From an uncultured Clostridia bacterium (GTDB taxonomy: Bacteria > Bacillota > Clostridia > Christensenellales > Aristaeellaceae), in contig CAMENN010000003.1 in NCBI GenBank assembly GCA_945928315.1, positions 1 through 58,710 on the forward strand: a DNA stretch of 58,710 nucleotides. The letters run 5' to 3'. Below, piece after piece: positions 1 to 58,710 of the stretch. The translations under genes were made by a program, and so were the position numbers. Under the pieces are notes generated by a model. The model searched no databases. It saw nothing but the letters and a program-made list of their open reading frames with translations, and was not told the DNA's origin. Positions within the stretch are counted from its first letter, which is position 1, and every line of letters begins with the position of its first letter.

Positions 1-1
1 T

Positions 2-199
2 TTGCTCAAAAGAACACCTGAACAGAACGCCGCCTTTGAGCGGTGCGTCGGCTTTCTTGCCGAAATGATCGAAAAATACAGCGGAAAGGTTGAAATTCCC
101 GCTCTTCCCCCTGACAGCAAAACGAGTTGGGACAGTTTATCCAATCCATCATTTCAAACAAATTCAGAAGAACCCTTGACAGATGATATGGCTGCGTAA
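2..199 (+). CDS. hypothetical protein, probably 5'-truncated by the window edge
   Basis: Short ORF running into the window start; no recognisable domain. Confidence 0.3.
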   Translation: MLKRTPEQNAAFERCVGFLAEMIEKYSGKVEIPALPPDSKTSWDSLSNPSFQTNSEEPLTDDMAA

Positions 200-259
200 T
201 AAAATGCAGTTGGGACATAATACACGAACAGTTACTGCACGATTGACAGGAGGTGCACC

Positions 260-667
260 ATGCTTCAGAATCATCCTGCTCCTGAGAGCCGCGCGCTGCC
301 CCACCACATCACCGACGAGCGCAACGGTCTGAGCTACACCCTTCACGGCGACTATTACTTCCCGGACCTGGAGCTTCCGGAGCAGCAGCCTATCGGCAAA
401 TGGGGCCGGCTGCACCTCCGGCATCTGGAATCGAACCATCCGGGTCATTTCCAAAGGCTGATGCTCACGGGAGCGCTCAATGCCTATCTACACACTATAG
501 ATGAGCAGGCTAGCGAGCGCTTCGATGTGCTCATGAAGGGATATGCCCAAAGCTGGGGCATCACCGAAGGCTTAAAGGCTGAAGATCCCATGAAGTGGGT
601 TGGGCTCATGAATCTGGCCCGAGCCGAAGCGGAGCACAACGTGATGACCGAAATCATCTGCGTCTGA
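260..667 (+). CDS. TnpV-like transposon-encoded protein
   Basis: GDYYFPDLELPEQQPIGKWGRLHLRHLE...LNAYLHTIDEQA pattern, homologous by eye to the second TnpV at 48252-48602; SD aggaggtg before ATG. Confidence 0.75.
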   Translation: MLQNHPAPESRALPHHITDERNGLSYTLHGDYYFPDLELPEQQPIGKWGRLHLRHLESNHPGHFQRLMLTGALNAYLHTIDEQASERFDVLMKGYAQSWGITEGLKAEDPMKWVGLMNLARAEAEHNVMTEIICV

Positions 668-740
668 ATCAACTTTCTTCCCCGGCCCGCACTCGATCGG
701 GCCGGGGAGGGCTGTCACGAACCGCACGAGGAGGAATCCC

Positions 741-1808
741 ATGTCCAGAGAAAAGCAGACGCCCGCGCCCATCCGTTCCAGCGCGGCGGAGGTGCTGACC
801 TATGTCGCCTCCACGGGCGACCCGCAGGGCAGCATCGAAATACGCTATGAGGACGAAAACATCTGGCTGACACAAAAGACGATGGCGCAGCTGTATGATG
901 TGAGTGTCAAAACGATCAATTATCACATCAAGAAAGTCTTTGACGATTCCGAGCTGTCCGAGGATTCAGTTATCCGAAAATTTCGGATAACTGCCACAGA
1001 CGGCAAGCCGTACACCGTCCAGCACTATTCCCTGCAAATGATCATCGCGGTCGGCTTCAAGGTCAATTCCGAGCGCGCCGTTCAGTTCCGCAAATGGGTC
1101 AATCAGATCGCAACGCAGTACACCATTCGTGGCTGGGTCATGGACGACGAACGGCTCAAGCAGGGCACCTATCTGACCGACAAGTACTTTGAGGAACAGC
1201 TGGAGCGCATCCGGGAGATCCGCGCCAGCGAGCGTAAGTTCTATCAGAAGATCACCGACCTGTACGCTACCGCTATTGACTACGACCGCACCTCCACCGC
1301 GACCAAACGCTTCTATGCCACGGTGCAGAACAAGATGCACTTCGCCGTACACGGGCACACCGCCGCCGAGCTGATCATGGAGCGCGCCGACCACACGAAG
1401 GATCACATGGGCCTGACCACCTGGCAGGACGCACCGGACGGCAAGATCAAAAAGTCCGATGTGTCCATCGCCAAGAACTACCTCACCGAGGAGGAGCTTG
1501 GGCAGCTGAACCGCATGGTCACCTCCTATCTGGACTTCGCCGAGAACATGGCCCAGCGCCACATCCCGCTGACCATGCAGGACTGGGAGACCCGCCTGAA
1601 CCGCTTCATTGAAATGTTCGAGTACGGTCTGCTCAGGGATGCGGGCAGGGTGTCCGCGGAAATCGCTCGCCTGCACGCGGAAACCGAGTTTGAAAAGTAC
1701 CGCGTCATTCAGGACCGCGAGTTCCTGTCCGACTACGACAGGTTCCTCCTTGAGCTTGAGGAACATGCGGGCGCGGCAAAGCCCGACCACCGGGAGGAAA
1801 ACCCATGA
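741..1808 (+). CDS. RhuM family (virulence RhuM-like) protein
   Basis: IEIRYEDENIWLTQKTMAQLYDVSVKTINYHIKKVFDDSEL...QHYSLQMIIAVGFKVNSERAVQFRKW is typical of RhuM; ATGA overlap with the recombinase. Confidence 0.85.
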   Translation: MSREKQTPAPIRSSAAEVLTYVASTGDPQGSIEIRYEDENIWLTQKTMAQLYDVSVKTINYHIKKVFDDSELSEDSVIRKFRITATDGKPYTVQHYSLQMIIAVGFKVNSERAVQFRKWVNQIATQYTIRGWVMDDERLKQGTYLTDKYFEEQLERIREIRASERKFYQKITDLYATAIDYDRTSTATKRFYATVQNKMHFAVHGHTAAELIMERADHTKDHMGLTTWQDAPDGKIKKSDVSIAKNYLTEEELGQLNRMVTSYLDFAENMAQRHIPLTMQDWETRLNRFIEMFEYGLLRDAGRVSAEIARLHAETEFEKYRVIQDREFLSDYDRFLLELEEHAGAAKPDHREENP

Positions 1809-3763
1809 AGCGAATGAAATGCTACATCTATACCCGTGTTTCCACCTCCATGCAGGTGGACGGCTACAGCCTGGACGCGCAGAAGGACAAGCTGCGCAAG
1901 TACGCGGAGTTCCAGAACATGCTCGTCGCCGGGGAATACTGCGACGAGGGCAAATCCGGCAAGAATATCGAGGGCCGCCCGGAGTTTCTGCGGATGCTGC
2001 GGGACATCGAATCCGGCAAGGACGGCGTCTCCTTTGTGCTGGTGTTCAAGCTCTCGCGCTTCGGCAGAAACGCCGCCGACGTGCTGACCTCCCTGCAGCG
2101 GATGCAGGATTACGGCGTCAACCTCATCTGCGTGGAGGACGGTATTGATTCCTCCAAGGACAGCGGCAAGCTGATGATTTCCGTCCTCTCCGCCGTCGCC
2201 GAGATCGAGCGCGAGAACATCCTCGTGCAGACGATGGAGGGCCGCAGGCAGAAGGCCCGCGAGGGCAAGTGGAACGGCGGCTTTGCCCCCTACGGCTACA
2301 AGCTCGTGGACGGACAGCTGCAGATTGCCGAGGAAGAAGCCGAGGTCATCCGCATCATCTATGACAAGTACATTCATACCACCATGGGCACCGCCAGAAT
2401 TGCAAACTGGCTCAACGAGCATGGATACAGCAAAATCTGCCGTCACAACAACAAGCGGGAGGCCTTCACAGGCTCCTTCCTCATCGGCGTGCTCGACAAT
2501 CCCGTGTACTGCGGCAAGCTGGCCTACGGGCGCAGGCACAACGAAAAGATTCCCGGGACCCGCAACCAGTACCACATCGTCAAGCAGAAGGACTATGCGC
2601 TCTACGACGGCATCCACGAGCCCATCATCTCCGAGGAGGACTGGCAACTCGCGCAGAAGCAGCGCCAGCAGACCAACAAGCGCCAGATCAAGACGCACAG
2701 CCTCGACCACGAGCACGTCCTGTCCGGGCTGCTCAAGTGCCCCGTCTGCGGCGGCGGTATGTACGGCAACGTGAACCGCAAGAAGAAGGGCGACGGTACC
2801 TATTACCGCGACTACTTCTATTACGCCTGCAAGCACCGCCTGCATGTGGACGGCAAGCGCTGCGACTATCACCACCAGTGGGGCGAGGAAATCATCGACG
2901 GCGCGGTGGAGGAAATCATCCACAAGCTGGTCAACACCCCCGCCTTTGAGCAGGGCATCCGGGAGAAGATCGGCGGGAAGCTGGACACCGCCGAGCTTGA
3001 CGCGGAGATGGAGACCCTGCGCAAGCAGCTCCGCCAGCTCACGGGCACCAAGGACAGGCTGGGCGAGCAGATCGACGCGCTCGATTTCGACGACCCGCAT
3101 TACACCCGCAAGGCGCAGGATCTGCAGGAGCGCCAAAACAGGGTCTACGACCAGATCGCCTCCATCGAGGTCAGCATCGCCGAGGTGCAGACCCGCATGG
3201 ACAACATCCGCCAGCACAGGATTTCCACCGACAACGTCTATCAGTTCCTGCTCTACTTCGACAAGCTGTACGACCAGTTCACCGACCTAGAGAAAAAGAC
3301 CTTCATGAACAGCTTCATCGAGCGCGTGGAGATTTACCCGGAGCGTCAGAGCGACGGGCGCATCGTGAAGCGCATCGAGTTCCGTTTTCCCGTGTATTTC
3401 AATGGTTCGGAGATCAGCGGACTTTGTTGGGACGAAACGGATATGTCGGAAACGGTGATGCTTCTGTCTAAACTCTCTGACGCCCGACATATCGACATTC
3501 ACGTCGATATGAACGAGCTGGATGTGACGCCCGCCGAAAGCCAGACGGCTGCGACCTATGACGACATCAAAGCGTATGTCAGGGAACACAGCGGTCTGAC
3601 GGTTTCGACGCTGTACATCGCGCAGGTGAAGCGGAAATACGGCATTCTCTCACGCGAATGCTACAACAAGGCAAAATCCGAGGAGGCGAAGCAGCCGCAA
3701 TGCCCGGCGGACAAGGAACGGGCGATTGCGGAAGCACTGAGGTTCTATGGCATGATCGCTTGA
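1805..3763 (+). CDS. large serine recombinase (site-specific integrase)
   Basis: N-terminal YIYTRVSTSMQVDGYSLDAQ catalytic motif, SRFGRNAADVL, Recombinase and zinc-ribbon domains (CPVCGGGMYGN), coiled coil. Confidence 0.93.
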   Translation: MKRMKCYIYTRVSTSMQVDGYSLDAQKDKLRKYAEFQNMLVAGEYCDEGKSGKNIEGRPEFLRMLRDIESGKDGVSFVLVFKLSRFGRNAADVLTSLQRMQDYGVNLICVEDGIDSSKDSGKLMISVLSAVAEIERENILVQTMEGRRQKAREGKWNGGFAPYGYKLVDGQLQIAEEEAEVIRIIYDKYIHTTMGTARIANWLNEHGYSKICRHNNKREAFTGSFLIGVLDNPVYCGKLAYGRRHNEKIPGTRNQYHIVKQKDYALYDGIHEPIISEEDWQLAQKQRQQTNKRQIKTHSLDHEHVLSGLLKCPVCGGGMYGNVNRKKKGDGTYYRDYFYYACKHRLHVDGKRCDYHHQWGEEIIDGAVEEIIHKLVNTPAFEQGIREKIGGKLDTAELDAEMETLRKQLRQLTGTKDRLGEQIDALDFDDPHYTRKAQDLQERQNRVYDQIASIEVSIAEVQTRMDNIRQHRISTDNVYQFLLYFDKLYDQFTDLEKKTFMNSFIERVEIYPERQSDGRIVKRIEFRFPVYFNGSEISGLCWDETDMSETVMLLSKLSDARHIDIHVDMNELDVTPAESQTAATYDDIKAYVREHSGLTVSTLYIAQVKRKYGILSRECYNKAKSEEAKQPQCPADKERAIAEALRFYGMIA

Positions 3764-3795
3764 TCTTCTGCGCTGCCTTCTATCATTCATAACAG

Positions 3796-3843
3796 CACCT
3801 CCCAGCCAAAGCCCCGTTCGGGCGGCTGGGAGGTGTTGTTTTT
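3796..3843 (+). terminator. Rho-independent terminator after the recombinase
   Basis: CACCTCCCAGCC/GGCTGGGAGGTG 12-bp stem followed by TTGTTTTT. Confidence 0.75.
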
Positions 3844-3884
3844 CAGTTTATGAACTCATGCGGATACCCGCCAAAAGGCATTCG

Positions 3885-6035
3885 TCAGCGCAGCAGCTCC
3901 GCAGCCAGCGTATCGGCTTCCTCCGCCGTGATCTGGCGGTTGCCGGCGATGACCTCCGAATCCGCAGGCAGGAAGGGCGCGTAGACCGCGGCAGCAAAAC
4001 CGTCCGTATACGCGCTGTCGGTGTAATGCTCCGTCTCAAAGGCGTCGCGTTCGCTGTTGTGCAGCGTCAGACCGCAGATGCCGCCGACAAAGACGACGGA
4101 ATCATCCTCGGTCATGCGGACATTGGCTTCGACATCGCTGAGCGGCGCCACCCCCCTGGGCAGCAGGATGTGCCCCCGATTCAGGCAGGATACCACCACC
4201 GTGCCGAAGGCGGAGCCCACAATGCCGCCCACGGCGCTTCCGCCCATGGCGATCATGGTCTTTTCGGTGGCGTTCAGCACGCGGCCGTCGCCGGGCTCCC
4301 GGGGGACGTAATCCACCACGTTGATCGTCGCGTCCCCGTAGCTCAGATCGCCGCTGTTCACGCAGGAGCGAATCGTGCAGGCAGCCTTCCCTTCAAATCC
4401 AATTACATACCCTGCGGTGCATCCGCCGAGGATGCCGCCCAGCCGCCCGGACTGATTGCTGTGGATAGCGCCGGTGTTTTCGCACTGGGTGATCTCGATG
4501 AAGAAGTCTTTGCCACTGTGCATCAGTCGGCTCATGATGCCGCCGGCCGTGCCGGCATTCACCGTGACGCTGCCGCTGTTGCGGCATTTCCGGATGGTCA
4601 GGGAGCCGGAATCCCCCTCCCCATAAGAGAGCGTAGGATCGACGCCCCAGCCGAGAATGCCCCCGGCAGTGCCGGATTCTTCGGACGTTGCGGTCACGCT
4701 GCCCCGGTTTTCGCAGTCTTCAATGACAGAAGCGCCCATGGTGGTGTTGACTGAACCGACAATGCCGGCGACCCGGTCGCTGGCCGTCACGCTGCCGGCG
4801 TTGACGCACTGCTGCAGATGATAATTGCCATATTCCGAAAACACCTCACCTGTAATGCCGCCGACATTCTCCCGTCCAAGAACTTGACCGTTGTTGGTGC
4901 ACCCCTGAATGATGATCGTGCCTGCGGGACGAAAGACGGAGGACCCGTTTCCGGCGATGCCGCCTACCGCCTCCGATTCCACGGCGGTCACGCTGCCGTT
5001 GTTGGTGCAGCCGATGATCTCTCCGTTTGCCGGAATACTGATCCACTTGCCGTTTTCATCCTTCAGGGTTTTGCCGTTTTCATCCTTCGCATTGGTGGGG
5101 CCTGCGCTGACCTGGCCGCAGACGCCGCCGACCGATTGGGATTGCCCGTACACGGTGATGCTGCCGTTGTTGACGCTGTCCCGGAGCGCAGCTTGGTATA
5201 CATCGCCCACAACGCCGCCGCACCCCGAAAGAACGGGAGGATTCCGGACTTCGATGGATGCGTCGTTGACCAGCCGCTCACCCGTACAGGACAGCGTGCC
5301 GCAGACGCCGCCCACATTTCCGGAGTGATTCTCCGCCGCGATGCTGCCCGAGAAGGAGCAGTCCGCAAAGACATCGCCCCATACCCGACCGGCTACGCCG
5401 CCGCTGTCATACACATGATCCACGACGAGCCGGCCGGACACGTGGCAATTTTCAATCACGGAATCCGAGCTTGATCCCACAAGTAGACCGGCTTCCTGCT
5501 TTTCAGCGGCAATCAGCATGGAATCGGTAAGGTTGACGTTGCGGATCTGCGCACGGTCGGCCTTACCGAACAGGCCGCCGGCGGTCTTCTCCTTCTCATG
5601 CAGGAGCGCTGAAAGGCTGTACAGGCCGGAGATCGTGTGCCCCCGACCGTCGAACACCCCTTCAAAATCCCAATAGCCTCTATCATGCTTTCTGGTGCCG
5701 ATGGGTTCCCAGACATACACAGGCGGCTCGCTTTCCCAGTTGGCAAAATTGGCGGTGTCGTTCAGTTCGATGTCCGCCGTCAGGACATAGTACCCATACC
5801 GGTACAGATCCTGCTCATCCTGATGATCCCAGTCATATTCCTGATTGATCACCTTCGCCAGCAGGGCCAGCTGCTGGGCATTGGCAATCTGAAACGGATC
5901 CTCCGCCGTGCCGGAACCGCTCGCAAAGGCCTCCGCAGGCTCGATGCACATCGGCATGTTCTCCGCCGCACAAGCGCCTGCCCACAGGGGCAGCAACGCC
6001 GCGCACAGCAGCAGCGCCATGAGCATTTTCTTCAT
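3885..6035 (-). CDS. secreted GLUG-motif repeat protein
   Basis: Signal peptide MKKMLMALLLCAALLPLWAGACAAE; repeated GGI(A/C)G..../CxNxGSVT units typical of GLUG proteins; start chosen at 6035 over the ORF-track 6107. Confidence 0.75.
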   Translation of the reverse strand: MKKMLMALLLCAALLPLWAGACAAENMPMCIEPAEAFASGSGTAEDPFQIANAQQLALLAKVINQEYDWDHQDEQDLYRYGYYVLTADIELNDTANFANWESEPPVYVWEPIGTRKHDRGYWDFEGVFDGRGHTISGLYSLSALLHEKEKTAGGLFGKADRAQIRNVNLTDSMLIAAEKQEAGLLVGSSSDSVIENCHVSGRLVVDHVYDSGGVAGRVWGDVFADCSFSGSIAAENHSGNVGGVCGTLSCTGERLVNDASIEVRNPPVLSGCGGVVGDVYQAALRDSVNNGSITVYGQSQSVGGVCGQVSAGPTNAKDENGKTLKDENGKWISIPANGEIIGCTNNGSVTAVESEAVGGIAGNGSSVFRPAGTIIIQGCTNNGQVLGRENVGGITGEVFSEYGNYHLQQCVNAGSVTASDRVAGIVGSVNTTMGASVIEDCENRGSVTATSEESGTAGGILGWGVDPTLSYGEGDSGSLTIRKCRNSGSVTVNAGTAGGIMSRLMHSGKDFFIEITQCENTGAIHSNQSGRLGGILGGCTAGYVIGFEGKAACTIRSCVNSGDLSYGDATINVVDYVPREPGDGRVLNATEKTMIAMGGSAVGGIVGSAFGTVVVSCLNRGHILLPRGVAPLSDVEANVRMTEDDSVVFVGGICGLTLHNSERDAFETEHYTDSAYTDGFAAAVYAPFLPADSEVIAGNRQITAEEADTLAAELLR

Positions 6036-6066
6036 TGTGATTACTCCTTCTGTCAGTTGTGGCCTG

Positions 6067-7422
6067 TCATACAACCGTGAAGGCCTGTTCGTCGCTGCCG
6101 AGGACAAAGCTGTCGCCCGCCTTCAGCGGATAGCCGGTGCCGGGGCGAAGCCTTGCACCATTGAGGTATGTGCCTGCGTGGCTGCCCATATCCGCCAGGT
6201 ACAGCTGGCCCTGACGGACGAGCAGCTTGCAGTGCCTGCCGCTGATGCCGGGCGTGCTGACGGGATAGCTCAGCAGGCAGTCGGCGTCGCTGCCGATGAG
6301 GATTTCCGGCTTCGTCAGCGCAAAGGCGACGCCCGCATGTACCCCGGCCACGCACTGAACGCGCAGGGCGTTTGGGGCCCCCTGCCCGGCGGTAGCCACG
6401 CAGGCGCTGAGCTGCCCGAAGGATTTGCGCACTCCATAGCGGCAGCTGAGCCAAAGCAGCGCGGTGGCGGCGGGCAGCTTGAGCAGCAGGCCGCCGAAGG
6501 GCGCGTTCCAGAGGGCATGAACCAGAACGGAAAGCAAAAAGACCGCCCAGAAATCCATGTGACGCAGCGCAGCAAAGGGGTTGCCGCCTTTTATATGCAG
6601 GGCGGCGATGCAGCTGTACGGGGCGCAGTAGAGCACATGGCAGCACACCGCGCAGACGCCCCGCAGCACGATGGAAACCAGCACCGGAAGCAGGGTTTCC
6701 AGCACAAGGATCATGCTGACGCCATGAAGAAGAAGCTCATCATAGGAGATGTTCATCTGCAGGATGGCGTTCAGATAGGCGTCGTAGGCATACTGGGCGC
6801 TTTCAAAGGCGGCGAAGCCCGCGCCCACCGCCGCGCCGATGACCAGACCGTTCAGCCCGAACACCCTGCCCTTTTTTTGATGCAGGCGGCAGAGAAAGAA
6901 CATGGCGATGAGCAGCTTGCCCGGCTCCTCCGCCACGGGTGCCCATGAGGCCTCGTAGCCGGGAATCAGCGGGAAGAGCAGCAGGCTGACCATCAGCGAA
7001 AGCACGCCGCCGGTGAAGAAATACACGATGAGCTCGGCCAGGGAGATGTTCCGCGGCGCATTCATCTCCCAGAAGAGGATCATCAGCGTCACCGGCACCA
7101 CGCAGGGCGGCAGGAGGAACATGAGCAGGTTCAGGCAGGGATTGACGCACGCGCCCTGCACCGCGATGACCACCAGCGTAGCCGCGAGCAGCACGGCAGA
7201 CGCGGACAATCCGCCGCAGAACACCCGGAAAAACAGCCAGGGCCGCTGCCACTTCTGCAGCATGCTCATCTCGGTCTGGGCGGAATCGAGCGTTGTCCCG
7301 GCAATCATGGCGTAATCCGCGTCCTTCCGGGTGTGCTTTTCCCTCCAGCCAGAAAACACATCCCTCCACGTGAGCGACTCCGGACTGCGAATCAGCCTTT
7401 CAACCAGCGAGGGAGCGCTCAT
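6067..7422 (-). CDS. PrsW-family intramembrane protease fused to a C-terminal FHA domain
   Basis: Multi-TM protein with PrsW-like EEPGK (EExxK), FAAFE (FxxxE) and conserved His in VHALWN; C-terminus IGSDADCLL...GISGRHCKLLV...DMGSHAGTYLNGARL...GDSFVLG is a canonical FHA. TGATG overlap with the upstream vWA gene. Confidence 0.85.
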   Translation of the reverse strand: MSAPSLVERLIRSPESLTWRDVFSGWREKHTRKDADYAMIAGTTLDSAQTEMSMLQKWQRPWLFFRVFCGGLSASAVLLAATLVVIAVQGACVNPCLNLLMFLLPPCVVPVTLMILFWEMNAPRNISLAELIVYFFTGGVLSLMVSLLLFPLIPGYEASWAPVAEEPGKLLIAMFFLCRLHQKKGRVFGLNGLVIGAAVGAGFAAFESAQYAYDAYLNAILQMNISYDELLLHGVSMILVLETLLPVLVSIVLRGVCAVCCHVLYCAPYSCIAALHIKGGNPFAALRHMDFWAVFLLSVLVHALWNAPFGGLLLKLPAATALLWLSCRYGVRKSFGQLSACVATAGQGAPNALRVQCVAGVHAGVAFALTKPEILIGSDADCLLSYPVSTPGISGRHCKLLVRQGQLYLADMGSHAGTYLNGARLRPGTGYPLKAGDSFVLGSDEQAFTVV

Positions 7423-8087
7423 CACAGCTCCACAGTGATGGTGTTGGGCAGGGGTTCCAGCTCCACCTTGTTCATGGCGGGGTCGGAGTTGCTGACCACG
7501 CTCATGCTGCTGGAAAGCCACACGAAGGCTTCCTGGAAATTCTCCTTGGAGGCCTTGAGCACCATACCGCTGCCGTTTTTCGTATATTTTTTCAGGGTCT
7601 GGGTATCCGCGCCGCTGCCGATACCCATGGGGAAGAAGTTGATCTTTTTGTTGTTCAGCGCATCCTGCAGCCGCTGCTGGGCGTCCTGATACAGCTCATT
7701 GTCCGTGGGCACGCCGTCGGTGAGCAGGAACACCCACGGACGCCAGTAGTCCACACCCACGTCCTTGTATTCCTGCTTGCGCAGCTCTATCATGTCCAGC
7801 CCGGTGATGACAGCCTCGTTCATAACGGTCAGGCCTCCGGCGGTCAGCACGGGGGCGACATATTCCGCTGCGGGGCAGAAGGGAACCACCTGCTCCACCT
7901 TGCTGCCGAAGCTGATCACGCACACGTCGGCGCAGCCATAGGCCTTGGAATCGGATTTGAGGGCCTCGCCGAACACGCGCAGCCCCTCGTTCAGCTCGTC
8001 CATGGCCTCGCCGCTCATGGAGCCGGACACGTCCACCAGCAGGACGCAGGCGATGTGCTTCTCACCGTAATTCATGATGTTGTACAT
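7422..8087 (-). CDS. vWA domain protein, TerY/YegL-like
   Basis: MIDAS DVSGSMSG, LLTDGVPTD; whole-protein vWA organisation like TerY/YegL. Confidence 0.85.
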   Translation of the reverse strand: MYNIMNYGEKHIACVLLVDVSGSMSGEAMDELNEGLRVFGEALKSDSKAYGCADVCVISFGSKVEQVVPFCPAAEYVAPVLTAGGLTVMNEAVITGLDMIELRKQEYKDVGVDYWRPWVFLLTDGVPTDNELYQDAQQRLQDALNNKKINFFPMGIGSGADTQTLKKYTKNGSGMVLKASKENFQEAFVWLSSSMSVVSNSDPAMNKVELEPLPNTITVEL

Positions 8088-8142
8088 CTTCGTTCCTTCT
8101 TTCGTTATGTGTTGCTTTCTCGGGAGAGGCTAACGGAATACC

Positions 8143-8799
8143 TTACTTCTTCTTTCTGCCGCGGATCAGGGAAATGACCACGGACGCGCCCCACAGCATC
8201 AGGGAACTCATGATGTCCTGTCCCATAGCGTCGATGAGGGCGCTGTTCTGCTGGATCAGATGCGCGGCCTCCGACACGCGCACGCCCCACAGGTTGGCGC
8301 AGTAGAAGGAGTAACCGAAGGCCGTTCCCAGCATGATCATCAGCAGGGAGATGGGAATCGCGATCCAGACTGCCTTTTTCGAGGACGCAGCGCCCGCGCC
8401 CGAGAGCTTCTGATAGCCGTAGACCGCCAGGAAATAGGTGATGATGCCCGAAATGGCGGCGACAATGCCGATGTTGATCAGGATCGCCTGAACGACCGCG
8501 CCGCCCAGACCAAAGAGACATGCGCCAAGGAAGCCCTTGCCCACGTTCTCCGCAGCCAGGCCGGCGGCGGGCGCAGGCTGTGCCGGGGGCGTGCTGCTGC
8601 GCGCAGGCTGCGGGGCGGGCTGCGGGGCAGTCTGTACAGGCGGCGTGCTACTGCGCACGGGCTGTGCAGCGGGTCGCGCAGGCGGCGGAACGGGCCTTGC
8701 GGAGCCTGCCGGTGCATTGCCTCCGAGGGGCGTGCCGCAATAGGAACAGGTGGTGATCAGGTCCGAATAGGCCCTTCCGCATTGACTGCATTTTTTCAT
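8143..8799 (-). CDS. zinc-ribbon, Pro/Ala-rich linker, multi-TM protein
   Basis: N-terminal CSQCGRAYSDLITTCSYC, low-complexity linker, three or more hydrophobic segments. Confidence 0.7.
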   Translation of the reverse strand: MKKCSQCGRAYSDLITTCSYCGTPLGGNAPAGSARPVPPPARPAAQPVRSSTPPVQTAPQPAPQPARSSTPPAQPAPAAGLAAENVGKGFLGACLFGLGGAVVQAILINIGIVAAISGIITYFLAVYGYQKLSGAGAASSKKAVWIAIPISLLMIMLGTAFGYSFYCANLWGVRVSEAAHLIQQNSALIDAMGQDIMSSLMLWGASVVISLIRGRKKK

Positions 8800-8832
8800 G
8801 AGTATTCCTCCTTCTCCGGCGATTCTGCCGGA

Positions 8833-9198
8833 TCATTCGTTTCCTTTGGCGCTCTGTGCCGCGTCGCTCATGCCGGGCTGTTCCGTCGGTTCCAGCGTGG
8901 TTGTCGGCGTGGGCGTGGTTGTGGTTGTCGGTGTGGGTTCCGGCGTGGGAGTGGGTGTCGGCGTTGGGCTGCGACGGAGGGCTTCCAGCTCGCGTTCGGC
9001 GCTTTCCACTCTGCCCTGTGCGTCCCGGGCTGTCTGCTCCAGCGCGGCGCAGCTCTCCTCCAGCTCGTCGTACGCGCCGGACAGCGTGCTGTATTGCTGG
9101 GTAAGGTCATCAAATGCAGCCCGCTGCCGCATGGAAGTGAGCTGGTTGACCAGCAGCACGCCAAGCAGCAGCACGATCACCAGGGCCAGAACCGCCAT
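8833..9198 (-). CDS. small protein with N-terminal TM helix, coiled coil and Thr/Pro-rich tail
   Basis: MAVLALVIVLLLGVLLVNQL TM; heptad-like segment; PTPTPTPEPTPTTTT tail; overlaps the PP2C gene end by 22 bp. Confidence 0.6.
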   Translation of the reverse strand: MAVLALVIVLLLGVLLVNQLTSMRQRAAFDDLTQQYSTLSGAYDELEESCAALEQTARDAQGRVESAERELEALRRSPTPTPTPTPEPTPTTTTTPTPTTTLEPTEQPGMSDAAQSAKGNE

Positions 9199-10322
9199 GG
9201 CGATTCTTTGGCGGATGATTTCTTTTTTCGCCCCTTCATCCTCGGGGCTTCCGGAAAAAAAGGGGCGTCCTCCACGGCTGTGTCGGGTTCTTCCACGGGC
9301 GTCGCCGCCTGCTCGGGCAGCTCCGGCTGAGCAGTCTTCTGCACAAACTTGTGATTCAGCGCCCGCCGCCTGGCGTTCATGCTCTCCTGCACGATGGTGG
9401 TAAAGAGCTCCATGCTGAAATCCGGCTGCTTGGCGTTGGCCATCCCCTCCGGGGACGCTACCGCCACCAGCGTCAGGTCGTCGGTAACCCGCTGCGTGTA
9501 TTCCTCCGACTGCAGAAAGGTCAAATACTGCTCCATGGCCGTCTCGGCTGCGCCGTCACTGTCTTGTGCCAGCTGCTTCATGGCGTCCTCCATGAAGGCG
9601 TAGCAGATGCCGTTGAAGTAGTTGATACCGAAGTAATCGGGGTGGCTCTGCACGAAGGCGTCCAGCACGCCATCGGTCGCCATGACGAAACCGGCAACCT
9701 CCGGCACCAGCCCGAAGCTCCATGCCTTCTCGCCGCATTGCAGCGGGTAGACGCTGCTCGCTTCCTCGCCCTTCATCCGGCGGGTCGCCATTTCCACGGT
9801 ACCGTCGGGCAGCTGGGCGACAATGCCGTCGTCCCCCGCGTGCCCATGGTAGAGGCACTTTCCGTCATAAATCGCCAGCGTCAGGGTGGATTGCAGGGCG
9901 AATACCATCTGCGGCGGCTCCGCATCGTCCGCCAGGCGCTCCACCGCATCCTGCGCGGCCCGGAAGGCGGAAACCATGATTTCCTTCATCTGCTTGCGGA
10001 ATTCTCCGCTTTCGGCGTCCAGCCGAAGGCGCTTTCCGCCCGCCAGATCGCTCAGCGCTTCCCGGGCGCTTTCCAGCGCAGCGTTCACCGCCGTATAGGC
10101 GCCCCAGTGGGAGAGCTTGCAGCTGCCCACACCGTCGGCGATGGCGGCAAGGAAAATACCCTCATCCTCCATCCAGCACAGGGCATGCGCATCCTGACAG
10201 GGTGCGGGCGGCGTGCTTTTCCTGTGCGACGCGCCCTGAAGCGTGATGCCGAAGGCCGCAACGGCGGGATTCTGCACGGCTTCACAGACTTCATTCTGTG
10301 GGAATTCCTGCAATAAATCCAT
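9177..10322 (-). CDS. PP2C-family Ser/Thr protein phosphatase
   Basis: CQDAHA, AIADGVGSCK, HAGDDGIVA, VMATDGVLDAF and DDLTLVAV motifs of PPM/PP2C. Confidence 0.87.
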   Translation of the reverse strand: MDLLQEFPQNEVCEAVQNPAVAAFGITLQGASHRKSTPPAPCQDAHALCWMEDEGIFLAAIADGVGSCKLSHWGAYTAVNAALESAREALSDLAGGKRLRLDAESGEFRKQMKEIMVSAFRAAQDAVERLADDAEPPQMVFALQSTLTLAIYDGKCLYHGHAGDDGIVAQLPDGTVEMATRRMKGEEASSVYPLQCGEKAWSFGLVPEVAGFVMATDGVLDAFVQSHPDYFGINYFNGICYAFMEDAMKQLAQDSDGAAETAMEQYLTFLQSEEYTQRVTDDLTLVAVASPEGMANAKQPDFSMELFTTIVQESMNARRRALNHKFVQKTAQPELPEQAATPVEEPDTAVEDAPFFPEAPRMKGRKKKSSAKESPWRFWPW

Positions 10323-10334
10323 AGCGACACTCCT

Positions 10335-11168
10335 TTACGATTTTGTGATGACCTTGCCTCTGAGCATAAGCAGACGGAGGGTACGGAACGGATAGCTGAG
10401 GCAGAAAAGCAGCATCGCGCTGCACGCAACACCCGCGCCAGCCTTGTCCAGCGCATCCCACCGGTTCCTTCCGCCGAGTCTTCCCAGCATGCTCAGATTG
10501 TGGGCAATATGCGTCAGGGGCATGTTCTCAAGAATCAGAAACGCACCATACAGCGCCCCGACGCTGAACCAAATGCCCAGAAACGGCCACTTGAGGACGA
10601 TGCGTTCATGGAAGGAGAACAGGCTGAGTGCGCCATCGGACGACGCACTGACCTGCGCCGCCAGCTCCGAGGGCGTTTTTTTCAGGCGCGCAAAGCTGCC
10701 AAAGAGCCCCCAAAACCCGACGAGCAGACCCGGAGCCACCGTTGCCAGCGATAATTCGATGAAATCCCCGGTGCGATTCCCGTAGTACAGCCAGTTGTTC
10801 AGCAGAAGGCAGAGGGCGATGACGAGCAAAAGCAGCATCCGGAAGATGTACATGAATTGGTTTCTTCGGAACATCCGCAAAAGCTCCGGCGACAACGCCC
10901 CCGCCGCCGGTTGCTGCGCTGCGGCGCGCTGCGGCTGGGGAGCCTGCTGCTGCACCACGGGCGGCGTCTCCTGCCGGGGCGGCGGCGTCTCCTGCCGGGG
11001 CGGCGTCTCCTGCGCTTGCTGATGCGGCGGAATCCATGTTTCCGGCTCCACGTCAATCTCAATCGGCCCCATGACGTTCTCCGGGGCCTGCTCCAGATTC
11101 AGCCCGCATGCGGGACATACGCGTACATCCTCCGAAAAAGTTCTTCCGCAATAAATACACGTTTTCAT
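10335..11168 (-). CDS. zinc-ribbon, Pro/Gln-rich linker, multi-TM protein
   Basis: N-terminal CIYCGRTFSEDVRVCPAC; QETPPRQETPPPRQETPP repeats; TM segments; start at 11168 after SD aaggagat. Confidence 0.7.
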   Translation of the reverse strand: MKTCIYCGRTFSEDVRVCPACGLNLEQAPENVMGPIEIDVEPETWIPPHQQAQETPPRQETPPPRQETPPVVQQQAPQPQRAAAQQPAAGALSPELLRMFRRNQFMYIFRMLLLLVIALCLLLNNWLYYGNRTGDFIELSLATVAPGLLVGFWGLFGSFARLKKTPSELAAQVSASSDGALSLFSFHERIVLKWPFLGIWFSVGALYGAFLILENMPLTHIAHNLSMLGRLGGRNRWDALDKAGAGVACSAMLLFCLSYPFRTLRLLMLRGKVITKS

Positions 11169-11200
11169 GAATATCTCCTTTGTTTTCGACAGCCGGACAA

Positions 11201-12592
11201 TCAGATGCGATCTGCGATCAGGATGATACCGAGCAAAACAATGCCCCAGAAAAGAAGCGGTGCGAGGCAGCTTTTGTAGCAACCGGTTATCTCACTGGCT
11301 AAGCTGCCGTTATTCTGCTGCTGAGCGGGAGCCGCCGGCGGCGTGGGAGACGCGGCAGATGGTTTCGGTTGCGCGGGGGGATTGGCCGCAGCAGGCTTGG
11401 GCGGGCTGGCGGGCTTTGAAGAGGCTGCGGCAGACTTTGCCGCGGCTGCCTTTGCGGTTTGCGCCTTGCGGAACGAGGCGAGCCGCGCATCCGCTGCGCA
11501 CAGCCCGCATTTGCCCATATGACGCAGGTAGAAATGCCTTGCGCTGTTGCGGCAGCGGTAGGCCTGGCCCGGGGTATAGAACTGGTTCATGAACTGCTGC
11601 AGGTCCGTCACCCATTGGGCGGCGGTGGTGCGCTCCCTTGCGCGCTCCTGAATGTTCGATGCGTCGTAATTGAAGGTGCGGTAAAAATCCTTGACCAGCT
11701 GCTGCGACACCATCTCGTTCAGATAGGGCGCGCCGATGGGCACCGTCAGATCCGTATAATTATGAATAAAGGGGCATTTGCCGTTCACAAGGTGATCCAG
11801 CCGCTGGTTGGTGGAGGTGGAATCCTTGATGACCACCAGATTTTTCCCAGTGAAGGGATGGAAGTTGTTCATCAGCAGCTGGAAGATGTGGATGGCGAGG
11901 GCGAAATTGTCGCTGTGCTTGGAGAACACCGCGCCGGGCGAACGAAGGTTGCGCCCCTGCAGCTCCGGCGCCAGATAGTCCTGCGTGCCGGCGCAGCAGC
12001 GGAAATGCATGCCCGAGGCGGTATCCAGCAGATCAAAGCTGTCGTTGTCCAGCATGGTGATGAGGCCGCCGGGCGATACCATGATGTTCTTGCAGTTCAG
12101 GTCGCCCACGATGCAGTTGCGGGCATGCAGATACGCCACGGCCTTGGCCAGATTGAGCGCCACCTGCAGGTTGAACATCCAGTTGTAGTCGGGGAACATG
12201 GCCTGCGCCTTGGGCATATCGCAGCCGCGGGCGATCGTGCAGATTTCCACGCCGTTCTGTATAAAGGGCATGGTGTAGCCGATAAAGGCGCCCTTTTCAT
12301 CGCAGAGAATATCCTGCGGCCAGGCCAGGGCGAGAATCACCTTGCCCCTGCTGTCGCGAAGGTCCTCGATGGGATGCTGCACCATGTAGCGGATTTTGCC
12401 TTCGACCTCGGGTTCCACCTTCTTGTAGATTTTCCCCACCAGTTTCTCCCCGGTAATCCGGTATACGCGGCCCTCGCCGCCGGCGCCAACCTCTTTCCCC
12501 AGGGTGTAGCGCCGCCCGTTCAGGCCGCAAACCGTGCTGCCTTCCTGCACAGCCATGCCGCCACCTCCTGAGCTTTCGATAATACGCTTCAT
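11201..12592 (-). CDS. Ser/Thr protein kinase-like protein (YegI/TerY-P triad type) with C-terminal Cys-rich and Pro/Ala-rich region
   Basis: VGAGGEGRVYRI Gly loop, LVGKIYKK, catalytic loop VGDLNCKN, LDNDSFDL (DFG-like), DYLAPEL (APE); C-terminal HFYLRHMGKCGLC. Confidence 0.87.
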   Translation of the reverse strand: MKRIIESSGGGGMAVQEGSTVCGLNGRRYTLGKEVGAGGEGRVYRITGEKLVGKIYKKVEPEVEGKIRYMVQHPIEDLRDSRGKVILALAWPQDILCDEKGAFIGYTMPFIQNGVEICTIARGCDMPKAQAMFPDYNWMFNLQVALNLAKAVAYLHARNCIVGDLNCKNIMVSPGGLITMLDNDSFDLLDTASGMHFRCCAGTQDYLAPELQGRNLRSPGAVFSKHSDNFALAIHIFQLLMNNFHPFTGKNLVVIKDSTSTNQRLDHLVNGKCPFIHNYTDLTVPIGAPYLNEMVSQQLVKDFYRTFNYDASNIQERARERTTAAQWVTDLQQFMNQFYTPGQAYRCRNSARHFYLRHMGKCGLCAADARLASFRKAQTAKAAAAKSAAASSKPASPPKPAAANPPAQPKPSAASPTPPAAPAQQQNNGSLASEITGCYKSCLAPLLFWGIVLLGIILIADRI

Positions 12593-12726
12593 TGTAACAA
12601 ACCGCTCTGCCGGCAGCAAGGAAATTTCCGGCGAATTGCTGCACAAAAAGTGCAAATTTTCCGGGCGGTCATCCGCATGCCGCACCCTCTGCACAAAAAG
12701 GACAAAATCGCGCACAAAACCGGAAA
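12593..12726. promoter_or_regulatory. divergent intergenic control region between kinase operon and STAND NTPase gene
   Basis: 12-bp direct repeat CTGCACAAAAAG at 12639-12650 and 12689-12700; GGAAATTTCC palindrome at 12620-12629; TTTTCCGG (12657-12664) inverted at 12720-12727 (CCGGAAAA). Confidence 0.45.
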
Positions 12727-15717
12727 ATGGACGGCCTGCGCTTGAAAAAGGACGGCGCAATAGAGTATCCTTATAAGGTCAAAGATTTGAGAAAGGTGCT
12801 GACTCAGGTGGAGAGAATCACGCTTTCCCTCAAAAGCATATACCGGCTACTGATGAACGATGATTTCCCGGTGTACTCGGATCGGGTCATCGGCAAAAAG
12901 CAGCGAAAGGGGCAGACGCTGCTGCGCTTTTGGAAGGATATCATGGCGCACGAGTTCTGCTCCCTGCCCTACGGCAAGATGATCTGGCGGGACGACGGCA
13001 TGCGCAGCCGTTCCTTTTCCAATCTGTGCAACCGCAACGACGAGCTGAAGATTTACCACGAGTACGCCAGAGAGCTGGGCTCGTGCATTTCTGCCGATAC
13101 GCTGCTCCATCAGATTGATCTGTTTGAGCGCTTCCTCACGGCGCGGGAGTATTCCGACGCGGCGCTGCGCTACCGCACCGGGGCGTTCCTGCGCGTGCTT
13201 CATGACGATGAGTGCGTCACCGGGGCGATCGGCGGGCATCTCGCGGGCATCTTCGAGGCGCTCAGCAGCAATACGGACGCCGAACCGGAGCTTGCCGCGT
13301 TCCGCGCGGCGTATCTGCTGACGGTGATGACGCTGTATGCGGCGGCGGGGACAGCCATGGGCGATTCCTGCATGGCTGTGCTCCGGGACGATGCGCTCGG
13401 CATGGACGCCCTGTGGGCGCTGCGCACGCAGAAGCAAACGCAGGGCAACCGCGAGGTCCGGATTCTGACGGCCTACTCCGCGCTCTTGCAGGACACCTCC
13501 CTGTCCCGGAACCGCTTTTTCGGGCGGGAGGCGGAGCTGTTCGACCTGCAGGACCTCGCGGCGTCCGGGCAAAAGTGCCTGATCTCCGGCATCGGCGGCA
13601 TTGGCAAAACGGAGCTGCTGCGCCAGCTGGTTCGCCGCTGTCTCGAGGAGCGCCTGGTGGACAAGCTGGCGATCATTCCCTACCGTACGAGTCTGGCGGA
13701 GAGCATGGTCTATGCGTTCCCGGATCTGATGATGCTCAAGCAGGACGAGGCGCTGCACAGCGCGCTCTACCGGCTGCGGCGCGAGGCGCAGGACGGGACG
13801 CTGCTGCTGCTCATCGACAACGTGACCAACGACGCGGATGCCGACGCCGGCTTGCTTTCCCTTGCCGAGCTGCCCTGCACGGTGATGGCGACCTCCCGGC
13901 TGTCGGCGCTTTCGGGCTTTGAGCCGTATCCGCTGGGCGCGCCCGCCCCGGACGCCTGCGCACTGATCTTCCGGGACAACTACGGCAGTCCCCTCTCTGT
14001 CGCGGAGCGCGGCGAGCTTTCACAGCTTTTGTCCCGCCCGGACTTCTGCCATCCGCTGACCCTGCGGCTGATGGCCCGCGCGGCGGGGAGCAAGGACTGG
14101 ACGGTGGGCGCGCTGCGCGAGAGCCTTTTGCACGATGCGGCGCTGACCTATGTGGAGGACGGGCAGCAGGTCAGGATTGAGCAGGTGCTCGCCCGGCTGT
14201 ATCCCGCCAACCGGATTCCCAAGGGCTGCGAGACGGTGATCCAGCTGTTCACCCTGCTGCCCCGTGACAGCTATCCGGCGGACACGCTGCTCACGGATTT
14301 CCCGCAGCTGTTCCCGGATCGCGACGAGCTTGCCCGGAACCTGGCCCTGCTGGTGCGTCAGGGCTGGCTGGAGCAGGATGAAAGCGGTTGCTCCATGCAT
14401 CCGCTCATCGCCCAGTGCCTGCGCCGCAAGACCCTGCCGGAGTCCTGGCTGGCGCCCTTCCTTTCCAATCTGCGCCCGCGGCTGTCCGGTGCAGACCGGG
14501 AGTTCTCTGCCGAATGCCGGCGTGCCGTTGCCATCATCCCGTACAGCCTGCAGTTCCTGACCGGCCCCATCAGCGGCGCGCTGCTGATGGATCTGATGGA
14601 TGCGATGGATATGCAAGTTCCTTTCCAGTCGCAGAGGGAGCAACACTGTCAGTGGCTGAAGCAGCTGCTGCGCCGCTGCCCGGACCGGGACGATACCGTG
14701 GACGTCTCATGGCACGGGCTGCTGTGCATCTGGTCGATGGATGAAGAGGAAACGGTACGGGCTGTCTTTGACAAGCAGCGTCAGGCGCGTACCGTCCCGC
14801 TGGACAGGTATCTGGAATTCTGCCATGCCGCCAGCTCCCAGTTGGCCTTCAAAAATCCGGTCTTGTCGGAGCAGCTGGCCCAGGCTGTTCTGGCTGAGGC
14901 GGACGCTCCTGCCGTGAACAAAGTGCGCGCCTATCTCAGACTGGCACAATGTGCGGAGTTTGCCGGACACGCTGAAGAGGCCCTGCATCTGGCCCGAACC
15001 AGTCTCCAGTATTCGCAGGATCCCCAGGTGTGCTGTGGCAGGGAAGCCCTGGTGAGTTCGGCCTTCTGCGCTACGCTGTGCATCAAGTTCGGACAGGGCG
15101 AGGAAGCAAAGCCCCTGCTGGACAGGTTGGGGACAATCGACACGCTCTCCATGTACCCGGATCTCTATTGGGAATATTTGTTTGCCCTTGGCACGTGGGA
15201 GCTGTATTTCGGCGACATGGATAACGCCCGCAAGGCGTATGAACAGGCGCTGCAGAGTGCCGAGGAACTCACGGGAAAAAATCCCGCCTACTTTGATTGC
15301 CTCAACCAGCTTGCAATTATCGCACAGCGGCAAAATCGCTTTGACGATGCGAAAGCCGCTTATGAGGAAATCCTCGACGAACGCTCCGGGCATGTGTACG
15401 GCAACGTCGCCCGGAACAATTACGCCGTGCTGCTGCTGGACATGGGGCAGCCGGAGGAGGCCCTGCACGTCATCGCGCAGGTGCTGGCCATCGCGCGGGA
15501 GCATGGCGGCATCGCCCTGGGCGAAGCCCTTCGGAATAAGGCCCGCGCCCACGGCATGTTGGGCGACAATGCCCAGGAGCGCGAATGCCTCACGGAAGCG
15601 CTGCCGCTGCTGGAGCAAGCCTACGGCCCGGAGCATCCCAGACCCACGGCGGCGAGGGAGCGGCTTGCGCAGCTGCGGGAGCAGGAAGCGCAGGCGGAGC
15701 AACCGCTTTCACCATGA
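12727..15717 (+). CDS. STAND/NB-ARC-like NTPase with TPR-like C-terminus and uncharacterised N-terminal domain
   Basis: FFGREAEL, Walker A GIGGIGKTELL, Walker B LLLLIDNV, sensor VMATSR, HPLTLRLM (GxP-like), winged-helix-like region, then helical repeats (AFAGHAEEALHLARTSL, FGDMDNARKAYEQAL, NRFDDAKAAYEEIL). Exact start uncertain (no clear SD at 12727). Confidence 0.85.
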   Translation: MDGLRLKKDGAIEYPYKVKDLRKVLTQVERITLSLKSIYRLLMNDDFPVYSDRVIGKKQRKGQTLLRFWKDIMAHEFCSLPYGKMIWRDDGMRSRSFSNLCNRNDELKIYHEYARELGSCISADTLLHQIDLFERFLTAREYSDAALRYRTGAFLRVLHDDECVTGAIGGHLAGIFEALSSNTDAEPELAAFRAAYLLTVMTLYAAAGTAMGDSCMAVLRDDALGMDALWALRTQKQTQGNREVRILTAYSALLQDTSLSRNRFFGREAELFDLQDLAASGQKCLISGIGGIGKTELLRQLVRRCLEERLVDKLAIIPYRTSLAESMVYAFPDLMMLKQDEALHSALYRLRREAQDGTLLLLIDNVTNDADADAGLLSLAELPCTVMATSRLSALSGFEPYPLGAPAPDACALIFRDNYGSPLSVAERGELSQLLSRPDFCHPLTLRLMARAAGSKDWTVGALRESLLHDAALTYVEDGQQVRIEQVLARLYPANRIPKGCETVIQLFTLLPRDSYPADTLLTDFPQLFPDRDELARNLALLVRQGWLEQDESGCSMHPLIAQCLRRKTLPESWLAPFLSNLRPRLSGADREFSAECRRAVAIIPYSLQFLTGPISGALLMDLMDAMDMQVPFQSQREQHCQWLKQLLRRCPDRDDTVDVSWHGLLCIWSMDEEETVRAVFDKQRQARTVPLDRYLEFCHAASSQLAFKNPVLSEQLAQAVLAEADAPAVNKVRAYLRLAQCAEFAGHAEEALHLARTSLQYSQDPQVCCGREALVSSAFCATLCIKFGQGEEAKPLLDRLGTIDTLSMYPDLYWEYLFALGTWELYFGDMDNARKAYEQALQSAEELTGKNPAYFDCLNQLAIIAQRQNRFDDAKAAYEEILDERSGHVYGNVARNNYAVLLLDMGQPEEALHVIAQVLAIAREHGGIALGEALRNKARAHGMLGDNAQERECLTEALPLLEQAYGPEHPRPTAARERLAQLREQEAQAEQPLSP

Positions 15718-15729
15718 CGTTGCATAAAA

Positions 15730-15768
15730 CGGCCCTGTCCGGGTTTTCGCCGGGACAGGGCCGTTTTT
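15730..15768 (+). terminator. Rho-independent terminator after STAND NTPase gene
   Basis: CGGCCCTGTC-CGG...CCGGGACAGGGCCG stem followed by TTTTT. Confidence 0.85.
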
Positions 15769-16145
15769 GCCGGTCGTTATAGCCACAGTGCGCTTGCCTG
15801 GCAGTCCATGCCTGCCGCAGCCAATCGCCCACGGGCGAAAGTCGGAAGGAAACCCCATCCTCCGGGAGGAGCCGGCATCTGTACCTGTGCAGCCCGGCGA
15901 TCTTCTTCAAGTGCTGAACACGGTCGCACTCCCGGCTCCGCCCATCCATAGCGTCAAGCAGTATGAAGCCGATCCCGACGATGTGTATCGCCGCCTTGGC
16001 TGCTGATGCTCTTTGATGCGCATGCGCACCGCGTTCCTGAATCATTTCCCGCATCGCGCTGCTCCTGCGACACCAAAACGCCTCTCGCACACCAGCCTGC
16101 AAAACCGGAAGCGATGCAGCCCATCGTCCCTCATCCCCGAGGTTT

Positions 16146-16199
16146 CCAAAGGGGCCGCAGCCCCTTGGCACACTGACCTTGCCCGCAAGGTCTAGTGTG
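16146..16199. repeat. tandem hairpins, mobile-element/oriT-like structured DNA
   Basis: CCAAAGGGGCCGCAGCCCCTTGG hairpin directly followed by CACACTGACCTTG-CCCG-CAAGGTCTAGTGTG hairpin. Confidence 0.5.
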
Positions 16200-16379
16200 T
16201 TATACCTTCGCGCAAGGGACAGGCACACCCGACCGGCAGCTCTGCGCTTCTCCCTCCTGGCCCGGCGCGAAGGGATACCGTGCCCCGCTCCCGTCGCTCC
16301 ACGGACGCCGCCATTCTCTACGCCGGATTCTCCTCGTCGTGTTTCCGCGCTCCGTGTCCTACCAATTCCATAACGCTTG

Positions 16380-16435
16380 GCATTTGCAGTCCTTTGGAAT
16401 CCATTTCCGAATGACTGCAAATGCTTTTTCTATGC
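16380..16435 (+). promoter_or_regulatory. attenuator/terminator-like hairpin upstream of DUF3987 gene
   Basis: Perfect 12-bp inverted repeat GCATTTGCAGTC/GACTGCAAATGC followed by TTTTTCTATGC. Confidence 0.5.
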
Positions 16436-16635
16436 CTTTTATACCTGCAAGAAGCGCACCGGTACGCCCTGCGCAATGCAAAAATTTCGAAAAAAACACA
16501 GAAAATCTGAAAACAGGGTTCCAAAGCCCCTTTTCCCACACATGTCAATAGTAGAGGAAGAATATGGATTCGGCCTCATCAGGGCTCCCATTTCTCCCGG
16601 TTTCCACATGGCTATTTTGAAGGGAGGCAGATCGT

Positions 16636-18183
16636 TTGAACTTCATCCAGAACACTAAAAACCCTAAAAACACTGAAAACCCCGTCTCTCACACCGGGCA
16701 GGCTCCGGGCTTGTTCAACCCCTATGTCCCTCTCACGCCCAGCGCAGACACGCTGCCCGCATTCCCGATTCATTGCCTGCCGCTGCGATTGCAGTCCTAC
16801 GTTGCCGCCGTCGCGGAGCACACGCAGACGCCGGTGGACATGGCCGCCGGTATCTCGCTTGGCGTGCTCGCCACCTGCCTGCAGGGAAAGGTCCGGGTGG
16901 AGGGTAACCCGGGACACTACGAGCAAACCAGTCTGTATGTGTTCATCGTCGCCAATCCGGGCGCGCTCAAATCCGCTGTCATCCGTGCCATGACCGCCGT
17001 CATTGAGGACTACGAGCAGGCGTACAACGAAAGGCTGAAGCCGCAGATTCGCAAGCGCCGTCAGGAGCGCGAGGCGCTTCAGCGGCAGATCAACCGCCTG
17101 AACCGCCAGCTCGAACAGAAATACGACAGCATGACCGAGTTGGAGCTTCAGCACGCGCAGGACAATCTGGCCGATCTGTCGGCAATCCAGCCCCTGCAGA
17201 TCTTCACGGACGATTGCACGAGCGAGATGATGGTCAGGCTGCTCAAGGACAACGGCGGGCGCATGGCGCTGATCTCCGCCGAGGGCGGCGCGTTCGACGC
17301 GATCATCGGGCGGTATTCCAAGAAGCCCAATCTGGACGTCTGGCTCAAGGGTATCTGCGGCGACACCATTCGAGTGGATCGTCTGAACCGTGAGCCGGAT
17401 TATGTCCGGCACCCGGCGGTGTCCATGATCCTGACGGCACAGCCCAGCGTGCTGAGCGAAATCATGCAGAACGGCATGCTCGACGGGCGCGGCTTTCTGG
17501 CTCGCTTCCTGTATGTGAACATCCCGCCGGCGGCAGTGCCCCGGTCCTTCCAGTCTGCGCCAATCCCACAGGATGTGCAGGAGGATTACCGTGAACTGAT
17601 TCACGGGCTGCTGAGCCTGCCGCCGGAGACGGACATCGTGCTGCACCTTTCCCCCGAAGCTGTTGAGCTGATGGGAGGTGTCTGCAACGGGTTGGAGCAG
17701 TACCTGATTCACGAAGCCCGTGATATGCGCGAGTGGGGCAGCAAGCTCATCGGCCTCGTTCTGCGGATCGCCGGGCTGATTCACGTAGCCTCAGGGCTGA
17801 CCGGGGACATCAGCGCCGACACGATCAGGCGCGCCATCTGCATCGGACGGTACGCATTCCAGCACGCCATGTATGCCTATTCCATCATCAGCGCCGACGA
17901 AACTATCGAGAAAGCGCTGCACGTCGTGTCCAGGCTGCGCAAGCACCGCATCCGGGACATCAGCCAATCCGCTCTGTACCAGCTTTGCCGTGGGCGGTTC
18001 TTCCGCGACGCGAAGGAGCTGGTGCCCGCTTTGGAGCTGCTGGAGCAGCACGGCTACATCTGGCGGGACACGCCGCTCTACAGCGGTGTGAGCAGACCGC
18101 CCTCCCGCACGATCCATGCCATCTCATCAATGCCCGTTATCCCGCCATCCACGATGGCACCATCGACTGCGATTCCTCCATGA
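16636..18183 (+). CDS. DUF3987 (YfjI-like) protein, C-terminus probably altered by rearrangement
   Basis: TTG start after SD gggagg; NPGALKSAV P-loop-like, LISAEGGAFDAIIGRYSKKPNLDVWLKGICGD, LTAQPSVLSEIMQNGMLDGRGFLARFLYV typical of DUF3987; anomalous final ~25 aa. Confidence 0.75.
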   Translation: MNFIQNTKNPKNTENPVSHTGQAPGLFNPYVPLTPSADTLPAFPIHCLPLRLQSYVAAVAEHTQTPVDMAAGISLGVLATCLQGKVRVEGNPGHYEQTSLYVFIVANPGALKSAVIRAMTAVIEDYEQAYNERLKPQIRKRRQEREALQRQINRLNRQLEQKYDSMTELELQHAQDNLADLSAIQPLQIFTDDCTSEMMVRLLKDNGGRMALISAEGGAFDAIIGRYSKKPNLDVWLKGICGDTIRVDRLNREPDYVRHPAVSMILTAQPSVLSEIMQNGMLDGRGFLARFLYVNIPPAAVPRSFQSAPIPQDVQEDYRELIHGLLSLPPETDIVLHLSPEAVELMGGVCNGLEQYLIHEARDMREWGSKLIGLVLRIAGLIHVASGLTGDISADTIRRAICIGRYAFQHAMYAYSIISADETIEKALHVVSRLRKHRIRDISQSALYQLCRGRFFRDAKELVPALELLEQHGYIWRDTPLYSGVSRPPSRTIHAISSMPVIPPSTMAPSTAIPP

Positions 18184-18224
18184 CCGTCGTGCTGCCCGGT
18201 AACAGGGCGCTGCCAGTCTCGTTC

Positions 18225-18462
18225 TGATCAGGCTGTTTGATGCCGGTAAGGTTTTCGGCGAGTATGAGGATGCGGGCAAGCTGATGATCTCCGTCCTCTT
18301 CGCGGTAGCGCAGATTGAACGTGAGAACATCCACGTGCGGAGGGCCGCATCCAGAAGGCCCCCGAGGGCAGATGGAACGGCGGCTTCGCGCCCTACGGCT
18401 ATGGCCTCGTCAACGGGCGGCTGGTCGTCAACGAGGAAGATGCCAAAGCCGTCCGTCTGTCC
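18225..18462 (+). pseudogene. serine-recombinase remnant (frameshifted, truncated)
   Basis: Frame 1 DAGKLMISVLFAVAQIERENIHV, then in another frame EGRIQKAPEGRWNGGFAPYGYGLVNGRLVVNEEDAKAVRL; collinear with residues ~119-180 of the intact recombinase at 1805-3763. Confidence 0.75.
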
Positions 18463-18512
18463 GTTCTGTTTCCTGATCCTTTGGCCAGCGTCCGATCTCA
18501 GCCTCCCACCCC

Positions 18513-18549
18513 GGAATATCCTGCACAACCGACCGGAAATTTCGATACT
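18513..18549 (+). promoter_or_regulatory. tandem candidate operator upstream of the response-regulator gene
   Basis: GGAATATCCTGCACA at 18513 and GGAAATTTCGATACT at 18535 (22-bp spacing); the first is 14/15 identical to the sites at 34827/34849. Confidence 0.5.
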
Positions 18550-18613
18550 GTGCTGGATTCTCCGTTTGAATATGATATACTGAGTATATCATAGGGGAAA
18601 GGGGCTGACGGCC

Positions 18614-20083
18614 ATGTATCACGCGCTCATCGTCGACGACGAGCTGCCCGCACTGCGCTTCGTGCGCAGCATCATTGAGCAGTTTGCCAGCGGCTTTGAG
18701 GTCGTCGGCACCGCCACCAGCGGCGAGCAGGGGCTTGAGCTGCTCGAGCAGCAGAAGGTCGATCTCATCATCACCGACATCAGCATGCACGGCATCTCCG
18801 GGCTGGAGCTGGCCCAGCAGGCCCGTCTCATTCAGCCGGGCATCCACATCATCATCCTCAGCGGCTACAGCGAGTTTGAATACGCCAAGAGCGCGATTCA
18901 GGTCGGCGTGGACGAATACCTGCTCAAGCCCGTGAGCATCACGAAGATGACCGCGCTGCTGCAGGCCGTGCGCCAGCAACTCGACGAGGAGCAGGCCGAA
19001 ATGAACGCTTCCCTTCTGCCCGCCATCGCCTGCGGGTTGCCCTATTCCCGCGAGGCCGCCGCCAGCCTGTACGGCGGCAGGAGCTTCCGCCTGGCCTATG
19101 TGCGCTGGGGCAATCTCGATATGACCCTCCCCCGCTTCCTCAGCGCGACCTCCGTCGTGCTGCCGGGCGTCGAGCCGTTCATCGCGCTGCGCGGGCGGGA
19201 CGAGGACGAGCGCATCGTCATCGCCGAGGATCACGGCACGGACGCCTTCCTCGCCAACCTGAGCGTCTACATGACCGGGCGCGGCAGCCTGGCGACGTGG
19301 ACGGCGGTCTTCACCCCGGACGCGTGGTCCATCGACGGCCTGCCCCAGTTCATCGAGCGCGGCATGCAGATCATCTATGAGCGCACGGTCATTGGCACGC
19401 ACCAGCTGCTGCGCTTCAGCGGCGGCGTCGCCTCGTCGCAGACGGCGCGCCTGCCCGCCGCGGAAATCAAGCAGCTCTCCTACTTCATCACCTCCGGCAA
19501 GCTGCGCATGGTCAAGGACTACTTTCTCGCCCTGTCCAGCAAGTGGGAGAAGCAGCAGACGCCCCAGCGGGAGGTCTGGCACACGGCGCGCCACCTCATC
19601 CACCAGATCGCGCTGGCGCATCCCCCAACCGCCGACAGGCTCGAGGACATCCTGCTCGAGCTGAACGACAGCATCCGCTGCGCCAGCTGCTACGGCGAAA
19701 TGATGGGCAGCCTGTACACCTCGCTCTTCGAGAGCAGCAGCCCGCGCAGCCGCAAGCTCTCCCCGCAGGAGCTCTACGACTACGCCGTCGCCTACATCTC
19801 CGAAAACTACGCCCAGCCGCTGAACACGCAGACCATCTGCGACGAAATCGGCATCTCGCAGACGTACCTGAGCCGCCTGTTCCGCAAATACAGCGACACG
19901 ACCATCAACGCCTTCCTGACGCGCTGCCGCATGGAGGCGGCGATCAAGCTGCTGCGTGAGCGTCCGAACCTGCTGCTGCGCGACGTCGCCGCCTGCGTGG
20001 GCTATGAGGATTCCTCCTACTTCACGAAGGTTTTCCACCAGTACACCGGCAAAACGCCCTCGCAGTTTGCGGCAGAGCAATAG
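18614..20083 (+). CDS. response regulator with AraC-type HTH output domain (YesN-like)
   Basis: ALIVDDELPALRFVRSII receiver, DLIITDISMHGISGLEL, LKPVSI; C-terminal AraC HTH ICDEIGISQTYLSRLFRKYSDTTINAFLTRCRMEAAIKLL...YEDSSYFTKVFHQYTGKTPSQF. Confidence 0.93.
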   Translation: MYHALIVDDELPALRFVRSIIEQFASGFEVVGTATSGEQGLELLEQQKVDLIITDISMHGISGLELAQQARLIQPGIHIIILSGYSEFEYAKSAIQVGVDEYLLKPVSITKMTALLQAVRQQLDEEQAEMNASLLPAIACGLPYSREAAASLYGGRSFRLAYVRWGNLDMTLPRFLSATSVVLPGVEPFIALRGRDEDERIVIAEDHGTDAFLANLSVYMTGRGSLATWTAVFTPDAWSIDGLPQFIERGMQIIYERTVIGTHQLLRFSGGVASSQTARLPAAEIKQLSYFITSGKLRMVKDYFLALSSKWEKQQTPQREVWHTARHLIHQIALAHPPTADRLEDILLELNDSIRCASCYGEMMGSLYTSLFESSSPRSRKLSPQELYDYAVAYISENYAQPLNTQTICDEIGISQTYLSRLFRKYSDTTINAFLTRCRMEAAIKLLRERPNLLLRDVAACVGYEDSSYFTKVFHQYTGKTPSQFAAEQ

Positions 20084-20156
20084 TGTGCTGTACCACCCCA
20101 CCTCTGAACCAGCTTGCGATGCCGCGAGATTCCGTGCTCGTTGCCTTCACCAAAAA

Positions 20157-20206
20157 ACGCGCCCCGCGCAGCAGAGGGGGACAGCCTCCAAGCTGCGCGG
20201 GGTGCG
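20157..20206 (-). terminator. terminator for the minus-strand glycan genes
   Basis: CGCGCCCCGCGCAGC/GCTGCGCGGGGTGCG stem; minus-strand T6 tract on the lower-coordinate side. Confidence 0.7.
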
Positions 20207-20230
20207 TCTGCATTCAGGGGGATTGATGGT

Positions 20231-21007
20231 TTATTCAAACGTCAGCCGGCCCCAAAGGCTCGGATCGGTGTTGATGTTCAGGTTGCCGCTCCAGGCCATT
20301 TGAGGGATGTACTCCGTGCCCGGGCAGGGGTAGGAGATGTCGGTAATGGCAAAGTTGAAGTTGACGGTATCGCCGACGGCAGGCGTATACTGCGGAATCT
20401 TCGCGTTGGAGAAGTTGCTCCACGGGATGCACGCCTCGTAGATGAAGCCGGTGCTCGTGAGCACGGAGGCCTTCTCATAGCCCTCCAGCACGTCCTCGCC
20501 GCCGTCCATGCCCTTCGTGGTGAAGCGCTGCAGGTTCTCCTTGGCGACCATGGTGCGGTCGAAGGCGGTATCCCAGTAGCCGTTGTCCACGATCAGGTAG
20601 AGCAGGAAGTCGTTAGTGCCGTATTCGGTGCGCGCCGGATCAGCCGCCGGGTCGGTGGAAAGGTACAGCTTGAAGTTGTCCTCGCCGTCCAGCTCCAGCA
20701 TCTCGATGGCGCCGTAGGGAGAATCCTCGTTGACGTCCGCAGCGAGATACAGGTTGTTTTCGTCCCACATGACGTATACGGTGCAGCTCAGGTCCATCTC
20801 GCCCTGCCAGAAGCTGACATCGCGAATGACCTGCTCCTCCCGATTGATCACAATCGGAGAGGAAAGATCCCAATCGTCCAGATTGCCGTCAATCACCAGG
20901 GGCGTTTCAGCCTTGTGCGCCGTAGCGCTGGGCTGATCCGCCGAGGCGCACGCCGTGCACAGCAGCATCACGAGAGTCAAAAGCAGAGCGGTCATTGTCT
21001 TTTTCAT
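20231..21007 (-). CDS. CBM9-like carbohydrate-binding lipoprotein
   Basis: Lipobox LLCTACAS; PLVIDGNLDDWD...VYVMWDENNLYLAADVNEDSP is CBM9-like. Confidence 0.8.
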   Translation of the reverse strand: MKKTMTALLLTLVMLLCTACASADQPSATAHKAETPLVIDGNLDDWDLSSPIVINREEQVIRDVSFWQGEMDLSCTVYVMWDENNLYLAADVNEDSPYGAIEMLELDGEDNFKLYLSTDPAADPARTEYGTNDFLLYLIVDNGYWDTAFDRTMVAKENLQRFTTKGMDGGEDVLEGYEKASVLTSTGFIYEACIPWSNFSNAKIPQYTPAVGDTVNFNFAITDISYPCPGTEYIPQMAWSGNLNINTDPSLWGRLTFE

Positions 21008-21119
21008 GTTGATTCACCTCATGTTGTGATTGTCGGACAAACCGGAAGTCCCGGGGCGGGACGCAGCCCGCCCCGGGATTCATGATACCATAGCCTGGTT
21101 TACGGGTGCAAGCGGGAAT

Positions 21120-23576
21120 TTACTCGACTACGATCGTCTTGGTCAGTCCGCACACGCTGATGTTGTGCTCTCCCGCCTCAAGGGCCAGGTCGATGGTGAT
21201 GACGCGGAACTGGCCGGCATCCAGAGAAACGAACTTGCTGGCAATCAGCGTATCGCCGTCGTAGACCTCGGCTACGAACGTGCCGTCATCACCGTTGTTC
21301 TGCGCGATGAACATGAGCGGGAAGCTCTCGCCAGCCTTCTGTACGGCATCCAGTGCCTTGGTTACAGTGCGCATGCTGCCCCTATACTCTTCCTCATAGC
21401 TGACAAGCTCCTTCGGAACAATCAGCGTATTGACATCGAAGTCGGGCTTCGCTCCGTAGGTCATGCCGAAATTGGAGCTGTACAGGCTGTCGCCCAGATT
21501 GTTGGGCACCAGCAGATCGGGCTGGTTGCGGATAGCTGCAGCCAGATACAGACGCATATAGTCATCCATGCCGATGTCCAGCTGGAGATCGCCCCAAGAC
21601 AGCAGGTAGTCCTCAGCAGTACGACCGATCTCATAGACGAGACTGCCGGAGGGCACGCGATCGCCGAAGAGGAAGTCCGCAGTGATGGACGGATAGGTGT
21701 AATGATAGAAGCCCTTCAGGGCAGTGCCGTGATCCGGCAGACTGTCGTAGGTTTCCATGATGATTGCGCCGCATGCCATAGCTTCGCGCTCAGCAGGCTC
21801 AGTCAGTGAGCCACTGCGTCCCACGCTCGCCTGAAGCACCAGTATGATCGGTTTGCCTGCCGCCTCGGCATCCTCAATCACATACTCCCAGACATCGCCC
21901 AGCGCGGTCATGTGCGCTACCACAACGTCCGCTTCCTCGTAGGTATCCACAACGGTGGTCTTCTCACCGATGGCGGCAGTATCCAATTCTGCAATCTCAT
22001 CGCTGTTGGAGATCACGTAAATCTTCGTTCCATCAGGGAGAGGCAGGAGATCGTTGTCGTTCTTGAGCAGTACGGAGGACTTCTCCATCAGCACCTCATC
22101 CCACGCATTCATTTGCGGTGTGCGCGCACGAATGACATCCTCGACAGAGTTCAGCTCAAACGCTTCCGCCTTATACTCATCGCTGGCAAACAGCGCTTCA
22201 AGCTCAGCGTAGTCGTTGAACGGGTCCTCAAACAGTCCCAAACGGAACTTGTTCTTCATAGCCCTCTCCAGGGCGTCGTCGACAACCTTAATATCCATTC
22301 TGCCAGCTTCAATTTCAGCTTTGAGCGCGTCGGGCCAGAAGATGCAATCGAAGCTACCGGAGATGTAATAGTTACTGGTATCAAGTCCGTGCTCAATGCG
22401 GAACACGCCGAACTGGTCGATGCCGCACTCCATCATCCAGGCATACTTCTCACCCAGCGTCATGTCACCAATCTTGCGACCGTCACTGGTCATACTTGCG
22501 TTATGAGAATCCATGTCCAGCGGCCAGTCGGTGCAGATGACACCCTCGAAGCCCAACTCGTTGCGCAGGTAACCCAGCGTATCCGCGTCATAATAAATAG
22601 CAGTGTTGTTGAAACCATTGCCGTTATTGAGCATGATGGTCGAGGTCTTGCCCTCCTGCACAGCAGCCTTCCACGGCACCATGTAGTTCTCCCAAAGCTG
22701 CGCGTCAGAGCGGGCGTTGGCAAAACTGTTACGTCCGCCACGGGCGATATAGTGCTTGGTCATGGCGTGCAGACCGTTTTCCTCATAAGCCAGCGTCTCC
22801 GGCACAATCATCTCGGAGATGTAATTCACTTCGTCGCCGTACCAGGAGCCGATTTCCACGCCGTAGCTGTGGAAGATCGTCGTGTAGCCCATCGCCGCCA
22901 TTTCCTTGGAATACTGGGCAACCATGTTGTAGAGCAACTCCGGATCATGCGCCACGCCGAAGGCATAGTATGGCATGTTGATCATGGAACCGAAGGTGTT
23001 GTATGGGCGGTCGGTTTCAAAGGAGATCGGAATGCCCAGCGGGGCGCCCTCGCCGATTCCCTGAATGGCATTGAGCACATCCTGCTGCTCCTTGGGCGTG
23101 CCCGTGGAGGAATAGGAATAGTGCGTGACATGGTTCTTGTTGATTTCGTACCACATCGGGCGATACGTGATGTTGTCGCTCAGCGTGATATGGTCTTCCT
23201 GACTGTACAGCCACTCGTCCTCCATCGGATAAATGGGCGAGAAAGCGCCGCCGGTAAAGTCGTTCGCCAGATTGCCCAGCTTCATGTCGATGTCCATCTG
23301 GGAAACCAGATCGGCGACGCGCGTGTCAATATCGTTGCGCCAGTCCTCGTAGACATCCAGCGAACCGTTCTTATTGAGATCCTTGAAATACAGGCCATCA
23401 GCCTGAATAAAGAGACTCTTGTCCTGAGCGCTCAGTTTCACCTGTTCGCCATTCGCTTCGATGTAGTAGAATCCGGACGCGCTCTCCTTGATGACCGGCT
23501 CCTCAGCGAAGGCCGGGATGCCAATCGCGGAGAACAGCATCGCAATCGCGAGAAGCAACGAGACTTTCTTCTTCAT
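21120..23576 (-). CDS. secreted glycoside hydrolase family 3 protein
   Basis: Signal peptide MKKKVSLLLAIAMLFSAIGIPAFAEE; GH3 organisation, GFEGVICTDWPLDMDSH (nucleophile region); C-terminal GH3_C-like part. Confidence 0.85.
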   Translation of the reverse strand: MKKKVSLLLAIAMLFSAIGIPAFAEEPVIKESASGFYYIEANGEQVKLSAQDKSLFIQADGLYFKDLNKNGSLDVYEDWRNDIDTRVADLVSQMDIDMKLGNLANDFTGGAFSPIYPMEDEWLYSQEDHITLSDNITYRPMWYEINKNHVTHYSYSSTGTPKEQQDVLNAIQGIGEGAPLGIPISFETDRPYNTFGSMINMPYYAFGVAHDPELLYNMVAQYSKEMAAMGYTTIFHSYGVEIGSWYGDEVNYISEMIVPETLAYEENGLHAMTKHYIARGGRNSFANARSDAQLWENYMVPWKAAVQEGKTSTIMLNNGNGFNNTAIYYDADTLGYLRNELGFEGVICTDWPLDMDSHNASMTSDGRKIGDMTLGEKYAWMMECGIDQFGVFRIEHGLDTSNYYISGSFDCIFWPDALKAEIEAGRMDIKVVDDALERAMKNKFRLGLFEDPFNDYAELEALFASDEYKAEAFELNSVEDVIRARTPQMNAWDEVLMEKSSVLLKNDNDLLPLPDGTKIYVISNSDEIAELDTAAIGEKTTVVDTYEEADVVVAHMTALGDVWEYVIEDAEAAGKPIILVLQASVGRSGSLTEPAEREAMACGAIIMETYDSLPDHGTALKGFYHYTYPSITADFLFGDRVPSGSLVYEIGRTAEDYLLSWGDLQLDIGMDDYMRLYLAAAIRNQPDLLVPNNLGDSLYSSNFGMTYGAKPDFDVNTLIVPKELVSYEEEYRGSMRTVTKALDAVQKAGESFPLMFIAQNNGDDGTFVAEVYDGDTLIASKFVSLDAGQFRVITIDLALEAGEHNISVCGLTKTIVVE

Positions 23577-23919
23577 ACAGGTATGCTCTCCTTTCTGAAA
23601 CCTTCTGTCATTGTGCAGCATGAATATCGGTTTTTGATGTCGTCCAGTATGCATACCGCCCCCTAACGTGGTTCTGCGCGGAGCCGGCCTGCCTCCGGAA
23701 GCAGCCCGCCCCGCTAATCTGCTAAAGATCGTATCGCTCCGCCGTGCACTGCGGGGCGAATCAATCATTATCAGCCATCCCTCTTGCTGTATTCATTATA
23801 TCGGATTTCCCCCGAAATCAAAATGGAATATCCCGCATAGACTGCAAGAGAATACAATACTCTCCCCACCCCCGGACAGGAATTTCTTGCTCTTTTCTGC
23901 GAAAATCCAGCACAAGCCG

Positions 23920-25332
23920 TCACATGTCCGGCCCCTGTGTGTCCGATTCTTCCATCCGGTTGCCGGAAAACACCGTCTGCGCCATATCGCCCACCTGCTG
24001 CATGGCGTTCTCCCCGCAGCGGGTGAACACGTTGTCTGCGACGCGCCCCGTGCCGATGTCGCGCAGGTACAGCCCGCAGGAGGCGTTGCCGTCGAACGCG
24101 TTGCCCTCGATACGAAGGCTCACCGGCCCGTAGGCCAGCACGCCCACCCAGTTGTCAAGCAGCGTATTCCCGGTGAACACGGTGGGCGAGGCGTCCAGAC
24201 GCACGCCGCATACCGTGCATTCCTGAGCAAGACAACCGCGCATCGTCACGCTGTCCTCCTTTTGCAGGTTGAAGCCGTTCTCGCAGCCGAGCGCCGCGCA
24301 GTCCTCCAGCAGATTACCACTGCCCACCGCCATGAAATAGCCCTGTCCCGTCTGCGTGACGGTACAGCCGCGCATCACGCTGTCATGCACCATGGAGAAG
24401 AACAGACCCTGATCGCAGCGTTCTGCGCGGCAGCCGTCGAGCAGGATGTTGTCCGTCGCGCGCACGTCGATGCCATGGTTAGTCTCCTCCGCAACGCAGT
24501 CCGTGATCACCCCACCGCCGCTCTTGGCGACGTAGATGCCGAACACCCCGCAGCGATCCGCGCGGCAGCGCTCGAGCGTCACCTCGTCCACATAAGCGAG
24601 AATCATGCCCATGCTGCCGTCGGAGACGTCCGCATCCCGCACGGTCACGCTTTCGCAGCCCGCGCAGATGATCTGCCCCGCGTCCTGCGGCGCGTCCACA
24701 TGCGCCTGCGACGCCGCGTAGAACAGCGGTCTGCCGTTGACCGTGCAGTCCTCGATGGTATGCGTGGTGAAGTACGCCAGCTCCTCGCCGACCTCAAACA
24801 GGCCGGTGAGCACGGGCAGACCCTTGCTGCGTTCGGAGAGCGGGGGCCCTGCGAGGGAGATACTGCACCCGGTGAATGCACAATCGCGCAGCGTCATGCG
24901 CTGCACGCCGCCTGCCCAGATGCCGCAGGAGGACGTCCGCCATGCGGGATCGGCAAGCGTGATAGCGCAGCGCTCGAGCGTCAGGCCGTCGCCAATGGCA
25001 TAGATGCCCGTGCGGCGCATCCGGATGTCCAGCCCGCTGAGGGTAACGCCGTCGGCCTCCACGCGCAGGGCCGCGACAAACTTCGGCGCGTCGATGACGG
25101 GCGAAGCGCCGGGTGCGGCGCGCAGCGTAACTGCCCGGTCGATGACCAGGGGGAACGCCTCAGAAGGCTCCGCGTACACGCCGTCCGCGAGCTCAATGAC
25201 ATCTCCATCTATGCAGCTCGCAAGCGCCTGTGTCAGCGAAAGCTCGTCCGGTGAAGCATGCAATACCTCCGCCTGCGCGCAGCAGGCGACGGCAAGCATC
25301 AGACATAACCAAAGGACAATCCGTTTCCCCAT
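23920..25332 (-). CDS. secreted right-handed parallel beta-helix (NosD-like) protein
   Basis: Signal peptide; repeated LxxCxAxxCxxGIxxxxxxxxVITDCVAE-type rungs. Confidence 0.8.
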   Translation of the reverse strand: MGKRIVLWLCLMLAVACCAQAEVLHASPDELSLTQALASCIDGDVIELADGVYAEPSEAFPLVIDRAVTLRAAPGASPVIDAPKFVAALRVEADGVTLSGLDIRMRRTGIYAIGDGLTLERCAITLADPAWRTSSCGIWAGGVQRMTLRDCAFTGCSISLAGPPLSERSKGLPVLTGLFEVGEELAYFTTHTIEDCTVNGRPLFYAASQAHVDAPQDAGQIICAGCESVTVRDADVSDGSMGMILAYVDEVTLERCRADRCGVFGIYVAKSGGGVITDCVAEETNHGIDVRATDNILLDGCRAERCDQGLFFSMVHDSVMRGCTVTQTGQGYFMAVGSGNLLEDCAALGCENGFNLQKEDSVTMRGCLAQECTVCGVRLDASPTVFTGNTLLDNWVGVLAYGPVSLRIEGNAFDGNASCGLYLRDIGTGRVADNVFTRCGENAMQQVGDMAQTVFSGNRMEESDTQGPDM

Positions 25333-25428
25333 GCGCTTCCCTCCTCCGTTGCTTCGCTTCTTTCGGAAACGTCCACGCCATCCGGGTGCTTGCGAAAGGA
25401 GCGGGGCGGCATAGCGCCGCCCGGCTCT

Positions 25429-26538
25429 TTACTGGTTGATTCTCTCCTGCGTCTGCGGGTCGAACAGATGCAGCTTCTTCATGTTCGCCGTGAGCAGCAG
25501 CTCCCTGTCCTGCGGCGCGTGCTCGCCCGTGTACTTGAACACGACGACCTTCTCGCCGATGCGCACGTAGATCAGGTAGGCGTCGCCCAGCGGCTCGATG
25601 GAGTCCACATGCGCCGCGATGGCGTTCTCCTGCGACGATGCCAGCTCAAAGTCCGACGGGCGGATGCCCAGATCGACGCGCTTGCCCGCGTAGGGCGCGA
25701 GGCTCGCACGCAGCTCCTGCGGAATGCGCAGCCTGAAATCGCCCGCGTCGAGCACGTCGTCCCTGACCTCACAGGAGAAGATGTTGATCTGCGGCGTGCC
25801 GAGGAAGCCCGCAACGAACTCATTCTCCGGATGGTCGTACAGCTCGTTCGGCGTGCCCTGCTGCATGATGTGCCCGTCCTTCATCAGCACGATGTGGTCG
25901 GCCATGGTCATGGCCTCGGTCTGATCGTGCGTGACGTAGATGGTCGTGATGCCCAACTGAAGCTGGATCTTCTTGAGTTCGTAGCGCACCTGGTCGCGCA
26001 GCTTCGCGTCGAGGTTGCCCAGCGGCTCGTCGAGCAGGAACACCTGCGGGTCGCGCACCAGCGCGCGGCCCAGCGCGACGCGCTGACGCTGTCCGCCGGA
26101 GAGCTCCGCCGGGCGGCGGTCGAGCAGCTGCTCGATGGAGAGCATCTGCGCCATGTAGCTCACGCGCTTTTCGATCTCGTCCTTGGGCGCCTTCTTCGTC
26201 TTGAGCGCGAAGGACATGTTCTCGCGCACGGTCATGTTCGGGTACAGCGCGTACTCCTGAAAGACCATCGCGATGTTGCGCTCCTGCGGTGGGACGAAGA
26301 TCTTGTCCCTGCCCTTCGCGCCGGCTCGGGTCATGACCGTGTCGCCAAAGCGGATTTCGCCACTCGCCGGGTGCAGAAGGCCCGCGATGCAGTGCATGGC
26401 GGTGGACTTGCCGCAGCCCGACGGCCCCAGGAACACGCAGAACTCGCCGTCCTTGATGTCGAGGTTCAGCTTGTCCAGCACATAGGATTTGCCCTTGTTG
26501 TAGGACACGCTCATGTCCTTGATTTGAATGGAAGCCAT
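25429..26538 (-). CDS. ugpC: carbohydrate ABC transporter ATP-binding protein (UgpC/MsmK type)
   Basis: GPSGCGKST, LSGGQRQRVALGRALVRDPQVFLLDEPLGNLDAKLR, IYVTHDQTEAM; C-terminal TOBE-like domain. Confidence 0.92.
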   Translation of the reverse strand: MASIQIKDMSVSYNKGKSYVLDKLNLDIKDGEFCVFLGPSGCGKSTAMHCIAGLLHPASGEIRFGDTVMTRAGAKGRDKIFVPPQERNIAMVFQEYALYPNMTVRENMSFALKTKKAPKDEIEKRVSYMAQMLSIEQLLDRRPAELSGGQRQRVALGRALVRDPQVFLLDEPLGNLDAKLRDQVRYELKKIQLQLGITTIYVTHDQTEAMTMADHIVLMKDGHIMQQGTPNELYDHPENEFVAGFLGTPQINIFSCEVRDDVLDAGDFRLRIPQELRASLAPYAGKRVDLGIRPSDFELASSQENAIAAHVDSIEPLGDAYLIYVRIGEKVVVFKYTGEHAPQDRELLLTANMKKLHLFDPQTQERINQ

Positions 26539-26557
26539 ACGATCACCTCTCTGCTGC

Positions 26558-28441
26558 TCACTCGCCGAAGCGCGCCACGTCGATGCCGAAGCCATAGTCC
26601 ACCAGCGGGTCTTCGATGTCCTTGGGCATGTCCTCGCGCTGGGCGAGCACCTGCTCCATGCTGCGCGGAATCTGGAACGGCGTCCTGCCGGTGATGGGCG
26701 TCTCGCCGAAGAGCGCATCCGCCACGGCCTGCGCGCCGCAGGTGACACCCGGGCGGTATGCCAGCAGCACGCTGTCCGCCAGCTCCACCATCTCGTTCAT
26801 CACATAGGGACGGTTCATCAGCACGACCTCGACGACGTTCGCACCTGCCCTGCGCAGCGCGCGCACCAGCTCCGTCTGCTCCTGCGGGAACTCGAGGTTC
26901 GCGCTTCCCCACGCCGGCTCATGCGTGCCGCTCGCCTCGCCGATGACCGCAATCGCCGTCACGCCGGTCAGGTCGGCGGGCACATCGGCCGCTTCCGCGA
27001 TGTAGGTCACGCTGCCTTCGCCCGCCTTCTCCGTGAGGGCCTCCAGCAGCGTCGTGCCCGTCAGCTCGACCGGGTCCTTCGCCGTCCAGCCGCTGTTCAG
27101 CGCGCGCAGGTCCTGCGCCAGCGCGCCAGCCACGACGAGCTTCTGCCCCGCAAGCGGCTGCGCATTCTCGTACTTGATCATCGTGAAGGACTTCGCCGCA
27201 GCCTCCTGCGCCACCGCGCGGTGCGCCTCGCTGCCGACGACCGTCTCCGCGGCGTCCTCGTCCACGTACGGGTTTTCAAAGATGCCCAGCTGGAACTTGG
27301 CGATCAGAATCCGGCGGCAGGCGTCGGTCAGGCGCGCCTCATCGACGCCCTCGATCAGCTGCCGGGTGGAGCGCACGCCCGCGCCGCCCAGAATATCCGC
27401 GCCCGCGTTCGCCGCGCCGACGAAGTTGAGGCCCCAGTCGGTCTGGATGATGCCGGTGTAGCCCAGCTCGCCGCGCAGCAGATCGGTCATCACGGCGGCG
27501 GACTGGTCGGCGGAGTTCTCCACAGCGTCGCCGCCGAGCACCGGCACGGTGGAATAGCCGTAGGGCATGACCGCCGCGACGCCCGCGTCAATGGCCGCCT
27601 TGAAGCCCGCCAGATGCAGCGCCAGCGTGTCCTCCTGAATGGTCAGCGGGGTGCCGTCCACGCCGCCGGTCTGCGCGCCCGCGCCCGGGAAGTGCTTCAC
27701 GGTCGCGATGACGGAGTCCTCCGTCAGAGCGCTGCCGCCCTGCAGTGCCTGCACCGCGGCGACGATCAGCTTCTGCACGACCTCGCTGTCCTCGGAGTAG
27801 CACTCCTGGTTGCGGCCCCAGCGCGGATCGGTGATCAGGTCGGCGTCCGGCGAGAGCGCCATGCGCACGCCAACCGCCATCAGCTCCTCCTTCAGCACCT
27901 CATTCAGCCGCGCAACCAGCTCCGCGTCGTTCGCCGCGCCCTGGTTGATCTCGTCCGGCAGGAACGTCGCGTCCGACATGAACGCCGCGCCCGCCTCCGT
28001 GTCCATTGAGAAGATGACCGGGATGCCCAGCGCGCTCGATTCGGAGAGTTCCTGTATCTCATTGGTGCGCTGCGCAGCCTCCCGCGCGCCGTCAAAGATG
28101 TACTCGTACACCAGCGCGAAGCCCACGTTGTTGTCCGTGAACCACGCGTCCTTCTTGGAGACGAGCGTCAGATGCACCATCTGCGCGGCCTTCTGCGTCG
28201 CGTCCATCTGCGAGAGCAGGTCCTCCGCGCGCTCCTCTGCGCTCAGCCGCCAGTCCTCGTAGGGATCGAGCTGCCCGTTGTCGTTGAGATCCTTGAACTG
28301 ATAGCCGTCCGCCTCGATGATGCTCTTTACCCGCGCGCCCAGCTCCGGCTGGACATACGCATCCTCCGCGCAGACGGGCATCGCGCCGAGCGCAAGCAGC
28401 CCCGTCAGGGCAAGGGCCAAAAGCCGCTTTGTAGCCTTCAT
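26558..28441 (-). CDS. secreted glycoside hydrolase family 3 protein
   Basis: Signal peptide; KHFPGAGAQTGG, GYTGIIQTDWGLNFVGAANAGADILGG. Confidence 0.88.
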   Translation of the reverse strand: MKATKRLLALALTGLLALGAMPVCAEDAYVQPELGARVKSIIEADGYQFKDLNDNGQLDPYEDWRLSAEERAEDLLSQMDATQKAAQMVHLTLVSKKDAWFTDNNVGFALVYEYIFDGAREAAQRTNEIQELSESSALGIPVIFSMDTEAGAAFMSDATFLPDEINQGAANDAELVARLNEVLKEELMAVGVRMALSPDADLITDPRWGRNQECYSEDSEVVQKLIVAAVQALQGGSALTEDSVIATVKHFPGAGAQTGGVDGTPLTIQEDTLALHLAGFKAAIDAGVAAVMPYGYSTVPVLGGDAVENSADQSAAVMTDLLRGELGYTGIIQTDWGLNFVGAANAGADILGGAGVRSTRQLIEGVDEARLTDACRRILIAKFQLGIFENPYVDEDAAETVVGSEAHRAVAQEAAAKSFTMIKYENAQPLAGQKLVVAGALAQDLRALNSGWTAKDPVELTGTTLLEALTEKAGEGSVTYIAEAADVPADLTGVTAIAVIGEASGTHEPAWGSANLEFPQEQTELVRALRRAGANVVEVVLMNRPYVMNEMVELADSVLLAYRPGVTCGAQAVADALFGETPITGRTPFQIPRSMEQVLAQREDMPKDIEDPLVDYGFGIDVARFGE

Positions 28442-28464
28442 ATGTCGTTTCTCCTTCCCCGTTG

Positions 28465-29352
28465 TCAGGACGCGGTGACCGCGCCGCTCATCTGTCCGCT
28501 GATGAGGTACTTGCCCATGAAGATGTAGAGCACAAGCACCGGCAGCGCGAGGATCAGCGATCCCGCCATCTGCACGTTGAACTCCGCCGCCATCGTGCCC
28601 GCCAGCTCGTTGAGGGCGATGGTTGCGGGCTTCGAGTCATAGCCGCCCAGCACCAGCGCGAAGAGCATCTCGTTCCAGATGGACGTGCACTGGAACACGA
28701 ACACGGTGATCGTGGCGATCTTCGTGTTGGGCACGACGATCTTGCGGTAAATCTGCCAGACACCGTTGCCGTCGATCATCGCCTGCCGGATGAGCGCGTC
28801 CGGCACGTCGGCGTAGTAGCCGCGCATCATCACCGTGCACATGGGCATGCCGAACACCGTATGCACAAGCACCAGCCCCCATACGTTGTCGTACAGATCC
28901 AGCGCATTGATGGTCTGAAGCAGCGGGATGAGGATCGCCTGGAAGGGCAGATATGTCGCCGCGACCAGCGCGATGAAGAACACGTTGTTGAAGCGGAACT
29001 TCCACTTGCTGAGCCCGTAGGCGCAGATGGAGCCGAGGAACACGGAGCCCGCCGCGCCGAAGAGCGTCACCAGCAGGGAGGTCATCAGCGGCTGGCCCAG
29101 CTCCTCCATGGCGCTGGCATAGCCCTCCAGCGTCCACTGCCGGGGCGGCATGATCGGCGTCGTGGTCATGACCTCGCTGTTGGTCTTGAAGGAGGTCATG
29201 ACCGTGCCCCAAAACGGTAGCATGTAGAACACGAGGAACGCGATCATGATGAGGTAATAGACGATGTGCAGCACGGTCATGTGCCAGCGGGGCTTGACCC
29301 GCACGGTCTGCGCCTGCTGCGCCTCCTTGCTGCGCGCGATGTCGTTTTGCAT
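28465..29352 (-). CDS. carbohydrate ABC transporter permease (MalG-like)
   Basis: Six TM segments; EAA-like loop DVPDALIRQAMIDGNGVWQIYRKIVVPN. Confidence 0.9.
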   Translation of the reverse strand: MQNDIARSKEAQQAQTVRVKPRWHMTVLHIVYYLIMIAFLVFYMLPFWGTVMTSFKTNSEVMTTTPIMPPRQWTLEGYASAMEELGQPLMTSLLVTLFGAAGSVFLGSICAYGLSKWKFRFNNVFFIALVAATYLPFQAILIPLLQTINALDLYDNVWGLVLVHTVFGMPMCTVMMRGYYADVPDALIRQAMIDGNGVWQIYRKIVVPNTKIATITVFVFQCTSIWNEMLFALVLGGYDSKPATIALNELAGTMAAEFNVQMAGSLILALPVLVLYIFMGKYLISGQMSGAVTAS

Positions 29353-29356
29353 AGCG

Positions 29357-30418
29357 TCACTTCCTCCTGTTCGTCCAGTAGGTCAGCGGCAGGATCAGCA
29401 CGAGCACCAGCGCGAGCAGGAAGCTGCTGATCGCCGCGGAATACGCGAAGTTGTTGTTCTGGAACGCCTCGTTGTACATCCACACCGGCAGCGTCCACGC
29501 CGAGGAGGTCGTATAGCCCACGAGCGAGACGATGAAGTCGAACGAGCGCAGCGCGTACATCGCCAGGATGGTGATGCAGCTGCCCATCGCGCCCTTGAGC
29601 TGCGGGATGATGAGCTTCATGTAGATGCGGGGCATGTACGCTCCGTCGAGCTTGGCGGCGTTCACGATGTTGGTCGGCACGTTCTTGATGGCCGCCAGGA
29701 AGATGACCGCCACATAGCCGGAGAACTGCCAGACCATCGCGATGATGATGGAGAGCATGACGGTGCGGCTGGAGGACGCCCACATCAGGTGTCCGGCCTT
29801 CATCGCCGCAGTCACATCGACGCCCAGCAGGCTCAGGAAGGAGTTGAGCACGCCGCCCGTCGGCCTGTACATGTACGCCCAGACCGTGCCCGTCACCACG
29901 AAGGACAGTGCGAACGGCAGCAGGATCAGCGTGCGGAAGAGCGCCGTGCCGCGCAGGCCCTGATCCATCAGCAGCGCGAGGCCGAGGCCCAGCAGCAGGC
30001 AGATTGGAATCAGGCAGAACAACAGCAGCGTATTGCGCAGCGCAGGCCAGAACTCCGCGCTGCCGAACATTTTGGCGTAGTTGCCGAAGCCGCCGAAGCC
30101 GTAGCTCGCCTGCAGCGTGCCGCTCTCCCAGTCGGAGACGGACACCCAGAGGTTCCAGCCCAGCGAGACGTAGACGAAGTAGATGAGCAGCGCGGCGGGG
30201 ATGCACAGCCAGATCAGCGGATGGTGGTCAAAGAAGCGCGAGACGGGCGCGACCGCCGCCGGCGCAAGCCGCCGCAGCAGCTGATAGCCAACGAGCACCG
30301 CCGCCACGACCGCCAGCCCCAGCCAGAAGCCCTCATGGGAGAAGGTCATGTAGCCAAGATTATCCAAGAATTCCGCGATTTGTTCCACAGGCAGAGCCTC
30401 CATTCTTCTCTCTTGCAA
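29357..30418 (-). CDS. sugar ABC transporter permease (MalF-like)
   Basis: Multi-TM; EAA-like loop KNVPTNIVNAAKLDGAYMPRIYMKLIIPQLKGA. Confidence 0.9.
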   Translation of the reverse strand: MQERRMEALPVEQIAEFLDNLGYMTFSHEGFWLGLAVVAAVLVGYQLLRRLAPAAVAPVSRFFDHHPLIWLCIPAALLIYFVYVSLGWNLWVSVSDWESGTLQASYGFGGFGNYAKMFGSAEFWPALRNTLLLFCLIPICLLLGLGLALLMDQGLRGTALFRTLILLPFALSFVVTGTVWAYMYRPTGGVLNSFLSLLGVDVTAAMKAGHLMWASSSRTVMLSIIIAMVWQFSGYVAVIFLAAIKNVPTNIVNAAKLDGAYMPRIYMKLIIPQLKGAMGSCITILAMYALRSFDFIVSLVGYTTSSAWTLPVWMYNEAFQNNNFAYSAAISSFLLALVLVLILPLTYWTNRRK

Positions 30419-30508
30419 AAGGCGGAAGCAGGGTGCGCCCGCGATTCGGCGGTCTTTTGGGGGAGCCGTCCGATCCGCTGCTTTTCCCTGCTCCCGTCCT
30501 CTGCCGGA

Positions 30509-32494
30509 TTATTTCCCGTAGCTCAGGCCCCAGCCGTAATCATAGAGCGGGTTTTCCAGATCGAAGGACACGTCGCCCTCCTGACTGTTCACGGATTCCA
30601 TGTCGCGGGGGAACTGCATCGGCGTCCTGCCGGTCGGGTTGTTGATGCCGTAGAGCGTCTCAGCGATGGCGATGCCGCCCTGGCTGCCCGGGTAGTACGC
30701 CTCCAGAATGGCGTTCGTGTGCTCGTCGCACCAGGTGAGGATGTACGGACGGCCGCCTGTGACAACGGTGATGACCGGCTTGCCGCTGGCGACAGCCGCC
30801 TCGAGGATCTCCTGCTGGCTCGGGGTGATCTCCAGCGTGTCATAGCCCCACGGCGGATCATGCTGATAGCTCGGCTCGCCGACGGACACCACGATGGCGT
30901 CCGCATCCTTCGCCAGCTCGGTGATGCGCTCCACGTTCTCGGCTTCGTAGATCACGGTCGTGTTATCGCCCGCATAGGCGGCCAGCGCGTCCGCGATGGT
31001 CAGACCCTCCTGCGCGGAGGACCAGCCGCCGACCAGGGAGTCCATATCCCCGGCGCGCGGGCCGCAGACCAGGATCGTCTGCGCGGCATTCGGGTCGAGC
31101 GGCAGCGTGCCGTCGTTCTTGAGCAGGGTCATCGCCTCACGCGCGGCGCGCAGGTTGACCGCCTGATTCTCCTCATTGCCGACGTACGCGACGGCGTAGT
31201 CCACGTCGCAGTAGGGATTCTCGAACACGCCCAGCTCGAGCTTCGCCTTGACGATGCGCTTCGCTGCGGCGGTCAGGATGGCCTCGTCGATGCTGCCCGC
31301 GCCGGTCAGCTCCTCCATCTGGTCGATGAGGCGGATGCTCTCGCCGCCGATGCCGTCCACGCGGCTCTGGGTGACGCCGATGAGGATGGCTTCCTCGTCG
31401 GAGACCTCCTCGCCGGTCATGGTGCCCAGCGCCTCCTGAATGGCCCAGATCATGCCCCAGTCGGTCTGGATGATGCCCTCAAACCCCATCTCGTCGCGCA
31501 GCAGATCCTGCAGCGTCGCCGCGGAGCCGATGGCGGAGTTCTCCATGTCCAGCGCCAGCGGCACGGAGTAGTAGGGCATGATGGAGGCCACGCCCACCTC
31601 GAGGCCCGCGTAGTAGGGCTTCAGGTGGATTTGCAGCGTCTCCTCGCTGGAGATGATCGGCGAGGTGTCCTTGCCATCCATCTGCGGGCCGGCGCCCGGG
31701 AAGTGCTTCATGCAGGCGACGATGGAGTCCGCGTTCAGGCCGTCGCTGCCGTTCTGGAAGGCGACCACCTGCGTGGTGACCATGCCCGTCACGAGGTCGG
31801 GGTCCTCGCCGAAGGTCTCCATGACGCGGCCCCAGCGCGGCTCGGAGGCGATGTCCGCCTCGGGCGAGAGGGTCATGCGCACGCCGATGGCGATGTGCTC
31901 CTCGCGGGCGATTTCCGCCAGCTCCCTGACCAGCTCCTCATCGCAGGTGGCGGCGAGGGCGAGGTTGTGCGGCGTGACCGTCGCGCCGGAGACGTAGGAC
32001 AGGCCGTGCACGGAGTCCATGGACACGAGCACCGGCACGCCCAGCCTGGAGGCCTCGGCGTATTCCTGAATGGTGTTCATGCTCGCGGCGGCGGCCTCCA
32101 CGCTGCTCAGCTCACGGATGAGCAGCATGCCGATGTTCTCGGTCGCGCACCACTTCTCGAGGTAGGAGGGAATCTTACCGTCGGAGCGCGGCAGATACGT
32201 CGGATGCTGCATCTGCGCGATCTTCTCGCGCACGGTCATCTGGGCGACGAGGTCGTCCGCGCGGGTGTCCGCATCCAGGCGCCAGTCCTCATAGACGTCG
32301 AGCGCGCCGTTGCCGTTCAGGTCGATGAACCGGTAGCCGTCCGCCTCGATGACGGACTTGACGTGCGGATTGAGCTCCGGCTGCTCATAAACCGCAGTGC
32401 CCTCCGCGAGGGAGAGGGACGGGAGCATGCCCGCCGAGAGGGCGAGCGCCGCGGCAAGGGCGACGCCCCTGCGGAAAAACTGCTTAGTCAACAA
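30509..32494 (-). CDS. secreted glycoside hydrolase family 3 protein
   Basis: Signal peptide; KHFPGAGPQMDGKDT, GFEGIIQTDWGMIWAIQ. Confidence 0.88.
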   Translation of the reverse strand: MLTKQFFRRGVALAAALALSAGMLPSLSLAEGTAVYEQPELNPHVKSVIEADGYRFIDLNGNGALDVYEDWRLDADTRADDLVAQMTVREKIAQMQHPTYLPRSDGKIPSYLEKWCATENIGMLLIRELSSVEAAAASMNTIQEYAEASRLGVPVLVSMDSVHGLSYVSGATVTPHNLALAATCDEELVRELAEIAREEHIAIGVRMTLSPEADIASEPRWGRVMETFGEDPDLVTGMVTTQVVAFQNGSDGLNADSIVACMKHFPGAGPQMDGKDTSPIISSEETLQIHLKPYYAGLEVGVASIMPYYSVPLALDMENSAIGSAATLQDLLRDEMGFEGIIQTDWGMIWAIQEALGTMTGEEVSDEEAILIGVTQSRVDGIGGESIRLIDQMEELTGAGSIDEAILTAAAKRIVKAKLELGVFENPYCDVDYAVAYVGNEENQAVNLRAAREAMTLLKNDGTLPLDPNAAQTILVCGPRAGDMDSLVGGWSSAQEGLTIADALAAYAGDNTTVIYEAENVERITELAKDADAIVVSVGEPSYQHDPPWGYDTLEITPSQQEILEAAVASGKPVITVVTGGRPYILTWCDEHTNAILEAYYPGSQGGIAIAETLYGINNPTGRTPMQFPRDMESVNSQEGDVSFDLENPLYDYGWGLSYGK

Positions 32495-33851
32495 GGTTCC
32501 ACGCTCCTTTCACGCCAGCCTCCTTGAGGATGTTGACGATCTTGTTGGCGAAGTACGCCGCGTCGTGATCGGTGGACGTGGCGAACTCCTGAATCTGCGT
32601 CTGCAGGCTGGTGGAGGCGCTCCACGGCAGCGCCGTGCCGTGCGTGAAGCTCGGATAGACCTTCGTGCCCTCCGCCGTCAGCTCATTCTTGAACTTGAGC
32701 GTCAGCGCGCAGTAGGTGTCGTCCGGGGTGTCGCTGTACGGGGAGATGGACTCCTTGAGCGCGGAGAACGCCGCCTGCACCTCCGGGGTGGAGACGTTGT
32801 ACGCCCAGCGCACGCCGCTGCCGACATCCGCGGAGTCGTTGCTCACGACGAAGCCGTCGATGCACATGCCGAACCATCCGTCCGTGCCGGGGAAGGTGAA
32901 CACGCCGTAGTCCTCGCCGTAGACCTGGCCCATGCTGGTGAGCAGCGGCTGCATCCACGCGCCCATGATCTGCATGGCGTATGTGCCCGCGACGACCTGA
33001 CCGCTGGCCTCGTACCAGTCGCGGCTGGAGTGATCCGGCGCAACATAGTCCATCATCCGCGCGTAGGTGGACAGCACGGCAGTCACGTCCTCCACGCTGT
33101 AGTTGCCGTTGATGAAGTCCTCGTAGATCTGCGGGTCGGTGCCCAGCATGATGTCCTCAAACACCTGGCAGGCAGGCCAGCCCTTACGGTCGCCCAGATC
33201 GAGCGGGTACTCGCCGTCCGGCATCGCCGCGGCGAGCTGGTCGCAGATCGAAAAGAACTCGTCCCAGGTGATGTTCTCGTGATCCGGGATGGCGACGCCG
33301 TACTTCTCAAACACGTGGATGTTGTAGAAGATGACGTTCGTCTTGTGGATGCCGATGGGCACGATGTACTTGCTGCCGTCGGAGGCGGTGCACAGCGTCT
33401 CGATGCCGGGCAGCGCGCGCGCGGATAGGTCCGCGTACTCCCAGACCTGATCAAGGCTGAGCAGCAGGTCGGAGTTCAGGTACGGCTCGATCTCCTGACC
33501 GGGATGGGCCTGGAACGTCTCCGGGCTCTTGCCGGCCTGCTGGAGCACCTTGACCTTCATGACCATGGCGCCGCCCGCGCCGCCGGGAATGGCGTTCGAC
33601 TTCGCCTTGATCTTGCCGTAGACGTCCTTGAAGCCGTCCACAACGCTCTCGATGGCGTCCTTCTCGCCGCCGGCCGTCCACCAGTGGTACACGTTCACCG
33701 TGCCGCCGGCCTGCGTATCCTCCAGAATAGCGGGGATGTCCATGTCATCCGCATTCATCTTCTCACGCCTGGCCGCCAGCGCCCCGGCGGGCAGCGCGCT
33801 CAGCGCCATGACGCCGCAGAGCGCCAGCGCAGCGAGCCTTCTCAGTTTCAT
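32484..33851 (-). CDS. extracellular sugar-binding protein (ABC transporter)
   Basis: Signal peptide; GGTVNVYHWWTAGGEKDAI, Family-1 SBP-like length and motifs; SD ggaagggg 8 nt before ATG at 33851. Confidence 0.85.
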   Translation of the reverse strand: MKLRRLAALALCGVMALSALPAGALAARREKMNADDMDIPAILEDTQAGGTVNVYHWWTAGGEKDAIESVVDGFKDVYGKIKAKSNAIPGGAGGAMVMKVKVLQQAGKSPETFQAHPGQEIEPYLNSDLLLSLDQVWEYADLSARALPGIETLCTASDGSKYIVPIGIHKTNVIFYNIHVFEKYGVAIPDHENITWDEFFSICDQLAAAMPDGEYPLDLGDRKGWPACQVFEDIMLGTDPQIYEDFINGNYSVEDVTAVLSTYARMMDYVAPDHSSRDWYEASGQVVAGTYAMQIMGAWMQPLLTSMGQVYGEDYGVFTFPGTDGWFGMCIDGFVVSNDSADVGSGVRWAYNVSTPEVQAAFSALKESISPYSDTPDDTYCALTLKFKNELTAEGTKVYPSFTHGTALPWSASTSLQTQIQEFATSTDHDAAYFANKIVNILKEAGVKGAWNLVD

Positions 33852-33876
33852 AGGCTGCACCCCTTCCTTTCGCCGT

Positions 33877-34689
33877 TCACTCTCCGACGAAGGTCAGCGT
33901 GCCCCAGAGGCTCGGGTTGCTGTCCACGTCGTACATCTCCGGCTTGCGGTCGCGGCCGTCGAGGCTCGCCGCGCCCTCCATGCGCAGGCTGTGAATGCCC
34001 GGGCAGGGCAGATCGACATCCAGCACGGAGAAGTCAAAGCCGATGGTCATGCCCGCGGCGGGCACAAGCTGCGCGATGGTGTCGTTGGCGAGGTTGTGCA
34101 GCGGGATTTTGCTCTCCAGAATCCAGCCGCCGAGCTCCTTGTCGCGCACGGTCGCGGCCTCGTAGTCATCAAAGACCAGCTCGTCGCCGTACTCGCCCTG
34201 TGTCTCATACCCGCCGTTGTCCGCGATCATCTCGCGGTCGACGTAGTTGAAGAAGTCGTACTCGTCCGTGGACTGCACGATGCGCCAGTCGGTCGCCTCA
34301 TAGGCGGTGCGCGCAGGATCGGCATCCGGGTTCGTGCTCAGGAAGAGGATGATGGCGTCCAGCTCGTCGAGCGGGAAGCCCTCGCGGTAGACGAACGGGG
34401 TGTCATCCTTCACCTTCGCGGCGATGTAAAGGTTGTCCTCGTCCCACATCGCGTAGATCTCCATGGAGCAGTCAGCCTCGCCGTCCCAGTGCTCGATCTG
34501 GTCGATGATCTGCGCCTCGCTGTCGATGCGCAGACAGCGGGACGTATCCCACTCGGACAGGTCGGCGTCGATGACCACATCCTTTGCGCGGGGCGCTTCG
34601 AGGTTTCTGTCCACATAGGCCGTCGCGGGCACGGCGAGACACAGGGTCAGCGCCAGCACCAGCATCATCAGGGAAATGAGCTTCTTCAT
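33877..34689 (-). CDS. secreted CBM9-like carbohydrate-binding protein
   Basis: DVVIDADLSEWDTSRCLRID...IYAMWDEDNLYIAAKVKDDTP; paralogous by eye to 20231-21007. Confidence 0.8.
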   Translation of the reverse strand: MKKLISLMMLVLALTLCLAVPATAYVDRNLEAPRAKDVVIDADLSEWDTSRCLRIDSEAQIIDQIEHWDGEADCSMEIYAMWDEDNLYIAAKVKDDTPFVYREGFPLDELDAIILFLSTNPDADPARTAYEATDWRIVQSTDEYDFFNYVDREMIADNGGYETQGEYGDELVFDDYEAATVRDKELGGWILESKIPLHNLANDTIAQLVPAAGMTIGFDFSVLDVDLPCPGIHSLRMEGAASLDGRDRKPEMYDVDSNPSLWGTLTFVGE

Positions 34690-34826
34690 CGTGGTATCCT
34701 CCTTCAGCCTGCGGGCCGTTGTTCACTCCCGCACTTTTCATGTTTATTATAAAGCACCGCACGCGTGCCGTGCTGAAAAGATCGCACCTATCCGATGAAA
34801 AAAAAACGGCATCCTGCCATACGGCG

Positions 34827-34863
34827 GGAATATCCGGCACAAAAAGCAGGAATATCCGGCACA
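34827..34863 (+). promoter_or_regulatory. tandem candidate operator upstream of the sensor kinase (and divergent CBM9 gene)
   Basis: Perfect 15-bp direct repeat GGAATATCCGGCACA at 34827-34841 and 34849-34863 (22-bp spacing). Confidence 0.55.
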
Positions 34864-34939
34864 GCGCTTCAGCGGGAAATATGCGGCTTTGCGTCCCCCG
34901 GGAATTCATGGTATGATGGGAGCAAGCGGAGGTGTTTTC

Positions 34940-36745
34940 ATGAAAGCAAACGTGCATCCCGGTCCCAAACTCAGCGTCAAGATGGTGCTCCTGTTTTCCG
35001 CCATCATGCTGCTGGCCATTCTGGCGTTCACCTCGTACGCCATCGACATGTCCATCTCCGGCGCGAGGAATTACACCTCCGGCCGCTTCAAGAACATGAG
35101 CGCCAGCATCACGCGGGACATCGAGCAGAACATCGAGCTGATGAGCCTGACCATCGACGACCTGACGCAGAACCTCTCCTTCATGGCGAACCTCAACCAG
35201 TTCGTGCGCGATGACAGCGCGGACGGCAAGGTCGGCATCGCCGCGCGCAACGCCGCCGAGCAGCACCTGGTGCAGTCCCGGATTCTCGACAACTTCTACC
35301 AGGTCGCCTTCTTCACGCGGGACGCGCGCTGCGTCACCAACCAGGCGGACGCGGCGCACGAGCTGAGAAGCGGCTCCCGGGCGCTTGCGGCCATCGTGGA
35401 CGGCATGCCCTTCCTCAACGCCTCCGACCAGACGGACGCCTTCCTCATCCTGCCGCCGCACGAGAACTTCTTCTGCGTGCCCCACGGCGAGCGCGTCTAC
35501 AGCGTGCTGCGGCGCGTGCAGTACTTCGGGCGCACCATCGGCTACATCGAGGTCAGCGAGCGCTGCGACACGCTCGAGCGCATCCTCTCCTTCGTGGAAA
35601 ACGACGCCATCCGCGTGCAGCTCTACTTCGACGACGGCACGCTCTTCTATTCCAGCTCGGACGAGCTGCTCCCCTTTGACGCGGGCATTCCCGCCGGCAC
35701 CATGCTCGACTGGCAGAGCGGCGAGCGGCAGATTCAGGTGCAGCACACGGCGCTGACCGGGCTGCGGCTGCACCTGTTCGTCTGGCAGGACGCCTCCGTG
35801 AGCAACCGCCAGAACCGCGGCATTCAGAAAAACATGCTCAGCCGCGCGTTCCTCATCCTGCTGCCGGGCATCGCCGCCATCGTGCTGGTGTCCATGCTGC
35901 TCACCCGCTCCATCCGCCGCCTGACCAAGAAGGTGCAGCAGATGCAGGTCGGGCGCGTCCTCAAGGACGACGATAATGTGCTGGCCTCCCTGAATACGCA
36001 GGTCACCTCCCGCAGCGACCGGGAGATCTTCGAGCTGGAGCAGGCGTTCAACCAGATGATGCTCCAGCTGCGCAGCAGCACCATGAACGAGCTGGCGATG
36101 CGCGAGGGCACGCTGCAGGCGCAGCTGAGCGCGCTGCAGACGCAGATCAACCCTCACTTCATCTACAACACGCTCAACATCATCTCCGCCAAGTCGATGG
36201 AGAGCGGCAATTTCGACGTCATCGAGCTGTGCGACCAGTTCGCCTCCATGCTGCGCTACGCGACCTCCACCAGCTCGCGCACCGCCACATTGCAGGAGGA
36301 AATCGAGAACGCACACAACTACCTGCAGCTGGCGAAGGCGCGCTACGAGGACAACCTCGAGTACACCATCGACGTGCCCAAGGAGCTGACAGGGCTGATC
36401 GTGCCCAAGCTGACGCTTCAGCCGCTGGTGGAAAACGCACTGACGCACGGCTACGACGGCACGAACGCGCTGCGCAGGCTCTCGGTGACGGGGCGGCTTG
36501 AGGCCGGGGAGCTTCGCCTGCGCGTCCGGGACAACGGCACGGGCTTCACCCCGGAGATGCTTTTCAGCCTGTCCCGGCGCATCGAGGAGATTCAGGAGGA
36601 CCACAGCTTCGCCAGCGACGCCTCCACGCATATCGGCCTCATCAACACCTGCCTGCGGCTGCACTATTACAGCAAGGGCGCGATGCGCATGTCCATCCGC
36701 AATGAGGACGGCGCAGTTGTGGAACTGACCATGCCCATCGACTGA
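34940..36745 (+). CDS. sensor histidine kinase (YesM-like)
   Basis: Two TM segments with extracellular domain, HAMP-like region, His_kinase QINPHFIYNTLNII, HATPase VRDNGTGFTPE. Confidence 0.93.
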   Translation: MKANVHPGPKLSVKMVLLFSAIMLLAILAFTSYAIDMSISGARNYTSGRFKNMSASITRDIEQNIELMSLTIDDLTQNLSFMANLNQFVRDDSADGKVGIAARNAAEQHLVQSRILDNFYQVAFFTRDARCVTNQADAAHELRSGSRALAAIVDGMPFLNASDQTDAFLILPPHENFFCVPHGERVYSVLRRVQYFGRTIGYIEVSERCDTLERILSFVENDAIRVQLYFDDGTLFYSSSDELLPFDAGIPAGTMLDWQSGERQIQVQHTALTGLRLHLFVWQDASVSNRQNRGIQKNMLSRAFLILLPGIAAIVLVSMLLTRSIRRLTKKVQQMQVGRVLKDDDNVLASLNTQVTSRSDREIFELEQAFNQMMLQLRSSTMNELAMREGTLQAQLSALQTQINPHFIYNTLNIISAKSMESGNFDVIELCDQFASMLRYATSTSSRTATLQEEIENAHNYLQLAKARYEDNLEYTIDVPKELTGLIVPKLTLQPLVENALTHGYDGTNALRRLSVTGRLEAGELRLRVRDNGTGFTPEMLFSLSRRIEEIQEDHSFASDASTHIGLINTCLRLHYYSKGAMRMSIRNEDGAVVELTMPID

Positions 36746-37014
36746 GCGGATGACGCCCGCCGCTCCGGTTCTTCCGCAGCTCATTTTCTCCTGGATCCTG
36801 CGGCATGGCGAAGTTCCCGCCGTCCGGCCGTCTGTTCAGCCCATCCACGCTCAGCCCGCGCCGGTCAAGACCGCAGCGCATCCGGTATGAAATGCTCGCC
36901 GCATTCAGCAGGGGGCCGTGGTACCGACCGGCTTTGCATCCGGAGCGCCCGATTCCGTTTCGGGCTTCCATCCTCCGCCGGCGAAAAAAAATGGAAAAAA
37001 GTCGCTCAGGGGTA

Positions 37015-37042
37015 TTGACTTTCTTTGACTTAGTAGTATAAT
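37015..37042 (+). promoter_or_regulatory. sigma-A-type promoter of hsp20 gene
   Basis: TTGACT (37015-37020), 16-bp spacer, TATAAT (37037-37042). Confidence 0.65.
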
Positions 37043-37170
37043 ACAGGCATCGTTCAGAGATGAGCGAGGCGGCCTGTGACCACAGTATACGACCTGCGAA
37101 AGGCCATGATGCGACCCTACATGACTGGCGATGTTACCAGCGGTGCAAGGCCAAGTGATTGGAGGTTTGC

Positions 37171-37635
37171 ATGATGAGCACGTATCTTCCTACCGTTTTC
37201 GGCGAAAACCTGATGGATGTCTTTGATGATTTCGACCGCAACTTCTTCCGCGACGTTCACAATGTCGATCGCGAGCTGTACGGCAAGCACGCACAGCACG
37301 TCATGAAGACGGACGTGAGGGAGACGGAGGATGGCTATGAGGTGGACGTCGATCTGCCTGGCTTCAAGAAGGACGAAATCAAGCTGGAGCTGAATCAGGG
37401 CTATCTGGTCATCTCCGCGGAGAAATCCCTGGAGAAGACGAACGAGAACAAGAAGGGCAGGATGCTCCGTCAGGAGCGCTATGCAGGCGTGATGCAGCGC
37501 AGCTTCTATGTGGGCGACGGCGTGACGGAAACGGACGTCAAGGCGTCCTATGAGAACGGCGTGCTGCACATCCGCGTTCCGAAGAAGGAAACGCAGAAGC
37601 TCCCCGAGAAGAACACCATTCTGATTGAGGGCTGA
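37171..37635 (+). CDS. Hsp20/alpha-crystallin small heat-shock protein
   Basis: MKTDVRETEDGYEVDVDLPGFKKDEIKLELNQGYLVISAEK...GVLHIRVPKKE; SD ggaggt. Confidence 0.92.
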   Translation: MMSTYLPTVFGENLMDVFDDFDRNFFRDVHNVDRELYGKHAQHVMKTDVRETEDGYEVDVDLPGFKKDEIKLELNQGYLVISAEKSLEKTNENKKGRMLRQERYAGVMQRSFYVGDGVTETDVKASYENGVLHIRVPKKETQKLPEKNTILIEG

Positions 37636-37640
37636 AGGAA

Positions 37641-37672
37641 GCGCCCCACCGGCAGCGGTGGGGCGCTTTTTT
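37641..37672 (+). terminator. Rho-independent terminator
   Basis: GCGCCCCACCG-GCAG-CGGTGGGGCGC + T6. Confidence 0.9.
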
Positions 37673-37835
37673 GTGCTTCTCCGGGGAACAGGCGGAAAAA
37701 CCTGTTCTGTGTTTCCGGGCTGCCGGCCGTCCTGTGGGAGCCGCGCGCAAACAAAACAGTTGATTCGTCCGGCCTTTCGTGCTATGCTATGCGCATCAGA
37801 AACAAACGGTTTCCGCAAAGAAAGAGGGTGCCGCC

Positions 37836-38530
37836 GTGAGAATCATCACCGTCGTGGGCATCCGCAAATCCGGCAAGACCAGCACCGTGACCGCTCTGGT
37901 GGAGGAAATCCGCCGCCGTGGGCGCACGGTGGGCACCTGCAAGAGCGTGTTCTGCCCGACGTTCTCCATCGACAAGCCGCAGAGCAACACCGCCCGCCAC
38001 CTGCGCGCGGGTGCGGCGCTGGTCTGCGCGCGCGCAAAGCACGAAACGACGTACATTCACCCGCAGCAGGAGCCGCTGACCGGGGTGCTCCGGGCGTTTG
38101 AGGGGCTCGACTACGCGCTGCTGGAGGGCGATTATCTCGCGCCGGTGGCCCGGCTCGTCGCGGCGCACGGGGAGCAGACGCCCTGCAGCGGACCAACGCG
38201 CTGACGCTCGCCTATGTGGGCCGCGTGAGCGCGCGGGAGGACGCCGCGCTGCCGCATCTGCGCATCAACGCCCTGACGGACGCGGGCGCGCTGCTCGACC
38301 TGATCGACGCGCAGGTCGCGGACGGCGGGATCAGCCTCGCGCTCGATGAGCCGCTGCCGCCCGTGTCCGGCGTGACGGCCGACGGCTTTTGCCAGTGCGG
38401 CTGCCACCACGCGCAGAAGCAGCAGGCGGAAACGACGTCGGCGAGCTGCGACGGCCGCGCGCTGCGCATGACGCCGGGGCGCGAGGCGCTGCTGCGCCGC
38501 TGGGCGCAGGAGGACGGCCATGGAGCGTAA
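37836..38530 (+). CDS. mobB: MobB-like protein (molybdopterin-guanine dinucleotide biosynthesis), apparent -1 frameshift near 38171-38176
   Basis: GTG start; MRIITVVGIRKSGKTSTVTALVEEIRRRGRTVGTCKS in frame 1; continuation LQRTNALTLAYVGRVSAREDAALPHLRINALTDAGALLDLI in another frame (ORFs 37779-38204 and 38216-38530). Confidence 0.75.
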
Positions 38531-39053
38531 GCGGCATCTGTTCCTGACGGGCGAGCGTCAGGTGGGCAAGTCCACGCTGCTGCGGGCGCTGATCGCGCAG
38601 GCGTCGCTCGCGTGCGCCGGGTTTGAGACAAAGCCGTTCTTCGTGGACGGCGAGCGGCGCGGCTTCGTGATGCACGGGCTCGTGCCGATGCCGCCGTTTG
38701 AGAACGACTGCGTGATCAGCGTGCGCTTTGGCGAGCGACGGTCGGCGCCGGTGCTGCCCGCGTTTGAGGAAAACGGCGTGGAGATCCTGCGCCGCAGCCT
38801 CGCAGGCAATGCGCCCTTTCTGCTGATGGACGAGCTGGGGCGGCTGGAGCGCGACGCGACGGCATTTGCCGCCCAGGTGCGGGCGTGTCTTAACGGCGGC
38901 AAGCGCGTGCTGGGCGTGCTCCAGCGCTGCGACGCGCCGCTGCCCAGGGAGATCGCCGCGCGGGAGGACGTGCTGCTGCTGACGGTCACGCTGGAAAACC
39001 GCGGCGCACTGCTTCGCGACCTGGTGCAGTGGGCCGGGCAGGAGAAGCAATGA
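38520..39053 (+). CDS. THEP1-like nucleoside-triphosphatase
   Basis: HLFLTGERQVGKSTLLRALI P-loop, LLMDELGRLERDA Walker B. Confidence 0.75.
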   Translation: MERKRHLFLTGERQVGKSTLLRALIAQASLACAGFETKPFFVDGERRGFVMHGLVPMPPFENDCVISVRFGERRSAPVLPAFEENGVEILRRSLAGNAPFLLMDELGRLERDATAFAAQVRACLNGGKRVLGVLQRCDAPLPREIAAREDVLLLTVTLENRGALLRDLVQWAGQEKQ

Positions 39054-39110
39054 GCAAAGCAGGCTATGCCCGCCGCACGATGCTTTACACAATTTCCTGT
39101 ACTGTACAAA

Positions 39111-39140
39111 GAGAAGGGACCGAAATCCCTTCTCTATTTT
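39111..39140 (+). terminator. Rho-independent terminator after mobB/NTPase operon
   Basis: GAGAAGGGA-CCGAAA-TCCCTTCTC followed by TATTTTT. Confidence 0.8.
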
Positions 39141-39538
39141 TGTTATGTAAATCTTTCCGCAAAGCATCGGCCTCGGGCACAAAGCAGCGGGATTTACAGC
39201 ACTTTGTCGGTGATGCAGCCGGCATCATGCCGGTTTGTTTTGGAGTGGGCTGCTCCCACGAATCCCAAACAGAGCCGGAATGCTTGGCCGCCGGCCGTCT
39301 CCCGCGCAGCGTGCGGAGCCGAACAGTTTTCCCTCCGGCGTGATGATGCGCATGCCCCGTCCCTCCCATCCGGGAGCGCATAGTGAATGAATTGACATTT
39401 TCCCCCGTCCCCCACGCGGCACGATATTCTGTACAAACAAAAATGTGAATATACCAATTTGCAGGATGATTATTGTGTTCTTTCACTTAAAATGCATTTG
39501 ATAGTATGATATACTGCTTTACGATTGGATGGAGCCTC

Positions 39539-40570
39539 GTGAAGTGCATAAATACGACGGTGGCCGTGGGCTGCGTGCTCTGTCACGACATCACGGTCAT
39601 TGTGAAAGATGTGAAAAAGGGCGTCGCGTTCAAAAAGGGGCATGTCGTGGCGCCGGAGGATATTCCGGAGCTGCTGCGGCTGGGCAAGGATCACCTGTAC
39701 GTCTGGGAGAAGGACGATTCCATGCTCCATGAGGACGAGGCCGCGGCGATCCTTCGGGACGTATGCATGGGACAGAACATCACCGCCGGTCAGCCCAGCG
39801 AGGGCAAGATCGAGCTGACGGCGGCCTGCGACGGCCTGCTCGTCATCGACAGCGGGCGCCTGCTGGCCGTCAACGGCAGCGAGGAGATCATGATCGCCAC
39901 GCGCCACGGCATGACGCCGGTTCATGCGGGCGACAAGCTGGCGGGCACGCGCGTCATCCCGCTGGTCATATCGAAGGAGAAGATGGAGCGCGTGCGCCGC
40001 GTCGCCGGAGACGCCCCGCTGATGAACGTGCTGCCGTTCCAGCCCCTGCGCTGCGGCATCGTGACCACCGGCAGCGAGGTCTTCTACGGGCGCATCGAGG
40101 ACACGTTCACCCCAGTCGTGGAGGAAAAGCTGGCGGCGTACGGCATGACGGTCATCGGGCATGAGAAGTGCCCGGACGACAAAGAGACGATCATCGCGGC
40201 GATTTACCGGCTGCGGGACGCGAGCGCGGAGCTCATCCTGACGACGGGCGGCATGAGCGTCGATCCGGACGACCGCACGCCTGCCGCCATCCGCGACAGC
40301 GGTGCGCGCATCGTGACCTATGGCGCGCCGGTGCTGCCCGGGGCCATGCTGCTGGTGGGCTACCTGCCGGGGAAGGACGGCGGTGAGCTCCCGATTCTCG
40401 GCCTGCCGGGCTGCGTGATGTACGCCAGGCGCACGATCTTCGACCTGGTGCTCTGCCGCGTCGCCGCGGGGATCCCCATTGCCCGGGAGGACATCGTCGC
40501 CATGGGCGAGGGCGGGCTGTGCCTGAACTGCCCGGTGTGCACCTATCCCAACTGCGGCTTCGGCAAATAA
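39539..40570 (+). CDS. molybdopterin-binding protein (MoCF-biosynthesis domain)
   Basis: GTG start after SD ggatggag; GIVTTGSEVFYGRI, LILTTGGMSVDPDDRTPAAI, LPGAMLLVGYL. Confidence 0.85.
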   Translation: MKCINTTVAVGCVLCHDITVIVKDVKKGVAFKKGHVVAPEDIPELLRLGKDHLYVWEKDDSMLHEDEAAAILRDVCMGQNITAGQPSEGKIELTAACDGLLVIDSGRLLAVNGSEEIMIATRHGMTPVHAGDKLAGTRVIPLVISKEKMERVRRVAGDAPLMNVLPFQPLRCGIVTTGSEVFYGRIEDTFTPVVEEKLAAYGMTVIGHEKCPDDKETIIAAIYRLRDASAELILTTGGMSVDPDDRTPAAIRDSGARIVTYGAPVLPGAMLLVGYLPGKDGGELPILGLPGCVMYARRTIFDLVLCRVAAGIPIAREDIVAMGEGGLCLNCPVCTYPNCGFGK

Positions 40571-40597
40571 GCGCGCTATTTGACGGAGGGAAAGAGC

Positions 40598-41797
40598 ATG
40601 GAAACACTGGAAAGCGCGCTTTTGCTGCTGACTGAACACGTTCATCTGGTCGCACAGACGGAGCAGCTGCCGCTCGGCGCGGCGCTGGGGCGCGTCTGCG
40701 CGCAGGAGGTCGCCTCGCCCATGGACGTGCCGCCGTTTGACCGCTCGCCGCTGGACGGCTATGCGCTGCACAGCGCGGACATCGCCGGGGCCTCGCGGGA
40801 AGCGCCCGCCGTGCTCACCGTCGTGGGCGAGGCCTGCGCGGGCTGCGGGGCGCGCTTTGACGTAGCCCACGGGCAGGCGCTGCGGCTGATGACCGGCGCG
40901 CCCGTGCCGCCCATGTGCGACTGCGTCATCCGGCAGGAAGACACGGACGAGGGCATGGAGACGGTGCGCGTCTTTGCGCCGGAGGGCCATGGGAAGAACA
41001 TCTGCCGCGCGGGCGAGGACGTCCCCCGCGGCACGGTGCTGCTGCACCGCGGGGAGCGCATCACCAGCGCGCACATCGGCGTGCTCGCCAGCGTGGGCGT
41101 GACGGATGTGACCGTGTACCGCCCGGTGCGCGCGGCGCTGCTGTGCACCGGCGACGAGCTGGCGCAGCCGGGCGGGCCGCTGCGCTTCGGGCAGATCTAC
41201 GACGCCAACCGCGCGGTGCTGACCGCCCGGCTTTGCGAGATGGGCGTCGCGGCGGACGCGCTCCCCAGCTGCCCGGACGAGCCGCAGGCCGTCGCGGACG
41301 CGCTTGAGGAGGCTGCGCGCCAGGCCGACGTGCTCCTCACCACGGGCGGCGTGTCCGTGGGCAAAAAGGACATCATGCACCGCGTGCTGCCGCTGATGGG
41401 CGCGCAGCGGCTCTTCTGGAAGGTCGCCATGAAGCCGGGCAGCCCGCTGCTGTGCGGGCTGTACGAGGGCAAGCTGGTCCTCTGCCTCTCCGGCAACCCG
41501 TTCGCGGCGCTGGCGTGCTTCGAGGTGTTCGCCGCGCCCGTGCTGCGCAGGCTGGCCGGTCAGGGCGACTGGCAGACGCCCCGCGTGCGCGCGACGCTGC
41601 AGGGCAGCTTTGCGAAGGCCAGCCCCGGACGGCGGCTCATCCGCGCCCGCTGCGAGGGCGGCACGGTGCGCCTGACGGGGGAAAACCATTCGAGCGGCTC
41701 GCTCGCCACGATGATCGGCTGCAATGCGCTCATCGACATCCCCGCCGGAAGCGGCCCGCTGTCAGACGGCGACGAGGTGGAGGTGCTGCTGCTGTGA
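40598..41797 (+). CDS. moeA: molybdopterin molybdenumtransferase MoeA
   Basis: [68 protein letters not shown]. Confidence 0.93.
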
Positions 41798-42315
41798 TCG
41801 AGAAGCTCACGCATTTTGATGAAAACGGTCAGGCCGTCATGGTCGACGTGACGGACAAGCGCGAGACGGCGCGCACCGCCGTCGCCAAGGGGAAAATCCG
41901 CGTCAGTGCGGACACGATGCGCGCCATCGTGGAGGGCACGGCAAAGAAGGGTGACGTGCTCGGCGTCGCGCGCGTGGCGGGCATCATGGCCGTCAAGCGC
42001 ACGAGCGAGCTGATTCCCCTGTGCCATCCGCTGCCCATCGGCAAGTGCTCGGTGGACTTTCGCGTGGACGAGGAGGCGCTCACCGTCGAGGCGGTCTGCA
42101 CCGCCAAGCTCACCGGTCAGACCGGCGTGGAGATGGAGGCGCTCACCGGCGTGTCCGTCGCGCTGCTGACCATATACGACATGTGCAAGGCGATCGACAA
42201 GCGCATGGAGATCACCGGCATCCACCTGGCGAAAAAAACGGGCGGCAAGAGCGGCACGTTTGTGAACGACCCGGAATTTGCGGCGTCGCCAAAGGGGGAC
42301 GGTGCGCATGCTTGA
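41794..42315 (+). CDS. moaC: cyclic pyranopterin monophosphate synthase MoaC
   Basis: [67 protein letters not shown] start overlapping moeA stop. Confidence 0.95.
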
Positions 42316-43279
42316 CCGCTGCGGCAGGGAAATCGACTATGTGCGCATCTCCATCACCGACCGCTGCAACCTGCGCTGCGTCTACTGCATGCCGGAGCGT
42401 GGCGTGACGTGCATGCGCCACGAGGACGTGCTCAGCTATGAGGAGATCGTGCGCACGGTGCGCGCGCTCGCCGCACTGGGCATCCGCCATGTGCGCGTCA
42501 CCGGCGGGGAGCCGATGGCGCGGCGGGGCTGCCTCACGCTGGTCGAGCGGCTTCACGCCATCCCGGGCATCGAAACCGTCTCCATGACGACCAACGCCCT
42601 GCTGCTTGACGGCTGCGTCGCCTGGGCGAAGGAGGCGGGGCTCTCCGCGCTCAACGTGAGCCTCGACACGCTCAATCCCGACGCCTACCGGCGGATGACG
42701 CGCGGCGGGGACGTTTCCCGCGCGCTTTCGGTGATCGGCGAGGTGCTTGCGCTCGGGCTGCAGGTGAAGGACAACGCCGTGCCCGTGCGCGGCATGAACG
42801 AGGAGGACCTCCCCGCGCTGGCGATGCTGGCGAAGGACCGGCCGCTGTGCGTGCGCTTCATCGATCTGATGCCGGTGGGCTGCGGTGCGGCGCTCTCCCC
42901 CATTCCCACGGACAAGGTGCTCGCAAGGCTTTGCGCGGCCCTGGGGCCGCTTGCCCCGGATGCGCAGCCCCATGGCTTCGGCCCGGCGCGCTATGTGCGC
43001 CCGGAGGGCTTTGCCAGGAGCATCGGGCTCATCAGCCCGATGAGCCACGAATTCTGCGGCAGCTGCAACCGCGTGCGGCTGACGGCGGACGGCTTTTTGA
43101 AGCTCTGCCTCAACCACACGGCAGGGCTGGACGTGCGCGCGCTGCTGCGCGGCGGCGCGTCGGATGATGAACTGCAGGCGGCGCTCGCCGGGGCGATTGC
43201 CGCCAAGCCGGCGAGACACGGCTTTTTCGAGAACGTCGGCGACCGCGAGGCGCGCCGGATGAACGAGATCGGAGGATAA
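42308..43279 (+). CDS. moaA: GTP 3',8-cyclase MoaA (radical SAM)
   Basis: [29 protein letters not shown]-terminal [19 protein letters not shown]. Confidence 0.95.
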
Positions 43280-43283
43280 TGCG

Positions 43284-44219
43284 ATGGGCAAGGTGATTGC
43301 GGTCTGCACGAGCGACCGGCGCGGCATCCAGAAAAAGGACGTGCAGAGCGGGTACTTCTCCGCGGACTGGGGCATCGACGGCGACGCGCACGCGGGCCAC
43401 TGGCTCCGGCAGGTCAGCCTGCTGAGCGCGGACAAGATCGCCGCGTTCAACGAAAAGGGCGCGGGCGTCGTGCCGGGCGCGTTCGGCGAGAACCTCGTCG
43501 TCGAGGGCTTTGACTTCCGCGCGCTGCCGGCGGGCACGCTGCTGCGCTGCGGCGACGTGCTGCTGGAGATGACGCAGATCGGCAAGGAATGCCACAGCCA
43601 CTGCGAAATTTTCAAGAAGATGGGCGACTGCATCATGCCGCGCGAGGGCGTGTTCGCGCGCGTGCTGGAGCCGGGCGAAATCCACGTCGGCGACGAAATG
43701 GCGATCGAGCCGCGCAGGGGCGTGCGCCCGTGGCAGGCGGCGGTCATCACGCTCTCGGACAAGGGCGCGCGCGGCGAGCGCGTGGACGAGAGCGGCCCAG
43801 CCATCGCCAGGCGGCTTACGGAGAGCGGCTATGAGGTCGTGGAGCAGCTGCTGCTTGCCGACGAGCAGGGGCCGCTCAAGGCGGCGCTCATCCGCCTGTG
43901 CGACCAGCGCCAGCTCGATCTCATCCTGACCACGGGCGGCACGGGCTTCTCCCCCCGGGACACCACGCCCGAGGCGACGCTGGCGGTGGCCACGCGCCTG
44001 GCGCCGGGCATCGCGGAGGCCATCCGCGCACAGAGCATGAAGTACACGCATCACGCGATGCTCTCGCGCGGCGCGAGCGTCATCCGCGGCAAAACGCTGA
44101 TCATCAACCTCCCCGGCAGCCCGAAGGCCTGCATGGAGAGCATGGACGTGTTCATGGACACGATTCCGCACGCGATGGGGCTGCTGCGAAACGAGGTGCA
44201 GGACTGCGCGAGAACGTGA
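43284..44219 (+). CDS. MOSC domain-MogA/MoaB fusion protein
   Basis: N-terminal MOSC (DGDAHAGHWLRQVSLL, GAFGENLVVEG, LLEMTQIGKECH); C-terminal Mog/MoaB (AVITLSDKGARGERVDESGP, LILTTGGTGFSPRDTTPEAT, LPGSPKACMES). Confidence 0.9.
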   Translation: MGKVIAVCTSDRRGIQKKDVQSGYFSADWGIDGDAHAGHWLRQVSLLSADKIAAFNEKGAGVVPGAFGENLVVEGFDFRALPAGTLLRCGDVLLEMTQIGKECHSHCEIFKKMGDCIMPREGVFARVLEPGEIHVGDEMAIEPRRGVRPWQAAVITLSDKGARGERVDESGPAIARRLTESGYEVVEQLLLADEQGPLKAALIRLCDQRQLDLILTTGGTGFSPRDTTPEATLAVATRLAPGIAEAIRAQSMKYTHHAMLSRGASVIRGKTLIINLPGSPKACMESMDVFMDTIPHAMGLLRNEVQDCART

Positions 44220-44308
44220 CGCGCAGGGGACAAAGCGCGCAATCCGGCATGTAAACCCATGCCGCTTGCTATACTCCCTGAAATACGGGAAGAAAAAGGA
44301 GCGGTCCC

Positions 44309-45124
44309 ATGAAGAAACGCATCTGCCTGCTGCTAGCCCTGCTTGTGGCCTGCTGCGCCACCGGCGTCGCGCTGGCGGAAACGACGGAGCTGGTCGTGTT
44401 CGCGGCCGCCTCCATGACCGAAACGCTGACCGAAATCAAGGCCGCCTACGAGGCGGAGCACCCGGACGTCTCGCTGGTGTTCAACTTCGATTCCTCCGGC
44501 ACGCTCAAGACGCAGATCCAGGAGGGCGCCGCGTGCGACGTGTTCATCTCCGCCGGACAAAAGCAGATGAACCAGCTCGACATCAGCAGGGATGAGAGCG
44601 TCAACCCCGACCGGCTCGACTTCGTCGCCGCGGGCACGCGCATCGACCTGCTGGAAAACAAGGTGACGCTCGTCGTGCCGGAGGGCAACCCGAAGGGCAT
44701 CGCGGGCTTTGACGACCTCGCCGGCCGCCTCGCGAGCGGCAACGTGCTGCTGGCCATGGGCAACAGCGACGTGCCGGTGGGCCAGTACACGCAGAAGATC
44801 CTCGCCTTCTACGGCCTTGACGAGGCGGCGCTGGCAAAAACCGGCGTGCTGACCTACGGCACGAACGTCAAGGAGGTCACCACGCAGGTGAAGGAGGCGT
44901 CCGTGGACTGCGGCGTCATCTACGGCACGGACGCGTACAGCGCGGGCCTGACCGTCGTGGACAGCGCGACGGCCGAGATGTGCGGCCAGGTGATCTATCC
45001 GGCGGCGGTGCTCAGCACGAGCGCGCATCCCGAGGCGGCGCAGGCGTTCCTCGACTATCTGACCGGGGACGCGGCCTCCGCCGTCTTCGAGGGCGTGGGC
45101 TTCACGCCGGTCAGGGCGGAGTAA
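44309..45124 (+). CDS. modA: molybdate ABC transporter substrate-binding protein
   Basis: Signal peptide; LVVFAAASMTETLTEIKAAYEAEHPDVSLVFNFDSSGTLKTQIQEGA. Confidence 0.93.
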   Translation: MKKRICLLLALLVACCATGVALAETTELVVFAAASMTETLTEIKAAYEAEHPDVSLVFNFDSSGTLKTQIQEGAACDVFISAGQKQMNQLDISRDESVNPDRLDFVAAGTRIDLLENKVTLVVPEGNPKGIAGFDDLAGRLASGNVLLAMGNSDVPVGQYTQKILAFYGLDEAALAKTGVLTYGTNVKEVTTQVKEASVDCGVIYGTDAYSAGLTVVDSATAEMCGQVIYPAAVLSTSAHPEAAQAFLDYLTGDAASAVFEGVGFTPVRAE

Positions 45125-45205
45125 TCACACAGGCGCCGGGCGGACGCCGCGCGCTTCCTGCGGGAGGCAAAAGCGGCGCCCGCCCTTTGCTACGGAGGAA
45201 GACAT

Positions 45206-45877
45206 ATGGACTGGTATCCCCTGCTCAATTCCCTGCGCATCGCCGCCATCAGCAGCGTAATCGTGTTCTTTCTGGGCATCGGCGCGGCGTACTATGCCTC
45301 GCGCCTGCCCCGCCTCGTCAAGGGCGTGCTCGACGTCGTGCTCACGCTGCCGATGGTGCTCCCGCCGACGGTCTGCGGCTACTTCCTGCTGCTGGTGTTC
45401 GGCGCGAAGCGTCCGCTGGGCATGCTGCTCGCGCAGCTGGGCGTGAAGTTCGTCATGCACTGGTCGGGCGGCGTGCTGGCCGCGTCCGTGGTCGCCTTTC
45501 CGCTGATGTACCGCACGGCGCGCGGCGCGTTCGAGAGCTTCGACCGCACGCTTGCCGACGCCGGGAGGACGCTGGGCCTGAGCAACACGTTCATCTTCTG
45601 GCGCATCCGCATGCCGGCGTGCCGTCAGGGCATTCTGGCGGGCGCGGTGCTCTCCTTCGCGCGGGCGCTGGGCGAATACGGCGCGACGAGCATGCTCATC
45701 GGCTATACGCCCGGGCGCACGGCGACCATCTCCACCACGGTCTATCAGCTCTGGCGCACGAACGACGAAGCCGGGGCGATGTTCTGGGTGCTGGTGAACC
45801 TGGCGATCAGCACAGTGGTGCTGCTGATTGTGAACCTGCTCGAGGAGCGGCAGAAGAAGGCGGTGAGGCGCGCATGA
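45206..45877 (+). CDS. modB: molybdate ABC transporter permease
   Basis: LPMVLPPTVCGYFLLLVFG, ADAGRTLGLSNTFIFWRIRMP, ARALGEYGATSMLIG. Confidence 0.93.
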   Translation: MDWYPLLNSLRIAAISSVIVFFLGIGAAYYASRLPRLVKGVLDVVLTLPMVLPPTVCGYFLLLVFGAKRPLGMLLAQLGVKFVMHWSGGVLAASVVAFPLMYRTARGAFESFDRTLADAGRTLGLSNTFIFWRIRMPACRQGILAGAVLSFARALGEYGATSMLIGYTPGRTATISTTVYQLWRTNDEAGAMFWVLVNLAISTVVLLIVNLLEERQKKAVRRA

Positions 45878-46921
45878 GCCTGATTGTCGATATCGAAAAG
45901 CGGCTGGGCGCGTTCACGCTGCGCACGCAGCTTGAGGCGGAAGGCGGCGTGGTCGGCCTGCTGGGCGCCTCCGGCTGCGGCAAGAGCATGACGCTCAAGT
46001 GCATCGCGGGCATCGAGACGCCCGACAGCGGGCACATCGAGCTGGACGGCGTGACGCTCTACGACGGAAAGCGGCGCATCTGCCTGCCCCCCGCAGCAGC
46101 AGCATGTGGGCTATCTGTTCCAGAGCTACGCGCTCTTTCCGAACATGACGGTGCGCAAAAACATCCTCTGCGGGCTGCACGGCGAGCGCGACCGGGCGCG
46201 CCGGGAGGACGAAGTCGCGCGCGTGGCGCAGCTTCTGCAGCTGACCGACCTGCTCGAGCGCAGGCCGAACCAGCTCTCCGGCGGGCAGGCGCAGCGCACA
46301 GCGCTGGCACGCATCCTCGTGAGCCATCCGCGCCTGCGGATGCTCGACGATCCGTTCTCCGCGCTGGACAGCCACCTGCGCATGCGGCTGCAGTGGGAGC
46401 TGCGGGAGCTGCTGGCCTGTCTGGGCCAGAGCACGCTGCTGGTGACGCACGACCGCAACGAGGCGTATCACCTGTGCGGGGAGATCGCCGTGATGGACGC
46501 GGGCCGGATTCTGGCGAAAAAGCCGACCAAGGCGCTCTTTGCCGACCCCGGCAGCGTGCGCGCGGCGCAGATTACGGGCTGCAAGAACATCGCGCGGGCG
46601 CGCAGGGCGGGCGAATACGAGCTGGACGTGCCCGACTGGGGCATCTGCCTGACGACGGCGCTGCCCGTGCCGGACGACGTGACCGCGGTAGGCATCCGCG
46701 CGCACTACTTCAACCCGAAGACGGGCGTCAACAGCGCGCCCGTGCGGCTCGTCGACCAGATGGAGGAGCCGTTCGAGTGGATTCTGACGTTCCGCTGGGA
46801 AAACCAGCCGGACGACAGCTCGGCAATCTGGTGGCGCGTGCCCAAGGACAGGAAGCCCGCGCAGTTCCCGCAAATGCTGGGCATCAGCCCGGCCAACGTG
46901 CTGCCGCTCCGGGAGCCCTAG
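45874..46921 (+). CDS. modC: molybdate ABC transporter ATP-binding protein, apparent +1 frameshift in C6 tract 46087-46092
   Basis: N-terminal half GLLGASGCGKSMTLKCIAGIETPDSGHIELDGVTL...RRICLPP in frame of 45874; remainder QQQHVGYLFQSYALFPNMTV...LSGGQAQRTALARIL in frame of 46106-46921. Confidence 0.85.
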
Positions 46922-47104
46922 CGGGCGCTGCGGTCCCTTCATGTATTCCCGAAGCTATTCTTGCGTTATATCAATATTTCTGGCGGGACGCGCCCGCCGC
47001 ACGATGCCCTGGCACATTTTTCTGCGCCAAAACAAACGGGCCTGTCAAGCTAATACCGAACAATCCACAAAGCAGCATTTCTAAGAATAATTGGCTTTTT
47101 GAGT

Positions 47105-47154
47105 TTGGGGCTCTGCCCCAACGCCCCGCCAAAGGGCTTCCGATCGCCCTTTGG
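47105..47154. repeat. intergenic double-hairpin repeat
   Basis: TTGGGG-CTCTG-CCCCAA followed by CCAAAGGGC/GCCCTTTGG (perfect 9-bp stem). Confidence 0.5.
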
Positions 47155-47230
47155 AAACCTTCGGGCGCAAACCCTCTTCGTTTTGCTTGGATTGTCTGGA
47201 TTCTTAGCCTGACAGCCCCGTTATGATCTG

Positions 47231-48013
47231 TCAGTCCGTTTTCTCCGGTACACGCGGCTTCGTGAAGCGCGACACCTGGATGCCGACCTCGAACAGCAGA
47301 TACATCGGCACGCCGAGCATCACCTGCGAGATGATGTCCGGCGGGGTCAGGATGGCCGCCAGCGCGAAGATGCCGAAGAACACGAACTTGCGCCAGCCGC
47401 GCAGCTTTTCATAGCTGACCCAGCCCTTGCGCGTCGCGATGTACACGGAGATGGGCAGCTCGAACACCACGCCGAAGGGCAGAATGAACGAGAAGAGAAA
47501 GGCGACATACTTGTCGATGGACAGCATCGGCGTGGCGAGGTTCTCGCCCGCCACGATGAAGAAGTTGACCGCCAGCCCGTAGACGTAGCGGTAGCAGAAG
47601 ACGATGCCCGTCAGAAACAGCGCCAGCCCCAGCAGAAACAGCAGCCGGAACGTGCGGATCTCGCTCTCGTAGAGCGCCGGGCGGATGAACGCCCAGACGC
47701 GGTAGAAGATGAATGGGCAGACCAGCACCACGCCGGAAACCAGCGAGGCCTTGAGCTTGGTGGTCATCGCCTCGCTGAGCGCGGTGTAGATGATGGTGAT
47801 GCCGCGGGCCTCGATGGGCGCGGTGATGAAGTCGAGCAGCGGCTCACACAGCACATAGAAGGACACGACGAAGCCCGCCACGATCGCAATCAGGCAAGCG
47901 ACGAGCAGCCTGCGCAGCGCCATCAGGTGGCTGATGAGCGGCTGGGCAGCCGTGTCCACCTGCGCGTCGTGCGAGGGCGCGTCATCCGGCTGCTTTTTTC
48001 CCCAAGAGTGCAT
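47231..48013 (-). CDS. tatC: twin-arginine translocase subunit TatC
   Basis: HLMALRRLLVACLIAI, LKASLVSGVVLVCPFIFYRVWAFIRPALYESEIR, six TM segments, FSFILPFGVVFELPI. Confidence 0.92.
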   Translation of the reverse strand: MHSWGKKQPDDAPSHDAQVDTAAQPLISHLMALRRLLVACLIAIVAGFVVSFYVLCEPLLDFITAPIEARGITIIYTALSEAMTTKLKASLVSGVVLVCPFIFYRVWAFIRPALYESEIRTFRLLFLLGLALFLTGIVFCYRYVYGLAVNFFIVAGENLATPMLSIDKYVAFLFSFILPFGVVFELPISVYIATRKGWVSYEKLRGWRKFVFFGIFALAAILTPPDIISQVMLGVPMYLLFEVGIQVSRFTKPRVPEKTD

Positions 48014-48097
48014 CGGACCACCATCCTTCCTGACGGATGACCTCAGTCAGCCGATAAGACTTTTTACAAAACGAAAGAATTGCTCCGGGGATGCATG

Positions 48098-48137
48098 GTA
48101 GTTATTATGTAAGGGAAGGTTCTCCCTTACCACTACC
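48098..48137. repeat. hairpin at left side of mobile remnant
   Basis: GGTAGT...GTAAGGGA-AGGTTC-TCCCTTAC-c-ACTACC. Confidence 0.5.
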
Positions 48138-48177
48138 GCGATGACATACTTATTCTGCAAATCCGCGAGGATGTCAA

Positions 48178-48229
48178 GCAGCTATGGTACGAAGGGAAAC
48201 CTTCAATACCATAGCTGCTTTTTCTATGC
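48178..48229 (+). promoter_or_regulatory. attenuator/terminator-like hairpin upstream of TnpV gene
   Basis: GCAGCTATGGTA-C-GAAGG-GAAA-CCTTC-AA-TACCATAGCTGC then TTTTTCTATGC; same tail as 16380-16435. Confidence 0.55.
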
Positions 48230-48251
48230 AGCGGAAAGCGAGGATTTCATC

Positions 48252-48602
48252 ATGAAGCTCACCTATCATCGAAACGGAGACTACCTGCTGCCCGACATTG
48301 GCCTGACCGAAGCAGAACAGCGCCCTTTGGGCAAATACGGACGGATGCGCCTGCGCTATCTCGAAGAACATCGCCCAGGACTGTACACGCGGCTTCTGCT
48401 CTCCGGCAGACTTATAGAACACCTGCAGGAAATCGACAGCACCTGTCAGGAACGGCTGGAGCAGCTGGCCCGCCAGATGCAGGCGCAGGAGGGCGTGACA
48501 GAGGAGCTGAAAGCGGAGAATCAGATGGAATGGGTTCAGCGAATGAACGCCATCCACCACCAGGTCGAAGAAATCCTTCTTGCTGAGCTGGTTTTCGCAT
48601 GA
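48252..48602 (+). CDS. TnpV-like transposon-encoded protein
   Basis: MKLTYHRNGDYLLPDIGLTEAEQRPLGKYGRMRLRYLEEHRPGLYTRLLLSGRLIEHLQEID; SD gagga. Confidence 0.82.
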   Translation: MKLTYHRNGDYLLPDIGLTEAEQRPLGKYGRMRLRYLEEHRPGLYTRLLLSGRLIEHLQEIDSTCQERLEQLARQMQAQEGVTEELKAENQMEWVQRMNAIHHQVEEILLAELVFA

Positions 48603-48615
48603 GAGGTGCCCCGAT

Positions 48616-48918
48616 ATGCTTTTGAAACTCATCAAGCTGCCTCTCCGGCTTGCAGCAATCCCCTTTCTTCTCACGTTGCTTGCCCTTCAACTGCTAGGCG
48701 CTGTCCTGATTGGAATCTCGTCCGTCGTCACGCATCTGCTGGCAAGCGTGTTCCTGATCGGAGCTGTCGCCGGATGGCTCGTTCATGCGCAGCCGTTGAT
48801 GGTGTGGCAAGCAGTCGGCATTGGCCTGTTCTTCGCCTTTGCACCAAGCCTTGCGGCATGGCTTCTGAACAAGGGGACCGATTGCGCTCTCCGCATCCTC
48901 TCCTTCGTGCTTGCATGA
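48616..48918 (+). CDS. CD1845-like small membrane protein of conjugative/mobile elements
   Basis: MLLKLIKLPLRLAAIPFLLTLLALQLLGAVLIGISS...; two to three TM segments; position after TnpV. Confidence 0.6.
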   Translation: MLLKLIKLPLRLAAIPFLLTLLALQLLGAVLIGISSVVTHLLASVFLIGAVAGWLVHAQPLMVWQAVGIGLFFAFAPSLAAWLLNKGTDCALRILSFVLA

Positions 48919-48922
48919 CTGC

Positions 48923-49807
48923 TTATTCTTCTGCCTTGTGCTTCTTTCGGCAATCGTCCGAGCAGAATCGGGAATCGGCACGCTTGGCGATGAAGGCCCG
49001 CTGGCAATGTTCGCACATCTTCAGCGGGTTCTTCATGTCGGTCAGGCTCAGGGAGAAGAAGAACCGAATGGTCAGCAACAACGAATGGAAGTCCCACACC
49101 ATCACGGAATGGTCGCGCAGCTCCAGATGATAGCCCGGCACATTGCCCTCAAAGCACGCGATGCCCTGCCGGTAAAGCTCCTGTGCGTTTCGATCAAGGT
49201 ACTTTCTGTCGTGCTCGTAGAGGTAAGCGGAGGTGAAGGCAAATGCCCAGTCCCGGAAGACCTCTTTCAGCCAGTCGAAGCGCTCGCCATAGCCCCGCAT
49301 GAAGGACATGGCCTTCGCCTGCGGCTCGTCCCGGAAGGTCATCGCCAGCGCGATCTGTATTCTGTCCTCGCCGGATATTTGCCAGAGCGATTCAATACCC
49401 CGCTTGTGGAAGTCCGGCATAGCGAACGGAAAGAAGAGCTTCAGGTAGTCCTGAGTCTCCATGGTCTCCTGCCGGATGTACGGATTCTTCGGCAGGTAGA
49501 CCTTCTCGTACTCTACAAACCGGGGTGTGGTCGGGAGCGCAGTCATCAAGCCGAGCAGGCCGTACCGGCGGGCAAAGCCCAGCATGGCCTCCTTCAGCTT
49601 CGCGTCAGACGCCTTGTGGAACAGCAGCAGCCCGATATTGACGGCCTCTACGACGAGCGCATCAGCCTGCGGGATGGGGTCATACACGGACGGTTTCGCA
49701 TCGGCAGTAGGCAGCAAATAATCGTGCCCATCGGGCACTGTTCGCCATTCATAGTTGCTGTACTTCGCCCAATGCGCATGGGTGTGCTCAAACAGGTTTG
49801 CCGTCAT
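48923..49807 (-). CDS. hypothetical protein with C-terminal zinc-finger (CGNR-like)
   Basis: C-terminal CEHCQRAFIAKRADSRFCSDDCRKKHK; remainder unrecognised. Confidence 0.65.
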   Translation of the reverse strand: MTANLFEHTHAHWAKYSNYEWRTVPDGHDYLLPTADAKPSVYDPIPQADALVVEAVNIGLLLFHKASDAKLKEAMLGFARRYGLLGLMTALPTTPRFVEYEKVYLPKNPYIRQETMETQDYLKLFFPFAMPDFHKRGIESLWQISGEDRIQIALAMTFRDEPQAKAMSFMRGYGERFDWLKEVFRDWAFAFTSAYLYEHDRKYLDRNAQELYRQGIACFEGNVPGYHLELRDHSVMVWDFHSLLLTIRFFFSLSLTDMKNPLKMCEHCQRAFIAKRADSRFCSDDCRKKHKAEE

Positions 49808-50276
49808 GGGCTGACCGCCTCCTTTGCGTAAATTGGTATTCCTTCAGAAACGCCTGCTCCTGATGCGTCAAGCCCGCCTCGTCATACGCACAGGTGTAGT
49901 CATACGCGTCGGCGCCGGCGGCCTGCGGCATGCTCTCGCCCCAGATGTACCAGGCGACGCTCTCCGGATCATCCACGACCTGCACCAGCTGCTCACGCAG
50001 GGACCTCAGGGTCGTGAGGATCTCCTCGGCGTTCTCCACGTCGGTGATCGGGATCTTCTTGTAGTCGGTGACGAACCAGACCTTCTGGAACCAGAAGCTC
50101 AGGTAGCGCTGGAAGGGCTCGTACTCATACGCTTTGCCGCGCTGGGTGATGTAGCGGGCCTCGTGCATCTCGCTGTCAAACAGGGCCTGGATTTCTTCCT
50201 TGGTCATTTCAGCGCTGGCCAGCGCGCAGGCGCAGAGCATGAGGGCGGCCAGCAGAAGGACAAACAGCTTTTTCAT
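49788..50276 (-). CDS. secreted hypothetical protein, possibly 3'-disrupted
   Basis: Lipoprotein-like signal MKKLFVLLLAALMLCACALA; C-terminus runs into the RBS and start of the zinc-finger gene. Confidence 0.6.
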   Translation of the reverse strand: MKKLFVLLLAALMLCACALASAEMTKEEIQALFDSEMHEARYITQRGKAYEYEPFQRYLSFWFQKVWFVTDYKKIPITDVENAEEILTTLRSLREQLVQVVDDPESVAWYIWGESMPQAAGADAYDYTCAYDEAGLTHQEQAFLKEYQFTQRRRSAHDGKPV

Positions 50277-50559
50277 GGTGATTCTCCTTTTCTTTCATGG
50301 CGTTTCTTTGGGGCGGGATGAAGGGGCTTGATGGGTGCTTGCGGGGTGATCTCCTCCTTCTTGGCCCGATGTTGTGCAGAATGTCTTCAGCGCACCGGTT
50401 TTTTTATCGACTATGGCTGAAATTAATGTAAACGGCGACGCAGCGTCGGGTCAAGCGCCCGGAGATTACAAAAAATGCGTCATTTCTCCTTGCGCTTTTT
50501 GTGCAGATATGATATGATTTTCGCGGAGTGGTCAGATGAATGAAGGGGATTGATGCAGT

Positions 50560-51376
50560 TTGAAACGCTATTCGATCGGTGAGGTATCCAAAAAAACTCG
50601 GCGTAACGTCGAGTTTTCTCAAATACTATGATCAGCACGGCGTGCTCGATCCGCATGTGGCGCAGAACGGATACCGCTCCTATGAGGGGCGCCACATTTC
50701 CGTGGTGCAGGAGTGCGTGAAGCTGCGCAATCTGGGCTATTCGGCCGCGGAAATCCGGAGCATGCTGAATTCACCCTATGAGGAAACGCTCGACGCTCTC
50801 GAGGCAAAGCAGGAGGCGCTGGAGCGGCAGATCTGCTACCTCAAGTACGCGAAGAAGTACATCAGCATGGCCCGCGAGGAGGCGCATTTCTTCCACGAGG
50901 ACCCCTGCTGGACGGTTGACGAGCACGGGGATTTTTTCTTTCTGGCACAGATTCAGGATTTCAATTTCATTGAGGACGAGCGGGTTTTCGCGCTGGCTGG
51001 GGAGTGGAACCAGTGGCTGCCCGCCGTGCGCGTGGCGGCCTGCGTGAACCGCGGGCACCGGGACGGCCCGAAGATCATCTGGGGGCTGGCAATGCCGATG
51101 GCGTTCGCCCGGGCGATGAACCTCACCTACGGCGAGCCGGCGGTGTATGTGCCGCCGATGCGCTGTCTGGAGGTGTTCGACCGGCGGCCCATCGGCGACG
51201 GGCTCAACGACCGGGGCCTCGAGGGCGTCCGCACGTCCATGCTCGCGCGCGTGAACGAGGTGATCGAGCAGCACCAGTTCACCCCGCTGGGTCCAAGCTA
51301 CTTTTTCGTGCGCGCCAAGCTGAAGGAGAACGGCGAGCGTGTCACCTATCAGAAGGTGCTCACGCCGGTCCTCTGA
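50560..51376 (+). CDS. MerR-family transcriptional regulator, apparent +1 frameshift in A7 tract 50590-50596
   Basis: TTG start KRYSIGEVSKK in frame 1, then KLGVTSSFLKYYDQHGVLDPHVAQNGYRSYEGRHISVVQECVKLRNLGYSAAEIRSML in the frame of ORF 50579-51376. Confidence 0.8.
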
Positions 51377-51449
51377 TCCCCCGTCCGCCGCATCATCTCC
51401 GCGCAAAGGAGACAGGAAAACCCACCAATATCCCGCCATACAGACAGAA

Positions 51450-51483
51450 ACAGCCCGCGAAGCCTCTGTGCCTCGCGGGCTGT
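51450..51483. terminator. bidirectional hairpin terminator between convergent genes
   Basis: ACAGCCCGCGA/TCGCGGGCTGT stem, 11 bp; T-rich on both exits. Confidence 0.7.
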
Positions 51484-51494
51484 CTGTTCTTCTG

Positions 51495-53267
51495 TCACCC
51501 TTCATGCCCCTGTGCGTACGCCCGGACCTCGAAGACCCGGACGACCTGCGCGCCGTGGGTCCGGAAGTCCTCCAGCCGGATGGCGTCGCAGCGCACCGGC
51601 TGATCCAGCCGGACGACGCAATGCCGCTGCGTCAGCCCGTCCAGCGCCTTCCGGCAGACGGCGCGGCCCTCCAGCTCAAACACCAGGCTGCATGCGCGGA
51701 CCAGCTCCTCAGGGGTGCTTTCGCTCTGACGCCCCAGCACCTCCCGGTTGATGCTGATGGTGATCTCCCGGGACAGATTGCTGTCAAACGTCAGCCGGAC
51801 CTCCCCGACGTCCGCGGGCGCGGCCAGGCGAAGCGTCAGCGACGGGTCGTCCGCCGCAGGGGCCGCCCAGCAGTTCGCGCATTCGCCGACGGTGCGCGCC
51901 ACGCCGCTGAGCACGTTCTCCGCCCCGCAGCCCGGCAGCGCATGGCTCGCCGACGCGCGCGCCGTCCGCAGGAGGTCGTCCCCGTCCCCGTTGGCGATGC
52001 CCGGGATGTAACAGTCATCCCGCAGCAACGTCTGCTGAAGCTCCGCGATGTGCGCGCCGACCTCCCGGGGTAGGATGCCCCTGCGCACCGCGATGGCCGC
52101 CGCCGTGCCCACGGCCTGTCCGCCGACCGCACAGGTCGCCATCACGCGCGCGGAGGCAAACGCCATGTGCGAGGCGCTGATGATCCGCCCGCACATGAAC
52201 AGGTTGGGGATGTTGCGGGAATAGTAGCAGCGGTACGGGATCGTATAGACATCCTGAAGCCGCAGCCAGACGGTCGGATCGTCGCTGTCGTTGAGGAAGC
52301 CCTCCACGGTGTGCACGTCCATCGGCCATCCGCCATAGGCGACGGCGTCCGCAAAGCGCCTGCCCTGCGCGCAGTCCGCCTCGCAGAGCACATAGTCGCC
52401 CAGCAGCCTGCGGCTCTCGCGCTTGCCCGGCAGCACGCCGACCCACTCCAAATCCATGTTCTGCGCGCCGTGATCGCCGCCGTTCTTGATGTGGTCCCAC
52501 ACGCCGTACACCGCCCTGAGCAGCTCGTCGCGCAGAACCTCGGCGTCGTCGATGGTATTGTACCGGCCGCCGCCCAGCTCGACCCACCAGTATCCGGAGG
52601 TCACGTCCTCGTGAATCCGGCGCCGCAGGTCATGCTCCGTGTAGGTGTTCGCCCATGCGGGCTTGACGAAGGGCACCGGATGCCCCGCGTCCCGCGCCTT
52701 GAACATGAGCGAATTCCCCATCGTGCAGCGGTCCGCCCGCTCCGGCGCATGGGGCTCGCCATAGGCGGACCGCGCCTCCCGGCCCACGGTGAAGTCCGCG
52801 CCCGCCCATGCGCCCAGGCTGCCGTCGCCGGTCGCGTCGGCAAACAGCGGCGCAGAAAACGTCATGCGCTTCTCCGTCGTCTGCTGATAGGCGCTGACGC
52901 TTTCGATGCGGCCCTCCCGCATCGTCACGCCGTCCGCACAGGTGTTGAGAAACAGCGTCAGATTCTCGCAGAACGCCGCCTTTTCCCACAGGATCGAATC
53001 GAACACCGCATAGCTGTTCGTCGGGTTGCGGCGCTTGTGCTCGAGCAGAATCTCCTCGACGATGCCCGTCTCCCGCGCGTTGGGCCTGCGCATGTGGTCG
53101 TCTGCACCGCAGATGTGCATGCGGATCTCGCTGCCGGCGTTGCCCCCGGGCATCGGACGGGCGTGAATCAGTGCCGTCCTCGCGCCATGCCTCGCGGCGG
53201 CGATCGCCGCACACAGGCCCGCCATGCCGCCGCCCACGACGACAAAGTCAAAGGAAAGCCGCTCCAT
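51495..53267 (-). CDS. FAD-dependent oxidoreductase (FAD_oxidored type)
   Basis: FDFVVVGGGMAGLCAAIAAARHGARTALIHARPMPGGNAGSEIR dinucleotide-binding motif; FADATGDGSLGAWAGADF; FMCGRIISASHMAFASARVMATCAVGGQAVGTAAA. Confidence 0.85.
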   Translation of the reverse strand: MERLSFDFVVVGGGMAGLCAAIAAARHGARTALIHARPMPGGNAGSEIRMHICGADDHMRRPNARETGIVEEILLEHKRRNPTNSYAVFDSILWEKAAFCENLTLFLNTCADGVTMREGRIESVSAYQQTTEKRMTFSAPLFADATGDGSLGAWAGADFTVGREARSAYGEPHAPERADRCTMGNSLMFKARDAGHPVPFVKPAWANTYTEHDLRRRIHEDVTSGYWWVELGGGRYNTIDDAEVLRDELLRAVYGVWDHIKNGGDHGAQNMDLEWVGVLPGKRESRRLLGDYVLCEADCAQGRRFADAVAYGGWPMDVHTVEGFLNDSDDPTVWLRLQDVYTIPYRCYYSRNIPNLFMCGRIISASHMAFASARVMATCAVGGQAVGTAAAIAVRRGILPREVGAHIAELQQTLLRDDCYIPGIANGDGDDLLRTARASASHALPGCGAENVLSGVARTVGECANCWAAPAADDPSLTLRLAAPADVGEVRLTFDSNLSREITISINREVLGRQSESTPEELVRACSLVFELEGRAVCRKALDGLTQRHCVVRLDQPVRCDAIRLEDFRTHGAQVVRVFEVRAYAQGHEG

Positions 53268-53295
53268 GTCCGTGTCCTCCCTCCGTCTGCCCGGC

Positions 53296-53844
53296 CTATG
53301 CCTGTCCCTCCGTCGCCTTTGCGCCCTCCTCCTGCTCGCGCAGCACAGCGCACAGGCGCGTGAGGTACACCTTGTGCGCCACGGTGATGATCGTGTTGCG
53401 CAGCATCAGCTTCTCCCCCGCCGTGCGCTCCACGCCCACCGCGTCCATCTCCGGCTTGCGGCCGAAGACGTAGTCGAGCACGTTTTCCAGCTCCGTGCAG
53501 AAGTAGTCGTAGGCCACGGCGCTGTCGTAGGTGCGCTTCTGGATGGAGAGCATCAGGCGGATGTCCTCCATCGGCAGCACCGATTTGACCACCGTGATGT
53601 AGATCAGATGCGCGATCTGCTCGCGGCCATACTGCTTGCGCACAGGGCTGGCGAGGATGCCCTTCTTCACATAGTTGCTGACCATGGAGCCCGTGACGGT
53701 CCCCTGGCCCAGCGGCGCGAGGCTGTCGCTGACGTACTTGGTCACCTGCTCCAGATACAGCCCCACGTCCGGAATCTCCCGGTAGCGCGGCAGACGGATG
53801 TCCGGCAGCGCCGCGTCCATCTTCTCCTTGATTGCCTGATCCAT
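53296..53844 (-). CDS. DUF1836 family (MerR-like HTH) protein
   Basis: LPDIRLPRYREIPDVGLYLEQVTKYV...VTGSMVSNYVKKGILASPVRKQYGREQIAHLIYI. Confidence 0.82.
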   Translation of the reverse strand: MDQAIKEKMDAALPDIRLPRYREIPDVGLYLEQVTKYVSDSLAPLGQGTVTGSMVSNYVKKGILASPVRKQYGREQIAHLIYITVVKSVLPMEDIRLMLSIQKRTYDSAVAYDYFCTELENVLDYVFGRKPEMDAVGVERTAGEKLMLRNTIITVAHKVYLTRLCAVLREQEEGAKATEGQA

Positions 53845-53899
53845 GCTGCTTCCCCCCTGCGCATCATTATAAAGAAAGCGGCGGAAAAAGTCAACGCAT

Positions 53900-53989
53900 C
53901 CGGTTTATCGGTTCTGAAAAAACGCTTGACAGGATCTTCGATATGCTATACAATATCCCTCGATCAGTTTTGTAAAAACCGATAATCGG
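53900..53989. promoter_or_regulatory. inverted-repeat operator pair around degV promoter
   Basis: TTATCGGTT core at 53905-53913 and inverted AACCGATAA at 53977-53985; between them TTGACA (53926-53931) - 17 bp - TACAAT (53949-53954). Confidence 0.6.
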
Positions 53990-54009
53990 ATTCAAAGGAG
54001 CGTTGATCC

Positions 54010-54846
54010 ATGAAAACCCGCATCGTGACGGATTCCTCGTCGAACCTCTTCGATCTGCCGGACGTCTCCTACGCCTGCGTGCCGATGAAGATCATCACCC
54101 GTCAGGCCGAATACGCGGACACGCCGGAGCTGGACGTCGCGGCGATGGTGGAGGCGCTGCGCCGCGAGGGCGGACCGAGCGGCTCCTCCTGCCCGAACGT
54201 GCACGAATGGCTGACCGCCTTCGGCGACGCGGACGAGGTGTTCGCCGTGACCATCACGGGCACGCTCTCCGGCAGCCACTCGGCGGCGGTGCAGGCGGCG
54301 GAGGAATACCGCTCGGTTCATCCGGGCGCGAAGGTCTGCGTGCTGGATTCGCTCTCCGCGGGACCGGAGCTGCAGCTGACGGTCGATCAGCTGCGCGAGG
54401 GCATTCTGGCGGGGCAGCCGTTCGAGGTGCTCGAGAAGAGTGCCCGCGAGGGCATGCGCCGCACGCACCTCTCCTTTGCCCTGCAGTCGATGACGAATCT
54501 GGCGAACAACGGGCGCATCAGCCCGGCTGTCGCGAAGATCGCGAGCGTGCTGGGCATCTGGGTCGTCGGCCGGGCGAGCGCAGAGGGCACGCTGGAGCCG
54601 ATGCACAAGTGCCGCGGGGAAAAGAACGCTCTGCGCACGCTGTTTTCCGACATGAAGGCGATGGGCTATGCGGGCGGCAGAGTGCGCATCGCCCACTGCA
54701 TGAACGAGGCGGGCGCGCAGCAGCTGGCGGCGCTCATCCGGGAGGCGCATCCGCAGGCCGACGTGCGGGTGGACGTGTGCCGCGGGCTTTGCAGCTACTA
54801 TGCCGAGAAGGGCGGGCTGATGGTCGGCTTCGACGGCGGGGAATGA
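54010..54846 (+). CDS. DegV family (fatty-acid-binding) protein
   Basis: TRIVTDSSSNLFDLPDVSYACVPMKIITRQAEY, SCPNVHEWLTAF, VFAVTITGTLSGSHSAAVQAAEEY. Confidence 0.92.
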   Translation: MKTRIVTDSSSNLFDLPDVSYACVPMKIITRQAEYADTPELDVAAMVEALRREGGPSGSSCPNVHEWLTAFGDADEVFAVTITGTLSGSHSAAVQAAEEYRSVHPGAKVCVLDSLSAGPELQLTVDQLREGILAGQPFEVLEKSAREGMRRTHLSFALQSMTNLANNGRISPAVAKIASVLGIWVVGRASAEGTLEPMHKCRGEKNALRTLFSDMKAMGYAGGRVRIAHCMNEAGAQQLAALIREAHPQADVRVDVCRGLCSYYAEKGGLMVGFDGGE

Positions 54847-54972
54847 CGGCCCGCGGCCGGAACACCCTGCGCATTTTCCCCTGACGATGCTTGACATGGG
54901 CCGGGCTGGCATGTATATTGGCCGTGTATCCCCACTTCGGGTGTACACAAGCCCAAGCTGCAGGAGGTCACC

Positions 54973-55462
54973 ATGAGAAAAGCCCTGACATGCCTGCTTT
55001 GCCTGCTGATGCGCGCATCGCTGGCGGCCCTCGCCGCCGCCGACAGCACGGACGGCCCGATCACCTGCACGTTTTCCGGCCCCCTACGGGGGACAGGACG
55101 TGATCCTCTCGTTCCCGTCCGACTACACCATCCAGTACAGCAGTCTGGGCGGGGTGGAAAGCCTCTCGAATGACCACATCGAGATCAGGCTCGGCGTCCG
55201 GGACGGCTCGGCATACAACACCGTGGAGGAATTCGTCGAGGCGTACGCCGACGGGCTGCGCAAGTACAAGTCCCAGCTCGAGGTTCGCCACGAGAACGGC
55301 GTCTGCTATCTTTACGAGCCGGACGGCGGCAGCTATTCGAGCGGCATGGTGACCAGATACTACGGACTCGGCGGGCAGATTCTGCAGGTCGAGGCCGTCA
55401 CGATGGATCTGGCCGCCCATGCGGATGAGGCCATCGCCACAAGCGGCGTGCCCGGCAAGTGA
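54973..55462 (+). CDS. small secreted protein, apparent +1 frameshift in C5 tract 55080-55084
   Basis: Signal peptide MRKALTCLLCLLMRASLAALAAADSTDGPITCTFSGP in one frame, YGGQDVILSFPSDYTIQYSSLGGVESLSNDHIEIRLG... in the next (ORFs 54973-55173 and 55100-55462). Confidence 0.65.
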
Positions 55463-55525
55463 CGCAGCCGCCAGAAAGGGCTCCTCAATCCCCGGAGCTT
55501 ATTCCGCAGGATCATATAGATGGAA

Positions 55526-55570
55526 AGCTGCCGTGCTTCTCTCCCATCTCCGGAGGGAAACACGGCAGCT
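55526..55570. terminator. hairpin between convergent genes
   Basis: AGCTGCCGTG/CACGGCAGCT 10-bp stem; weak T tract. Confidence 0.5.
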
Positions 55571-55584
55571 GTTTGATATATGCC

Positions 55585-56169
55585 TTATGCCACCAGCCTG
55601 TCGCAGGCGCTTGCGACCAGCTCGCGCAGCGCGGGAAAAAACGAGTCGCCGATCTCCGCGCTGTTCAGAATCGACAGATACATGAGCTGAATCACCGAGC
55701 GCACGGTCGCGTCCGGCGCGGTAAAGCGGATCTGCGCCTGCTGAAGCCGCGCAAAGATGTTCGCCGCGGAGTTCATGCAGTGCCTGCGCGCCGCCTCCTC
55801 CGGGAATGCGTCCCGCAGCGCCGGCAGGTCCTCCCGCAGGAAACGCTCGATGCCCAGCTGGCGGATCGTCTCAAACGCCGTGAACACGAAGTCGGCGGCG
55901 CGCTCCTTGTCGCTGCGGCCCGCGCTGCGCTCCAGCGCCTGCGAGGCCCGCGTGAGCGCCGTCGCCTCCCAGTGGGCCGCTACACGCAGAAACAGCTCCT
56001 CCTTGCTCTCGAAGAACTTGTAGAACGAGGATTTGGAGATGCCCGCCTCCGCGGTGAGCATCTCCAGGGACGTCTTTCGTACGCCGGGCGTCAGCGCGAA
56101 GCGGCAGGCGCTGTCAAAGAGCTGCTGGCGGATGGCGCTGCGCTGTGCCTCGGTAAAGGGCTGAGCCAT
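55585..56169 (-). CDS. TetR/AcrR-family transcriptional regulator
   Basis: IRQQLFDSACRFALTPGVRKTSLEMLTAEAGISKSSFYKFFESKEELFLRV. Confidence 0.9.
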   Translation of the reverse strand: MAQPFTEAQRSAIRQQLFDSACRFALTPGVRKTSLEMLTAEAGISKSSFYKFFESKEELFLRVAAHWEATALTRASQALERSAGRSDKERAADFVFTAFETIRQLGIERFLREDLPALRDAFPEEAARRHCMNSAANIFARLQQAQIRFTAPDATVRSVIQLMYLSILNSAEIGDSFFPALRELVASACDRLVA

Positions 56170-56181
56170 GGGTTGGCCTCC

Positions 56182-57222
56182 TTATTTGCTGAGCGTCACC
56201 GTCGCGTTCATGCCGGGCAGGAGCGTTCTGCCGGTGGGCAGGGTGATGCGCACGTCAAAGTACGTCGCGTTCTGGCGCGTCGTGCCGACAGGCCGGATCT
56301 CGGTCACGGTGCCGGAGAACGTCTCGCCGTCATAGGCGTCGAGCGTGTAGGTGAGCACGTCGCCGATCTTGACGCTGGTGAGGTCGAGCTCATCGACCTG
56401 CGCGCTCAGCTCCAGGGCGGACAGATCCGCGATCTCGCACAGCAGCTGGCCGCGGTAGACCTGCGCGCCGGAGGTGGTGCCCAGCAGCGTGACGGCGCCG
56501 GAGCACGGGGCCGTGAGCGTGAGGGGCGCGTCCCTGGCGCTCAGCGCGTCGATGACCTCGAAGAGCAGATCGCCGGTCTTCACGCTGTCGCCCGCCTTGA
56601 CATGCACGGCGGCGATGCGGCCCTCGGCGGCGACGGTCACGTCGGCGTAGCGGGTGACCCTGCCGCGGCCGGTCTCCTCGTCGTTGTTCATGCTGCTGCC
56701 GCGGAAGCAGCGCACGGTGTCGTCCACATCGAAATTGCCGGTGAGGATCTCGACGATGTACTCCTTGCCGGAGACGGCGGTGACGCGGCCGGTGCCCTTC
56801 TCGTTGCCGCACTTGAGGTAGAGCGTCTCGCCCGCGTGCAGATAGCGGTTGTCGTCGTCGTCATAGGCCTGCGCGGTGGAGGCGGCGACGTAGAGCGGAT
56901 GAACCGGCTCCACGACGGCGAGCGCGCCATAGCGGTTCATGACGCCGGAGGCATCGTCCCCCACGCCGGCGAAGACCGCGGCGACGGTGCCGTCCTGAGT
57001 GGCGTAGATGGGCGTGGTATCGAAGGTGAAGAGCGCCTCGCCCGCGGCGACGCTGTCGCCCTGCGTGAGGTCGAAGGGCAGGAGTGTGCCGGAGAACGGC
57101 GCGGTGATCTTCTCGGTGACGGGCGCGACGATGGTCGCGTTGGCGGTCGTCTCCTGCGCGAGCGCGCACGAGACGAGCAGCAGGGAGAGGGCGAGGAGGA
57201 GCGAAAGAGCTTTGAGTTTCAT
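56182..57222 (-). CDS. HlyD/MacA-like efflux periplasmic adaptor subunit
   Basis: Signal peptide; lipoyl-like halves TAPFSGTLLPFDLTQGDSVAAGEALFTFD and AEGRIAAVHVKAGDSVKTGDLLFEV. Confidence 0.8.
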   Translation of the reverse strand: MKLKALSLLLALSLLLVSCALAQETTANATIVAPVTEKITAPFSGTLLPFDLTQGDSVAAGEALFTFDTTPIYATQDGTVAAVFAGVGDDASGVMNRYGALAVVEPVHPLYVAASTAQAYDDDDNRYLHAGETLYLKCGNEKGTGRVTAVSGKEYIVEILTGNFDVDDTVRCFRGSSMNNDEETGRGRVTRYADVTVAAEGRIAAVHVKAGDSVKTGDLLFEVIDALSARDAPLTLTAPCSGAVTLLGTTSGAQVYRGQLLCEIADLSALELSAQVDELDLTSVKIGDVLTYTLDAYDGETFSGTVTEIRPVGTTRQNATYFDVRITLPTGRTLLPGMNATVTLSK

Positions 57223-57247
57223 GGCGAGGTTCCTTTCTATACACTGA

Positions 57248-58705
57248 TTATTCCACCGATTTGAGCGCTTCGACCATGTCGATCTTCTGCACCTTGCGCG
57301 TGAGCAGGCGCTGGATCAGCTCGGAGAAGCAATACGTCACCACGCACGCGATGACGATGGACTGCAGCGCCGGTGATCCCGGATAGTAGCCCGACTCCGG
57401 CTCGCAGGAGTGCAGAATCACATCGACGAGCATGATGCCCGGCCAGATGCCCAGCAGCACGCCCGAGAGCGTCACCATCCGGTTCTCCCGCAGGATCAGA
57501 CGCCGGATCTCCTTCTGGTGATAGCCCAGCACCTTGAGCGTCGCGTATTCGCGTGTGCGCTCCACGAAGTTCATCAGGCCCATGTTGTAGCAGATCACGA
57601 ACGCCAGCGCCAGGGCGATGCCCGTGAGCAGCGTGAACACGGAGGAGAGCGTCTCCAGCATGCGCGTCATGTCGCCGATCTGCTCGGCCGGGTAGTCGAT
57701 GTCGTCCACCTCGTCCATGGCGTCCAGCTGCGTCAGGCACCGCTCGCCCGGCCCGCGGATCTGGATGGCCGTCGGCGTGAACTCGCCCTTGCGCAGGGAT
57801 TCCCACGTCGTCCGGTTCAGATACACGCCCTGGGAGACGTTGTTGTGCACGATCTGCCCGATGACAAACTCCGCGGGCTCGTCGTCGCCCGGCAGGTAGA
57901 GCCGGATCGTGTCGCCGATTTTGAGGTTCAGCGTTTTGGTCAGCTTGTAGGTGACGGCCGCCGTGCCGGTCTGAAGCGCGACAAACGTCTCGTCCTTGCC
58001 CAGGTTCTGCATCTGCTGGTCGTCGCGAAGCACCGTGAGCATCACCGTCCGCGTGCCGCCGTCCGCGCGCACGGAGACGGACTTCTCCATGATGCACTCG
58101 ACGGCCCCGGCGTCAAGCCGCCGCTCGTAGCTCTCGGCGGTGTCCACCTCGCCGGTCAGGTTCGCGCGCAGGTCGTAGCTGAGCGTCTTCGTGTAGTAGT
58201 TGACGCTCATCGCCGTCACGGAGTCCTGCAGGCCCAGCGAGGTGATGATCAGCATCGTGCAGCACAGGATGCCCACGAACGACATGAACGAGCGCAGCTT
58301 GTTGCGCATGAGGTTGCGCACGATCATCTTCGTGTTGAAGGAGAAGCGCGACCAGAGGAACGTGATGCGCTCGAGCAGGATGCGCCTGCCGTCCTTGGGC
58401 GGCTTGGGGCGCAGCAGTGCGGCGGTCGTTTCCCGGGCGGAGGCGCGGTAGGAGTAGAGCAGGATGCCCATGCTCAGCACGACGCTCAGCCCCGTCATGC
58501 ACCAGGCCGGCACGGAGATCGGCGGGGTGAGCTGGTAGGGCATCTCATTCTGGCCGATCAGCGCGTCCCAGAGGAAGAACGGCAGCGTGTAGTGGCCGAT
58601 GAGCGTGCCCAGCAGCGCGCCCAGCGCGGAGGGCACCAGCGCGTAGGAGAGGTAGTGGTTCCGGATCTGCCGGGCGGAGAAGCCCAGCGCCTTGAGCGTG
58701 CCCAT
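57248..58705 (-). CDS. ABC transporter permease, FtsX/MacB-like (partial at window edge)
   Basis: MGTLKALGFSARQIRNHYLSYALVPSALGALLG, RNLMRNKLRSFMSFVGILCCTMLIITSLGLQDSV, EYATLKVLGYHQKEIRRLILREN. Confidence 0.87.
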   Translation of the reverse strand: MGTLKALGFSARQIRNHYLSYALVPSALGALLGTLIGHYTLPFFLWDALIGQNEMPYQLTPPISVPAWCMTGLSVVLSMGILLYSYRASARETTAALLRPKPPKDGRRILLERITFLWSRFSFNTKMIVRNLMRNKLRSFMSFVGILCCTMLIITSLGLQDSVTAMSVNYYTKTLSYDLRANLTGEVDTAESYERRLDAGAVECIMEKSVSVRADGGTRTVMLTVLRDDQQMQNLGKDETFVALQTGTAAVTYKLTKTLNLKIGDTIRLYLPGDDEPAEFVIGQIVHNNVSQGVYLNRTTWESLRKGEFTPTAIQIRGPGERCLTQLDAMDEVDDIDYPAEQIGDMTRMLETLSSVFTLLTGIALALAFVICYNMGLMNFVERTREYATLKVLGYHQKEIRRLILRENRMVTLSGVLLGIWPGIMLVDVILHSCEPESGYYPGSPALQSIVIACVVTYCFSELIQRLLTRKVQKIDMVEALKSVE

Positions 58706-58710
58706 CTGCA

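What the first reader, a model, noticed from the sequence alone, without database searches (positions are those of the whole stretch)
6067..7422. PrsW intramembrane protease fused to an FHA phosphothreonine reader
One ORF joins a multi-TM domain with PrsW-like EExxK, FxxxE and His motifs to a canonical C-terminal FHA domain, translationally coupled (TGATG) to the TerY-like vWA gene. It suggests phosphorylation-controlled recruitment or activation of a membrane protease, as an anti-sigma protease or a toxic effector.
Basis: partly seen in the sequence, partly recalled or inferred. Interest (0 to 1): 0.7.

Follow-up and report, generated by a model that had tools for sequence, protein, structure and literature searches.

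The report
PrsW membrane protease with atypical FHA
A gut-type Clostridia genome carries a rare but already described kind of protein, a membrane-embedded protease fused to a phosphoprotein-binding domain; here it sits in a kinase/phosphatase operon, and its binding domain has lost the arginine normally needed to grip phosphate.

Summary
The ORF is real: 451 aa, ATG at 7422, sharing one base with the stop of the upstream vWA gene. Pfam PrsW and FHA both score above cut-off, and AlphaFold2 gives eight membrane helices plus an FHA sandwich (pLDDT 90). All PrsW motifs (E165-E166-x-x-K169, F203-xxx-E207, H262, H302) are intact and near-invariant in 30 relatives. The FHA is not canonical: the phosphate-gripping Arg is Ser378 (Arg in 13/14 aligned FHA domains and all four other PrsW-FHA fusions), and the pocket's second Arg and its Asn are also gone. 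The four other full-length fusions I found group with this one in a PrsW tree, and all lie in kinase-PP2C-FHA loci, so a phosphosignalling role is well supported for the subfamily. In the window the partner genes form a TerY-P-like triad (kinase with zinc ribbon, PP2C, vWA) with zinc-ribbon membrane proteins and a GLUG protein, next to mobile-element genes. PrsW-FHA fusions were reported and read as signalling peptidases in 2012. Most likely this is the membrane-protease arm of a kinase operon, docked by its FHA in a way that is probably weak or phospho-independent. Nothing supports the anti-sigma or toxin readings.

The parts
6067..7422 (-). PrsW-FHA fusion protein, 451 aa
6385..7236 (-). eight-helix PrsW membrane domain (aa 63-346)
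   Evidence: AlphaFold2 model; Pfam PF13367
6916..6930 (-). EExxK motif (E165, E166, K169)
   Evidence: E165 in 29/30, E166 and K169 in 30/30 PrsW relatives
6802..6816 (-). FxxxE motif (F203, E207)
   Evidence: 30/30
6637..6639 (-). H262, third PrsW motif
   Evidence: 30/30
6517..6519 (-). H302 (HALWN), fourth PrsW motif
   Evidence: 30/30
6073..6363 (-). C-terminal FHA domain (aa 354-450)
   Evidence: Pfam PF00498; Foldseek to solved FHA domains
6289..6291 (-). Ser378 (AGC) at the position of the phosphate-binding Arg
   Evidence: Arg in 13/14 aligned FHA domains and 60/67 in a broader set; codon
7422..8087 (-). TerY-like vWA protein, 221 aa, DxSxS motif present; its stop overlaps the start of the PrsW-FHA gene
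   Evidence: homologues beside PP2C and kinase genes
8143..8799 (-). zinc-ribbon membrane protein, 218 aa
   Evidence: zinc-ribbon matches are sub-cut-off
8833..9198 (-). short protein with one N-terminal hydrophobic segment and a coiled-coil-like stretch, 121 aa; possible substrate
   Evidence: read from sequence
9177..10322 (-). PP2C phosphatase, 381 aa
   Evidence: Pfam PP2C_2 1.3e-22
10335..11168 (-). zinc-ribbon membrane protein, 277 aa
   Evidence: zinc-ribbon matches are sub-cut-off
11201..12595 (-). Ser/Thr kinase with C-terminal zinc ribbon and terminal hydrophobic helix (start at 12592 or 12556)
   Evidence: Pfam Pkinase 2e-10; C-x5-H-x-[YF]...C-x2-C pattern shared with triad kinases
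3885..6035 (-). GLUG-repeat protein with signal-like N-terminus, 716 aa, last gene of the run
   Evidence: matches the GLUG ectodomain of a triad kinase (L198)

Best explanation
The protein is a PrsW-family (glutamic-type) intramembrane protease with a cytosolic C-terminal FHA domain. It belongs to a PrsW-FHA subfamily that works inside bacterial kinase/phosphatase pathways. In this operon a membrane-anchored TerY-P-type kinase and a PP2C set the phosphorylation state of the vWA, zinc-ribbon and other membrane proteins. The FHA domain tethers the protease to that assembly, and the protease cuts a membrane protein, most plausibly one encoded in the operon such as the 121-aa protein or a zinc-ribbon protein. 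Shown by sequence and model: domain make-up, intact catalytic motifs, operon layout, subfamily context. Inferred: tethering, substrate, and the order of events. In this copy the loss of Arg, Arg and Asn makes classical phosphothreonine binding unlikely, so the tether is probably weak or phospho-independent.
For: Both Pfam domains are above cut-off. The AlphaFold2 model is confident, with eight membrane helices, and its sandwich matches solved FHA domains. Catalytic residues are invariant or nearly so in 30 relatives. Four of four other PrsW-FHA fusions lie beside Ser/Thr kinase and PP2C genes, against 0 of 61 FHA-less relatives (Fisher p 1.5e-6, not corrected for relatedness). The five fusions form one side of a branch (91/92), and the window groups with L125 and L126 at 96/97. 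The eight genes run in one direction with gaps of -22 to +55 bases. Homologous vWA, PP2C and kinase genes occur together elsewhere. The kinase of one such triad carries a GLUG ectodomain that matches the last gene of this operon.
Against: No substrate is identified. The window's TerY-P-like context differs from the kinase-FHA loci of the other four fusions. None of the triad loci examined in relatives contains a PrsW-FHA. The operon is found in one genome only: the kinase scored in 3 of 151 family genomes (this one included) and the fusion in none of 28 other genus members. The PrsW model has no significant match to a solved structure.
Confidence: 0.6

Rival explanations
1. The FHA still works as a classical phosphothreonine reader: phosphorylation of the kinase or a zinc-ribbon protein recruits or activates the protease.
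For: FHA fold, Ser394 and His397 are kept; four relatives keep the Arg; kinase and phosphatase in the same operon.
Against: Ser378, Gly395 and Ala416 replace three pocket residues; mutating the equivalent Arg severely disrupts or abolishes binding in two tested FHA domains (PMC4238996, PMC4892509).
Confidence: 0.2
2. The FHA has decayed and is only a structural remnant; the protease acts without phospho-control, perhaps in a cluster recently carried in on a mobile element.
For: Several pocket residues lost at once; gene absent from 28 other genus genomes; TnpV, RhuM and a large serine recombinase lie on its 3' side in the window.
Against: The FHA fold is predicted at very high confidence with no stops or indels, and Ser394 and His397 are kept, which suggests continued constraint.
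Confidence: 0.25
3. It is a site-1 protease for an anti-sigma factor, as PrsW is for RsiW in Bacillus subtilis.
For: Catalytic domain of the same family; B. subtilis PrsW does site-1 cleavage of RsiW; in one relative a triad-type kinase lies near an ECF-like sigma gene (L116).
Against: No sigma or anti-sigma gene seen in the window cluster or beside the L125 and L183 fusions; the genome has a separate PrsW scoring 121 bits against 57.
Confidence: 0.1
4. It is a toxic effector or a toxin-releasing peptidase of a polymorphic toxin or defence system.
For: PrsW domains are fused to toxin domains in other bacteria (PMC3482391); TerY-P modules are linked to defence systems (PMC11090510).
Against: C-terminus is FHA, not a toxin domain; signalling-type PrsW fusions are said to form distinct sequence groups from toxin-linked ones; no PADLOC model matches the protein, the vWA or the PP2C.
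Confidence: 0.05

Closest known systems
PrsW fused to FHA, PilZ, cyclic-nucleotide-binding or Zn-ribbon domains (Zhang et al. 2012, PMC3482391)
   Same: Same architecture type, and already interpreted as a signalling peptidase controlled by the attached sensor domain.
   Different: The passage read gives no gene context or pocket residues; here the FHA lacks the key Arg and the operon is TerY-P-like.
PrsW-FHA proteins in Lachnospiraceae X68 (L125), Monoglobus MAG (L126), Clostridiales RUG14431 (L131), Bacillota NALB_7821a_28 (L183)
   Same: Same two domains in the same order, same catalytic motifs, beside kinase and PP2C genes, same branch of the PrsW tree.
   Different: All four keep the FHA Arg; their loci do not have the window's operon and most carry several FHA proteins; L131 and L183 have an N-terminal zinc ribbon.
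TerY-P triad (vWA, PP2C, kinase with zinc ribbon; described in PMC11090510)
   Same: All three gene types present with the zinc-ribbon pattern after the kinase domain.
   Different: Different gene order, extra zinc-ribbon membrane proteins, PrsW-FHA and GLUG genes, and no restriction or tellurite genes seen nearby.
Trypsin/HtrA-TM-FHA proteins of Clostridia kinase loci (e.g. L125:23-1489)
   Same: A protease plus membrane anchor plus an FHA domain closely similar to this one.
   Different: Serine protease outside the membrane instead of an intramembrane protease.

Membership tests
PrsW family intramembrane protease | family profile above curated cut-off | tested here: met
   PF13367 53.9 bits vs 23.5
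PrsW family intramembrane protease | four motifs EExxK, FxxxE, His, His | tested here: met
   intact; invariant or nearly so in 30 relatives
PrsW family intramembrane protease | about eight membrane helices | tested here: met
   AlphaFold2 model
PrsW family intramembrane protease | fold matches a solved structure | tested here: inconclusive
   no sequence relative in PDB; Foldseek E>0.4, with APH-1 and another multipass chain the highest probability (0.44-0.47)
PrsW family intramembrane protease | proteolytic activity | not testable with these tools
   needs an assay
FHA domain | fold and profile | tested here: met
   PF00498 52.4 bits vs 20.7; target TM up to 0.90
FHA domain, phosphothreonine-binding type | five conserved residues Gly, Arg, Ser, His, Asn | tested here: not met
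   Gly377, Ser394, His397 kept; Arg is Ser378 and Asn is Ala416 (list of five from PMC4238996)
FHA domain, phosphothreonine-binding type | binds pThr | not testable with these tools
   needs binding assay
TerY-P triad | vWA, PP2C and kinase in one operon | tested here: met
TerY-P triad | zinc ribbon C-terminal to kinase | tested here: met
   C-x5-H-x-[YF]...C-x2-C shared with L198, L203, L116 kinases, read by eye
Toxin-linked PrsW | C-terminal toxin domain | tested here: not met
   C-terminus is FHA
Anti-sigma site-1 protease | cognate sigma/anti-sigma pair | tested here: inconclusive
   none seen in the cluster or beside the L125 and L183 fusions; whole genome not searched

The most novel reading that the evidence does not exclude
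A TerY-P-type kinase module whose output is intramembrane proteolysis: an Arg-less FHA has evolved a different, phospho-independent contact with the vWA or zinc-ribbon partners and gates the PrsW protease, making a kinase-controlled route of regulated intramembrane proteolysis outside the sigma/anti-sigma scheme.
Probability: 0.15. Interest if true: 0.65.

Novelty: new variant of a known kind. Interest (0 to 1): 0.4.

Why it matters
Links between Ser/Thr phosphosignalling and intramembrane proteolysis in bacteria are little tested. This subfamily gives a concrete, testable set of loci (five fusions, all with a kinase and a phosphatase beside them). The window copy, with an intact protease but a broken phosphate pocket, is a natural test of whether FHA phospho-binding is needed for the protease's role.

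Tried and rejected
First genome-contig scan with the single sequence found nothing; a three-row alignment was needed. Association with type VII secretion was considered because a tandem-FHA protein occurs in one locus; the flanks read did not show ESX components. A phage or plasmid origin of the fusion was not supported: only PrsW-only matches in Listeria records and one partial PrsW match in viral contigs. Toxin reading rejected on domain content. Most FHA matches from the family and order searches proved to be other FHA proteins, many with a trypsin-like protease, not PrsW-FHA orthologues. The Fisher test overstates significance: at 40% identity the FHA-less set collapses to one cluster.

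Full report
Observation. The minus-strand ORF at 6067-7422 encodes 451 aa. Pfam finds PrsW-protease at 160-310 (E=2.3e-14) and FHA at 375-442 (E=7.5e-14), both above the curated cut-offs. The start codon shares its A with the stop of the vWA gene. AlphaFold2 on a 39-row alignment gives pLDDT 90.4 and pTM 0.87: a short N-terminal segment, eight long membrane helices (63-346), and a beta-sandwich (354-450). Foldseek matches the sandwich to solved FHA domains with target-normalised TM up to 0.90. A separate model of the PrsW part (pLDDT 86.8) has no significant PDB match; APH-1 and another multipass chain have the highest probability (0.44-0.47) but E>1. Zhang et al. 2012 note distant kinship of PrsW to APH-1, so this agrees with expectation but does not prove the fold.

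Catalytic residues. Across 30 PrsW proteins, E166, K169, F203, E207, Y211, H262 and H302 are invariant and E165 is found in 29. The protease should be active (inference; no assay).

The FHA pocket. Five residues are described as most conserved in FHA domains: Gly, Arg, Ser, His, Asn (PMC4238996). Mutating the Arg or Ser severely disrupts binding in MupFHA, and mutating the Arg abolishes it in Fkh1 (PMC4892509). In the window protein Gly377, Ser394 and His397 are kept, but the Arg is Ser378 and the Asn is Ala416. The residue after Ser394, Arg in the other four fusions, is Gly395. The Arg is kept in 60 of 67 FHA domains from related loci and in all four other fusions. The Asn varies freely in this group, so its loss alone means little; the Arg loss is the unusual feature. 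The Ser378 codon is AGC. The claim of a 'canonical' phosphothreonine reader is therefore not met for this copy.

Relatives. A scan of one genome for each of 85,462 species with an alignment gave 65 PrsW relatives. Four have a C-terminal FHA: L125 (Lachnospiraceae X68), L126 (Monoglobus MAG), L131 (Clostridiales RUG14431) and L183 (Bacillota NALB_7821a_28), confirmed by Pfam. All four lie beside Ser/Thr kinase and PP2C genes; none of the 61 FHA-less relatives does. Fisher's exact p is 1.5e-6, but the FHA-less set is mostly closely related Bacilli and collapses to one cluster at 40% identity, so this is suggestive, not a clean test. In a maximum-likelihood tree the five fusions are one side of a branch (91/92) and the window groups with L125 and L126 (96/97), so a single origin of the fusion is plausible. 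In L125 the gene directly upstream encodes a trypsin-TM-FHA protein. About eighteen FHA proteins in the related loci carry both a His-containing TNxHV-like motif and a GxSGGP serine-protease motif. These loci were picked for FHA similarity, so this is not a rate, but it shows that tying a membrane-anchored protease to an FHA domain is a recurring theme in Clostridia kinase loci.

The window operon. Eight genes run in one direction with gaps of -22 to +55 bases: kinase with C-terminal zinc ribbon and hydrophobic tail, zinc-ribbon membrane protein, PP2C, 121-aa single-helix protein, zinc-ribbon membrane protein, vWA, PrsW-FHA, GLUG protein. Kinase, PP2C and vWA match the TerY-P triad definition (PMC11090510). 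Homologous triads exist in L198 and L203, without PrsW-FHA. The L198 kinase carries a membrane helix and a GLUG ectodomain that matches the window's last gene (BLAST E=7e-7). This links the GLUG protein to the kinase and suggests an outside-sensing role (inference). The cluster is rare: the kinase scored in 3 of 151 family genomes, this one included, and the fusion in none of 28 other genus members. TnpV, a RhuM-family gene and a large serine recombinase lie at one end of the cluster, so horizontal acquisition is likely.

Mechanism and rivals. The best reading is a PrsW protease serving as the membrane-proteolysis arm of a kinase/phosphatase operon, with the FHA as tether. For the subfamily, phospho-dependent docking is credible. 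For this copy it is probably weak or replaced by phospho-independent contact. A decayed FHA is the main rival. Anti-sigma cleavage lacks a partner gene, and the genome has another PrsW. A toxin role lacks a toxin domain.

Novelty. PrsW fused to FHA was reported in 2012 and read as a signalling peptidase (PMC3482391). A library search found no paper that mentions both PrsW and TerY. The new elements are the TerY-P-like setting, the Arg-less FHA, and the measured context of the subfamily.

Noticed in passing
12727-15717 (+): Divergent 996-aa NTPase (NACHT/AAA-like, sub-cut-off) with C-terminal TPR repeats, starting beside the kinase gene; may belong to the same mobile cluster.
   Followed up: partly
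260-3763 (+) and 18284-18583 (+): TnpV, RhuM-family protein and large serine recombinase at one end of the operon, and a recombinase-like fragment on the other side: the kinase cluster is probably mobile cargo.
   Followed up: partly
L198:5003-6886: TerY-P-type kinase with membrane helix and GLUG-repeat ectodomain, i.e. a receptor kinase version of the triad.
   Followed up: partly
L125:23-1489 and many related loci: Trypsin/HtrA-TM-FHA proteins are common in Clostridia kinase-PP2C-FHA-vWA loci; function unknown.
   Followed up: partly
L116:11742-12949: ECF-like sigma factor and a following possible anti-sigma gene, by sequence reading, just downstream of a TerY-P-type kinase and zinc-ribbon gene.
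   Followed up: no
L203:13210-13778: Two small (92 and 97 aa) proteins downstream of a TerY-P-like triad, WXG100-like in size; the first has no Pfam match.
   Followed up: no
G000:C57:8683-9234: Second, more typical PrsW gene in the same genome (121 bits).
   Followed up: no
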